NCBI GenBank assembly: GCA_001630475.1
Contig: KV419417.1
Location: forward strand, 322,174 to 386,173
DNA length: 64,000 nucleotides
Origin: Sistotremastrum niveocremeum HHB9708
Lineage: Eukaryota > Basidiomycota > Agaricomycetes > Sistotremastrales > Sistotremastraceae
Direction: 5' to 3'
The translations under genes were made by a program, and so were the position numbers. Below are positions 1 to 64,000 of this stretch, one piece after another; the first letter of the stretch is position 1; each line of letters starts with the position of its first letter. The notes below the pieces were generated by a model. That model saw nothing but the letters and a program-made list of their open reading frames with translations. It was not told the origin of the DNA and ran no database searches.

Positions 1-358
1 TGGGCTGATACTAGAGCCATCTGTGGCAGTAACGATACTATCGATATCAGACTGGATGATGCAATGCGTCAATGAGTCAGTGGATCCGGAGATGAAAGAG
101 CCATGATCGACTCACGGGCGGAAGGGGCGGTAAATCAGCTTTGGTGACGTTGAAGATCATGGCTTGAGCAAACTAGTATACAATAGATGGTACAAGATTC
201 AGGACGAGTTGTAGAAAGTGAGTGTACGAAACCCGCGCAGCAACAGGCGCTAATGGCATCGCGTTGAGAAGTACTCTGCCGAACGGCATGAACAAATAAG
301 GGACAAATTTGCAAAGAAAATATCACGACCTCTAGATCTCCCATTCCCATGATTTTAA
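1..358. other. Left edge, no gene seen
   Basis: Downstream flank of the LIN1 gene. Only short unsupported reading frames are present and no RNA gene or repeat was recognised. Confidence 0.5.
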
Positions 359-1589
359 TCAACCAAGAGTCTCCTCCCAAGTACCCCAGTACTCTTCCCC
401 CACTCGTCTCAGCAAGATCCGCTCGCCGTCTTGACCAAAATATGCGGCGCCATACCAGGCACGAAGCTCTTCCTCGCTGAAAGGTCCGAATGTCTCGTTT
501 TCTTGTCCCTGCGTAGGATCAGCCCAGCGATATTCGAGTTTGATGTTCTGTGACGGAGGGGTCCATTCAGGAGGTACTTTTCCTGACGATCGCAACGACC
601 GAAGTATGGATTCGTAGGTTGCAGAATATATGTCGACGTTTTCTGGAAGAAGGGCGGAAGCGATAGTTGTCAAACGGTCGATTTGATGTTGGGTGCTTTG
701 TGATACAGTCTTTCCGCTTTTCTTCGCAGCACTGTAGAAATGGTGAGCATCAGTAAATAAAATGATTACGTGGATGGACGTACGCCTTTTCTTTCTTGGC
801 CCTAGCTCCTAGACGAGCCAAAGCTTCCAAGACCGATTCCGCTTTGCGTAAAAGGCCCACCAGTTCCTTTTCCAATTCGGTGGTGTCGAGGGCGTTGGCG
901 GCCTCCCTTTCCAACCGTTCCTTCTCCTCTCGTTCCCTCTTCTTCATACTTCTTCTGGCCTTCTTCATGTCCCTTTCGTCGACCCCTTCCATCCAACGAT
1001 CATGAGCCGCATGAGGGTCATACGACTTCACGTATACTTCTCCGTCGTTCAGCACCTTGCCTTCGTCCATCTCCTCGCGCATATTGAATGCAGACAGCTC
1101 GTATCCCATTCCAATCTTGCTTCGCCGTTCCGCCTCGTCCTCGTCGACAGGTTCATCGTCATCATCGGAATCAAAACCTTCATTCGTCGTCTGACCGAAT
1201 TCCTGCCCTTCAATATCCCCTAACCTCATCTCGACCTCTTTCTTCTTCTTGCCCTCACCGTCCTCTTCATCCTCACCATCCTTCGGGACCGCGAACATAT
1301 CGTCATCTTCGTCGTCCTTGTTTTGCTTGTCTTTTCGTCGACTATAGACGACGCCTTCTCCGTCGTCAGAAGAATCAGAGTCGTAGCCCTCGGTTTTGAC
1401 GGCTCCTCGTCTAGGAGCGCGATCCTCGAGCGCGTCGTCCACTTGTTCGATGAACTTCTCGGGATCATCAGATGGAGAGACGAATCGCGTCTTCTTCTGA
1501 GTGGGTACTGAACCAGAGGGCCTAGAGGGCTCGGATGGGCCGCTATCTAGCGCAGCGGCCGAACGTTTCTGAGTGGATCTGGGTGGCAT
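359..1589 (-). CDS. LIN1: LIN1/CD2BP2-like U5 snRNP protein with GYF domain
   Basis: Two exons (1589-784 and 731-359) joined by a 52 nt GT-AG intron give an uninterrupted 392-residue protein. The N-terminal two thirds is acidic and lysine-rich, typical of LIN1/CD2BP2, with the family-like stretch GMGYELSAFNMREEMDEG and a tract close to SYDPHAAHDRW. The last ~60 residues form a GYF domain: an aromatic RWADPTQ start, then FGPFSEEELRAWYGAAYF, the GPF and WYxxxYF positions of the fold. LIN1 homologues bind proline-rich ligands and belong to the U5 snRNP, so a role in pre-mRNA splicing in the nucleus follows from the family. The chosen start MPPRSTQ lies six codons inside a longer reading frame; an upstream in-frame Met at 1607 is possible. 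Family assignment is strong, symbol by analogy with yeast. Confidence 0.9.
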
Positions 1590-1939
1590 TTCGTTCAGCG
1601 TCCGCAAATTATTTCAGCACTAGACAAAGTGTCAGTATGTTTGACTATCGCTGATATGATGATGTCAAGGTTGACAGAAACGACTTCGTTCACTGATTCG
1701 CTGATTGGGATACTCTGGGCGAGTCGACGAGTTCGATGCGCTCGATGGGTGAACAGAGTCAGTGACGGATGTATCGGTAAACCCCGAACCGGCATCTTTG
1801 ACGGCAGCTAGGAACTCAAAACTAATCATCTTAAAATTCAGTCTGATTTAGTGTACTAATACATGGTCATGGACTCAGAGCGATAATACACGCCACATGG
1901 AACGTAGCAAAGGGCTGTCCAAAAATTTCATAGTGCTCC
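1590..1939. other. Intergenic, LIN1 / DUF7330
   Basis: 350 bp holding the 5' flank of LIN1 and the 3' flank of the DUF7330 gene. No clear TATA box, repeat or RNA gene was seen. Confidence 0.5.
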
Positions 1940-2841
1940 TCAAGAAAGGAATTTCGCAAAGAGACCTTTCTTCACCTTCTGCTCGTCAGCATACTCAATC
2001 CGGATCTCTCCTTTGAAAGCAGTAGCATTGATCTCATCGCCAAGCCAAACGCTCTCCTCGTCACCCTTATCATATCCACTTCCACTGTATTGACCATGGA
2101 AATAAATTCCTCCTTTTTCGTGCTCACTGAAGACGATCCACTGTGCTCGTACTGCCGCTGATAGGATAACGGGACCTTTCCTCGTGGTAATGTATATTGG
2201 ACCTCTGAAAGTGCGAGGAATTGAAAGCTTGATACCACCGCTGAATGATTCACAGTGGATCTTGCTTTTTTGACCGAGCGGGCTTATCTATGAAATCGTC
2301 AGATTTCGTTCGCCAAAAATAATGAAAAGGGGCGGACAACTTTCAACGAGACATCGGAAGAAGATTCAGCAAACAGATAAGCCCGAGGAGCTGTCGATTC
2401 CCCGACGATCTCGACTGTGCCAGATATCTCCGCCTTCTTGTTGGGATTCCAGATGTGAGCTGTCGTCTGGAGATAGAGGTTTGGACGTGGTCGATTATCA
2501 CCAAGCTTGTTCTCTCCTAGTAGCGACGACGGGATCTTCATAGAGGAGTCAATCTTCCAATATCCTTTGATATTTCCTTGATTTTCGAGATCAAGGAAAT
2601 TAGTCGCATGACCGGGACTATTCTTATTGGCTGGTGGTGACGAAGAAGTATTGGGTGTAGTACTCCCGGTTGCAGTAGTTTCATCCCGGCTCGATGCTGC
2701 AGCCTCTGCATTAGCTGGCGGATAAGCAGGCGGCTTTTAGCATGTCATCAGGAACGGCCAGCCAGGGTCAACGTCATCGCAAGCACGTACGCTATCGTAG
2801 AACGTTGAGTAGTTGTTCTCTCCTGCGACGGTATTGGACAT
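1940..2841 (-). CDS. DUF7330-family protein
   Basis: Three exons (2841-2791, 2733-2341, 2287-1940) with phase-0 introns give 263 residues. The N-terminus is proline/serine-rich (SPPAYPPANAEAASS region). The remainder matches what I recall of basidiomycete DUF7330 proteins: a block like NIKGYWKIDSSMKIPSS, then a segment reading IPRTFRGPIYITTRKGPV, then a VRAQWIVFSEHEKGGIYFHG-like stretch followed by a WLGDE turn. These proteins are predicted beta-rich repeats of unknown function, widespread in Agaricomycetes, and I infer no activity. No signal peptide or membrane segment. The second intron donor is GTTGTC, weak but forced by reading frame and family alignment. Exon 1 encodes only 17 residues, so the start is less certain than the body. 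Confidence 0.75.
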
Positions 2842-5800
2842 CCTTCAATGGTTAGAGCCTGATTGCCAGCGACGGGATGCCTGGGAGGACTCAGGAGTCA
2901 TTGGAAATTGTTGCTTCCTATATCATGTCGGCCGCGGGCGCCTATGGGGCTATGCTGGCGGTATGTTACCTGAACTGCCTGCTTGGGAAGTTGATCAGTG
3001 CTTATGGCTGTCCATAAAATGGGACATTTATTACAGCGCCGTCTTTGGATGAGTTCAAGAAGATTTGTCGAGGCGGTGGTGGTAAAATGAGAGAAAAATT
3101 CGGCGGTGTCCGAAATCGGCATCGAATTCGAACCTTCATTGCTCCTGAGTCTCTAGTCTTTCATAGTCGGCCACAATTGAATACTCGATCGATGCAGGCA
3201 ACCCAGTCATGTCATTTGTGATTTCATCATGAACTCGTATGTATATCCAAATCGACTAATAAATCGCTCACAAATTTTCTCCAGAATAACTTTGAAAAGT
3301 GGACGTTTTCCCAAATCACATCCTGTGCGAAAGGAGCAACTCATTCAGTGTGCTGCGATTGCTCCCTCGTACATAAGTGGCTATTAGCACCCCATTGCTA
3401 CTTTCATAGCATCACCCTCGGTCTCATCACCTCCACATACGGCTTCCTCGACGTCCGACCGACTCTGATGGCCTGTGTCGTATGGACTACCTGAATATCG
3501 ATTGTCAAAATCAGGAGATCATTGGATTGCAACCAGTTCTCACCTCACCTAAGTTAACTTGTCTTCTCTGAACGACGAAGAGAAGCTCAAACCATAGATT
3601 GCGCGTGAAATGAGGCCCCAAATCTGCGGTGAGCTTCGAGCAGACATATTCGGAACTTTATAGCCTGGTAGACATCTGCGTAATATCAAGGGACCAATAC
3701 ATCTAGGTTTAGATCTCTCACATCCTCGATGGGACCCTCGTCTCTTGCCTGTAGCTCTCCTGATACCGTGTCATGATTTGGAAGCTTGACCGCATTCGAA
3801 CGTTTCGCCTGCCAATCCATTGGACGATCTGGACGGTGAGATATCAGCAATAATGCATGACTTGTGACGAAAAACTCGCTTTAAGTATCGAAGACATGGG
3901 CTTCCAGACACCCAAACTGACCATGGTGTCGATTCGCCGAATTTCCTTTGGTGCTACCCGGAACTTTCACAACCCCGAAACCTGGAGAGGAAGTGTGAGC
4001 GCTTTTGTTGCTATCCGAGTACAATGCGGGATCACTGTCTCCACCGAGGCTTAGGCAAGTCTGGCAAGGAGAACTTCGACAAGTGCACCTGAAGTCGGCC
4101 CACTACAGAGAGTATAATCAGTAGTGAGCGGCGTAAAACTCGAGAGTGCCCAATGAATATGTGGTCTGGCTACTGCGGCGCCCCTGGTTTGTCTGCCCTT
4201 CCGCCGTGGTCCATCATGAACCTGTAAGCCGCCGTTTCAGAGACACTCCGAAACATCAGGTACGAGTATGTCTCAAAAACGCAGCGTGTCTCACAGGGCA
4301 TTGTAAGGCAGTATAATGCCATAATACCCAGGGGCCTTGGAATGGCATTATCAGACAACAAGTGAATATAGTTTATCTACAATGTTGCGAACACATCAGA
4401 ACATACCATGATATTCCGGGTGTCTTTTAAGCTAACTATGATATTATGTCCCATTACAAGACAGAAGGGATATTGCGTGATCCGATAAGGGTGACAAAAT
4501 ATTCAGTTGGTCGAATACACCGACGTCAAGATTGTGGATGGATTGCGATGACGCTGCCACGTTAGGAAAGCATTGCGGTCGGAATAAGACATTGCCGAGG
4601 CCTCATGAGCGAGTCTAACATTATAGCTGTCTTGCAACGTACGGGCGCCTTGTGACGCCTTGAGAGACCATTGCCAGCCATGTACGGTCTTTCAGACATT
4701 TTATCTAGTATTCTGTTATTACGATTTCGGGATTTATCATATGGACGATGCGCGAGAAAAAAGATTGATTTCTATCGGTACGACATAGCAGAGGATGATT
4801 CGGAAAAGCACATGGTCACAGCCACAAGACTACTCAGTCGAGCGAAGAACACTCGGCTGAGCAAGAAATCGAGTCAAATCTCGTCAAAGTGAAGGAAAGA
4901 GGCCACATACCGAAATGAAAAGGTTACGATCTGAACATTGACAGGGGAGTGATGGTGACAGACCGACTTCTACGGCAGGGGAACAGAGTAGTACGTCGCG
5001 CGAAGTTTTAAGTAGGACGAGGTGGCGGCAACGAGGGTGACGGCGAACGCGGGATTCGAGATGCGGTCATCATTTTCATCAGGCTTGTCGAGCTTGCCAG
5101 GAATCAATCAGCAACTTTCACGGATTCGAAGTGTGCATATACGCACCTGTATCTCCCTGCTATGCTCATCTTATGACAAAGTCTTACAGCACCTATGATT
5201 GGCACCGAGTAAATCATCAGTCAATCGTTGAAAGACAGGGATTCAAAGAAAATGCTATCATACGAGATTCGTGCGCGGAATGACATCGTGACCCATGAAT
5301 TCGCCGCTACCTTCATGTGTAATGGAGTATAGGGTCTATATGCGCCCCGTAAGCGGGGTAATGGTGAAGAACAATAAATGACTCACTTGAAAGAAGGCAC
5401 AGAGATACGACATAGCATCAATCTTCCCCATTGGAAACGACGGCGAATGTACTATTGGTAGGCCATCTAATGGGTCACACGGCGTCTGATAAGAAAGAGA
5501 CACGAACCTCTTGTGTCTCATCAGCCAGAGCTTGCAGATGACTTGACTATCAGGCAAAACATTGCCGGTTGAGCCCGCAGTTCGAGACTGTTTGACGTTG
5601 TGAATGGGGCAGGCGCGTTGTCTGAGGCAAGCCGAGGTGATGGTGGTGGGGAGGAAGAAGGAGGGACTGGGGATTTCGGTGCCAGAGTACGAGACTATAA
5701 GTGAGGGATTTCGTTCGTCGACCGCGGCGAGTCGATCGTCGGAGTCGAATCGAGAATCACATGCCTCGTTCTTCCTCTTTGAGTCCTCCAACAACCAGCG

Positions 5801-8700
5801 ATCTTTTTCTGTGCAGTGTGCTACCTCCGATGACAGCAGGCAATGATCGGCGATTGACAAGGATCAGTGCAGCGCTGCCATGGAATGACGTCATTTTTGT
5901 AGCCGAGGCACGGAAGACTCTTCGGGTCAAAGCTTCGGGCACCTTCAAAGTTCAAACTCGAATTCCAACGTTGTCGAAAACTTGCAGTCCAGATCAACCT
6001 CTCCAATAGTCGACTGACTTTGTGTTCACAACGCCCACAACAGTTGCTGTGCCAAGGGCTCACTGAACATCTTCCACCGTCATTACATCCTGACGCGCTT
6101 GCCGCGGCGCTTCCTAAGAATGTCGTGCGCATCCAAACCCAGAATTCCCGGGCAATACAAAAATCATGCTACAATGTGAACATGACTGTCTAAGGCTCTG
6201 CAGATAGTGATACGAGATTGTGGGTGTGTTGCACCAGCATCGTAAGGACCCCAATGCACTTGAAACATGCTGTAATGTCACTGCAAGACCGATACAATAC
6301 TGCACCTCTGTTATAATGTGATTACGATGCCACCAAAAGATTGGGTCATTCATATACTGAGATCACCATTTCGTCAAAATGTTAGATATGTCTCATATCT
6401 GCACTGAGCTAGACAAGTTATCTGAGGCCCTCCGCTTACGGTATAGTAATATTTTGAAGATCTTGCCGCGCATTTCCAGCACAGTATCATGTACCAATAA
6501 TCTGATTGCGAATCTCAATGATTCGGCGATATCATTATCGTCTGAAGTGCCTCTGATACAGTGCATACATTGACCCAGCAAGATAACAGATGAACTACAG
6601 TGACGAGACAATCAAACGAACCACGGACAATGTCGAGAGAACGTGGATCCGACCTGTTGATGTACCTCAATATGAGACCTCCGATACAATTTCGTCATAC
6701 TTGCGGTACATTGACAGTAAAATAGTCCCGTGGTTTTATAATGCTGCAATGCATTGCAAGACTCAAGCCGTTTTTGAGACATAGTGTATGGCCTTCTGCT
6801 CCCTCATCGCTGAAATAATGAGATTTTTAGCTACCCAGAGACCGGATCTCGTGGCTAGATACTGTATCTCATACGCCCCGTACCGAGACAAATCACCAGC
6901 AATGGCTGTCGAATCCGGGGTTCGTGAGAAGCGGTAATACAACAGTAAGCATCTTCTCGTTGCGTAGTATTGGATCTTGACCTGAATGTCAGAGAAAGTA
7001 CAGCAGCTGTCGTGTACGAAAGATTGGTCCGATTGGCGGCGGGATGCCTTCTCCTAGATAGGGATAACCTCGAAGAGGTATCTGAGGCCCGCCGATCGCC
7101 TCCTCCGCGCTCTCTCCAACTTCCTCGCGGCTTTGAAAGATCGGGACAAACTAGCTGAAAACGAGGCAGGTTCGATCTTTTCGTCTGACTGCTCAAACGG
7201 CTTGATATGGAACAAAGCATCAGCTAGAATGACTGTGTCACCCGATCACATTCCCCTCTTGGATTCGAAATGCAGCACATGTGAATTGCACACGCGCAAT
7301 GGGGCGATGATCGTTATCGATAAGAAATCCCCCTTCGAAGTTTGCTCGGCAAACGACACCATCCATCAACTACAGCGAGGCATCAGTGCTCTGTCTGGAC
7401 TAAACTCTAAACGTAGGCTGAAATAGCTGCTTGTGGATTACAGTAGGCTCGCTGTGACTAGAGAATAGGCTCCGCCTTCTGGTCCCACTGAAGTAGACGG
7501 TTTTCGTTGGTCACTCGTCAGACTGGGCCTCGTCATCACCTTCTTTTCTTATTCAGTTTCTAGTAAGGTTTGATCTGCATTCTATGACTATTTTTGGGGT
7601 GGCTAATATATCGATATGGAGTCATGACTGAGATATCAGGGTCCTTTGAATGGAGAGCATGAATCAGCCGGCTCCGTCTATGGAGGAATTACACAGGACG
7701 GATATTTCGCTCCGGTACATCCATTGTGGGTCCACGACGCCGCGTTACGGGCAACTCGGCCGATCCGTACATGGTGAATTCTCCTCCCCAACTGTTCACT
7801 GTAGACATGCGAAGACGTTACAAACGAGTGCTTTAGCTCTTCTCGACATTTGGTTGCCTGTACATTGCCTTCAGCCAGCATCGTCTAGTTAGCTCTGTAA
7901 AACACAAGACCCGGCATTTGATCCGAAGTTTCGGATTATCTTGGCACTTCTATAGGGGAATAGGCCGCATGTTCGAGGTTTCATTTGATATCCCCTAAAG
8001 AAGACTAAATTTGGCCTGTTCAGATATCGAGTGGTGAAGCTTTTGACGAAAAATGGGCCCGAAGGGGTCTAAGAAGCATCCGATTTTAGGCGATCTCTCG
8101 GTCAGAAACAAATTCTACCAGTACGCTTGGAGACTCGCACCTCTTACGTCGCTAGTCGCATCAATTTTGACTGGAAACGACCCGAACGCAGATTCCGCCA
8201 CTCACCATGGCGGGCGTGCCTGGCCCACTAAGCGAGCCGGAAATTAGCGCGTCGGCTTTGTTCCGAAGCTGTCTATTCTCCAGCGACTTCCGCAGCGTCT
8301 ACGATCCTAATGGGGATATCTTGCCTCATGTTCGCTCCACCTCTGTAGTCTTATCACATCGTCCTGCCTGCCGGAATCCTTCAGGACTGCAGCCTGCCAG
8401 TGGAGGACTCTCATGCTCAACGCCCGTCAGTGGACAATGATTGCACTAAGCACAGCCTCTAGTCTGATTTTGCTACTTTTCCCCGCGCAGCCATCTTGTG
8501 AGTCACTATTCCTTAGAAGATGAACAATAAAAATTGCTTTTTTGGACGCAAACGTGTATCCGCAGAAATGGGTCTCGACTTCCTGGCGAGATTGGTCTTA
8601 TCATTCACCGATCGGTCATCACATGCTACCTACCATTCAATAACCCTGAAGAAAACCCCGAGGTCCAGCGAAATGAGGTTTGCCGAGAACGACGGGAGCT
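2842..8700. other. Gene-poor 5.9 kb region
   Basis: No reading frame here joins into a convincing multi-exon gene and no protein family was recognised on either strand. The longest frames (for example 5336-5860 minus and 6855-7220 minus) have no recognisable motif and overlap equally long frames on the other strand. The base composition is more AT-rich and irregular than in flanking genes. The word around ATGCATTGCAAGA recurs in diverged form near 6255, 6315 and 6752. This may be old, decayed mobile DNA, but I see no terminal repeats or transposase to prove it. A short Pro/Ser frame at 8207-8440 plus is the most protein-like piece and remains unidentified. Confidence 0.4.
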
Positions 8701-8772
8701 ATCGAACCTAAAATGCCAAATTGGGAAGCATTTCAAAGTCCGCTTACTCGGCTTCTTCGCTCGCTTTTGTGT

Positions 8773-8780
8773 ATATAAGG
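8773..8780 (+). promoter_or_regulatory. TATA box with pyrimidine-rich start region
   Basis: TATATAAG followed within ~30 bp by a long C/T-rich tract, the usual layout of strong fungal promoters. It is the best promoter-like signal in the gene-poor stretch. Confidence 0.45.
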
Positions 8781-8799
8781 AGACCGTTTTCCACTCAGT

Positions 8800-9780
8800 T
8801 CTCTCCATCATCCTCTTCGTCTTCTCCTCTCCCCCTCATCCTTCTCCTCTATCCACGATTGAATTCCAATGCCTCAAGATATTGATTCTTGTGCTTGTCT
8901 CTGAGTGCTGTTGGCGACATCGTCAAGACCTCAAGACCACTGTCGACTTCGCTGCCGACACTGACAATTACCGACAATTCTCTTCGACCGCAATGAAGAT
9001 GGCTTGTGTGCCTCAAGACGCGTGCTTCAAGCTGTTATGCCATCATTGCCATGCCCTTGAAAAGGTTCAGGCAAACCTATGCCTCTATGCCGTTATGAAC
9101 TCTTTCTCGAATCTCTTACCCTTCACCATTGGGTCTGCCGGACCGCGCGCTAAAGGTATGTTCTCTTTCACTTGCTTGCATCGAATTCTAACTCCTTCAT
9201 CCTAGGTATTTCTGACGATTGAGCGACCCCTGCTCTTATGCTCTGCGTACGTCATTCGCTCCTGCAGCGTGGGACGGTGTCTAACCTACCTTCCAGATAC
9301 CTCATGACGATACACGTATCTATGACATCATCTGAAAGTGAGTTAGTCTTTTTGTGCCCTTGGGCAGCGCTGACTAGTACCTAGAACTCCCCATACCATC
9401 GCGCGGTTCAGGCTTACATTCACATGTACCTGAGTCCTCTGTTCGCAGCTCTTGGACTACGGCTGATCGGTAAGCCCTCTCGTGCATTTTATCCCATCAT
9501 GAAGTTGAACAGCATTCAAATAGTCGTCGGGTAACCAATCGCTTTCACTTTCCTCTGCTGATCGGTGGGCCGGTGCTTCGCTACGCAAAACTTTCTGGCT
9601 GGACGGGACGGCGGATCGGTCGACTCTCCTCATTGCTCTGCTCTTCCCGAGTATGACCGTCATTTATAGACGGCTGCCAGCATCCCCCTCGAGCCGCATC
9701 GATCTCCTTCCCGCACCACGCCTTCTTTCTTCAAAGACGCTATCTCGGTCGACTTCGACTTGATTGATGCGCAATATCTT
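8800..9780 (+). other. Possible spliced transcript, coding status unclear
   Basis: Downstream of the TATA box lie several plausible introns on the plus strand: 9156-9204 (GTATGT to CCTAG), 9247-9297 (GTACGT to TTCCAG), 9340-9384 (GTGAGT to CCTAG) and 9470-9521 (GTAAGC to AATAG). The splice signals look as good as those of the real genes nearby. However, no single frame stays open across the joined exons, and the first ATG (8869) opens an 11-codon frame ending DSCACL. It could be a long non-coding RNA, a decayed gene, or a transcribed fossil of a mobile element. I do not recognise any domain. Confidence 0.25.
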
Positions 9781-10022
9781 TATTAGTCAGTAGCATAGTG
9801 CGCCGCCCCACCCTTCAGCACGAGGTCGCGCGAGCCTAACTTGGCCCCGAGGGGATCATCCTAGGCCTCCTACCTTCGACAGTAAGTGTTTTCCTGCAGT
9901 CTCTACATACTCTTCCTCCCTATGCCTCTCTACAACGGTAAGCGTCTCACTTTTTTTCTATGCGCTCTCTCCTTTTGTGTGATTCGTGTGATCCGACACT
10001 CAAATTTCTCTAAATCTCCTCT

Positions 10023-10160
10023 GGCGACTTCGATAAGTCAAGACCCAATAAATCTTCAGGCGACACCGACGAGACAAGAGTCCGAACTCTCTCTCGGCGA
10101 TCCCGACAAGTCAAGAGTTCGTCACTGTCAAGAAATATTCTTGCAACTTTCTGGCGACCC
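10023..10160. repeat. Short degenerate tandem repeat, ~36 bp period
   Basis: Four copies of a unit beginning GGCGAY start at 10023, 10059, 10096 and 10153. The first three continue as (A/C)CCGAYRAGWCAAGAG-like sequence. Spacing is 36, 37 and 57 bp, so the repeat does not keep a reading frame and is better viewed as a DNA-level repeat than as a protein repeat. Confidence 0.5.
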
Positions 10161-10330
10161 ACACATCGACCTCCTCGTGCTTGGCATGGGCCGGTTAGTG
10201 GGTGGGTCATATGCCAGGAACTTGTCTGGATATCATGAGCTTCAATGAACCTCTATTTACTCATCTCAATTAGTATAATTAGCATGATTAGCTTCCTCAT
10301 ATTCAATAAACGGGCCTATTAAACGCTTCA

Positions 10331-11018
10331 CTACGAGAAAAAAAAACTTGAGCATTCCCCTGCTGAGAAGAAATTGAGAAAATAAGATTTGGCTCGCGCT
10401 TGAACTTCACAATCGAGTTTTGGGTGTCAATTCTGTCATTTCGAGCCCAGCGGATGATCAGCCATGGTCCAATTTTGAATCACATGCTGTACATACTAAG
10501 TCCTGCTGGCCCGCCTCCTCCTGACGATCCCCGCTGGCAGACGGAAATCGGACAACTGTGTTTCCAAATGTACATGGAATCACAGCTTGCGGACTCTGTC
10601 GACTTTGACGAAGATGATGGCATGTTTGACCCTGAAGCACAAACCCAATCACCTTGACTCTTGATATTCTGAGATACAGGAACAAAAGGCCTAGGAACCA
10701 AGCTCAGAGCGTCTTACTGCTTCGCTTGACGTAGCTACGCGGATCTTTGGACGTTCTCAATTGACAGACGACCAGTACAAGCGCAATATGAGATGGGACG
10801 GACGAGCACTACAGTGCACCTGGTGGTTCGGGGATCTCGGTCTCGAGACAAACGTTCAAATCAGAAGGTCACCGACAGGGCGATTGTCCCAGATAAATAT
10901 CCACTTAGAGATACATATCAAGTATACTTTATCTGCTCTTAGAAGGAACAAACTCGACAGTCCAACCCCGCACTACACAGATATGTACAACCAACAGCTG
11001 GACAGTCCACTGAAGGTC
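10331..11018. other. Intergenic with a short protein-like frame
   Basis: Follows an A9 run. The plus frame ending at 10657 has a plausible-looking acidic C-terminus (PPPPDDPRWQTEIG, then DSVDFDEDDGMFDPEAQ), which could be a terminal exon, but no upstream exons or family could be found. The rest is the 3' flank of the FAM50 gene. Confidence 0.3.
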
Positions 11019-12286
11019 TTAACCAGCGATCGTATATTTCCCATAGTCCTTCTGCGGATCGAAGACCTAGCCGAATCTTAGCGGAATTAACGCGACAAAA
11101 GGGAAGAAACCGTACCTCCCATCGCGAAGCAGGAAATATATGTTTGTTACGATTGTAATAACTCCTCTCAACGACCTTTCCGGCGTGCGACTCATCTTTT
11201 TCGATAGTTGCATCGCTGACAAGGCGGACGTCGTCGTGAACGTCGAAATTGAATAACGGGCCTGACTTCCCACGGGTGCGGTTTATAATGAAATCGTAGA
11301 ACGTATAGTGCTATTCAACATTCAGCGTTGAATAGATGGATGTTGGATAGTGAATCAACATACATGTGGAATTATGAGATCCTCCTATCGGCGGATGGTT
11401 ATCACCTTCACCTCGTTGAGGGAACAGAAATTCGGGACTTACCTTGACGTACATCAGATTATCCACACTTGCACCTCGCAGCTCCGGAAATTGTTGACGA
11501 CATTTCTCAAGGAACGTTCCGATATCATCGCCCTTCTTACACTGCCAATATGATTAGCACGCATAAAGGGTGGTGTTCAAGAACAGCGCGTACAGTGACA
11601 GATTTGCGATGTCCACTTCCATCCCAATAAGAGTATGTGATTTCGAATTCTTCGTTCTTCATGTCTTCTTGTTTCTTTATCCATTCTTTCCGGAGACGTT
11701 CGCGTTCACGACGTTCCTCCTCTTCGCGCTCTCGGTCGGGTAGGAAGGAAGTGTCGACGGAGGGGTTCTTGCGGAATTTGGCTTTCTTCGACGGGCCTGG
11801 GACGACGTAAGATAAGCCACATGATGAGAGACAAAGACGGACCGTCGTCTGAGTCCTTTGACTCTTCTGCATTCTCATCGTCGTCGACCGCGAACGAGAG
11901 TTTTGATGTAGCAACTTTCTTCCTCTTCTTAACTCTCTTCTCCTCCCTAAACGTATCTCCTCGGGCAATCAGCCATCTACTCTTTTTTGTTAGCCTCAGA
12001 AAACGACTCACTTGAGTTCGTCACTCCTCGCCGCCTCCCTGGCTTTCGCCTCTTCCAGCTCTTCTCTCCTCTTCTGGAAATCTTCCAGTCTGACGAGGCC
12101 CACGGTACTCTTCTTCAATGAATCTTCCATGCTGTCATTCTGTCCGACGAAACGTTGAGTGCTTGGACGTGATTTTTCGGTTTCGGCGATGAGGGTGGCT
12201 TTTTGACGCTCGTAGTTCTCGGCCATTTCGAGTCGCTTTTTCTCGAGGGCTTGTTGCCGGAGTATGTCACTCGGTGGGTTGAACAT
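11019..12286 (-). CDS. FAM50/XAP5 nuclear protein
   Basis: Seven exons (12286-12012, 11976-11843, 11796-11594, 11541-11443, 11384-11364, 11310-11116, 11066-11019) give 324 residues with correct phase throughout; human FAM50A is 339. The N-terminal helix-rich part contains [14 protein letters not shown], matching the family's SSTVGLVTL block. The C-terminal XAP5 domain is nearly complete: [17 protein letters not shown], then [74 protein letters not shown] and the terminal [11 protein letters not shown]50 proteins associate with spliceosome C complexes, so a role in splicing in the nucleus is expected. Exon 5 is a 21 nt micro-exon coding EDLIIPH. It is divergently arranged with mitochondrial uS13. 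Confidence 0.95.
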
Positions 12287-12438
12287 GGTGTATGTATCAG
12301 TCGGGTGAAAGAGTTTGAATGAGAAGTTGTGTGAGGTTGGTCGTCGTCGAAGATGGCTGGGTTTGAACGCCGCGTTCGTCGATTCCGTTCTTTGCTGTTG
12401 CGCCCTTCCCGTGAGCTCGAGCTCGCGCTGCGTCTCTG
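12287..12438. promoter_or_regulatory. Shared divergent promoter region FAM50 / uS13m
   Basis: Only 152 bp separate the two start codons, so both promoters and 5' UTRs must lie here. No TATA box is visible, as is common for housekeeping bidirectional promoters. Confidence 0.6.
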
Positions 12439-12990
12439 ATGGTCCATATACTGGGCGTACTCTTACGGGACAATTCATTCGTTAAGGTGCGTCGTCTCGA
12501 TGTTAAAGCTCGGCTCTGAAATGACGGTTGAACGCTTCAGATTGCCCTGACACGATTTTATGGCATAGGCTATCCAACGGCAGAGCGCATCTGCGCCCGT
12601 TTCCAGATACACGACCGATGCAAAATTAAATCCCTGACGCCATCCCAAATTACATCCCTAGCTTCTTTCCTCGCTTCACCTTCAACAACACCTCTCATGC
12701 CCATCCTCCCCCTCGCTTCACCCGACTATGAACCTCCAAAATCGACGCCACCGATGCCTCAAATGCTGAAACGCGATGAAGTTAGCGAAAGGAGAAAACG
12801 AGATCCATTGGTTGGGTTGAAGATCGAAACGGAGTTGAGGAGGCAGATTAGAGAGAATATTGCTCATCACAGGATGATTGGGAGCTATGTGGGCAGGAGA
12901 CACGCAATGGGGATGCCGGTCAGAGGACAGAACACCAGAAATAATGCGCAGAATGCCAGGAAGTTCAACAAGATTGAACGTAGGGGTTAA
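12439..12990 (+). CDS. SWS2: Mitochondrial small-subunit ribosomal protein uS13
   Basis: Two exons (12439-12486 and 12541-12990) give 165 residues. The joined N-terminus MVHILGVLLRDNSFVKIALT runs into RFYGIGYPTAERICARFQIH, the helix-two-turn-helix start of S13 (compare YIYGIG). The C-terminus has LRRQIRENIAHHRMIGSYVG and RRHAMGMPVRGQNTRNNAQN, the classic S13 rRNA-binding end. It sits in the head of the 30S-type mitochondrial subunit, contacting the large subunit. A 30-residue proline-rich insert after the ITSLASFL segment is typical of fungal mitochondrial versions. The start is fixed by the short first exon, which overlaps no other gene. Confidence 0.93.
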
Positions 12991-13379
12991 TTGGTATGCA
13001 CCGTGCTTATCGTCGTGAGCCAGCTGATCGATATTCAGGTCTCTGGCCACCTCCTTCTCCGTTTACCGCTGGTCTTTGGCGAAGATATTCTGCACGTTGA
13101 GCAGCCGTTTTTGGCCCTGGAATGTCCTGCGAATATTGGAATATTCCTGCTGCCCTTGGACGTGTGCTGTCCAAAATATCCAGTATATACGGCAGCGGAC
13201 TAGAAGCGTCCTCGATGAGCGCCAAGTCTATCCATTAACTTTGCTTTACATCCCATGATCGTTCTACCTTTGTTAGTAGAGTACAGATTCGCAATAATTC
13301 GAACTGCTACTGCGTGCCGGTCCAGAAATTTGCGATGACGCGCGTACCGCGACTGTGCTAACCTCTTCAGCTCGCAGCC
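12991..13379. other. Intergenic, uS13m / NMT1
   Basis: 389 bp containing the 3' end of uS13m and the promoter of NMT1. Nothing else recognised. Confidence 0.5.
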
Positions 13380-15447
13380 ATGTCCGTCCAAGACATAACC
13401 TCCCCCGATTCACAGGATGCCCACGACCAAGATAATGTCCATTCAGACTCTCACTCAGAATCTGGATCTGAAGGAGAGGCGGAACACGAGCCTACGAACG
13501 GCGAGGCGGGTGGAAGCTCTCTCCCTGCTTCTACCCCTGCTGCCTCATCCAAATCCAAGAAGAAAAAGAAGAAGAAATCCAAAGCTTCAAAGGCTCTCCA
13601 GTCTGTTCTTCGAGGAGGTGGCTCGGGAAATGTACCGCAGGAACTGGTCGATGAAGTGATCCAACGAGTCAAAGAAGAACACGCCGATCTTGCTGATCAG
13701 GCAGATGAAGAGACTGTTCGGCAGGCCTTGGATTATTTGAAGATCAATGATGTTATCAGGGGGAAGGCTGGTATTGCTGGGAGGGGAACTAAGGATTTGG
13801 GTGAACATAAGGTATGTCTTCTCTTCGCTCCACAGTGAGCTTAGGGGTGACATGCTAGCAGTTTTGGGCGACGCAACCTGTGCCTCAGCTTGGGGAGGAA
13901 CCGCCAGAGGCGGATGGGTATATAGAGCCTTCGCTGCCTCGTGATCAAGTCCGTCAAGACCCCTTTCCTCTGCCAAAAGAATTCGAATGGTCGATAGTGG
14001 ATATCAACGTTCCTGCTCAGGTACGCTCACCGCATCCATAATTGCCTATAAATATTCATCTGGCTTGTTACGCCGTTGCAGCTGACTGAAGTGTATGAAT
14101 TGCTTTCTGCACATTATGTGGAAGATCACGACGCATCGTTCCGATTCCAATACACAGCTCCATTCCTCCAGTGGGCTCTGAAGCCACCCAACTACGTCCC
14201 TGAATGGCATCTCGGCGTACGTGTGGCATCCAACAAAAAGCTCGTGGCGTTCATATCGGGCATTCCTATCCACCTCAACGTTCGTGGAAAGTACGCCACT
14301 CTTGTCCTTCGACTGGCAAGGTACTAATGATGCTGAGTAGTCGATTTACGGGGAGTGAGATCAATTTCCTCTGCGTGCATAAGAAGTTACGATCGAAGCG
14401 GCTCGCTCCGGTACTTATCAAAGAGATAACCCGACAGTGCCACCTAAAAGGCATATTCCAAGCCATATACACCGCCGGCGTCGTCCTCCCCACTCCGCTG
14501 AGCACTTGTCGGTATGTCTCCTCCCCTGGACTATACAACGATGAGGATATTCAATCATGAGAAGGTATCATCACCGCCTGCTCAACGTCCCCAAACTCGT
14601 CGACGTTAAGTTCACTTCCGTCCCCCGGAGCTCAACAGTGGCTCGCATGATCCGCATCCATAAACTCCCTCCCTCGCCCTTCCTCTCCCGCGCCGGGCTC
14701 CGCGAGATCGAGAATAAAGATGTGAAGGGCGTCCATAAGCTTCTAAGTAAGTACATGGAGAGGTTTGATATGAGACAGGAGTTTGGACTGGAAGAGGTTC
14801 GACATATGTTTTTGAGTGGGAAGGGCACGGGCGAGATTAAGGATGGTAGAAGAGAAAACCAGGTTTTGTGGACCTACGTCGTTGAGGTACCTTCCTCTTA
14901 TCCCTCTTCCTCCGTTCAAAGCTGATGAAGTGACTAGGATCCCAAATCACACCAGATCACTGACTTTTTCTCATTCTATAACCTCCCTTCGTCGGTCATC
15001 GGGAACACGAAACATGCGGTCGTGGACGCCGTATATCTTTTCTATTATGCCACTGACGCGGCATTCGGACAAGGCGATAAAGAAGAGGTTGAAGTGAGGG
15101 CCGATAAGAGACTGACGGATTTGATCGCTGACGCGCTCGTTGTTGCTGATCAAGTGAGCCCTGCGTCTTCCGTACTGTTCATAAATTCTGACGAGTGGTT
15201 GTAGGCGCATTTTGACGTCTTCAATGCACTGACTCTGATGGATAACTGGGCGTTCCTCAAAGAACTGAAGGTACGCTCTTCTCACCTCTACGATAACCAG
15301 GGCAGATTACTGACATGGTGATAGTTTGGCAATGGTGATGGCATGTTGAACTACTATCTGTACAACTGGCGGACTGCTCCTCTTGCTGGTGTAAATCCTA
15401 TTGGGGAGAGAGGCGTTGGCAAAGGTGTAGGCGTCATTATGCTTTGA
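13380..15447 (+). CDS. NMT1: Glycylpeptide N-tetradecanoyltransferase (NMT)
   Basis: Eight exons (13380-13811, 13862-14020, 14082-14290, 14341-14511, 14565-14886, 14938-15153, 15205-15270, 15325-15447) join in phase to 565 residues. It transfers myristate from myristoyl-CoA to N-terminal glycines in the cytosol or at ribosomes. After an acidic/lysine-rich N-terminus (a run of KKKKKKK that could aid ribosome binding) the two GNAT-like halves are complete: [11 protein letters not shown], then [20 protein letters not shown] (NMT signature 1), IYTAGVVLP, the TEVY start of exon 3, [12 protein letters not shown] and [16 protein letters not shown] (signature 2). The C-terminus ends VIML, fitting the family's use of the C-terminal leucine carboxylate as catalytic base. 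No oddities beyond many short introns. Confidence 0.97.
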
Positions 15448-15648
15448 GAGAATACATCACGCACGATACATGGAAACGGATCACATATTATTTGTAGGTA
15501 GCAATAGGTAATGAGTGGAAATGTTAGGTCACGGCCATGTCAGCCTGAGTGGATGTTAGCGGAGTTCTTACACTCTCCTTTCAAGTTGCTCGCCGCCACC
15601 ACCTCCAAATCCCACCACCGCGTCCGATCCACGAGAGTAAGGCAGTCA

Positions 15649-16866
15649 ATGACCCAAACCATTCCGATTGAGTTATATCGCCATATTGCAGAGTGGCTCA
15701 TCGAGGATTGTCCGAAAGGCGACCTAATCAATCTCTGTTGTGCCTCCGGCGCCTGGCAAGCCGAAGCAGAGCGTATCCTTTGGACCAACTGCTGTCTCAA
15801 TGTTAATCGCGAGGACCATGCATCGTATCAACGCATCCACACCCGATTCTCCACTTACATCAAGAACATAACAATATGGATATGGGACTCACCAGACTGG
15901 GTCCCCGCGTTTTCATCGACTGATCCGGACCTTATCACACTCCTGGAGGCCGTGAGCCATCAGTTGGAGAGGTTGACGATACACGCACGTACAAGTGCTG
16001 CTTCGGGCGTTACTCTGGATATCCTCGACTCATTCTCATTCCCGATGCTGGACATATTCCATTTCACAAGTTCACGGAGCTCTCATGCATGGCTCCCCGA
16101 TTCTCTCCCTGCCTTCTTCATACGTCATTCCATACGAGAGTTCGCACTGTATGATCAGGGTGCTCAGTTCATCATGGGCGCGCTGGATATCGAGGAGAGA
16201 CCGTTGGAGCATTTAGAGGTGTTGAGGACAACTGTCACTGGCGCTTTGGCTGCTGCTCCACTCATCCCCGATTTGAGGGAATTGATCATGGGACATCCAG
16301 CTGAAGACGTCTCAGAGTTCCTTCAAGGGGATGAGATGATGAATAAGCCTTACTTCCCGAAACTGAGGGTATTGCATCTTCCCGAGGACGCCGATAATCT
16401 AACTTCGAGGTTGATTGTGGATCCCGAATACTTGCCGTTGTTGGAAGAGGTATATAACTTCAAATGGGGGGACTTGTTTGTGAGCGCTACCTCGCGATCT
16501 TTATCACCTGCATTACTAATTCCTTTACAGTCCTCCTCTGAAGACGCAATCAAAGAGTTTCTCATTGTTCGGTTCACATTCCCACACCTCCGCGTTCTGA
16601 CCTCTCACATCGTCGCACGCAACCTCACCGAACGGTCAGCCTGCAAAATGGTTGCAGCCATCCGCTCAACATGTCCCCGGCTCGAAAATATCGAGTTGAC
16701 TTGCTCCGGCGACCCTCGCGTATGGGTTGAGGGAACCTATAATAATGCCGGCCAGCTTTGCATTAAGATACATCGGAGAAGAGGCCCAACACTCTCCACG
16801 CCCAGTGATCTTGAGTCTTTAGCTTATGCCGACGCGGACGAAACAGAAACTGGGTGGATATGGTAG
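15649..16866 (+). CDS. F-box protein, array member 1
   Basis: Exons 15649-16479 and 16531-16866 give 388 residues. The N-terminus is an F-box-like helix set: IPIELYRHIAEWLIEDCPKG, LINLCCAS and AWQAEAERILW. The rest is leucine-patterned (LEVLRTTVTGAL, LRVLHLPEDADN, LPLLEEVYNF, HLRVLTSHIVARNL, LENIELTCSGDP), as in basidiomycete F-box/LRR-like proteins. Such proteins usually recruit substrates to an SCF ubiquitin ligase through Skp1; the substrate is unknown. The intron (51 nt, GTGAGC to TTTACAG) is a multiple of three with no stop, so an unspliced reading would add 17 residues; the paralogues show that it is an intron. Start chosen at MTQTIPIELY by alignment with paralogues; the frame stays open 46 codons further upstream. 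Confidence 0.88.
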   Translation: MTQTIPIELYRHIAEWLIEDCPKGDLINLCCASGAWQAEAERILWTNCCLNVNREDHASYQRIHTRFSTYIKNITIWIWDSPDWVPAFSSTDPDLITLLEAVSHQLERLTIHARTSAASGVTLDILDSFSFPMLDIFHFTSSRSSHAWLPDSLPAFFIRHSIREFALYDQGAQFIMGALDIEERPLEHLEVLRTTVTGALAAAPLIPDLRELIMGHPAEDVSEFLQGDEMMNKPYFPKLRVLHLPEDADNLTSRLIVDPEYLPLLEEVYNFKWGDLFVSATSRSLSPALLIPLQSSSEDAIKEFLIVRFTFPHLRVLTSHIVARNLTERSACKMVAAIRSTCPRLENIELTCSGDPRVWVEGTYNNAGQLCIKIHRRRGPTLSTPSDLESLAYADADETETGWIW

Positions 16867-18700
16867 TGGGGTGAATATCGCCTTGCTTCGGCTGTAATGC
16901 ATGGCTCTGATTGTCACGATGGTCTGCACTCATGCCCCTTTGGGTCCAGATACTCCCAAACTGCGGTTCTGAGTGCTCTGGTGTCACCTTCACGCTGCCT
17001 GACTTGCATTCGCTGCGTCACATCGAGTTTCTTGTCAAGAGATGATGTCCCGGACTTCCCCATTCTATGTCCCGCCATTCGTGCAAGAACAACATCCGAT
17101 CGCGCCAGTTGTCCGATTCACAAAATAAGCCGCGCCCTGGCTATTCCTGGCCGTTTTCACGAATTCGCCCTCGCCAACCAAACATGTACAAATAACTTGC
17201 TTCCTGTTCGACTCCCTCATTCCGCTTCCACCGTCGTGAATCAGTGTAAAAATTTTTGTGGGCCGATCTCGTGATCATCTCGTCAACTGATCCTGATCGA
17301 TTTTCCAATACGTTCAACGAACCCAAAATATAGAGGAAGCGCGCACCCTGGGGGGTCCGCGAATGATCACGACTTCTTGCTCGCTCCGCGTTCCTCCTTT
17401 GTTGACACGGATGTCGAGATTGCCCGCCCTTGGCCTACAACGACCCTGGGCTCAGTCATCGAGGCGGCCGAACCTTTCCCTGCTCCAGCGATTGAGATAA
17501 TGGCTTGGAATCACTGTTGACCGAAGCCCCTGCATGCCATTTGAGTTCACAAGGGTTCACTACCATCACGTACCACATGCCGAGCTCAGTACATCTGGTT
17601 CCCTTGTTAAACATTCGGTGAGCTTGGGAACCTGCATAGACGCGTTTGATTCCGTACTCCCTTGCCCTGGAGGATCAACCACGCTCAACAGGGCCTACTG
17701 CAATCTCTTTCGGCGGTGGATAACATGCCAGTCGATAGGCGATGCATCGAGGCTGCAGCCTGCCCCTTGAGAAGAATCCTCCAGCCCTTGAAGATATGGG
17801 CCCAATCCGAATGCTACTCTATGCACCGGCGTGAATTCTTCAGTGCTGATTTTCGATATCTTGGCTCTGGCGATCTGCCATACAGCGAAATTGACTTCGA
17901 ATCATTGAGATCAACAAAATCACTCAGCCAAGTCCACTTAACGGGCTGAGTCCATAATAGTCTCTGCTTGCTGTCGGGAGCCAAACAGCATATCTTGCAA
18001 AATCAATCATCCGGTTTTGGCTCGTGTGTACTAATCCGCTCTTTTTATATTGCCGAGCTGCTCCGTCAATTGTGATCGGCACGATTTGGCTCAGAAGCTT
18101 AAAATATCGGGACGCTTCGGAGGCGGCTTGATGCTAGGAACAAGGGCGCTCGAACCTTGCAACTTCTGCTGTCCCTTCTTCGAAGCCGAGTGTAGCGCCA
18201 CTAAAGCCTACGGCTCTCTCTCAGTACCTGATTTGACCTGCAGATAACAGTTGTTGACAACGGCACCTCGTTGTCGTATTTTGAGTCATGGCCCTCGTAA
18301 CGATCATGTTATGCATACCCCCAGAGTCGGGCCGCAACGAGTGGCGAGCACGCTAACGATGCTTCTGAGACTCTTGCTGTTGAACTGAGACCTCGAATTG
18401 CAGTGATATCCCTACCGGTACTGGGTGGGACTGAGAGTGTGCTTGGGACCTGGTGATCCGACCGCACCCGATTCTTGTGAAGTCCCTTGTTTTCCAATTA
18501 TAGATCAATTCACTGGTTCTGCGATGTCGCAATCCTGTTTGCCGCGACATAGTTCTGATCCCCTTGCGAGGTCTTGAAGTCGCATGCTGCAACTATAGAC
18601 CCTAGAACTAGAACAAGAACGTGTCTGAACTTCTGAAGTCCTCGATACGTTTCTAACGCGCACACATCTTCGCTCCCACCGTCTGTGGAGAGTCTTAGCC
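16867..18700. other. Intergenic 1.8 kb, no gene seen
   Basis: No reading frame longer than ~125 codons and none with recognisable domains. No F-box relic was spotted. It separates the first F-box gene from the laccase and includes the laccase upstream region. Confidence 0.45.
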
Positions 18701-18707
18701 TATATAG
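18701..18707 (+). promoter_or_regulatory. TATA box of laccase gene
   Basis: TATATAG lies 63 bp upstream of the laccase ATG, a normal distance for a fungal TATA-driven inducible gene. Confidence 0.5.
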
Positions 18708-18763
18708 TCAGCTAGCCATTTCGCCGTTTCTCCTGTTGATTTGTCGTGTAACGATTTTCCTCG

Positions 18764-21240
18764 ATGCACGTTTCGCTTCGATCATTGGTGGCCTCATTGC
18801 CACTCGGGATTTCTCTACTTCGTTTTTTGGGGGTGGATAATCCAACCTCACAACTCCCGCTGCAAGACATAGCGATCATCGAGAAGCCTCAGGACCCACA
18901 CGTCGCTGGCACCCGCTCTTATGTACTTCGCTTTGGCACCGGCATTGCCGCTCCGGATGGTTATCAAAGAAAGTATGCCACTATTCTAAGAAGCGACCCA
19001 TCTCTGGATGACAATGCGACCTTAGAGTCATCACTATCAATGAAAATTATGGGGGACCTTTGCTCTTCGGGAACAAGAGCGACCGATTTAATATTGCTGT
19101 TGGGAACAAACTCTATGATCGAGATGTCTTCCAGAGTACCTCAGTGGTATGTCTCTATGCACCCATAGAACATCCCCATTGCTTATTTGCGAAGCACTGG
19201 CATGGAATAAACCAGTTTTTGACTAATGCCGAAGACGGTGTGGGGTGGGTCACGCAGTGTATGTTGCGGCTCTGATTGTCATGGAATCGTCTGTTGACTT
19301 GCGCTTTATACCCTCCAGGTCCAATAGTTCCCGGCTTGTTTTTTGAGTACTATTTTCCGACAAACGGTCAGACCGGGTAAGGCCTATCCCTATACAGGAG
19401 CCCTGACTTGTCTCAACCTATATCGTACTTGAAGAACGTATTGGTGGCATAGCCACGTCTCGACTCAATACTGCGATGGTTTGCGCGGTCCACTCGTGAT
19501 ATATGATCCACAAGACCCCTTCCTCGGCATGTATAACTACGACAATGGTTTGCATCATCTCATATACATCGGTCAATATTAAATCCAATTCTCAACAGAG
19601 ACGACTATTATCACATTGGAGGATTGGCATCATACCCCTGCTCTCGCCAGTTTTAATGGGACTACGCTGTTTCCGTAAGTCCCTTTGACTTCTCTGTTCT
19701 CAATCCCATCATGGCATATTCTATAGAAATCCGGATTCTGTGCTCATCAATGGAAAAGGGAGGTATGCCAAACTTAACGATCCCAACTATCGGAAAAACA
19801 ACAAGTTGAGCGTCATCAACGTGCAACAAAATTCAACATACCGGTAGGTATTTTCGTAAGGAATGAAACCCTAGCACCTTCTGACCTCGAGACTAGGTTT
19901 CGCCTTATAAATATGTCCTGTCTCCTTTCATATAATGTCACCATCGACGGCCACAAGTTTTACGTCATCGAATCAGATGGCACAGCAACACGCCCAGTCC
20001 TGGTCGATTCACTTCAAATATACATCGGTCAACGATACTCCATCGTGGTGAAGGCAGATCAACCAGTCAACAACTATTGTCAGTGTCCTGGTTTCTTTAT
20101 ACTGTTACTTGTCAGCTCTGCTTCACAGGGTTCCGTGCAAACCCATCAAAGAACATTACCAACCAAAATCTTGTTGGTACGAGCTCGAACTTGTCTCGGG
20201 TCCCGGCTCCTTCTGATTGAAATACCAGACGATCCGGGACTAAACAATGCCATCTTCCGTTATCAGGGTGCACCTGACATAGAGCCACCTGCTAGCAAGA
20301 ACACAAGCACTAGACCTCTGAAAGAGTCGCAATTAGTGGTGAGACCCTCAGAGTGACCATCTTTGAACTCGACAATCTGCTTATCCTATTTCACAATAGC
20401 CCTATAATGCCCCGGGTGCGGAGTACTGCCGCTACGTCCGCCCGGAGAATAATATCACGTTGGACATTGGTTTGATCACAAACCCTGATGTGAGTTGAAT
20501 AAGTTTTCATCAGAACTGTGCTATTTGTGATACTGAGCGAAATTCGAAAGAAAACTCGGGAGTGGACAATTAACAACGCATCTTTCACCCCACCGCCTCT
20601 CCCAGTCCTGCTGCAGATACTCCGTGGAACGAGGAACGCCCAGGATTTCCTCCCTAAAGGCGTGGTATATACCCTTCCAATGAATACAGCAATTCGAGTT
20701 AATATTCCTGATACCAATGGCATATTCGATGCGCATCCATTCCATTTACACGGGGTATGTTACTCATCGGAATCTTTGCTGTCAATATCCGTACATCTTG
20801 GAATTGACTTTATTGATCAGCACAGTTTCGATCTTATTCGGCCAGCCGGCGAGTACGTGGAGAATTATTCTGACCCACCTAGGCGCGACGTACGTCCATT
20901 TTCTACATGGAACAATACACGAACTGATTGTCAGTGCTGCAATTCAGGTGGTCGCTGTCAGTGATGGTGGCCCGGATGGTAAGGATGGTCCGTCGGGAGT
21001 CAGCTTCTGTTTCCAGACGGACAATGTCGGACCGTGGATTCTGCATTGGCGAGTCTTGGCCTTCTCTTCATCCTCATAAATAGCTGACACGGCATCTATA
21101 GCCACATCGACTGGCATCTCAGTCAAGGATTGGCGGTAGTGTTTGCAGAAGCGCCATACGATATTGGCAGAGTCAGACCGCGACCCGATCTGGAGGCAGT
21201 TTGCAAAGCATTCAATGAATCCGGATTACCTCCCTCATGA
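18764..21240 (+). CDS. Laccase (multicopper oxidase)
   Basis: Fifteen exons join in phase to 566 residues: 18764-18972, 19026-19146, 19195-19258, 19319-19376, 19435-19547, 19599-19674, 19727-19843, 19897-20078, 20129-20176, 20229-20338, 20400-20489, 20551-20754, 20821-20889, 20948-21048, 21102-21240. All four copper signatures are complete: HWHG followed by VTQCPI (L1), [17 protein letters not shown] (L2), HPFHLHGHSF (L3) and [18 protein letters not shown] (L4), so all ten His and the type-1 Cys ligand are present. The axial position is Leu. Laccases oxidise phenols with O2 and are usually secreted; the N-terminus has a hydrophobic stretch ([16 protein letters not shown]) but is ~45 residues longer than usual before the first cupredoxin strand, so the start may be further downstream. 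The last intron uses a GC donor. It stands between F-box genes with no partner laccase. Confidence 0.93.
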
Positions 21241-21570
21241 CGTGCCGGCCCACTCTGGTACTCTTGATAGTCTTGTCGTTCTAGGCGTATGCAGCGCATT
21301 GTTTGATGTTGGGTCCTTATCGTGGAGAAATCAAATGAATGTATCTATGAGCACTACAGACCGATCGTCCGGTATAAACACTCGGAGGGTGGCACCAATC
21401 TGCCATTTGTGTCGTGGATGGAGGTTGATGGACAACTAGACCTGATCAGCAGCTAGCACAGGGTCTATTCACAGCTAAGCCGGGTATGCAAACCCCTCAC
21501 AGGGGAGTCAGTCACGCACCTCCTGCTCACATAGTCACACGAGTCCCTGGGATGATTCCATGGTAAAATT
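21241..21570. other. Intergenic between convergent laccase and F-box gene
   Basis: 330 bp between two 3' ends. Nothing recognised. Confidence 0.5.
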
Positions 21571-22802
21571 TTAATGTGCTCTCATCCGTTTGCTCCAATT
21601 CAGCCCGCCCAGCCCACCATCAACGTCGACAAGCAGATTTCTCCGCCTATGGACCACCCATTCCAGCAGCCCATCTCGATTCCGAGTCCCTGAAACCCAC
21701 GCAAAAAATTCTCCAGTGCACTGGATTTCAGCATATTCAAGTCTCGGACATGCCTGTTCAATGCTTTCCTTAATTGCACGGGAATGCGATGAATCGAGTG
21801 ATCGAGAGCCGATAAAGGCAGTCAAAATGCGTAGATGGGGAAACCCAAAAAAGGAAGTGATATTCTGTGAAAGGGTTGTATCCTGGCAATTTATGAAGTT
21901 TAGAACAGTCGTATGATCGAAATTATACAGGTATGCACCATTTCTGAGCCGAATCGATAGTTGTACAACTCTTCGACGAGAGGAATGGAATCAAGGTTTG
22001 CGATGAGCCGTGACGTGCGATCCTCTCCACCCAATGGAAGATATAGAACCTTCAAGTTTGGGGCCCAAGAGGGTCCCAATGGAGCGATGGGAACAGCAAG
22101 GCGAAAATCGGTTTGCACGATCAGTTCCCGGACCTGAGGGAGGTGTGGTGAGAAATAGACTGCCTCAGCACCCGTTCTCAGCACCTCCAAGCCCTGCAAA
22201 ACGTTTGAATCCTCATGCAAGGCGCGGATAATATCATCCGTGTTTGAAGCATATAGAGTGAGTTCCTTGATCGAATGGCGTTTAAGGAAAGGCGGGAGCG
22301 TTTCACTAAGCCAAGGGCTGTCTCGATAAGAGTCAAATAACACATTGAATTGGGTCATTTTGGGGACGGAGAGGGTGCTGAGGATATCATCGATGGTGGC
22401 AAACGAAACGTTACCACGCGACAATATGGTCAGTTCTCGTATTCTCGGCCCTATTTCACGCAAGAAACCAGTCATCTCCAGACGGTAGTCTTTGTTCATC
22501 CGTGAAAGTTTATCCGACTCGTCTTCATCTTCATCCGAGTCAAATGTGTTCGTGTCATCCCTCCAGAGAAAGAAAAAGAGGCTTCTGATGTACTTCGCAA
22601 ATCTGTGCCGAACCAGAGGGAGAGGGACGATATCGGGACCTAATGGTAGGTGCAGTGAAAAGTCTCGCCAAAGGAAATGCTCTGCTTCAGCTTGCCATGC
22701 TGATGAGGTGCAGGATAAGTTGACAAGGTCGCCCTTCGCGTGGTCCACATAGAGCGAATGCGCGATATTACGATAGATTTCGAGGGGGATAGGGCGAGGC
22801 AT
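21571..22802 (-). CDS. F-box protein, array member 2
   Basis: Exons 22802-21939 and 21882-21571 give 391 residues. The start MPRPIPLEIYRNIAHSLY opens the same F-box as the other members, with DLVNLSCTSSAWQAEAEHFL. An extra acidic insert (DSDEDEDESDK) follows the first segment. The leucine-patterned body and the end PRLEYAEIQCTGEFFAWVSG match the paralogues, as does the position of the single phase-0 intron directly after the ELYNYRFGSEM block. It is the only member on the minus strand and is divergent from member 3 with 284 bp between starts. Likely SCF substrate adaptor by family; target unknown. Confidence 0.87.
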
Positions 22803-23086
22803 GCGTATAATGTGGTACCAATACAGCCTCTGGATCGATGATGAGACTCAATATATCGGAATGCACGGTCTGCTATCAGACAGCAGAGCTGCTTGGCTGG
22901 TTGAGGCGATGACGTTGTTGTCCACTGTTGACGCGCTGAGGGCTTTTGTTTGGCTAGACAAATAAACATACACAACTTTCCAGCGCTCGCCGCCATCCGC
23001 TATACTTAATGTACGTACGAGACGCCAAAGCCTCGACGCTCAACTGGTCCTTTCACTCAGCTATCTGATCTTGCCAAATATTCCAC
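22803..23086. promoter_or_regulatory. Divergent promoter region of F-box members 2 and 3
   Basis: 284 bp between the two start codons. No distinctive motif was found. Confidence 0.4.
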
Positions 23087-24174
23087 ATGCCTCCTCGCAA
23101 AGTGATTCGAGCCATACCAGTCACATTTCACCCAAACATCGCGCAATGGCTCGTCGTAGACTGTCCCAAACGGGACCTTGTTAGCTTGTCCTGCGCGTCG
23201 CGTGCGTGGCAAGTCCAAGCAGAGCAGATCTTGTGGACAGAATGCTCACTCGACATGCCGGCCTCACCAAACACGCCCAATCTTGACACTATAATCAGAA
23301 GGTTCAAGAAGCACATCGGAAATTTGACTATTTGGGTCAAAGAAAGTAACGACGGCCGAGGAAACGGTCGGCTGACGAAGAAAGAGGTGTTGTTTTTGAC
23401 AAATGTCAGCAGCCAAATTACGAGCTTGACATTGCAAATCCGCACCAAACGTCCTATTCCGGTTCCTCGCGAAATATTGGACAACTTCACCTATGAGAAT
23501 CTGGAGGTTTTCAATCTACCGCCTTCGCTGCCTCTCGCGGTGTCACAAACCTCGAGAAATTGATTATCGGGATGGATTTTGAGAAAGATGATACCGTCGT
23601 TCCTCCCGGTGGTTGGTTCATGGAACCGCTCGAGAATCTCAAAGTTCTGAGTTTGCCTGACAATGGTGACCCTGAGCTGTCAACTCTCATTGTCGAACCG
23701 GAAGCCTTCCCGGCACTGGAGGAATTATACAACATGCAGTTTGACAATCAATTCACGGTATATTCTTCTTCCCTTCTCTCTTGAGATAAGCCGGACTGAC
23801 ATGTCGATCGTTCCGCCCCTCAGACTCTTTCACGCAAAGAAATTGCGAAATTCCTCAAGCTGCGTTTGAAATTCCCAGCCCTTCGCGTCTTAAGAGCCTC
23901 AGTTCGTGCCCGCGTGCTGAGCGCCCACATTGCTCGAGAGATTATCACAGCAATGCGCGGTACGTGCCCCCGGCTCCAATACGTCGAGCTCACATGCTCT
24001 GGGGATCCTCTCTGCGCGGTCGAAGGCATTTATCAGAGTTTCGGCCGCCTCGACGTGACGGTTCATAGAAGGAGAGGTCTTCAACTCTCTTCTCCTGTAG
24101 ATCTGGAGGCTATGGCGATCACAGTGTATGACGCGCCGGATTCGGATTCTGGTGAAGATTTTGGGTATGACTAG
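23087..24174 (+). pseudogene. F-box protein, array member 3, broken
   Basis: The first ~145 codons are a normal F-box start (IPVTFHPNIAQWLVVDCPKR, LVSLSCASRAWQVQAEQILW). At about 23515-23520 the sequence jumps from the segment LEVFNL straight into the paralogue block equivalent to TTAAGALVAVPHVPNL, in a different frame. Compared with member 5, some 65-80 codons are missing there. The second part (NLEKLIIGMDFEK onward, then an intron at 23758-23822 and a C-terminus ending DSGEDFGYD) remains open in its own frame. A single internal deletion therefore explains the break, and the 158-codon frame ending at 23563 would encode only the F-box part. A truncated protein made of the F-box alone cannot be excluded. 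Confidence 0.75.
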
Positions 24175-24572
24175 GTACTGTTCCGTTCTCGTTCCTTTGT
24201 CTGACGCCTCATTGAACCTTACTAGTTACGAGCACGTCCAGCGTCTCACGATGTCGGGCGACATTTGACGGGGTTTCTTTCGAAACTCGAGACATTATTC
24301 GTCCAATTTCTTGACGGTTCAGCCTTGAAATGAGTTTATAGTTGATTTGAATATATTTCTTGACAGAACGCGTAAATTGACGCGTTTCTTGCCTTAGCCT
24401 AACCTGGATGGTGCTGGTAGCATTTTGAAAGTCGCGTAGATAGAGACGGTAAAAAACTCAAGAAATATGCTAGCGCTGCTTCGGCTAGTTTTGGCCGTGT
24501 TCAAATCTTTTCCTTGAACCTTCCGCTCAGCAACACTATTAGTCTTGTTCAAGCAATCCAGGGCCAAGGCTG
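24175..24572. other. Intergenic, F-box members 3 and 4
   Basis: 398 bp. AT-rich; contains the word TTTCTTGAC twice near a short inverted AACGCGT/ACGCGTT pair (~24370). No gene seen. Confidence 0.4.
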
Positions 24573-25811
24573 ATGCATGGTCCTATACCTCCTGAGCTAT
24601 TCAGGCTCGTTACCACGTTTCTCGCGGACGATTGCTCGAAACGGGACCTTGTGAGCCTCTCATGCGTCTGCTCTGCATGGCAAGCAGAAGCAGAGCGCGT
24701 CCTTTGGGAATCAGGCTCATTTGAAATACCTTGTCTAACACTCGACGGCGCAGATTTTCGCGCATTCGAGGCTCTTTGCAAGAAATCCAAATACATCAAA
24801 CATGTATTGGTGCGAGTTTTGGACGAGGCCAACGACGACGACGACGACGTACACGTGACAATGGCGCTGGAGTTTTTGGAGAAAGTGAAGGATCAGCTTG
24901 ATGCCTTGACTTTCCACATCCCAGGGAGACAGTCACCGGACTTAGTGTGCAGGATCCTCGACTCCTGGACTTTCAGTCACTTGCACCAGCTGCAAATAAT
25001 CTGTCGTCCGGAAGGATGTACGTCTGATGAATATGCTGAAGAGCTCTGCTCTTTCATATCACGCCACGAGATCTATGACTTCGGGCTCTTTGACACAGAA
25101 AGCGCATCCACTATGGAGATGTTGGCTGAGGATGACGACTTCGTCACCGACCTCGCGGTCTTGAGGACAACCGTGGCAGCAGCGTTTCAGATTTTACCCT
25201 TCACTCCCAACCTCGAGCAACTGTCCATCGAGAGGTCTTGGGACGAAGAAGCGGAGGTTCCAGAAGGGTTGGTTATGCCCCCACTGGCACTTGATAGCCT
25301 CCGAGTGCTCTGTTTGCCGGACGATAACAGAGCAGCTCTTTCAGACGTGTTGATTCGTCCCGAAAGTTTACCAAACCTCGAGGAAGTTTACAACTGGCGG
25401 TTGACAAGACGACTCGGAGTACGCTGCTTCACTTTTACTCAGTTAACACTTAACAGACTGACAATGAGCATACAGAACAAGCCACATTCCGCACTCGACG
25501 CTTATCTCAAGGATCGTTTTAACTTCCCCTCACTCAAAATTCTTACCGGGTGCGTTCTAGCCCGCGGGATAAGCGCGGACCACGTACGCGGCATCCTCGA
25601 GGCTATTAAACGGCGATGCCCGACTCTCGAAAGCATAGAGCTGACGTGGTCTGGCGATCCTTCGTCTTGGGTCGAGGGAGCATACGACGAAAATGGTCAA
25701 TTCAAGACGACCGTTCATGAAAGAAGAGGCCCGCCCTTCCTTCTGGCTGGGGCAGTCAACAGAATATATGACGAAACGGGAGACGAAAGCGAGTACGATT
25801 CGGATCAATGA
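24573..25811 (+). CDS. F-box protein, array member 4
   Basis: Exons 24573-25418 and 25476-25811 give 393 residues; exon 2 is exactly the same length (336 nt) as in member 1. F-box at residues ~3-50 (GPIPPELFRLVTTFL, LVSLSCVCSAWQAEAERVLW), then a leucine-patterned body with an Asp run (NDDDDDV) and a C-terminus LESIELTWSGDPSSWVEG followed by an acidic tail. The 57 nt intron is stop-free and a multiple of three, as in member 1, so unspliced mRNA would also be readable. Likely Skp1-binding adaptor of unknown target. It is about as diverged from members 1 and 5 as they are from each other, judged by eye. Confidence 0.87.
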   Translation: MHGPIPPELFRLVTTFLADDCSKRDLVSLSCVCSAWQAEAERVLWESGSFEIPCLTLDGADFRAFEALCKKSKYIKHVLVRVLDEANDDDDDVHVTMALEFLEKVKDQLDALTFHIPGRQSPDLVCRILDSWTFSHLHQLQIICRPEGCTSDEYAEELCSFISRHEIYDFGLFDTESASTMEMLAEDDDFVTDLAVLRTTVAAAFQILPFTPNLEQLSIERSWDEEAEVPEGLVMPPLALDSLRVLCLPDDNRAALSDVLIRPESLPNLEEVYNWRLTRRLGVRCFTFTQLTLNRLTMSIQNKPHSALDAYLKDRFNFPSLKILTGCVLARGISADHVRGILEAIKRRCPTLESIELTWSGDPSSWVEGAYDENGQFKTTVHERRGPPFLLAGAVNRIYDETGDESEYDSDQ

Positions 25812-26605
25812 TTCGCACCATCAGGATCCCCAATTTTTTCAAGTTTTATGGTACAATTTCTCTGGTCCCTACGATAATGCTATGGCTGAATTTGATGAGG
25901 CACAGGCTTCAATTGACCTCTGCGATGTATATACAGATTCACGTAGGTTTGGGAGATCCTGAACAGTGAAAACTCGAAAGCTAACATCAGACCTCACAGT
26001 ATCTTTTATTGGACAACAATTCCGCTGCCCCCCAATCTGGTCTTACTGTTCGACCGGTGCCTTGTGGCTATCATGTACTCGGTACGCCTTGTACCGAGTA
26101 CATTCAACTCTTTGTTGTCTACCGACTGCTTCAAAGGGACGAGACCAATTAGTTGGAGCGAGACAACCTACAGCCGAACCTGACCTCGACTTATCCTCGA
26201 GGCTTTCAGAATTTCTCTCAGTGAACGCTTTACGAGGTGCTGTCCGCGCTGAAGAGATTGGTTTCTGCAACCTGACTGCAAGTCAATCTTGGAATATTAA
26301 TGTTTGGGTTTGTTCCGATTTTGAGAGAGATCAAGTGACTTAAGTCGCGTCTTCGGTGGAAAAGTTGAGGCCAAAGCCATCAGTAAATAGGAAATATACC
26401 CCTTCCATTATCAGTGTAGCAGTTGATATTTGCTAGCTGAGTATCAGATCCCGGTGGTAACTTGACCATTGCGGTAGAGGTCCCGATTGCCGATATCGCT
26501 CAAGCCGCCTGTTGAACGGCGCCATCTGGGTCGTCCTCGTCCCCCATCCCCCCTTGTCCATCTTTCGGTCCATTCGAGTTTCAAATCTTGCTGAGATAAC
26601 GTTGG
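25812..26605. other. Intergenic, F-box members 4 and 5
   Basis: 794 bp without a convincing gene. It contains the palindrome listed separately and the promoter of member 5. Confidence 0.45.
26073..26103. repeat. Perfect 13 bp-arm palindrome with 5 nt loop
   Basis: Arms 26073-26085 and 26091-26103 are exact reverse complements (ATGTACTCGGTAC and its complement) around the spacer GCCTT. It would form a strong hairpin in RNA or a dyad protein-binding site in DNA. It lies ~500 bp upstream of F-box member 5 and ~265 bp downstream of member 4. Confidence 0.8.
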
Positions 26606-27845
26606 ATGTCTCACACCATTCCCATCGAGCTCTACCGAAACATTGCGGACTGCCTCAGTGAAGACTCTCGGAACCGCGATCTCATCAGCCTGGCATGTGC
26701 CTCACGAACATGGCAAACTGAAGCCGAACGCATCCTCTGGACCAACTGCCAGATTGATATTCCAGACCATATTCATGCTCGCGATTTGGACGTCATTTTC
26801 GAAAGATTCGAACCCCACATCGAGAACCTCACGATATACGTTTGGGATTCCAATGGAGACATCGGGGATGGAAGATTGGACGACATGCAGATTGCATTCT
26901 TGCAGGACTTGAGTCCTCGGATAAAGAGGCTGACGGTCCATATCAGGACAGCTCTTCCTTGTGCTATCCCAAGGGAACTTTTCGAACTCACTATCTTTGA
27001 TTTTGCTGTACTGGAGACCTTCCAGATGACCGGTTCTCCTCGAGGAAACGAATTTGGATTTTACAGGGCTATCCCCGCTTTCCTGAACCGCCATCCAGTC
27101 AAAGAGCTGGCTTTATACGATCAGGAGGGCGAAGAGGTGTTGGGGTCATTCGAAGACGATGGACCAGAGTTCGCTCGGAAATTAGAGGTGTTGCGGACTA
27201 CCGCCGCAGGTGCTCTTGTTGCTGTCCCACACGTTCCTAATCTACAGAAGTTGGTCGTCGGCATGCATTCTGAGGATATCAGCGGGGATACAACGGGGAC
27301 TTGGCTCATGTCACCCCTTGACAAGTTGCGAGTGCTTTGTCTGCCTGAAGAAGGCGATGAACGTCTGGCGAGAAATTTCGCAGATCCTGAGTGCCTCCCA
27401 CAACTGGAAGAGCTGCACAACATGCGCTTCGGGGAACTGTTCTGGGTACGTTGTTCCTTTTTTGTTCAAGGAAGGGGATATTGATGGACGGTCATGATGA
27501 CAGGTGGAATCTCAGCAAAGGATTACACAATATCTTCAAACCCGCTTCTCCTTCCCTTTACTCCGGATCCTGACCACTTCCCTCGTCGCCCGCTCCCTGA
27601 GCGCATATGACGCCCGCCTAGTCTTCACCGCGATTCGAGCCTCGTGCCCAAACCTCCAATACCTCGAACTCACATCCACTGGGGATAGGTTCTGCTGGGC
27701 AGAAGCAACTTTGAGGATTGATGGTGACCTGCATATCGTTCTCCATAAAACCCGAACACCGCCACTTTCGTCACCGATGGACCTCGAATGGGTGGCAAAC
27801 GAGGCGTTCAAAGAAGATGATGACGATGATATGGACATGATCTGA
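26606..27845 (+). CDS. F-box protein, array member 5
   Basis: Exons 26606-27445 and 27504-27845 give 393 residues. F-box: SHTIPIELYRNIADCLSED, LISLACASRTWQTEAERILW. The body includes LEVLRTTAAGALVAVPHVPN, LRVLCLPEEGDE and LPQLEELHNMRFG, then after the conserved-position intron LLRILTTSLVARSLSAYDA and LQYLELTSTGDRFCWAEA, ending in an acidic tail EDDDDDMDMI. Closest by eye to members 1 and 3. Its 58 nt intron contains an in-frame stop, unlike members 1 and 4. Confidence 0.88.
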
Positions 27846-28074
27846 GGATCTGAGGGCGTAGTTGCCTGTCAGAATCTATTCACGTTCCTACCCGCAGGAC
27901 TCACGATCACTCGCAGAGTCTCTGGCAATTTGTTGCCTTGTCCTTGACCTCCGGTCCCACTTGAGCAACCTTTTCGGCGGCTTATCTCACTCTGGGATTG
28001 ATGGTGGTCGTTGCTGCTCGCAGAGACTGCGACAAGAACACTCAATAGGTCTGAAGAGGGTCTGGAGGAGTGGC

Positions 28075-28312
28075 GATAAGAAGGAGAAGGCCATGCGGTT
28101 GACTCACGACGCGATACCTGGACAATCGACGTCTCGGAAACAGCGTGCAGGTCCCTGATCGAGATCGGAATCAAAAGTCTTATGTCAGCGACGTCATTTG
28201 GCCTTCGCTTGGCCCTGAGCGTGAGATAAGGATGCCTCGAGTTATAGCTCTTATCAGTCTCTATATGGCTATCTTCTTCAAATGAGTAACATGATTCGTG
28301 AAGCTCTTATCA
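28075..28312 (+). promoter_or_regulatory. GATA-site cluster upstream of permease
   Basis: GATAAG occurs at 28075-28080 and 28225-28230, and its reverse complement CTTATC at 28250 and 28306, the latter two inside the repeated word AGCTCTTATCAG. In fungi, GATA factors (AreA/NIT2 type) acting at such sites control nitrogen permease genes. Regulation by nitrogen source is therefore likely but inferred. Confidence 0.5.
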
Positions 28313-28441
28313 GGGATTCGATTTCCCACCGCCCCGAGGTTGTCCTTGACGAGCCCCACCACCACTAATATTCTACCGCTCACTTAAGTTAGCTAACCTC
28401 ATCGACTCCTGCCGTTGAAACTTGGTCTTTTCTTCCAGAAA

Positions 28442-30951
28442 ATGCACGAGAAGAACATCAATGACATTGATACCGAGAACAGACACGATGATGAAGTATT
28501 GAGAAGTCTGGGGATCAAACGAGAATTGAGGAAAGAGTTCACCAAGTTTTCTACTCTGAGTTTCGCCATGGGCATCCTTGGGTGGGCGCATCGCTTTGCT
28601 TTGACAACGATTGGCCAACATAGTGTGTTAGATGTTCAGCGAGCATAGCATCGACGTTCAATACCCCCATTTTGCTTGGTGGTCCGGGAAGTGCGGTTTA
28701 TGCATGGTTGCTTGGGTCCGTTGGATGTATGGCCATTGCTGCTTCTGTTGCCGGCGAGTTTCTCCTACATCGTATTGAGATAAATCCTCTTGACGCGAAA
28801 CGTCCTCCAGAGCTCGTATCAGCTTATCCAACGGTGAGTGCGAATATCTGACTCCCTATTCGGTCCCGATCAACAGGGTCCTAGGCGGGCGGCATCTATA
28901 CGTCCACTGGTTTCGTCGTTCCGCCCGAGTACAGGAGCAGTGTAACGTTCGTAACAGCATGGTAAAGACTGCATTCCGTATCCTCTATTGCCCCAAGCTG
29001 AGTGACAAATTGAAGGATGACCGTTGTCGGACAATTAGCCACTCCCTCCTCGGTTAACTTCGCGCTTGCTCAAATGATATTTGCTGCCGTGACCATTGCC
29101 ACGGATGGGACGTTCGTGGCATCGACCGGACAAATTCTTGGTCTTTACGTGGGACTGAATGTGGGTATCGGAATTGTGAACTCGTTGCCTACGAAGGCTT
29201 TACATCGAATTGCAACTTCTTACGGTAGGCGTCTTTTCCCCCCTATAACAGGAAGGTTATTGATGCGCCGGCCTAGTCGTGATTAATGTGCTTACTACTC
29301 TGGCTGTCATCATTGCCGTTCCTGCTGGAGGGGCTGGTAATCTTGCGAGCCATAAATTCGTGTGGGGATCGGTAAGGAACCAAGTCCCTCATCGGGTCGC
29401 CTGCTTTGCTGAAGGCACGCGTAAGATCATAGATAATTCTGGTTGGAATAGTCGAGGTTTTGCCTTTCTTCTCGGTTTGTTGAGCGTTCAATGGGTCATG
29501 GTGCGCGTCCTGTCCTCTGTCGGAATAACTTAAGCCAATGAGGTTACCTAGACCGATTACGATGGAGCTGCTCGTAGGTCATCTTCAGGTGGAGAATAGC
29601 TTTGAGCTAAGACGATGATCAGATCTTTCCGAAGAAGTCAAGAATGCAGCGATCACTACACCTGTTTCAATCGTCTCCGCCGTTTTCTTAACTGCTATCC
29701 TGGGATTCTTCGTCAATGTCTCCCTCTGTTATGGAATCAGGGATTTGAGTACCATGCCCGGTCCTACGGGACTCGCTTTCGCTCAAGTAAGACTTCACCG
29801 TCATGTCCCTGAGATTGAACTCGAAAGTAGTATGAGTAGATTCTGTGGGATAACCTCGGGAAGCGGGGTGCTCTCGCGTTATGGTCGTTTGTGATCATTC
29901 TGCAAACTATGACGGGTGCGACGTGTCAGTTGGCATGTATACGAAGTGCGTAGTTGCATCTTACCTTTGAAATGACATGGTTCATGTTTTCGCAGGCATC
30001 TATGCTATCTCTCGAGACGTATGATTTTCCGGATCTTCTGCTGGTAGTATTGATGTCCTTGACGCCTGGTAACAGAATGCGCTTCCCGACAAGAAGATAC
30101 TGTCTCGCGTATGGTCAAAAACGCAGACACCGGTGAACGCTGTCATATTTACCGTGATAATTTCTGCATTGTTCGGATTACTGTTCCTTGCGTCCATTGT
30201 CGCGGTAGGTCCACTCCCAGGCTTCTTGCTATATGGTACTGAGCGAACACCTAGATCAATGCGGTGTTCAGGTATATACTGGCTCTGACTCTGTCGAGTG
30301 GTCCTGACCTTTCTAAAGCATCACTGCTGTGGCTCTTGATATTTCATACATCGTATGTCATCGCGATAAATTCCACGCTCCTGCACTGAAGACAGTCAGA
30401 TTCCTGTAGTGTTTAAGTTGTTCATACATTACACGAATCGTCAAGACGTCAAGTTCAAGCCAGGACCTTTCAACATGGGCCGTTGGGGATACTTTGTCAA
30501 TATCTATGCACTCGCCTGGTAAGCTAGTTTCTCGACTCGCATAGGAAGAAACCACTCACCGCGTACAGGACGCTACTTGAAACAGGGTTTGTCACTCGAC
30601 ATTGCAGACTATCTTTGCTCAAAATTGATCCCGGATTTTCAGCGTCCTAATCATGCCACAAGTACGTCCCGTCACAGCAGACACGATGAACTACGCAGGA
30701 CCGATCATGGGAGGTGTTTGCGGTGTGTCGTGGTTGTGGTACAAGTTGTATTGGGTAAACTCGTCTTTCAGCCAAGATTTGACAGACGTTGACGAGTGTG
30801 ATAGCATCGGTTCTACACGGGTCCCGGTACGAAGTTGCTCAATACCGACGGTGGTGCGGACAGCTCGAGTGACGTCGACTCTAACGTGGAAGTCGTATCG
30901 ACCGCTGAAGAGGAGAAGGGCCGATTCGGAGAGAAAGATTCGAAGAATTAA
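28442..30951 (+). CDS. GABA/choline-type amino acid permease (APC family)
   Basis: About 18 exons join into one APC-superfamily transporter of the fungal GABA/choline permease group (TC 2.A.3.4). It starts EVLRSLGIKRELRKEFTKFS, then STFNTPILLGGPGSAVYAW, SAYPTAGGIYTSTGFVVPPE, WMTVVGQLATPSSVNFALAQ, MTDYDGAAHLSEEVKNAAI (family MTDYD...HISEEVxNA), CIRSIYAISRDNALP, WSKTQTPVNAV, ALDISYIIPV, FKPGPFNMGRWG and PVTADTMNYA. Some twelve hydrophobic segments are expected, with cytosolic ends. Micro-exons of 23 nt (29996-30018) and 17 nt (30255-30271) are needed. Intron 28754-28810 has a GC donor. The first exon junction near 28575 is the least certain. It imports GABA, polyamine- or amino-acid-like substrates; the exact substrate cannot be read. 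Confidence 0.9.
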
Positions 30952-31734
30952 ATCTGCCAGCCTTACCCTGAACTTGTTAGAATGAATTGTGATTCGGTAC
31001 CTTGGCTTTTCCGTTCTCAAACTCTGGGGTTACCAGGATATTGAGTGAGAAATGGCGACGACCGAGACACGGAGGCAGTTCAGACGAATCTGATCTATTG
31101 CTCTCGATTCTATCGGCGGAGGGCGTCTCGATGCTAGAGATTCTGATGTATACATGAGATACTGGTCCTCTTGTTCGGGACTTGCGGCGTTTCGCGTCGT
31201 CTTTGAGAAGCAGGTCAGTTGCGAAAGAAGCGGTGGGCGACTTGTGCCTAAGAGTTTTTTCGCCTTTAGTTGTTACCGGTAAACAGTGTAGCTAAAATGC
31301 ATATAAAGTGATTCAATCCAGAAAGCAGAAACGCTTCAGTACTCTGTACAAGTCCCTCTTCAAATGGAGGTTCAGCTCACCGGAAACGCCTAAGTTCCGT
31401 GGAAGAATTTACTGGATATCCAAGGACGCGGCCTGGAGTAGAGCTACTCCCGCCACTGAACAGAATACAGTAATGGAATGTGTGTGTCAACCAGGGACTG
31501 ACTTCGAGACTTCCTAGGAACCATCATCACAGAATCAGGGAATGAGAAGACTTATATTCCTACACGCTGCCGATGGATGCCACCGACTCGGTTCTCGCTC
31601 GTTTGTTTTGGGTTGAGCTCAGAGTTGGAAGAGAGTCGACAAGCTCCTCCGAGTCGGACGACGCGCCTTCGGATGGTTCCGAAATCCGACCGTCAAAGCC
31701 TTTTGGTGCATCTTCTGGGCCGCATTTACAGAAC
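30952..31734. other. Intergenic, permease / tRNA
   Basis: 783 bp. The minus strand from ~31735 to 31560 reads as an open, Ser/Glu-rich tail (EPSEGASSDSEELVDSL), which may be chance. No gene supported. Confidence 0.4.
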
Positions 31735-31838
31735 GGGCGCGTGGCGCAGTTGGTAGCGCGCATGCTTAGCAGTAACTCGACCGTGGGAACGTGATTACGT
31801 AATGCATGAGGGCCCCGGATCGAGCCCGGGCGTGTCCA
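31735..31838 (+). tRNA. tRNA-Ala(AGC) with 31 nt intron
   Basis: Acceptor stem GGGCGCG (31735-31741) pairs with CGTGTCC (31831-31837) including two G-U pairs; discriminator A at 31838. D arm GCGC-AGTTGGTA-GCGC. Anticodon stem CATGC / GCATG with loop TTAGCA then T: anticodon AGC. A 31 nt intron sits at the canonical site after position 37. T arm CCCGG-ATCGAGC-CCGGG. The mature body closely resembles yeast tRNA-Ala(AGC) (GGCG...TCGGTAGCGCGC). No CCA is encoded, as expected. Confidence 0.93.
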
Positions 31839-31844
31839 TTTTTT
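31839..31844 (+). terminator. RNA polymerase III T-run terminator
   Basis: Six T residues directly after the tRNA, the standard Pol III stop. Confidence 0.85.
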
Positions 31845-32206
31845 AGTGATCCAGCGATTCAATTACCATGATACATTATTTTTGATTCGAAGCTTGCGGA
31901 CGAGCGACGAAGAATAACTGTATCACACATATATACACACCTCTTGTCGTACAAATCCTATTTGTACTCAATTATGTAGACTACAATCATAACAAATGGC
32001 AATTTGGAGGCAAAGCAGCTGAACGAATTTTCATATCAAACAGAGGGGGAATACATAAGGTCTCAAAACCTGACAATCTGACGAAAGGACGAGGGGAAAC
32101 GTTAGGCACAGCGTATATGAGCATGTGCAGACACAGAGCGAAACACGTATCCGGTTGAATTACCATTGGGGAACGGGAAATGAAGGAAGTTGCGTTTTTT
32201 TTTTTT
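31845..32206. other. Intergenic, tRNA / unrecognised gene
   Basis: 362 bp, AT-rich, with a T12 run near 32195. No gene seen. Confidence 0.5.
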
Positions 32207-33178
32207 CTAATAGCGTCTGATGGCGGTATGCTCGGCGAGCACTGTGACAAAAAGGTCAAACCATTATCAAGAGCGAGGATGTGAGGCTCACTCACAAGCA
32301 TTTAACTCTTCGCTCAACTCCTCATACAAAGCTCCGCGTATCAAGAGGAGTGAGCCCACTTGCTCTCCGTGATTATTGATTGTGAAGCGATTGATATTCC
32401 GCACATGGGTCCCGAACAAACGACGGAGAGCAGTCCGTTTCCGTCTACCTGAGAGCCCTGTCTAGGGAGTATTAGTAGGAAACGAGGAGACGGGATAAGA
32501 GAGCGAAAAAACCTGGCATATAACTTGTGCCTGCTCTCGAACAAAATCTACCGAAAATTCCACCACCGGGTGACAGTGCCACGCATTTTCTGCCTGTATC
32601 CACGCTCCTTGTCCTATTTGGCGTTGAATGTCAACGAACGCGATGAAACGATCACGGAGTAAGGTTTGGTGCGCGCTGAGAGCTGGTAGGGGGGCCAGCG
32701 CGATTGCGTTGTGCATATCTTCAAAACCGATCTCACCACCTTCAAATGCGATATGATTCATAATGTCAAACGTGTAATTCATGAAGGCTGGCTGAAATAC
32801 GACACCGTCTAGTTCAACGAGCAGGATCGGCAAAGGCAGCGCTTCAGCAGTAAGGCTCTCGACCTCTTCAAAAAGAGACGGCCCATCTGGTGTTCCGACC
32901 ATGGAGTGTTGGATGGTCGTCTTGATGAGACACGCGTCGCGGCGCTTCCGCCCAGGCGCGACACTGACGCGACCCACAAAACACGCGCAGGGACTCAGTG
33001 TGTACAATATCTGCGCTACAGCTACACATAACGGATCTAATACTGCCCACGACTTGAAGAAAGATGAGGAGACTGGACTACACTGAGACAAGGAAAGACA
33101 GCAAATTAGTGGCATTATTACTGTAAAGGATGCGGACTGAAGACAGATTTCGACGTAACCATGACGTGACGGGAACAC
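32207..33178 (-). CDS. Unrecognised conserved-looking protein
   Basis: At least three exons: up to 33178-32513, then 32461-32296 and 32241-32207, with clean introns and matching phase. The body (PILLVELDGVVFQPAFMNYT, then GGEIGFEDMHNAIALAPLPA, LLRDRFIAFVDIQRQIGQGA, HPVVEFSVDFVREQAQVICQ) reads like an ordinary globular protein. The end is basic, TGLSGRRKRTALRRLFGTHV, then NNHGEQVGSLLLIRGALYEE. I do not recognise the family. Start uncertain: the frame opens at 33178, but the Met at 32902 (MVGTPDGPSLF) is an equally good candidate. The N-terminal cysteine-containing part (VAQILYTLSPCACFVGRV) could form a membrane segment if the long form is used. Confidence 0.55.
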
Positions 33179-33327
33179 TACTCATTGATTTATTTGACGG
33201 TGGCATTATAATGTACATCTTGGCATCGATCATGAGTGTACTGATGGTAACCAGGTCCGACGTTCACAAGAAGAGAGAAACATGAAAGGCTATGAGAGAA
33301 AACAGCTATCCGGCGTATCAAGAGTGT

Positions 33328-36300
33328 CTATTGCAGATTCTCGGCTAGTTCCTCTGCAATTTTGACACCTTTGATGAGTCGGGCTAACTCATGGGGAGCA
33401 TCAATATATTTCTGAAATCAGGTACTCCAGTCAGAGAGCGTTGGGCGAGGGAGCCATCGGCACATACCTGTTCGGCCCATTCGAGAATTTGTTCCTTGAA
33501 TGCCAGAGCACGGTCGACTAGCGCCCTCTGCTTAGATTTCTTGTTTGCAGTGTGCTTCTTCTTGGCTTGTGTTGATGGTCTCTTTGTCTCTGTTACCTCT
33601 TTCATAGAAGCCGCGTATTCTTCATACAACAGCCGGTTCTCAGCCGCATTCTTGCACTCCTTAGTTGCATGATTGGTAGCGTCCATCATATTAGTAAAAG
33701 ACCTAGGGACAAGTCAGGCGACAAACGAGAATTTCTAAAGCAATAACGTACACTGGGCGCCCATCCTGTTGACATCCTACGGGACAAATATAGTTGTAAC
33801 GATTCTTCTTCTTTGTTGGAACCGTCATTTGGTCTTCATACGCGCGCCAAGGGTGATGCATACGGCTAAGAAAACATAAGGCAACACTGACGTCTGAGAA
33901 GGAAGCCACTCACCGCATGTGTTCTTTTAGCCCACTATAGCTTGGTTTGGTCGCATTGCATTTGTCACAGGTATAAACTGCCCTCCCCTGGTCATTCTAG
34001 GCCAGAAAGTCAATGAAGAGACGCAGGTAACGATATTCGCTCATACATGGGATAGGAATTTCGTTGAATTGGTCCACTCCAGATGAGGAGCAGCCAGCGC
34101 TTGTATATAATATATTTTGAACAGGACGGGGTCGATGTCGTAAATGTCGTCTTCGGCGGCGTCCAGGGCAGCGTTGGTCTCTGGATCAAGACCATCGTGG
34201 ATATCCGCGGCGAAGATTCCGGTATCGTCCTCTTCAATTTCCTGGCACAACTGGCGGTGGGGGTCCACCTTGCTGAGGAACAGGTTGCCCAAACTATTGT
34301 ACTCTTGAAGTGCTTCTTGCTCCTCGGTAAGATCTTCAGCGGAATCGGGTTCTTCTATACAAAGGTAATGTCACCATGTATTGACGTAGGCAGAGACGAG
34401 GTCATACCATTAGCAACTTTGCGTTTCGCAACGTCGCGAACAATCCCGGCAACATATGTGGAAGGGGCCGACATTTCGGCGATAGCGTCATCACGAGCAT
34501 CCATTGTGTGCAGTCGATCAGGCTTGATTTCGGCTTGTTGGTTGGCGACTTTCGTTTCTAACACACGTGTGGCTTGGCGTGTGAGATGCCTGCGAGTTTC
34601 CCTGGCAGTCTTCTCGGCGATATTGACTTCATCCTTTAACTAAACAGGATCAGGCTGTAAGCTGGCGGCTAGGCAAATGGTACTTACTTGGTTCATTGCT
34701 TCAACGGACCATTGTGGCACGTACTTCTGTGGATTGTTATAGATGATATTGAGTCGGCGAGTGTTGAACTCCTTCATGTCGGGTTTAGGCTTGACCATCA
34801 TCTTGATGCTCTCCCAAGCGACGTCCCGCCGATACAAAGCATCTTGCAGAGCCGGAGTTTTCTCGATTTCCTCTCGACGGGCAGGGCCGAGTTGCACTTT
34901 TCCGTTCACGGCCAAGCAATGATCTTCTTCGTGCTCGCCCTGGTCACATGCATCTTCAGGAGCTTCGTTGCGAGTGTTGGTCGGTTCTTGCAACCGCTTT
35001 TGGATCTCGTTGCGGCGAATGATCAGCTGGACGGCGGCGCGAGCTTTGTTCTCTTCTGCCATGATTTCCTAACGAACTTGTTAAATCTTCACAACGTGTT
35101 TGAGGCAGGGGCTCAACGTACCGCTGCCCGAGGATTCAATGGTGCCACTTCTCCAGTCCGCACCCCGACCGTATTATAATTCTCTGCTCCCTTTGAATAA
35201 AAGGTATCAAAAGTTCGGCTTTGGTTCATATGTGCAAGGAGAAACGCGCCGCTCTCTCGGGAGTCCAAGATCCCCATCTGAGTGTTATACGAATGAGTCT
35301 AACTGACCACAGAAGCCGCACAAGGAAACGTTACCTCGTTACCAAATCCGCGTCTGAATGCGGCGACACCAGCACGGGGCAGACCACAGTCCATAGCGCG
35401 CCGCGCAATGCTGGCAGACATTTGGGATGCGGACTGCGGACGCATTGGGAGAAGTATCTCCCGACCTCCAGAGCTGAACCGCGGCAATCTGGGCAAAGTT
35501 AGCACGATTAGATCTTCTAGATACAGAGCGTGAAGCTTACAGTGGTTCTTCAAGGCACTCGGGCCTTATGAGTATCTCCGTACTCTCGTCTGTCCAGAGT
35601 TCTTCGAGGGTCTGTATCTGCCGCGTGAGACGATGCTCGGTTTCACTTACTTGGATGACTTGCCTTATAATACAAAACACCTCGCCCCAAGAGATACTTC
35701 AATACGTATATGTTGGCATCAAATTGAACGTTGTGCGCCTTTTCAGGACTGATGAGAGCGAAAACTACTTGTTTCCCGTTACAATCGTTATACGCCTAGA
35801 TTGAATGTAAGAACTGTGCATGCGCATATAGTATCACAGAGTCATACCTTGAAATTGCGGATATCGAGAGCGCTTCTGAAGCACATACGTTTGAGGCGTG
35901 TTATCTTCAAGTGCTTGAGCTTGAAGAACTGCTCATATCATGAGCAAGCTAACAACCTGATACATCGTCGAACTGACCTTTTGCTCCTTCTCATAGTCCG
36001 GGTGGCTGGGGTTCAGCGAACCGGGACGCATGCCAGTGTACATGCAGATTGCGATACTGGCATCGACGGCGCTCACATGCAATGCCGTCGCTGGGGATCG
36101 AACCGCCTGTTGATGCCCATATTCGAACATGAGGGCTGCTTCCTGACGTCCAAACCACTGCACCGGGTTCCTACAGCGATCCAGATTGCGGGTTTTGATT
36201 ACTGCAGATAAATTAGCGTCGAATGGTACGGCAACACTGCAAGGTTGACTGGACGTACAAGAATGGACCTCCTTGTTCATCTTCGTATAGAGGCCTTTGG

Positions 36301-37148
36301 CCGTGAGAAGATGGGCTCCCACTTTATTACCATTGTCGTCGGTGGTAAAAAGGATTATGTTTCTTAACATCGTGATAAACCACCCTCTGAGAGTGATAGC
36401 CTTGACGTGTCTTTCTTCGGCAGATTTAGCTCCCCGGCCGGGAGTAGAGTCGGCCTGCAATGTCATCGTCAGATGATGACCGTCTCAGATGCGACGAGCT
36501 TACCTTGTAACGGAGGAAATGAATTGCAAGCCTATTGACCGTGTCTTGATGCCACGCAACTACAGACGCCTCCTCGTCGCTCAACCCCAACCGATAGCCC
36601 ACGAAAGCAACCCATGCTTGCAAGAGTTGCATTCGCTTCTTTTTGGTGACTGAGTTCTCGGTGTCTTTATATTCGGCGCATTCGTCGTCGAGTTTCTGGC
36701 AGTATTCTGCAGTTGTCATGCCGGAGGCGGCGGCGGCGGCGTTGAGGGTGGATCTCAACTTGCTGCCCTGGGCGCGCACTTTTTCTGGATCGATTTCACT
36801 TTCGACACCAGGACGTTCTTTCTGAAGGCTAGGCAGACGAGAGAATATGTCTGCGCTCAGAGCATATGGGGCTGAAGATTGGCCGGCGGTGGACGCGTTG
36901 GAAGGCGGGTTGGGTGGGTCGGTGGTGGGGTTCAGCCCAGGGAGTAGTGACGGATGATCCCCAGCATTGAGGAGGGGTTGGAGCTTGCCTTGAAACGTTC
37001 TGCTGGCAACGTGGGGAGCATACGAGGTGGATGAAGATGGATCATGGGCGGCAGAGCGCTGAGCGATGTCCGCGGCGGAATTGGCGGTCGCTGCGGACCG
37101 AAGTGCAGGGTCTGGCATGGCACGCGACGAAACTTGCCCGAAGGGCAT
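33328..37148 (-). CDS. Tyrosine recombinase with C-terminal zinc fingers (DUF3435-like)
   Basis: Many exons join without any stop into a protein of roughly 1000 residues. After a disordered Ala/Ser/Pro N-terminus comes a helical SAM-like part (MTTAEYCQKLDDECAEYK, LLQAWVAFVGYRLGLSDEEA). The catalytic domain then shows the tyrosine-recombinase positions: ICMYTGMRPGSL (Arg I), a beta region ending VVFALISPEKAHNVQFD, GVAAFRRGFGNE (box II xxRR), FLLAHMNQSRTFDTFY (His and the probable nucleophile Tyr). A linker with LNPRAAEIMAEENKARAA leads to a C2H2 finger (YTCDKCNATKPSYSGLKEHM then RMHH) and a second Cys/His cluster (YICPVGC ... NHATKEC). This order resembles DUF3435 proteins, the recombinases of fungal Cryptons and Starship captains. 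It should cut and rejoin DNA. A TATA box lies ~85 bp upstream of the chosen start MPFGQVSSRAM. Confidence 0.75.
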
Positions 37149-37228
37149 GATATAGAGTGAGCGGGCAGCAGGCACAGGTAGTGGTCGGGAGCAAGAATGC
37201 GAGGGGGGAAAATGGTGTCTCTGACAGG

Positions 37229-37238
37229 TTATATATAC
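37229..37238 (-). promoter_or_regulatory. TATA box of recombinase gene
   Basis: GTATATATAA on the minus strand ~85 bp upstream of the ATG at 37148. It lies inside a longer upstream frame, arguing that the start is 37148 and not 37244. Confidence 0.5.
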
Positions 37239-37434
37239 GGGCAACTTAGCGCTGGCATATACACCCTCCCGGTTTTTCTCCCCCGGTCTCTCTGTCCTTT
37301 TCTCGTCCGTTATGGATTTTATCGCTCGTAACGGGTTGACATTTGCGATGAATTACAGGAAACGAGTTACAGGCATATTTACGATTTTAAAGTCGGGTGA
37401 ATTGTGAATTACAATACGGCGAGAGACAAAAGTG

Positions 37435-38027
37435 TTAGTTGGCCTAAAAAACAAGGATGGAATCAGTAGGCAAGGCAAAATACGAAGACGCACGCCTGAT
37501 TCATCTTCGCTGATCATCATGGTATCGTCGTCCAGTTTTGGAAAACCAAATCTCTGTCCAGCAACGACCAATCTCTCCCTAGCGTCGAATAGCACTTGGC
37601 GAGATTGCGCACGGCTAGCTTCCAATGACAACAAGATGGTGGCCAAGGTCTCGAGCTCGGCTTCCGATAATGGCCTGTTTTGGATACGATCAAAACGGGG
37701 TGAGAAATAAAAGAAGATGGCGACTGACTGGGGTGCAAGCTCGGCAGAGTCTTTTTGGGCGGGAAGGGCTGCCGATTTCTCTTTCAGCGGTTGCCTTTTC
37801 GCGCCGGTGGCGGGTTGAGCTGTCCTGTTTTCTTTTCCTTTTCCTTTGCCGCGTGAACTTGAGGCTTTGGGGATGGGGGGAGCATCGAGGAGGACGACGT
37901 CGTCGTCTTCGTCGCTATGTACGGCACCGCCTGCTTTCTCATTCCGAACCGGTTCTCCATCTTTGCTGCCGTCCGAACTGTCGACGCGAGTGAGCCTTTT
38001 GCGTTTGTTCTGCGGTCTGCTGGGCAT
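37435..38027 (-). CDS. Small charged, probably nuclear protein, unrecognised
   Basis: Exons 38027-37729, 37674-37494 and 37443-37435 give 162 residues. The N-terminal half is basic/acidic low complexity (MPSRPQNKRKRLTRVDSSDG, then SSRGKGKGKEN) with likely nuclear localisation signals. The second half is a helical segment, LSEAELETLATILLSLEASR then SRQVLFDARERLVVAGQRFG, ending DTMMISEDESGAN. Both introns are in-frame and stop-free in part, so an unspliced frame of 271 codons exists, but the splice signals (GTCAGT/AACAG, GTGCGT/TTTTTTAG) are good. No family recognised. Confidence 0.6.
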
Positions 38028-38450
38028 GGCGACGACGACGGTGATGTTTTGAGACGGGGTCCAAGACGAAGACGAGCTTTTGAAGATGATGCGTTGTTTG
38101 GCGACGCAAATAGAGCTCGCACGTGACCACTTGACGTAGTACCGTACCGAGCACAGCGGGCCGAGCACAGAAATCCCGAGAAATGATAGTACTGAGAATA
38201 GGATGAAATTCTGTTCATTGAAATCAGCCTTTACTCACTGAGAATGTTTTGGGCAAACGGGCATAATCTCAATATATTCCCCGCAACGCCGCTTTTCACA
38301 GCATTTTCTGAAAAAGTTCTCCCTTCAAAACTTTGGTGATAAAGTGACCGAATCTCACAAAATTCCAACCATTTAGTTTTGTGAAACCTGTACAGGGGCC
38401 GCTGTGTCGATTCGATTCATGCAATCATTGAGATCGGAGATCGAAATGAC
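38028..38450. other. Intergenic, 423 bp
   Basis: Upstream region of the small charged protein and downstream region of the next minus-strand gene. No RNA gene or repeat found. Confidence 0.5.
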
Positions 38451-39504
38451 TTAGCGATATTTACCATCGGGGCGAGCGTGTCGAGAGGAGAGGACGTTAC
38501 CGGGAATATATTCGGGAGCGCACGGATTTTTCTGGGAGTTTGAGATTGGGTTTGTCGCGGCCGCAATGAAAGACCTGAGAAGCGAGTGAGTATGGAACGG
38601 GGACTGTACGGAAAGAGTCACACGAACATGGTTTCGAGGTTTCATACCCTGGAGCGGAGAATGAAGGGACTCTTGGATATAGAGCTGAAGATGTTGAGGC
38701 AAGATGTTTGACAGAAACAGAATGCCCAGCGACGTTCAGGAGAGCGCCGACGCTGACGTCAAAGGGAAGGGTAGATAAGCGCGGAGGGGTGAGCCTTTGG
38801 AGAAATGACAGATGCTTCGACAGGATCACGCTCCCGGAGCGCGATAATATCTCACAGGTGCTTTGCGCATGGAAATGACGTGTTGACAGTTTACGCGGAA
38901 AGCGTAGTCAGCGTGAGGGGGTTGAGAAAGATGATATTGAGAGAATTTGGAAGTTTGAGGTCAAGTGGGGGCGGCGTCGTCTCGATCGTATGGTTGATCG
39001 AAGGAACGGGCGCCCATTTGTGATGAAGAGGCGAACGCTGTACCAAGTCACAAATATTCTTTAGAACGGGCAACGGAAATCCATTGGGCAAAGGGAACGA
39101 GAGGTGTATAGACAGATTTCTAGTCCGAGGTGGCGAAATGGCTATGGAGGGTATATTTGCCTCTTCAGTCTGAGAGGGAGTAATGTGAGCCCCGAGAGAA
39201 TATTTGACCGAAAGAAGGAGACATGTCGAGCTCTCGTCGATCATCGAGGGTCAGGGGAATTGACGGACGCCTGAGACGGAACTGTGAATCAGACTCGGGG
39301 CTTACGTCGGCGAGCACACAAATGAGCCAACATGGATGTGGCAACAGATTTGATGTCTGTTCCGTCTCGGTCAAGCTTGAGAAGACATAATGGAGTGTTT
39401 GACTGAGAAGACGGCTCGATCTGAGGTCGATCGTCGAGGACGATCGCAGGAAGCCATGGGCGCTTATTATCTAGGCACCTTCTCGGGAGCGGGTTAACAG
39501 ACAA
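38451..39504 (-). CDS. Unresolved multi-exon gene, unknown product
   Basis: Several minus-strand segments look coding and are flanked by usable splice sites: LLKLDRDGTDIKSVATSMLA (39.36-39.50 kb), then LSFPLPNGFPLPVLKNICDL with LDLKLPNSLNIIFLNPLTLT (38.89-39.18 kb), then LTPPRLSTLPFD and QLYIQESLHSPLQGMKPRNH ending SSRHARPDGKYR at 38451. I could not join all of them in one consistent phase, so the exon structure is unknown and this may be two genes or the 3' part of the JmjC-like gene. No family recognised. Confidence 0.35.
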
Positions 39505-39624
39505 TGGAATGGCTTAAAAACAATCATTTGATTCTCGAGATCATGAGGGAGTGGATGTAATTTCTTTTCAAAGTCATGTGAAGGTAGTAAAAGATGAAAA
39601 AAGTGGTTTCATGGCGCGTATGTG

Positions 39625-42600
39625 CTATGGTCTACTATAACCGGAAGCGAGGACTAGGGATGACACTTGTTTCTTACATAGGTCACAAGTGCATTTGCTA
39701 AAAGAAGAGGTCCTATCATTCGCACGATACAGAGGCTCGAGCAGTCACTGACCTGAACATTTGTTGGACGGAATCGAGAATGTCTCGAATGGGACCTGAG
39801 ATGTTCCTATATTGAGGATAGTCGGCAAAGGTGAGAACGGCTTGATGGGCGAGGGTACGGTCTTGTTTGATGTCGGGTAGAGCACAGGCGGCGGGGGATA
39901 ATTTGGGGATGATGATGACGAGGATGCGGGTCCAGGCACAGAGGACTGCGATAAAGTTTGGATCGGGCAGAACGAGAAGCTCCCAGGTTTCAACATCGAT
40001 GCTGGCATTTTGGACACGCAAGATGGCGAGGAGTGATTGAACGAGGCTGTGGCGAAGCATCTCTGCGGCCTGATGGAGACGGCGAGAAACCGGCAGTTGA
40101 CGGACGTGGTCGACGATGTCGCTTTGGAGGCTTCTGGAGAGATCAGTCCAAGAATAAAAGTATCCACCGTGGACGACGGAATCCGTGAGCGCATATATGC
40201 AGTACATGGCGCCAGGTGGCAAAACACTTTTTGTGAAGTCAGACATGTGTGAAGAGAGAGGAAGAGGACTTACTAGACGTCTCCGGCACGAAGAATGTCA
40301 TAGGACCATGACTCGGTATTGTATCTGAAAGTGTGAGTGGGGGTAATATACGTTGGATCGGTAACGGTCTGTGTGATGGTGGCGACGATGATGGATCCGT
40401 AGGCGCTGCGAATCCAGGTTGCGAGACCGGCGGGACTGGAAGTGCAGCCATCGAACGCGCTCTCGGAATAAATGGATGTGAAGAAGAAGGCGCTGGAGTC
40501 AAAGGGGATACGTTTGTAATACGACACGACAAAGGAGAGGCAGGACATTTCGCTGGCGACAATGTGATCAGTGAAAAAAAGCGAGGACGGAAGAAGACAC
40601 TTACCGGACGATAGGAGGGACTTGGATGTTTCCGAGAGGCATGTCGATGGCTTTGAGATACATGGTGCGGCGGTGGGAGAGAGGCGTTGAGACGAATTTC
40701 CCAATGGTGGTGCTATGAGTGGGTGCGTGGGACGAATGGGCATGGAGGTCGGAGACGAGGCAGAGATTGATGCCGTGTTCAAGACAGAGCTGTGGGCCGA
40801 GTTGAGGAGCTTCTTCAGTTGGAGAGTGGAAGGAAAGGTCCTTGATGATGTGGGTCAAGGGTTTTTTTGCAAGATCATCGTCCTCTCCGCGAGTGTAGTA
40901 CACAGTGATGTATTGGGGGGCAAGAACTGAGTCTTGGCAATTGTCGGCTCGAGAGAGAGCGAGTATGACCTCGAGATTGCGGTGGTCAGCACGCTGAGAA
41001 GACGAGAGAGTTTGAATATACAAACGGGATCAGACAGAGCGAGAGACATACTGATGTGGTTGCGGCATGAACGATGAATTCGTCGAGGACACGTTCGGAT
41101 GAGTCGTCCACGGGAAGCCAGCTGGCGATGGTATGTTTTGTAGTGCTCTCGATCTGCGCTGGGGGATCAGCAGGTGTATCAAGTAAACAGACAAGCATAC
41201 CTCGACGAGTTCATTATAGGCGTAAGGAGGGAGGGAGGAGAAGTGGCTATCAGGAACGGCGGTGCTGGCGATATCCTTTTTGTTCCTCTTGCTCTCTGCA
41301 TTTTTGCGCGAGGACGATGCTTTGCGCTTGGTTGGCTGTGGTAGGTCCTGTGCAAAACCGTGAGCTGATATGAAATGACCACAAAAAAAGACTAACGGGT
41401 GCGACTTGGGCATGAACGATCTGCATCAAGGTCTGCTGATTATCGCTCGTCGGAGTGGATGCAAGTCTCGGGAGGGATGGGGTTGGTATGCGCGGCGGGG
41501 GCGAGGTGGTGGCTGCTGGGAGCGAGGGCTGGACGAGAGGGACGGCGTTGAAGGGCCACAGTTCCTGCGACGGGGTGAAGAGCGCAGGGTCACGGAGACC
41601 GACCATTTTGGCAGCGACGGCGACTGGCTCAAAGATGAGATTTTTGGCGATGTGGAAGTTGGTGACGAGTTCTGCATTGCATTGGTTGTCGACCGAAGTG
41701 TATCCTCCGCCAAGGATGCGTCTGATGGCTCCCCAGATTGAGTGTTCGATTTGGACAGCTTTATGAGAGAATTGATGAGGGAAGCCAACGTGCTTCATCC
41801 AGTCGGGGATGGTGGAATGTTGTTTGATTTCGGGGACACGAAAGAATTTGGGGGAGAAGAGGACGATGGGGGAGTGTGCGACGACGGTCCAAAAGGGCAT
41901 GAGGCCGCGAAATTTTGGGCGATGGAGTTCCCTGTCAAGTTTGTTGCGCAATTCGTGTGGGGCTTGGGTCCTGGAGAGGGTTCGTGAGCGGATTTGTCTA
42001 CTGGAAAGAAGGGACGAACCGGATGACGTTCATGACCTTGTCGAATTCGGCGGGTTGAAAGTTCTATAAAGATGGAAGCAGCGTTTTGAAGAAGGAGGAT
42101 GAGCCTACCTTTACGGCGACGACGGCTGTGCCACACCAGTACATGAAATTTGATTTGACGGCCTCGAGCGTAGCGTTGCCACCATGGGTAGCATAATGTT
42201 CGTAAAAAGTAGCAGAGATGTGAGCGAGGGATTCAGGAGCTGATTGAGGGTCAGAGGAAGAACGAGAGGCGGCGAGATCGACGAGAAAAGAGTCCATGAT
42301 TTTGATAAGGTCTTCGTACGCGTCAAAGAATAGGGCTCGGTCTGTAGCAGAGTCGGGTCGATGCCATTTCGGAGGGAATGAGGTGGCTGATTCATCGAGG
42401 GACCACAATAAACGATCGAGAAGAACACATAGCATGTAGAGATTAAAGACTTGACGCGTCTGCTCGAGAGGGTACATGGAATGGCCGGGTCGGGTATAGC
42501 AGATTTCTGCAGCGAGGCGTGGATCTTTGTCGACGAGGGTCTCGAGCGCGTCTGCTTGAGCGGCGAGCTCTGTGAGCATGAGACGGTCACCAGGGGCAAT

Positions 42601-42780
42601 GTCGAGGGGCTCGAGATATTCGTATACGGCGGCTGCGAACGACTGATCGGGCGATCTCGAAGACCAGAAGACGGGACGGAAGATCTGGGAAGAGCTTCGC
42701 CATCCGGTGTTTGCGATCGGTGCACAGAGAAGCAGCTTTTCGAGGCTGGGTCGCAGGCCGGGGGGAGACCCTGCAGACAT
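39625..42780 (-). CDS. JmjC-like protein, probable pseudo-enzyme
   Basis: Multi-exon gene starting MSAGSPPGLRPSLEKLLLCA. A helical first part (DRLMLTELAAQADALETLVD, QVFNLYMLCVLLDRLLWSLD) is followed by a linker rich in Pro/Ser and a lysine patch (KRKASSSRKNAESKRNKKD). The C-terminal third resembles the JmjC-like proteins of basidiomycetes: GCTSSPAGLATWIRSAYG, then WSYDILRAGDVLFTKSVLPP, GAMYCIYALTDSVVHGGYFY. At the places where JmjC dioxygenases carry the iron ligands HxD and the last His (GGHF), this protein has TSS and GGYF, so it is probably inactive as a demethylase. A final small exon would add KCTCDLCKKQ, a possible metal knuckle, ending at 39625; without it the frame stops at 39716. Confidence 0.5.
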
Positions 42781-42928
42781 GAGGCGAGAGCAAAGAGGTA
42801 GCTGGCGAGCGGAGTTGGGCGAGGCCGCTTACGTGCTCCGGGAGCGTTGGTCGATGATCGGCGGGGTTGCCGAGATTAGCGCCGGACGAGGTACGGTACC
42901 TTGACTGAAATCGAGAGGGATGAGCTGA

Positions 42929-42996
42929 GGTATGAAACCTTGTGGCGGAGTGCAAAATTCCAAGGTATGAAACCTTGCAGCGGAGTATCAAAATGC
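42929..42996. repeat. Two-copy 34 bp tandem repeat
   Basis: Two adjacent units start AGGTATGAAACCTTG at 42929 and 42963, followed by YRGCGGAGTRYMAAAA-like sequence. Each unit holds a small inverted AAGGT/ACCTT-type pair. It is just upstream of the JmjC-like gene. Confidence 0.7.
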
Positions 42997-43242
42997 GAGA
43001 CGAAGGAGAGGGAGATTTTGCTGGGGGACGAGACGAAGGAGAAGGGCCTGGGGTCGCCAAGATTGACAGACGCGAGTCCGAGTCGGACTCGCAAACCGAC
43101 GTCGGCCGGCCCACGAAAAAGAGAAGGGCCGACGGGCGCCTATTGTCTCGGCAGAGGCGCGGCTTCGGGCCTATCGGACGCTCGTCCTCGACGTCGACGA
43201 CGTCGAGAGAGATAGGAACTGCGAGTGGGACTCGCTGACCAA

Positions 43243-43299
43243 CTAAAAAAATACAAAAATGCACCTCGCTTCGCTCGGCGCATTTTTGTATTTTTTTAG
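43243..43299. repeat. Perfect 20 bp-arm hairpin abutting tRNA 3' half
   Basis: Arms 43243-43262 and 43280-43299 (CTAAAAAAATACAAAAATGC and its exact complement) flank a 17 nt GC-rich loop containing CGCTTCGCTCG. On either strand an A/T run of seven ends the stem, resembling a Pol III stop or an intrinsic terminator. Confidence 0.85.
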
Positions 43300-43333
43300 A
43301 ACGAGGTCCAGGGTTCAATTCCCTGCGCGTCCA
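43300..43333 (+). pseudogene. tRNA 3' half without a 5' half
   Basis: Variable region AGGTC, T stem-loop CAGGG-TTCAATT-CCCTG, then CGCGTCC and discriminator A: a complete tRNA 3' end. The matching 5' strand (GGACGCG), D arm and anticodon stem were not found in the 300 bp upstream; instead the hairpin lies directly before it. It is not a copy of the intact tRNA-Ala at 31.7 kb because the T arm differs. Confidence 0.65.
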
Positions 43334-43897
43334 TTGTTTTGCTGCTTTTACAATTTTCCTGAATTTTTTACGATTTTTTGAAGCCCAGTGGAGTGGGAAA
43401 TGGCCAGGAAATGGAAAAGGTACGAGTTGTGGAGCGCGCCATTTTCGCAGCGACGTCAGAGGCGAGCCGAGCGCATCAGAGAATTCGGCAATTCGCTGTC
43501 CAAGTTTATTCGTTTGATCGCCGGCCATCCCTTGCCGTTTTCGTCCAACAGTGAGTCAAGGCGGTGCTTTGTTTCAAGTTTGTTGTCTCTTTGTCTCTGC
43601 CTTGTGGTACGACAAAGGAGAAGAGCCGCAGCACAATAGATGTCTCCATTCATTCATCTCATACTCTTCACTCTTTCACCCGTGCTTCACCGCCTGGCAG
43701 AGATAATCGCTGTGGATTTCTTATTGGTACCTTGACGACAACAATCTCGATCATGAGATCGAATGGGCTTCTACACCGCTTCGAAATGACCGTCGCGGAC
43801 TCTGCACAGCTCCTTGAGCCAATTTTGGGCACCGCTTCTGATGACTTGTGTTATTCGAACAATAAGCGACCATCTGTTGTGTTGGGGGGCTCGCCAG

Positions 43898-43905
43898 TAT
43901 ATAAG
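43898..43905 (+). promoter_or_regulatory. TATA box of cupredoxin gene
   Basis: TATATAAG, 81 bp upstream of the ATG at 43986, with a C/T-rich leader between. Confidence 0.55.
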
Positions 43906-43985
43906 GCTGAGCGAATGTCTCAGTTGTCTCAGTTGCCTTGTTCTCTCTTCTCTCTCAACATCTTCCCTCTTCACGCTCAACGACC

Positions 43986-45452
43986 ATGATGAAGACTGCG
44001 TTTGCATCCTTGGCTGTCCTGCCCTTTACTCTGGCTGCCGTTCACCAGATCGCCGTCGGTGGAGATAATATCTTCGCCTTCAACCCCAACAACATTGTCG
44101 CCGATGTCGGTGATGTGCTCTCGTTCCAGTTGTACGTCCTCGCCGTTTGTTTCGCGACCTGCGAGCTCATCTCTGCCCTAGCAACGTCAAGAATCATACG
44201 TTAGTCTGACCTCGTGGTGCCTTCGTTCTTCCCTCACCCTCTCGTAGTGCAACTCAATCGTCCTTTGCGAGTCCTTGTACCAAGCTCCTTGGTGCAGACA
44301 ACCTTACGCCAGTCGGTTTCAATTCCGGATTGTGAGTCTTTCGTGTTTTTTTTTTTCGCTCTCGTACTCATGTCAAGACAGCAACCCCGTCGCCCCCGGA
44401 TCTTTGGACCTTCCCGTCTTCAATGTCACCGTCAACGACAGCAAGCCCATCTGGGTTTACTGCGCACAGAAGAATCCCTTCTCTCACTGCGCTGAAAAGG
44501 GCATGGTATTCGCTGCCAACGCCCCTACAACTGGCAACACTTTCCAGGCCTTCCTGAACAACGCACTGGCCTCCGGAAACTCGACCAATGCCACTTCTAC
44601 CACCACGACTACCTCTGCCACCGCTGCCTGGACCTCACCACCCGCCCCCGAGATTGTCACTGTTACCGCCACTGTCACTGAGGGCGACAACACTTACTTG
44701 ACGACCTATGCTAGCTGGGAGGGCAGTGCTGCCCCTACCGCTGCTCCTCAGCCGGTCAATCATGTCATCGTCGTTGGTGGCTCAGCTGGTCTTGTGTTCA
44801 CGCCGTCCAACATCACTGCCTCCATCAACGACACCGTCACCTTCCAGTTCGAGTCCAAGAATCACACGTATGTCTCAGACATCTCGAAATTCAGGCACTC
44901 CCTGAACGTGTTTTTTCAGTGCCACTCAGTCGTCTTTCTCGAACCCTTGCACGGAGCTTGCCAAGACCTCCAGCACCGGCCAAGTTGGCTTCGATTCTGG
45001 CTTGTGAGTTTTGTGTAATCAGATCAGTTTTTCCGGGGCTAAACTCTGCTTCAGCATGCCCGTCGGTGTCAACGACACCAACTTCCCCTCCTTGACCATC
45101 ACCGTTAATGATGTGCGTCCTTCCTGGCTTGCATTATTTATTGCTTACTAACTGACGCTTTCAGACCGCTCCCATCTGGGGTTACTGCCGTCAGACTAAC
45201 CCAACCTCTCACTGTGGCTCCGGAATGGTGTTCTCCATCAATGCCGTCGAAGACAGCCCTAACAACTTTGCTGCCTTCCAAGGACTCGCGATCCACAACT
45301 TCGGATCCAGTGCATCCACCACCTCGAGTGGAAGCGCGTCCTCGCCTTCATCGTCGGATTCTGGAAAGAAGAGTGGCGCGATCCGTGCTAGCGTTGGCAG
45401 CGTTTCTGTGTTCGTTGGAGTAGTAGCTGTTGTCTTTGGCATGATGCTTTGA
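43986..45452 (+). CDS. GPI-anchored two-domain cupredoxin (extracellular serine-rich protein)
   Basis: Seven exons, including an 18 nt micro-exon (44182-44199), all in phase. The N-terminus MMKTAFASLAVLPFTLAAVH is a signal peptide. Two plastocyanin-like domains follow: FAFNPNNIVADVGDVLSFQF, NVKNHTATQSSFASPC, PIWVYCAQKNPFSHC and GMVFAAN; then LVFTPSNITASINDTVTFQF, SKNHTATQSSFSNPC, PIWGYCRQTNPTSHC and GMVFSIN. Each has the His-Cys-His spacing expected for a type-1 copper site (NHT...YC...SHC...GM), so copper binding is plausible. The two domains are separated by a Thr/Ser-rich linker. A Ser-rich tail and a hydrophobic end (VGVVAVVFGMML) predict a GPI anchor. Related fungal proteins are cell-surface proteins of unclear role. 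Confidence 0.9.
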
Positions 45453-45658
45453 GATATCCGTTTCTTACCTTTTCACCCCTTATCAGTTCTTTAATGCGTT
45501 CGACGATCAGACCTTATGATTATTCGCATCTTATGGTTAGCTAGACCTACTTTCCCGGCAGATTAATAACAGTTGAATCCTTTATAACAAGTCTGAATGC
45601 TTATGGTGATGATACATTGAAGAGATGGATATGCGACAGCGGTGAATTCGAATGGCGG

Positions 45659-46439
45659 TCAAGCCTGTTCCAGAGGTTGAAAACGCGTATAGTACTGCTT
45701 GGTATATTGTTCCACCATCTCTTGAGTAGACTCTGGAAGATCTTCCACGAACACCCCTGAGAAAAGTTAAGCCTTGTTGTAACAGCAGTGGCAAAAATAG
45801 AGACCTGGAGCACCTCCGAATCGTACCAACGCTGGAACGACCGTATTGGGCGGTAAGATTGTGTTGTCTTCGATCTTAGCACAGTCTTTGATGATCGTGA
45901 ACTTCCCCTGTCGGTACATTAGGATATCATTGCGATAGCGATCTTCAAGACTCGCGATGATGCAGTTCTTGCCAATCTCGACATGATTGCCAATGCTCGC
46001 AGCTTCGACGACGGAGCCGGCACCAATATGGACATGATCGCCTATTTTCATAGGATAATAGTTGAAGTTCCCTCTGTATGTTTTGTAAGGCGGCCTTCGA
46101 TCAAAGTTAACAAGAAATTCGGAGACCACAGAACAGCGTGAACGCACCTGACGACGCAGCCTTCTCCTACCACACAGTATCTCCCCAGTGATATTACCAC
46201 AGCATGCCCAGGTCCTGTCCTTCGAAGATCTCCTCGTATGATAGCACCATTTGATATGATCGTCTTTCCTCCCAAGATGATGTTCTGAGGTCCAGCGATC
46301 GTCGCTTTCCGTGAGACCTTGTTCCCAGTGTCCTAGAACTACTCAATGAGCTTACAAGCACTTGCTTTCAAGAGAATCAGCAACGCACAGTCTCGATAAA
46401 TTCAGCCTTGATGTACCATATTGGTGGCAGCAGCGGCAT
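45659..46439 (-). CDS. DCTN5: Dynactin subunit 5 (p25)
   Basis: Five exons (46439-46389, 46332-46148, 46073-45956, 45907-45805, 45756-45659) give 184 residues; human DCTN5 has 182. It begins WYIKAEFIETDTGNKVSRKA (human YIETASGNKVSRQS) and has the left-handed hexapeptide-repeat body: LGGKTIISNGAIIRGDL, GRYCVVGEGCVVR, KIGDHVHIGAGSVVEAA, GNHVEIGKNCII, KDCAKIEDNTILPPNTVVPA, then a C-terminal helix ending QYYTRFQPLEQA. It belongs to the pointed-end complex of dynactin, linking dynein to cargo. The third intron (45955-45908) uses a GC donor and is stop-free and 48 nt, so gene finders may translate it as 16 extra residues. Confidence 0.93.
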
Positions 46440-46763
46440 CGCTCGTGCTGGGCCAAATGTGCGACGAACTGGAGAGAAGAGAAAGCTATGCCGAGGTCAC
46501 GTGCTACGCGTCTCGTCTCGTGACTAAGCTTTGGTCGACATCCTGACGCGTCGTCTCGTTGCGCTTGCTCTTCGTTCCAGCCATCACCTCTTCTCTGGTT
46601 ATCTCTTTGGCATCGCATTTCTCTGGCTCAAACATCACCCCGGTCATTCTGCATGGCATACTCACTGTAATATCATTATTCTGCATAAGTAAGTCGCCTC
46701 AGCTCTTTATAAGCCTCGAACTGACTCGACCAGATACTGTATCTATAGTTCACGCTACTCATC
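46440..46763. promoter_or_regulatory. Divergent promoter region DCTN5 / RAD54
   Basis: 324 bp between start codons on opposite strands; no TATA box found. Confidence 0.5.
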
Positions 46764-49717
46764 ATGCTCCGTCGTATGCCCTCTACATCCGACGGCAAAG
46801 TCGTCGATCGACTCGTCGAGTCTTCTCGCGTCAACATGCCTTTCAGGTCGCCCTCCATAGGCAAGCCTTTACCAGAAAAACCCCAGCGGAAACGTCGTCG
46901 TGTATCATATAAAGAGGAAGGGCAGGAAAGCGATTCGGAGGACTCGGACTCTGGAAAGAAGAAGAAGAAAAAGAAGAAAGATGGAGACTATACAGAAGAA
47001 CCCGTCGATAACACAGTTAACTACCCCGTCTTCAAACCTAAGCCTTTCGATCAAGTGTTCGGATCTGCGAACAAGTTTGCGATACCTACTATCAAGAACA
47101 AATCGGGACAGGTCGTCAAACTAGCCCCTACGTTCGTCTCGTTAGGTCTTCGCACACAACCTATCATTACTCCTCGCCCACTTCACGACCCGATGTCGGA
47201 GCATTCGATCGTCCTTTATGATCCTACTATCGATGATCGAGAGACGGAAGAAGAAAAGATGGCTAGATTGAAGGAGGAGGCTAGATTGAAGGCTGAAGAA
47301 GAGGCGGCTGCGAAAGTGAAAGGCATGTTTAATCCGCACAAGAGTCTAAGAAAGCTTCTGGGAGAGGAGACGGGGCCGAAAGACAAGAACAAGAGATCCA
47401 AAGTGGCAGTCGTTATTGATCCAATGCTGGCCAAGGTACTCCGACCGCATCAGGTGGAAGGTGTCAAGGTATGAATTCGCGTTATGCCTGCGGAATGCTG
47501 ACACGAACTTGACTCAGTTCTTGTACAAATGCACAACCGGCATGATGTTGGATAACCAATACGGGTTTGTCTGCTTTCTTTGTGGTTGCATTTGCTCATG
47601 AGATGGCCAGGTGTATCATGGCTGACGAGATGGGTCTCGGAAAGACGTTGCAATGCATCGCGCTGCTTTGGACCTTGTTGAAACAGTCGCCGCATTCTGG
47701 GAAAGGGACGATCGAAAAGTGTATCATCGCCTGTCCAAGCAGTCTGGTGAAGAACTGGGGTAACGAGTTGACCAAATGGTTGGGGAAAGACACCCTCCCA
47801 GCTTTGGCCGTCGACGGCAAAGGCTCGCGAGCCGATCTGCAAGAGAGTGTTGAAAGATGGATGGCAGCTACAGGCAGAAATGTTACCTTACCTGGTGCGT
47901 GCGGATGAACTCCAGCCGGTCGATTTTCTGAAGAATCCGATCAGTTATGATTGTGTCGTACGAAACACTGCGTTCACTAACCGAATTGCTTGCAGGAGCG
48001 AGCATTGGATTGCTTCTTTGCGACGAGGGTCATAGGTTGAAGAATTCCGAATCGCAGACTTATAAGGCGCTCACCTCCTTAAATGTTAAGCGACGCGTCA
48101 TTCTATCTGGAACGCCTATCCAGGTAGGTTTCCTCCCTGCACTTCTTGACAGAGATGCTGATTTCGCCCAGAACGATTTATCGGAATATTTCTCCTTGCT
48201 CAGCTTCGCCAATCCAGAATTCTTAGGATCGAAAGCGGACTTCAGGAAGAATTTCGAGAACGCGATTATCAAAGGACGCGACGCAGATGCCACTGACGCA
48301 GCTAAAGCTGACTGCGAGAAGAAATTGAAAGAGTTGGGAGGTCTGGTGACCAAGTTCATTATCCGTCGTACGAACGATCTGCTCTCGAAATACTGTACGT
48401 TTGGCCTTGTTCACGTTGCACTGATGAGCTGACAAGATCACAGTGCCTGTCAAATACGAACACGTCGTGTTTTGTCGCTTATCAGACTTCCAGCTTGCCC
48501 TCTATCGGCTCTTTATCTCTTCGCCCGAGATTAAAGCTCTGTTGCGAGGTGCCAATTCGCAGCCCTTGAAGGCCATTAACATCCTGAAGAAGCTGTGCAA
48601 CCACCCAGAGCTCTTAGATCTGCCGAACGATCTGCATGGATCGGGAAATCTGATCCCAGAGGATTTCGTTGGCGCTGGCCAGACGAGCAGTAAAGGAGGC
48701 CGCAATCGAGACCAAGTGATGCATAGCGAGTGGGGCGGCAAGTTTCTGGTTCTGGAGAGGTGAGAAACACTGTTCGCCGATTGTGCTCGATCTGACCAGA
48801 TGGCTAGATTCCTGCATCACATACGGACGGAGACGACGGACAAGATCGTGCTCATCAGCAACTACACGCAGACGTTGGATCTTTTCGAGAAGCTCTTGAG
48901 GAGCAAGAAGTACGTCCAAGCACCTCCCTTAAACATCGTTGGCTCATGTAGAATCAGGTACCCATATTTCCGACTTGACGGCACCATGAACATCCCGAAA
49001 CGGCAGAAGCTTGTCGATCAGTTCAACGACCCGAATGGCAAAGAGTTCATCTTCCTGCTCAGTTCGAAGGCCGGAGGATGTGGCATCAATCTCATCGGAG
49101 CCAATCGCTTGATCCTATTCGATCCAGGTCAGTTCTTGCGAAGGTTCCGGAAACGCGCAAACTGAAAATATTATAGATTGGAATCCTGCAGCTGATCAGC
49201 AAGCCTTGGCAAGAGTGTGGCGTGACGGACAGAAGAAAGAATGTCAGTATTCCTGATCCTTTCGGAGGCTTCGCCGCTGAATAAGGTCCTCAGGTTTCGT
49301 ATATCGCTTCATCTCCACTGGGACGATAGAAGAGAAGATCTTCCAGAGGCAATCCTCGAAGCAAGCTCTGTCTTCGGCGGTTGTCGACGAGAAGGAGGAT
49401 ACCGAGCGACACTTCTCGATCGATGCTCTTCGACAACTGTTTCAGTTTAAAGAGGGTATTCTCTGCGAAACTCATGATACTTACAAATGTAAGCGATGTA
49501 AGGACGGGAGGCAGATGGTGAAATCACCTGCATTGTTGTACGGCGATGCGAGCACGTGAGTTCCCAGTTCCCCGGAAATGCGTTCCTTCACTAACGTCGT
49601 TCATATAGCTGGAATCACTTCACGAACGAAGAGCTGAAGAATAATCATGATGATCTTTTGCGGGGCGAGACGGGATTGCCAGAGGTTTCGTTTGTATTCC
49701 AGTACATTAGCCATTAA
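46764..49717 (+). CDS. RAD54: RAD54 DNA-dependent ATPase of homologous recombination
   Basis: Eleven exons (46764-47468, 47518-47564, 47611-47894, 47945-48123, 48172-48394, 48444-48759, 48808-48909, 48958-49127, 49177-49242, 49294-49555, 49609-49717) give 820 residues in phase. Snf2 motifs in order: [30 protein letters not shown] (Walker A), [32 protein letters not shown] (DEGH box), [93 protein letters not shown] and [23 protein letters not shown]54 remodels nucleoprotein filaments with Rad51 during strand exchange. The C-terminal CKRCKDGR cluster is typical of the family. The basic N-terminus supplies the Rad51-binding part. Only 27 bp separate its stop from the end of the convergent PUS4 gene. 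Confidence 0.97.
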
Positions 49718-49744
49718 TGTGAGATATGCTGGTACTTGCTGGTG

Positions 49745-50964
49745 CTACTTTTCGACGATTTCCATCTTCTCCATGACCGCTCTCTCCCACGCTGTCCACC
49801 CTTCCTCATCTCGTTCCGCGTCGTTTGACGCAGCTTCGAATAAATCGTAGCTGACACAATCTTCGGCGCCCCACTTTCCTTGATGCAACCTGGTCAGAGA
49901 AACGACGTGCGCAGCACTTCCTACCGCATGTCCAATATCATGAGCGATACATCGGACATAAGTTCCTGATGAACAGGTCATGCGAATCTTGAATACAGGA
50001 GGTACAGTTTGGTCCTCATCGGGTATATCATCGAGAGGAGGTGTCTTATCAACTGAGTGATCAATGCCGCCTTCGAGCGCCTTCTTCAGCGCTTCTCGCT
50101 GCTCCGCGGTGAATATTTTCTCGGGTGGCTTGTAGGAATGACCATCATCCGCGTCCGCTGCTGATGCGGGATTTTCGAAGGAGAGAACTTCAAGCTTGTG
50201 CATCGTGACTTCTCGTTTCTCGATGGGACGGGGAAGCGGACGTCCTTCTCGAGCATATTCGTATAGGGGCTTGCCATCCATTTTCAAAGCGGAATATCTG
50301 AAAGGGGTTCATTCGGTTATGCTCGAGTCGAGATTTAATCGACCAAGTGAAGATATCCAGTCAGAGAAACAACGGCTCGACTCACATTGGAGGAGTTTGC
50401 TGAATTTTGCCTGTGAAGGTAGGAAGAACTTTTTCGATCGCGTCGCGAGTTACGTGGGACCATGGAACACGTCGTACTATTGATCCCTCGCTGTCGTAGG
50501 TGTCCGTTTCGGACCCCAGCAAGCAGATCGCCTGGTACTCCTGCCAAATTCCTTTGAGATGAGACCAAAATTTAGTCCGAAAGTTGGCGTACCTTATCAC
50601 AGTCTAAGAAGTCAGAAAGCTTCTTTGTAGCCGCTCCGACGCCAACAACTACCAATGGAAACTTCTAGCTCATTGACGATCTCGAGAGGGGTAGATTGCT
50701 ATTTGACTCACCAAGAACACCATCGGCCAGAGGATCCAAAGTGCCCCCCTGGCCGACTTTCAAGTCCAGATGTTTATTTGCGCCCTTTAAACGTTTCCCT
50801 TTCAATCTGCCAAGCTGCTTAATGTCTTTTTCGGACATGAAGAGGTTCGATCCTTGTAGCAATAGCTTGATTTTGTTGATGATCGACATGGATGTTGGGC
50901 CCGAAGGCTTGTGAATAGCAAAGATTGCCGACAATGGAAGTTGTGAGCTCGATACTTTGGGCAT
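49745..50964 (-). CDS. PUS4: tRNA pseudouridine-55 synthase (TruB/PUS4)
   Basis: Four exons (50964-50712, 50648-50593, 50540-50386, 50297-49745) give 338 residues. It begins SAIFAIHKPSGPTSMSIINK, the TruB KP..ts start; GQGGTLDPLADGVLVVGVG carries the catalytic Asp in the GGTLDPLADG motif; then KKLSDFLDCDKEYQAICLLG, TPPIYSALKMDGKPLYEYAR, KIRMTCSSGTYVRCIAHDIG and a C-terminal end QGKWGAEDCVSYDLFEA. The enzyme converts U55 in the T loop of tRNAs, in the nucleus and mitochondria in yeast. A fungal insert with many Asp/Glu separates the last two blocks. The intron 2 acceptor was fixed by family alignment. Confidence 0.95.
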
Positions 50965-51572
50965 AGCGAATACACAGTGCTGGTAGTGGTACTACGGTTG
51001 ATCGCAGTGAGCGTTGAAATCTGGGCCCGGCGTTTATTCCAAGGCTCCGGCGTCTTTCGGCATCTCTTTCTCGTTGGCTCGGCATTCAAGCTATTCAAGT
51101 TCCTGATCTGCTTCCTTGTCTTCTGCACCTAGAGCTGAGCAGGCCACTCTCGGGGCCTCAGGATGTTCATCTCAACGCCGTGGCCTCACCTACTGCTTTA
51201 TACAGCGCGACATCTTCTTCTGATTATTCCCAATCCACAATTTACTTGCTTTGGGTGGCTAGACAACTGTTCAGGAACCTAGACTTCTAGGGTACCGAAC
51301 TTGCCCATCTCATAAAAGCCGCCTTGAGATCTGAATGGTTCTACCTCTAGAATATTTCTATTAGTCCGACTAGGAGCGGCGTCAGCATCGCCTGTGAATT
51401 ATCCAAGTTACCGGAACCAAGTGAGGGACATTTGCTGTTTTTGGCGTCAGACAAAAGGTCACGAGAAGCTGATAACCTATAGTGCATTCTAATCAGCATG
51501 TGTCGAGTGCTCGATCAATTGCTTGATATGCCCCATAAGTCGAGGTGAAATTAGCCCCTCACCCACCTTTTC
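50965..51572. other. Intergenic, PUS4 / SDR
   Basis: 608 bp between divergent genes. No gene, repeat or clear TATA box recognised. Confidence 0.5.
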
Positions 51573-52781
51573 ATGTCTCAACCACTTCCCCTTTCAGACG
51601 AAGTATTGTTCGCAGACGCTGACGAGCTGCGTGGCAGAATAATTCTGATTACAGGTAATGCAAAGGTTCATGAATTTGTTGATACCTCACTTCTAAACTC
51701 ACACACGGACCTCAGGAGCCGGTGGCGGGATCGGTAAACATGCCGCTTTGGTCTTAGCACAACATGGGCAAGTATTGACTAGCTTAGTATGCAACGTGTT
51801 GGCTGATTTGTCTCTCCTCAGGGCAAAACTCGTTATCGGAGACGTTAATGCAGAAACGGCAAAATTTACATCTGACCAAATATCCGCAAGTGGAGGGTGA
51901 GTGCATTTACAGCAAATTCATTCGCTGCAGAATTCAAAATAGTGGCATTTTAGAACTGCTATCTCATCGCACTGCGATGTGACATCCTGGACTGATCAAG
52001 TCGCGCTTTTCGAGCTCGCAATCCAAACATATGGCCAAGCACCCCAAGTGGTCATAGCGAATGCTGGAATTGGAGAGTCCTTCCATTTAGGTTCCACTCA
52101 AGAGGAAGATGGGAAACCAGTCAAACCTAATCTTGCCACCATCGACATCAATCTGACCGGAGCGATCTACAGTACGTTTTTATCACCATACAACCCACGG
52201 TTAAGTGTCTCAACGATATTCAGCTGCGCAGCTTGCTCTGTACTACTGGAAGAAGAATAAAACTTCGGATGTTGCGTTGATCTTTATCGGATCTATGTGT
52301 AAGCTCGCGTTTCCAACAATCATTCTTCGAACTTTCACTGATATATCATCAAGTATCGCTTTCTTCTTTGCCTCTCGGAATCCTTTATTCAGCCTCGAAG
52401 CACGGAATCCTTGGCCTCACCCAAGGCCTACATCAAAGATTCGGTGATCAGATAAGGTTCGGTGTGATAGCGCCTTGGTTCGTTGGTACGTCCTGAATGG
52501 CCAGTCGCAAAGTTTGCTTCTGATTCCTAGTCTTGGGTTCTTTCTCAGAAACGAACATCCTTGGTACTGATATGAAGAAATATTTCCCTGGCATGACTCT
52601 CGTTCCGATCGATAGGGTGGCAGGAGCTATAATCGCCGCTGCGACTGATTCAGATCCAGAGACAAATGGTTCAATCTATACCTTACCCGACGATGGGCCC
52701 GTAGTGAGAATATCAAAAGATGGTCTCACGGAAGGCGGGTACAAATACATGAACGAGTGGATGGCCAGGCCGCGGCATTAA
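51573..52781 (+). CDS. Short-chain dehydrogenase/reductase (SDR)
   Basis: About seven exons join into a classical SDR. The start MSQPLPLSDEVLF leads to GRIILITGAGGGIGKHAALV (TGxxxGxG cofactor motif), then GAKLVIGDVNAETAKF (an acidic Asp after the second strand, suggesting NAD over NADP), HCDVTSWTDQ, VVIANAGIGES (NAG), IDINLTGAIY, IFIGSM and YSASKHG with the catalytic Tyr and Lys. The end LTEGGYKYMNEWMARPRH lies after a substrate-loop region. Similar fungal proteins act like 15-hydroxyprostaglandin dehydrogenases, but the substrate is unknown. Intron 51768-51821 must use a GC donor (GCAAGT); the alternative GT three bases on leads quickly to a stop. Confidence 0.9.
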
Positions 52782-53246
52782 TTCTTGCGGTCGTTCACGA
52801 AAGGTCAAATATTGAAAATAGTTCAGGGCGATTTGGTAGTTTTGATGTTTGGATTAATGCTTCCCATTGGTAAGAAATATTGATTTATCTTAAGGCACGT
52901 GGAGATGTGCGTCAACCAGCCCAATCGCTTACTTTCTGAGTATTCCGATAAGCTCCCTTGGCACATATACATCTTTTTAGCTTCTTCCCATCAACTCTGG
53001 AGCACTATTCAGGACCTTTACTGATATGTTCGTTTGAACCCCATTCGCTACGATTCTGCCTCCCTTTGCTACTCGTTCACTCATTATCAAAACACCTTTT
53101 GCTCAAGTGCAGCAGTAGAGAATATGATTGCCGAATATGCCACCTCCGCAAGCCAAGAAACCTAGCCCGGTGTTTTGAGCGCAACTACGATTGATTCCAT
53201 CCGGAGGGGTGACGGTAGTAACCGTAAAGCTGTGAAACGCCGTCAG
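52782..53246. other. Intergenic, convergent SDR / secreted protein
   Basis: 465 bp. May include a third exon of the secreted protein gene at ~53103-53180 (see that entry). Otherwise nothing seen. Confidence 0.4.
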
Positions 53247-53622
53247 TCAGTCCGATACCATAATGGCGAGAGCGGTGACAGACTTCGAAGTGCAAGTTGT
53301 CACGGATCCATGCTCCCAATTTGTCCCACAGATTTCACCAGGGCCGGTGTTCGGTGGAGAAGAATTGCCGAGTGCATCAAGGAGAGCACAGTTGTTGTCG
53401 ACTATGATCCCGAACTGCGATATATAACGAATGAGCAAGTGGAAACACTGGGTCGCTAAGCTTAGTGTGGCTGCTCACGCTGAAGTCGACTGTAGAATCG
53501 AGCCCAACACCGATCGCACCAGGAGTGCATGGGTTTGCTGGGATCTGCGCAAATGCTCCAGACGCGGCGAGCAATGTGGCACAAGATAGAAACAGGCCCT
53601 TGTACGATATCCCAGTGAACAT
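53247..53622 (-). CDS. Small secreted cysteine-containing protein
   Basis: Exon 1 (53622-53476) encodes a strong signal peptide, GLFLSCATLLAASGAFAQ, then IPANPCTPGAIGVG and LDSTVDFS. A GTGAGC/ATCGCAG intron joins FGIIVDNNCALLDALGNSS, then GEICGTNWEHGSVTTCTS. The simple two-exon form ends at 53247. An alternative donor inside exon 2 (GTCTGT) would join a third exon reading CAQNTGLGFLACGG and ending LYCCT at 53103, adding five cysteines; this form looks more like an effector-type protein but its donor is weak. Likely secreted to the cell exterior; no family recognised. A TATA box (53677-53684) precedes it. Confidence 0.6.
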
Positions 53623-53676
53623 AGTCTGAGGTCTTATCCAACTAGTGGGATGGGAAGTATGTCCTCCCGTCCAGGC

Positions 53677-53684
53677 TTTTATAG
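53677..53684 (-). promoter_or_regulatory. TATA box of secreted-protein gene
   Basis: CTATAAAA on the minus strand 55 bp upstream of the ATG. Confidence 0.5.
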
Positions 53685-54369
53685 AGTAAAACGACCCTTA
53701 GTAGTAAGACGCTGAGCTAGGCACACGGTGAATAACGGTGGGCAATCATGATTGACCGAGAGAAGAACCACCACGAGAAAGGCGCTTTGACTCAAGCGGA
53801 ATGCAAGGACTAGTTTCGCATCAATGACTGAGAAGGATGAACTCGTGATCCGATGTGTTGAGTTGAACATGAGCAGACCTAGCGGGGACACTCCCTGTTT
53901 CAGTCCGGATCGTTCATTTCAACAATGACAAGGAGGAAAGTCTCGAGTTAAGCGTTCAAGCAGCTCATGTGGATTTTCTGGGAGCTCAGAACATGTACAG
54001 TTTGAAGCCCTGCGACGGAAATGACAAAGGTTTGAAGACTAGCCCAGTCACGGTTGGTAGATATCCGCGCGCGCATGCCACGGCGCTGCGTCGAGCCCCC
54101 CGCAAACATCGGGACACTTTACACCTTCAGCAACGCAGCCTAAGCTGCTGGTTGTAAGCAAGAGTTTAGAGAAGGTTCGGGATCATTCTTTATGAGTTGA
54201 CTCAGTAGAGAGAGTGTCGGAGTTAAGAGAAACATTTGCGACACAAACATGAACAAACATAGCTCTCCTCGACGTCCTCAACGTACCCGGTCGTAGCAGA
54301 AAGTGTCGCCGCATTGTGAATCACGAACACAGTCCCTGGCTGTATAGTAGTAGAAGGAAAGCATAAGAG
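53685..54369. other. Intergenic, secreted protein / LUC7
   Basis: 685 bp between divergent genes, no gene recognised. Confidence 0.45.
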
Positions 54370-55727
54370 ATGGGTCGCCTCGCTGAAATGCAGCGAAAGC
54401 TGCTCGAGGTACGTGGAATTGGCCTTCTCAGGACAACCCAAAAATCTGACCAACATTTATCCTGGTGTATAGCAAATGATGGGTCCCGAGGCTATGGGCG
54501 TTACGAATCAGAATCTTGTATGGTCGGACGACAAGGTTTGCAGGAACTTCCTGTGCGGGACCTGCCCACATACCCTCTTCACTAACACTGTGCGCTCACG
54601 AATCTTTCTCGCCCGGTATTTGGCCTAACCTCTATGCATTCACAGAAAATGGATCTTGGTGCTTGTCCTAAGTCACACACGGAACGTCTGAAGCAAGAGT
54701 TCAACGAAGCAAAGGCAAAAGACCCTAATGATCCACGGTTCGCTCGCTTCCAGCAGGAATACGAGTCGAACATCTTCGCCTTCGTGGATGAGTGCGACAG
54801 GAGAATTCGTGCTGCTCACAGAAGACTGGAGAAAACACCAGAGGAGAACGCGAAGACCACCAATCTCGTGAGCCTGTCTGCCTGACTTTTCTTCGTCATC
54901 TAATCTTTGTCTGTTCTCCAGATGAGAGAAATTGGTGAAATTGAGTTGGCCATTCAGGGCGGTACAGAGAAGATAGAACAGCTAGGTACGATACGACTGG
55001 CTTCCTGACAATTCGGCGGCTAACTTCGCTACTCTTAGGTGAACAAGGCAAGGTAGATGAGTCAATGCGAGAGATGGCAGCCATTGAGGCTTTGAAAACC
55101 GAGAAAGCGGACAAGGAGGTTTGTTTCGCGAGACGACATTTTCTGACGAACAGACATCCAAAGCGAGCTTATTCTTTTATTGTAGCGGGAGCTCCAACAA
55201 CTCACCGATACCTCAGGTGCTTCTGGACACCAAAAGCTTCGTGTCTGCGACGTTTGTGGAGCATATCTGTCAGTGTTGGATTCGGATAGGCGTCTAGCAG
55301 ATCATTTCGGTGGCAAGGTACGCCTAGCTCGACGTCACTCCTCCTGAGCGGATGCTGATTGAACTCTTCAGATGCATTTGGGGTACCATGAATTACGCAA
55401 CATGCTGCAAAAATTCAAGGAGGAGAGAGATAAACGAAAGAATGCCCCTCCACCTCCATCTTCAGCGATGGGTCCTCCTTCGTTCGCTCCAGCGGGAGTG
55501 TCTGGCTCTCGCTCTGGCTCTGATCATCGCGGATATCGAGATGATCGGGACCGAGACCGGGAACGTGACCGTGATCGCGACAGAGACCGCGACAGAGACA
55601 GGGGATATGACCGTCATTCGTCTTCTCGTTCAGAGTACGTTGTCTCTTGCTAATCTATTCATCGTTCTGACCCCACTCTTGCTACAGTCGGAGGGATCGC
55701 TCACGATCTCCAAGACGAAAATTCTGA
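54370..55727 (+). CDS. LUC7: LUC7-like U1 snRNP protein
   Basis: Eight exons (54370-54408, 54473-54589, 54646-54867, 54922-54985, 55039-55118, 55186-55317, 55372-55634, 55688-55727) give 318 residues. It begins MQRKLLEQMMGPEAMGV (LUC7 RALLDQLMG), then the first zinc finger KVCRNFLCGTCPHTLFTNT with MDLGACPKSHTERLK, a coiled-coil middle, and the second finger LRVCDVCGAYLS ... RRLADHFGGKMHLGYHELRN. The tail is Arg/Asp repeats (DRDRDRDRDRDRDRG) and an RS end RSRSPRRKF. LUC7 is a U1 snRNP component that helps 5' splice-site choice. This is notable in a window with several non-GT donors, although that link is only suggestive. Confidence 0.95.
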
Positions 55728-55935
55728 GAATTCCGTGGTACATGCTTTGTTATTTGTTAGCATTGTAGGACTGATGTTCACCGTATTATCGACTTGCTTG
55801 TGTATTTTGTGCAAAAAAAACCTCATTTATTCTCTGACAATCATCTCCTCCGCAATGTTAACACGATGACGAACTTATAGCATGCTATTTCGAGGCATTC
55901 TCTCTACTGGTCGACGAGGATATGAGATGAATAGC

Positions 55936-56345
55936 TTACTGGTAAGCTGGCGAAGACCTTTGCAAGGTTTGGTTCGGCTTTTCCCGTTCCTCGACCTCGT
56001 ACCATTTGTACACCACATCCATGAGACTACGTCTGCTCTCTTTCTGACGAACCATCGCAAACAATCCAGCTCCAATTAACAAAACTGAAGAGCCGACATC
56101 CATCTAGACCTACGTTCTTACCCAACAATGTCTGCGCTGTCCTGGACGGGCATTGCAATGATATTACCGTAATGCTAATCCTGCTCGGGAGCTTTTGTTC
56201 ATGGTTAGTCGCCGGAACGGCTTCTCAAATACAACCTCATTTCATTCCTCACGGTAAATCTAGATGGTGTACGCAAGCCACCCAAATGCAGCCGCCGTCG
56301 TCGTCTCGGCTTCACGCGCTCGTCTCATTTCTTCATTTGATGGTA
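55936..56345 (-). CDS. Candidate small membrane-anchored protein
   Basis: The last exon looks coding: LLIGAGLFAMVRQKESRRSL then MDVVYKWYEVEEREKPNQTL, ending SSPAYQ at 55936; a short hydrophobic segment followed by a charged tail. A 5' exon with MRRAREAETTTAAAFGWLA at 56338-56280 and an intervening exon near 56200-56100 have usable splice sites, but the phases could not all be reconciled. Not recognised. Confidence 0.3.
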
Positions 56346-59300
56346 TGGCCTCAATAGTCGGAGATGGCAACGTGCTGACCACGTTTTACGCTTTTATTTT
56401 AGGCTGAGCTGTGGCGTATTTTGGCTCAACGACTTCGTCGCGGCATCCCAGGCATCCCTGAGGAATATTGACCGCTAAACTCGGATATGCATCGGAGTTT
56501 TACCGTGACGGCTATTTCCAGTGTTTGTCAATCCGAATTACAAGTTTGTTTCCTGTCAGCCAGAGAACTTTCGCATCTGATATTCTGTCCAACCGTTCAT
56601 TGACTTGTCCATGAACGACTAGTACAGTGAGATCCCATCTCGGTGTCCTGCCGACTTTTCGGCGAGCAACTGAAGACTCGAACTAAGCCATCAAATTATT
56701 GTACTCAGGACTGGTCCTTGATCTAATGCTAATCGCCATAGCATCCGAACAGCTCAGTGAAATATTGTGTTTTCGGTTCCGACCCATGTGCTCAACTCTC
56801 GGTGCGTTAGCAACTTAGAAATCAAGGCTCCTGTTTGACCATTCCGTTAGTCCTGCGTAAGCTATCTTAGAGCTAGTGCTGTCCTAATTACTCGACAGTG
56901 AGATCCATCCGGCCATCTGTGGCCAGGGCTCTCAGAAGTTCGTCGTCTTAATGTTCATTGAGCCTCGTCAGTCTTGTTGAACTCCCATCGTTAGTACGAA
57001 ACAATGCCCGGTCCCCGTCTGCACCACATGACTGGCAATAGGCTGGTGAATCGATTTATCCTGCGTATCCATTCAGTCTCGCCACTGTCTCACTTCTTTG
57101 TTTCAGACTCGCGTGAAAGCTCTCAATAGTCGCCTAAGGACTGCGAATCGACCGCTGGCTCCACTCCCGGGACCTGCGGCCACTTCTTGCTCTTCTGTTC
57201 TCCCCGACCATGGATTTGGTTGCGCGATATTCCAGGAACCATCGGCAGTGGAAACACGTCTATAAACTGTTTCATCCGCGACTGGATACCTATCCGAGTA
57301 GACCGTGTCAGGGTAGCTCGATCACTTCCGGTACCGTGGCCTGCCAAGTGTCGTGCCGGGAAAACTGTGCAGATCCTTCGTCAGAGATGATATCTTGACC
57401 GTCTGCCATTTCCTGAATTGTCATCTCAAATAGTCGTCTCTATGCTCCGTTTATTCTATTCTGACTAGGCAGGTGATATCGACGGCCTGGTGACCTACCT
57501 TTTTTAGGCGGAGCTTCGCGTTGATACAATCTTTGGTTCTGTTCTTAGTTTCTGGTTATCCTACCTACAGGGAGTTCATGATATCGCATAGAGCGAGTGG
57601 TTACCGGCTTTCAAAGACATCCTGGCCACCTGACGTACCAGTCCAAAAAGATCGACCGACGAAAATTGCAAAACGTCTGAGCTGCAAGTTTTCGGAATAC
57701 GCCACTCCGACACTTCCTCGCTCAGACACTGGGTACCAATTCCGTTTCACGCAAGCACCCACAAATCGGCACCGGTGCCATGTACTAGGCTCTTTAAGCA
57801 GAGATTTTTCGATCAAAATTTTTTGGACCAAGGACCAGACTCCCGGAGTTAAGAAATATGACGTCACAGATGTGAAGCGCAGAAGAGACTGGAACGGGGT
57901 ATGCCGAGCGCTAGCTGCCGGCGGCTCGGATATGGGCGCCACGTTTAGTTCAGGTTAGTGAAGACAAGTCTGATTGGCGAGTCAAAGAACGAGGAACAGC
58001 CGCGACGCAACGCAAACGGGGACGTGAAAAAAATTGATTGCCGGAGGAGCGATTTACGTCGAGATTTGAAAGAACTTTCTTTTGGTCTTTCGACCTTTTC
58101 AACGGCGACTCGAGTAGCAAACGGCTAGCCAAGGATGGAAAGGTTCTTCGCAATCGAATGAATTCTCAATAGAAATAACGTTGGATATCAGAAGACGCCT
58201 CTGGGAGTCGGTTCCTAGATGTCCCAAATAATCACGAACGGGACTTCCGACGCGTACTGCCAGATATTGGCAGATTGATGCTGGTGGGACTAGACCCAGG
58301 TACGCAGATAACCTCCGGAGTGCATATTCAGCGGAGCCGAAACACATCACACGAATAGGTGTGTCCGCTGTGACCGAGATCTGCCACGAATGCTGATCGA
58401 ATGATACTCCGTCTCGAGGCAATTTCGAGACGGACGATTGCCAGTGTGGGTCCAGAGACAGGAGGGAGCACTTTGGCCTCATAATTCGTCCTGGCAGGTT
58501 GCCAAAACCTCTCACGACGTCGGTCGCAGTAAGATCCGCGCAGGAGGGTTGGGATCCGTTGTAATGTTTGGTTTTGCAGACCTGCACAGGGCATTTGAAT
58601 GCCTCGAAGCGATTGGGATATTCACGCGACTGTAGGCGGTGATGCCCGTCATGGGATTTTGGTTCCGAGTGGGGATGATGGCCAATTGCAGGAAGAGGCC
58701 ATGTGCGCGTATGCCATTTTGCGAGCGTACCAGTTGACTGGTGAGCATTTTGGATATACAAAGGTAATAGATCTGATTTGATAGTTCCGTATTGGGTACA
58801 TAGAATCGCAACGAAGACAAGGGTCGAGGATCGGAGATTATTTTTTCGCTGAGAAGCGGATTGCAGGAAGATTGATGAGTAAGTTGACAGAATAGTGTTA
58901 GCTGGAAACGTCAAGGTTTTGGCGGCATTGCAGGCACGATTAGTTTCAGGAGTGAGTTTGTGCTTCCCCGCACTGTTTACAGTACCTGATCAGAGCAGAC
59001 CTGAGCGTTCATCTTGACGTACGACGGCTGTTTGAACGTTCGCATGGCAAAGCGACGCCACACGTAGATCAGATCGTTCGTTCAAGCGTCGACTGGTCAA
59101 GGGGGATCACGTCGAGCGAATACTCGCCCTACGTCCGTGCTCAGGTATAAGAAGGCTCCCACATGATCACACTACTCAAGGAACGAAGACGAGAGTCATT
59201 TGGCCGAAAGGTCTATTGATGGACTTGGTCTGGCCGACCAAGATATGAAAATGATGTGAGCTGATGTCATGTTAGGATCGAATTTTGTAAGCACAGAACT

Positions 59301-60183
59301 CTAGATTTCATACTCGGCACACGCTGTTTCGGGCCCACAGTGGATGTGTTCAGCGTCGACGCAGCCAACGACGCATCCGTAGCCATAGGCGAGAGATGGG
59401 CATCGGAGCATGTAGCATCAGGGCAGACCGTCGGAGAAGAGCGCGCTTGTGTGCTTGGACGCCTTTTGTTGGAATCAGATAAGGTTGCTTGTACGTGTTC
59501 TCGAAGAAAATTTATTTGGTCCGAAAGGGTCCAATCCGCAAGATTTCCGCGGATCTGGCCATTTGCATTACCGGATTAGGAAATGTGCAATCTATGAACC
59601 GGAGTTCGGAGGATGCCGTAAGAGGAAAACGCTCGAAAGCTGGCTGCACCATTATATCCGACCGCCTTGCGTTGTGTGCATGCCTATGCTCTAGTCATTC
59701 GACGGTTTCGCCATCTGTCGCTTCGACCTCACTGTATTGTTCTTTCTTCTCGCCATCATCGTCACTTCCGGTCCTTTGTAGCTCCATCCAAAATTCCGAG
59801 CGTCAGGTCGCCAGTCGCCCCGTCTCACCCAGCCCAGCCTGCACGCTCTTGCGCAAAGGCTAATCAGCACATCGCATTCTTGACTAGAAACTGTAGCCAA
59901 ATCTTCATATAGGATCTTCTATTCAGCCCAGAAGCCGCCGTTTCCGTCGTTACTTGCAACCCTGATCTTATCCGGCGCTCTTCGCAAGACGGCCGATCCA
60001 CATCAATCTGCTTCATTGCTCTCTTCGATCTTGCATCTCTAAATTGCGCTCGACACTGGGTAATATACGCGCCGTCGTCCTCAGGTTTCAAGCAGTGTCG
60101 CATCGGCCTTGTACGTACTCGATTTCATTCGCCCCCTTTCACCACGTGCCGTCCTGCTCTTCATCTTCCACTAGCTTCTCTCT
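56346..60183. other. Gene-poor 3.8 kb region
   Basis: No gene supported. The longest frame is 58099-58914 minus (271 codons), but its residues look random and the opposite strand is equally open. A plus-strand stretch at 58608-58760 (DWDIHATVGGDARHGILVPS, then EEAMCAYAILRAYQLTGEHF) has protein-like composition and could be an isolated or decayed exon. From ~59.7 kb the sequence turns C/T-rich, which is likely the promoter and leader of the regulator gene. Confidence 0.4.
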
Positions 60184-60279
60184 TTGACTCTGTTCGCTTC
60201 TATATTTACCGTCAGAGTCATCATCATTGCCTTTCTCTTCTTCTCCCACTTCCCTATGCTCTGTCTGTGCCACCAGACG

Positions 60280-63200
60280 ATGTCTGACTTGTCTCAAAAC
60301 AGAGTACATTCGTCCTCTCATTCCGGTAGACAAATCAACGCCCGCCTTGTGACACGACGCAAGCCATCGACACTCCCAGAGCATCCAATCTTAGTGCCCA
60401 AAGCCCCGTTAATCCCTGGAGTAGGACGAACAAAATCACACCACATGCCTTACACGCCCCCTTCCTCACCTCGCGAAACCGTCGTCACTGCTTTTCAAAC
60501 GCAGCACGGCGATCTATTCGTCTCCCAAGATCGTGCGGCAGAGTTGGGCCTTGATATGTCGCAGATGAAGCATGGGCAACTCTCCGGTCTTCCCATCTCC
60601 TTATCACTCTCCTCACTCGGTCACTCCTTGAGCTCTCAATCGTCAGAGATTACGGACTCCACCACAGACCCTTTTCAAATGTCTCTTCCTGTATCACCAA
60701 ACGTCCAATCCCCTTCCGTCGCACACCCCGTCAACCCTTTCTTTATTCCGACAAACATGCCTCCTCCAACCACTGAATCCGCGTATCTTGCCGCCGGGTT
60801 CTCGCCCGGTTTCTCGGCTGAGGTACCACCATCAATCGCATCGGACCGTTCACCTCCAGCTCATCACTCATCACCCAATTCTTCCACTGACACACCTCCC
60901 GCTCCGACTCGACCTGGACCCAATCCGATGCAGAGCATCGGTATGTCATCCTCTCAAAGCTTCTTACACTCTTCTTTTATGTCACACATGGAGCGTGGGA
61001 GCGTGGAAGTTTCTGGTCTGCAGCAGCAGCAGCCACCCGGCGTCATGAGTCACATGACTGAACCTCTCACTTCTCCGACTTCCGCCACCTTCGCGAACGC
61101 GCCTAGCGCGCAGAGTAGCGCAGGTCAACAGGTCGAATTTCCTTCAGCTCTTGATGAACAAAAACCGTTGATCCCGTCCAATCTGAGCTCGCCCCAGGAT
61201 GAAGCGAAGACATCATTTCAGATGCTTTCTACGTACGTAGGCGTTCACAGCCGAATCACTATATCGATAGTCATGATCTAATCGTTACATTTCCAGTGTG
61301 TGGCAGTCGGCCTTGCAAGCTAAGCAGGCCCTCAATACGGGGCAAAGCGGATTGGCAGCCTATAACGTGGACAACCTGCTGGAGCAGCTTAGCCATTTCA
61401 TGGAAATGGTTCACTTGGATCCCACCGCTGCGAACAACATGCCCGTGTCCATAGCCGGCTTCTCGCTTCCTTCACTAGCTTCCCTGACCGTTCCTCCACA
61501 ACCTGCGGTCACGCTGGCCACCCATCCTCTACCTCCCGAGGTCGTAGAGAGCAATAATAGTGGCAGTACGAGGACGAGTCCACCTCAAGGAAGCCTGAGC
61601 CCTCATTCGGGTTCTCCGAACTCAGCTACTCTCGCTTCTACGTCCGCATCGGCACTTCTCGCAGTCGGATCTCAGGATCCTTCTGACATTGGACGTAAAC
61701 GCTGCGCGAGCTCAATGAACGATGAAGCACCATCAATGAAAGCAATCAAACTGGAACCGCAGCCCGAGCCTCCAATTTTGTCGGGAGGGCCACCTCCCTT
61801 GACGAAGGCTTCTCTCGATCCCGATCTCCCTGGTCCATTCGTTGATCCATTAGTTCCTTCATCAGCCACCGCTTCTTACGCAGTGCAGCCCGCGCCTCAT
61901 AATCCGCTGCCGCCAAATTGGCCTCCTCCATTAGCACCTGTGACCAATGTAGCCGCAATGTCGTATTTGTCAAACCCGCCTTCGGCCACACCCAGTCAAC
62001 CACCCAGTCCAGGACGTCACGCACCGTTATCTTTGGCATCACCTGTGGCTGTTTTACCTTCACGATCGCAAATGAATGGAATGTCATGGCCTGACTTGAC
62101 GTCTTTGACGTCAGCACAACACCTGGCTTCGCTGAACGGGAATAATCCTTACGGCGTGCGGTTCGCTCCGGGAGTTGCCTCAGGCTCGAGTACGAATCCA
62201 TATCCATCACCGACGAAACCAGCCTTTGGAATGTCCATGTCACGACCGCCTTCGCCGCACCGACAACGAGCACGTGCCGGACGATCGGCTTCTTACTCCA
62301 ACGTGGCCCAGACATTCCAACGTGGCTTTGGCATGACCATGTCCAATTTCGGTCCTCCGCCCCCCGCCCCCCCTGACGATCGTGAACGCGAGCGAGATCG
62401 AGATTTCGACTATCCCTCTTCCTCGATCCCGCCGTCGGCGGCTCACAGTCCCAAGTCGGAGTCAGACAGCTCGATGGATGAGATGGAGGATCGACGGGAG
62501 CCTGATCTGTATGCCAGCGTGCAAAATATTCCCTATGCATATTATCCTGGGAACGACATCCCTACGGAGTTCAAGCCTCAGGTCGAGCGAATCTTTTTTG
62601 AGTTCTTAAACAAAATCTGCTCAAACCGTGAGTCTTTACTTTTTTCCACTCCATTGTCTTTGCACTGCTGTTGGAAATCGTTTATTTCGGGAATGTAATG
62701 CTAACTACGTGTCTTAGTCGAGGCTACGGATTCCAAGGGCGAAGCTATCCACCAAAAACTGATGGCCAAAAAGATGCAAAGACTTGACGAATCTAATGAT
62801 TTCCGACCATTCAAATTTCGGATTCAGGCGTTTACGAAGTGTGTACAGTCTTCTTATTTCTATTGTACAACGTTGAACCATTCATTCTTAGTGCATTCCT
62901 AGAAGAGGTTGGTACACTCTGCTAATTCCGTCGGGATGGCTAACATGTTCTGTTCCGCAGCTGAATAAGCAAGGGTATTCAGAAGACAAGATTCCCATGA
63001 AGAAGGTCCGTTCATAGTGCCACCTCATAATGCTAATCTCTTCTGAGCTTCTATCTTTAGGTCCGAGGCTACTTATGGAATCAGCCATTCATCTCTCGAT
63101 TCAACGAGGATGGCAAAAAGGCAAAGTCTAAAGGCAACCATATTTGGAACATCCATGCGAAAAAGGAACCTGAGAGCGGTGGCTGGATCTTCCGCAAGTT

Positions 63201-64000
63201 CCAGCGAAAAATCTCGGGACAGCCTCCAGGGACTGCGTGAGTGTTACCCTATATTCCTTCTTTCACATCATCTAATGGAAACGTCTTTTGGAAGTTATAT
63301 TGGATCCACATGGTCTTATACGCCTCACATATGGGATCCTCAACAGGCTCGTAAGAACGACACTGTGCGTTTCACGTCGCCGAACCTTCCTCCTTGGCTC
63401 TCTTGGCGAGGAGACACTTTGTCTGGAATACCACCTCCTGATGCGCAGTCGATTGACATTACGGTTGAAGCAAGAGTGGGTCCTCCTATCTCAACTGCGT
63501 GCAATATTGGAACTGATCACCTGCACAGTTCGTCGAAGACGGGCAACAGACAAGTCTCTCGAATACATTCCATCTTCTTGTTTCCCCCCTAGCCCCTAAC
63601 GATGTCACATATGTGACTGCTTCGTCGTTACCACCGCACCCAATGAGGCCAGCCCTCCTCGCGGATCATGGTCGACGTATAGCCAGTGACTCGGTGGTGA
63701 CCCAAACTCATGCTATTGCCTCAGGGTTCGTTTCCCATACTTGAGATGCCGTCGGAGCTTCTAACCCTGTCTTCCTATTCAGCTTCGGCCACGCTCGACG
63801 GCCTGCTCCTACAGTACCTCCGCCAACTCACACAGCTGCGGCCACTGAGCAATTCGTCTCAGTCCTTTCCTCCGCTGCTGAACGAGTCGCACTAGAAGCA
63901 GCTCAAGACCCTATGGGGTTTTCAGGCCCCCAGGTCCAGGCAAACCTCGCCAAACAGCAGGCAGTTCTCACTGTGACAGCGAACGCAATCACGGAGGGCG
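60280..64000 (+). CDS. Large conserved fungal regulator, 3' end beyond window
   Basis: Starts MSDLSQNRVHSSSHSGRQIN; an upstream in-frame Met at 60184 would add a hydrophobic leader that looks like translated 5' UTR. A ~750-residue Ser/Pro/Gln-rich region is typical of transcriptional regulators, with a basic IGRKRCASSMND patch. Then a compact conserved-looking domain: PTEFKPQVERIFFEFLNKIC, SNLEATDSKGEAIHQKLMAK, DFRPFKFRIQAFTNAFLEEL, KVRGYLWNQPFISRFNEDGK, KAKSKGNHIWNIHAKKEP and GGWIFRKFQRKISGQPPGTA, followed by STWSYTPHIWDPQ and LPPWLSWRGDTLSGIPPPDA. The lysine-rich KKAKSKGNHIWN and the fold suggest nucleic-acid binding. A 16 nt micro-exon (62892-62907) is required. I remember similar uncharacterised fungal proteins but no name. 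The gene is open at 64000. Confidence 0.75.

Follow-up and report, generated by a model that had tools for sequence, protein, structure and literature searches.

Within the window, that is the whole 64-kb stretch of Sistotremastrum niveocremeum DNA analysed here, we modelled one spliced gene on the minus strand, running from an ATG at 37148 to a TAG ending at 33328 (Table 1). Its 15 exons, joined by splice signals, give 3102 nt coding for 1033 aa with no internal stop, and the 14 introns are 46-57 nt each, 13 of them GT-AG and one GC-AG; the splicing was done by eye and then checked by script. The initial annotation had proposed an intact gene at this place, and its start, end and open frame were all reproduced by our splice model. 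When codon usage was scored against ORFs from the same genome, the called frame was preferred in 14 of the 15 exons, the lone exception being the 81-nt exon 35928-35848. Agreement in synonymous codons was 0.51 with ORFs picked by length and low with three housekeeping ORFs of the window (r 0.11, small sample). The codon reference, made of 24 length-picked ORFs and three window ORFs, probably includes transposon ORFs, and its mean GC3 of 0.39 vs 0.56 in the gene blurs the comparison. Single exons and read-through frames gave only two unrelated Pfam matches, both below cut-off (APD1-4_M, E 0.012; zf-ChsH2, E 1.2).

The motifs described initially, namely an Arg-I box, a box II, a late His and FDTFY followed by a C2H2 finger, could all be located in this order, at R339, R497/R498, H519, Y530 and residues 872-893. 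Arg-I, Arg-II, the late His/Trp and the Tyr of the tyrosine recombinase (YR) superfamily are all present in the order and spacing of the superfamily. Counted from R498, H519 lies 21 residues and Y530 32 residues downstream (22 and 33 from R497); the same gaps, counted by eye, are 23 and 32 in the alignment row of the P2 integrase. The box-II His/Tyr of the superfamily is absent, a point on which the initial annotation is silent. The FRR context reads A-A-F-R-R (494-498), so that an Ala stands three residues before either Arg (Ala495-x-x-Arg498 or Ala494-x-x-Arg497). Toward the C-terminus, the C2H2 motif is formed by C872, C875, H888 and H893, and a second set of the zinc-binding type, C-C-H-C, is found at 917-944. 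Six zinc-finger Pfam models matched the full protein, all of them below cut-off (best zf-C2H2, E 0.011).

Table 1. Positions of the gene, its motifs and the adjacent features in the window
Feature	Position	Strand	Basis or remark
Spliced gene, YR-like and C2H2 protein	33328..37148	minus	Splice model, single open frame
Sole GC-AG intron of the gene	35618..35663	minus	Splice model
Box I YTGMRPGSL, R339	36014..36040	minus	Residue reading; box scan; best hhalign segment of core
Box II VAAFRRG, R497/R498, Ala at His/Tyr position	35347..35367	minus	Residue reading; box scan
H519 to putative nucleophile Y530 (HMNQSRTFDTFY)	35197..35232	minus	Residue reading; box scan
C2H2 motif, aa 870-893, split by intron 33866-33913	33856..33975	minus	C-x2-C-x12-H-x4-H read directly
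Upstream ORF, 224 aa, ATG and stop	37353..38027	minus	No Pfam match at E 0.1
MITE, 255 bp, ends CACAGCGG/CCGCTGTG	38152..38406		7 other copies found

To assign the neighbourhood, we selected 20 ORFs from the window and searched them with Pfam. Rightward of the gene, further ORFs are followed by DCTN5, RAD54 and a TruB-type pseudouridine synthase, which are ordinary host genes. Leftward lie an amino-acid-permease match and three F-box-like matches, all below cut-off, and a multicopper oxidase. Similar F-box-like ORFs occur between 15508 and 27845, at 15508 (placed by eye only), 21900, 24543 and 26600, with sub-cut-off Pfam matches for three; they may represent a locally expanded family. The permease-like region spans 29628-30758, and diverged stretches similar to it are found about 55-63 kb leftward on the same contig. 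Directly upstream, a complete ORF that begins 0.9 kb from the gene lies between the gene and the MITE, and a spliced form of this ORF is possible. The other MITE copies, 73-79% identical, are on contigs C13, C16, C28, C35, C37, C53 and C84; in the alignment of eight copies, read by eye, a target duplication of 3 bp can be made out in five, and it is inexact at the window copy. This upstream repeat had been considered as an element end and was rejected, being a MITE with a 3-bp duplication. Further out, we observed an inverted repeat at 43243-43299, with 23-nt arms 96% complementary and 11 nt between them, and a 35-bp tandem duplication (77%) at 42928-42997.

A search of the 34.7-Mb, 111-contig genome with residues 173-1033 returned one copy of the gene, all six of the six best candidates having been scored; 12 of the 13 matches were the gene itself and the 13th had an E of 0.06. 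The flanks, 27.0-33.3 and 37.15-43.7 kb, had no second copy at E 1e-5, the exceptions being the MITE and short weak similarities to two places 55-63 kb leftward on the same contig (66-78%) and to C8 and C3 (74-76%); one 57-bp self-inverted match (84%) was also found. Since these flanks otherwise match only themselves, no second allele or empty site for them was found in the assembly. By eye, no repeat pair stood out between 26 and 46 kb as terminal repeats. The gene structure, the residues, the one copy in the assembly and the nature of the flanks were established here.

Turning to the identity of the protein, the link to the DUF3435 family suggested by the initial annotation found no confirmation in Pfam, where neither the full protein nor the core matched DUF3435 (PF11917), Phage_integrase (PF00589), NDC10_II or GCR1_C in a list to E 10, which is incomplete above about 0.1 since the HMMER filters drop most matches there. 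Five core and linker pieces searched to E 10 matched nothing in Pfam, NCBIfam returned no match for the protein, PHROGs gave no YR and one weak match to a family of unknown function (E 0.2), and PDB sequences gave one chance-level match to the 361-aa core (E 1.5). We also built a YR profile from 17 phage tyrosine recombinases, the window protein not being included. The hhalign comparison of the single sequence with this profile was insignificant, its probability being 1.3% with the core and 0.8% with the whole protein. Of 200 shuffles, at least 5 outscored the real core, whose best segment was box I. Structure prediction for a contiguous 159-aa piece read straight from the DNA had a pLDDT of 36.

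We scanned the whole 1033-aa protein for boxes I to III and the Tyr together, and the best match fell exactly on the boxes read initially, with a score of 12.3. Shuffled sequences averaged about -1.5 and reached 12.3 in 3 of 1000 cases, and in 15 of 3000 in a repeat. The decoys were 146 ORFs, each running from stop to stop over 150 aa or more, out of 200 kb of the genome that holds the gene. One of them reached this score, an ORF that looks like a retrotransposon polyprotein; the 12 of 408 pseudo-proteins that reached it are consistent with the same one ORF across 12 resamplings. The box-window sizes of the scan and its Tyr bonus were our choice. It was also the boxes of this protein that had led us to scan it, so that the shuffles gauge the match and not the choice of the gene from the 64-kb window. 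With the YR under test removed from the profile, the phage YRs scored 42-93 vs 12 for the window protein. The latter shares with phage and bacterial YRs (PF00589) box I, the late His and the Tyr at similar spacing, but it lacks the box-II His, scores far below the phage set and has no PF00589 match. Altogether, the match to the YR boxes exceeds chance, though modestly, and a YR ancestry of the protein, albeit a very divergent one, is probable, not proven.

Viral contigs yielded no relatives, whether the query was the core, the C-terminal half or either of two motif patterns; the sole match of the second pattern lies in a contig with an ORF that we read as terminase-like. In prokaryote contigs, none of 38 pattern stretches was confirmed as a relative. 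A GxRPGSL-type DNA pattern matched the genome 40 times vs 68 in the reversed control, and none of the eight matches inspected was box-I-like. Two other loci of the same genome deserve mention. The frame at C43:125159-125332, a further YR-type trace which we take to be a piece of a DIRS/Ngaro-type recombinase, has PF00589 below cut-off (E 0.14) and, unlike the window protein, canonical H-x-x-R, Trp and Tyr boxes; the genome's one reported NDC10_II match lies at C8:667180-667452 (26.9 bits, just over the cut-off). Neither locus is usefully matched by the window protein, which reached C8 at best with E 3.1 and did not retrieve C43.

The reading we favour, to which we would give about an even chance, is that of a resident single-copy fungal gene of YR descent, whose product binds DNA and whose catalysis has been weakened or lost. 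We favour it because the 15-exon frame is intact and has a frame-specific codon signal, and because the order and spacing of the boxes were recovered by a profile built without the window protein. Furthermore, the gene occupies a single locus in the genome, as a domesticated host gene would (query aa 173-1033), the flanks searched have, the MITE and weak short similarities apart, no second copy, and its neighbours are ordinary host genes. Likewise, Ala replaces a residue, Y381 of box II, that the Starship captain HhpA requires for transposition, according to the available text of PMC12506042, and Crypton-derived host genes provide a precedent: in the available part of PMC3212892, Gcr1, Cbf2/Ndc10 and the animal DUF3504 genes have not preserved the catalytic residues, so that a degenerate YR active site is a known outcome of domestication. 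In this respect the gene resembles already known domesticated transposon genes. Counting against this reading are the failure of every profile library and of the PDB sequence search to recognise a YR, the box score far below that of the phage YRs and equalled by one decoy, the insignificant hhalign result, the absence of any orthologue among the viral and prokaryote contigs searched, and the low codon agreement with the three housekeeping ORFs in a small sample.

That such a gene of YR descent was domesticated, that its product folds as a YR and binds DNA, and that catalysis was lost are inferences. From an N-terminus rich in Pro, Ser and Ala, the protein runs through a YR-like domain (about aa 215-545) and a mildly acidic linker to the C-terminal zinc-binding motifs. 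Most likely it contacts specific DNA with the YR-like domain and the fingers and serves as a regulator or a chromatin-associated protein; host use is plausible. With an Ala in place of the box-II His/Tyr, full strand exchange has probably been weakened or lost, though the two Arg, the late His and the Tyr are retained. Y530 might still nick, inefficiently, while efficient strand exchange would be unlikely with this Ala. The box-II Ala alone does not prove lost activity.

The rival explanations rank as follows: a chance resemblance, then a Starship captain, then a Crypton. According to the first, which we regard as doubtful, the gene encodes an ordinary fungal C2H2 protein that is no recombinase and whose middle part resembles the YR boxes by chance. 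This would agree with the lack of a YR family match in Pfam, PHROGs and NCBIfam, with the very low hhalign probability, with the missing box-II His/Tyr and with the fact that one unrelated ORF equals the score in the box scan. Yet the best placement of the scan covers all boxes at near-canonical spacing, and only the small fraction of shuffles given above attains its score.

On the second rival explanation, the gene is the captain, still live or until recently so, of a Starship-like element that extends from about 37.2 kb toward lower coordinates, with the permease-like, F-box-like and oxidase genes as its cargo. The intact frame would fit this explanation, as would the combination of a YR-like middle and a C-terminal DNA-binding region, which captains also have in the available text of PMC12506042, the stretches resembling the left flank elsewhere on the contig, and the Starships reported in the basidiomycete Tremella fuciformis (PMC13066641, in excerpt). 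The Ala495-Tyr530 spacing of 35 equals that of Y381-Y416 in HhpA (numbering of PMC12506042, from the same text). However, the captains HhpA and Sanctuary have Tyr-x-x-Arg in box II, the corresponding residue of Sanctuary being Y424 (same portion of PMC12506042), whereas the window protein has Ala there, no DUF3435 match and no element found around it. In the six-frame genome, no DUF3435 was found at E 0.001, and the genome gave no DUF3723, both in searches that had no match in any control genome; 17 patatin matches were found in the genome and none on the contig of the window. The uninterrupted copy, which the initial annotation took as a sign of recent activity or host use, loses weight as a sign of activity in view of the box-II Ala, the single copy and, less so, the 14 introns. 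Nor is the element edge proposed near 37.2 kb supported: directly upstream there is a complete ORF followed by the MITE, no terminal repeats stand out between 26 and 46 kb, and no second copy or empty site was found for the gene and the flanks searched. The captain interpretation is not supported, and we deem it improbable.

A small Crypton-like element or remnant, comprising little more than the window gene, is the least probable explanation. In its favour is the presence of CryptonF in fungi, among basidiomycetes in Cryptococcus neoformans (PMC3212892, available part). CryptonF proteins carry GCR1_C behind the YR domain (same source), but the window protein has no GCR1_C or NDC10_II match and zinc-finger motifs instead, the one GCR1_C match in the genome stays below cut-off (E 0.76), and further copies of the gene were not found. 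The inclusion of Cryptons in DUF3435 by the initial annotation also sits poorly with PMC12134995, which, in the text available, calls the YR domains of captains and Cryptons 'very distantly related'.

In the literature on DUF3435, YR, Crypton and Starship in basidiomycetes or Agaricomycetes, mostly that outside subscription journals and as far as its accessible text goes, we found no description of the 1033-aa protein. It is rather unlikely, though worth considering, that the gene belongs to a fungal YR lineage which falls outside DUF3435 and Crypton and has not been modelled before, fused to zinc fingers and kept by the host. Its active site with Ala in box II would then mean a novel chemistry of recombination or, alternatively, a novel family of domesticated DNA-binding proteins. 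Basidiomycete captain-like genes are of current interest since the Starships of Tremella (PMC13066641, in excerpt). If the gene is YR-derived, it would add a candidate domestication of a fungal recombinase beyond the families detected by the libraries searched, and it would caution against calling a gene a Starship captain from the order of its motifs alone.
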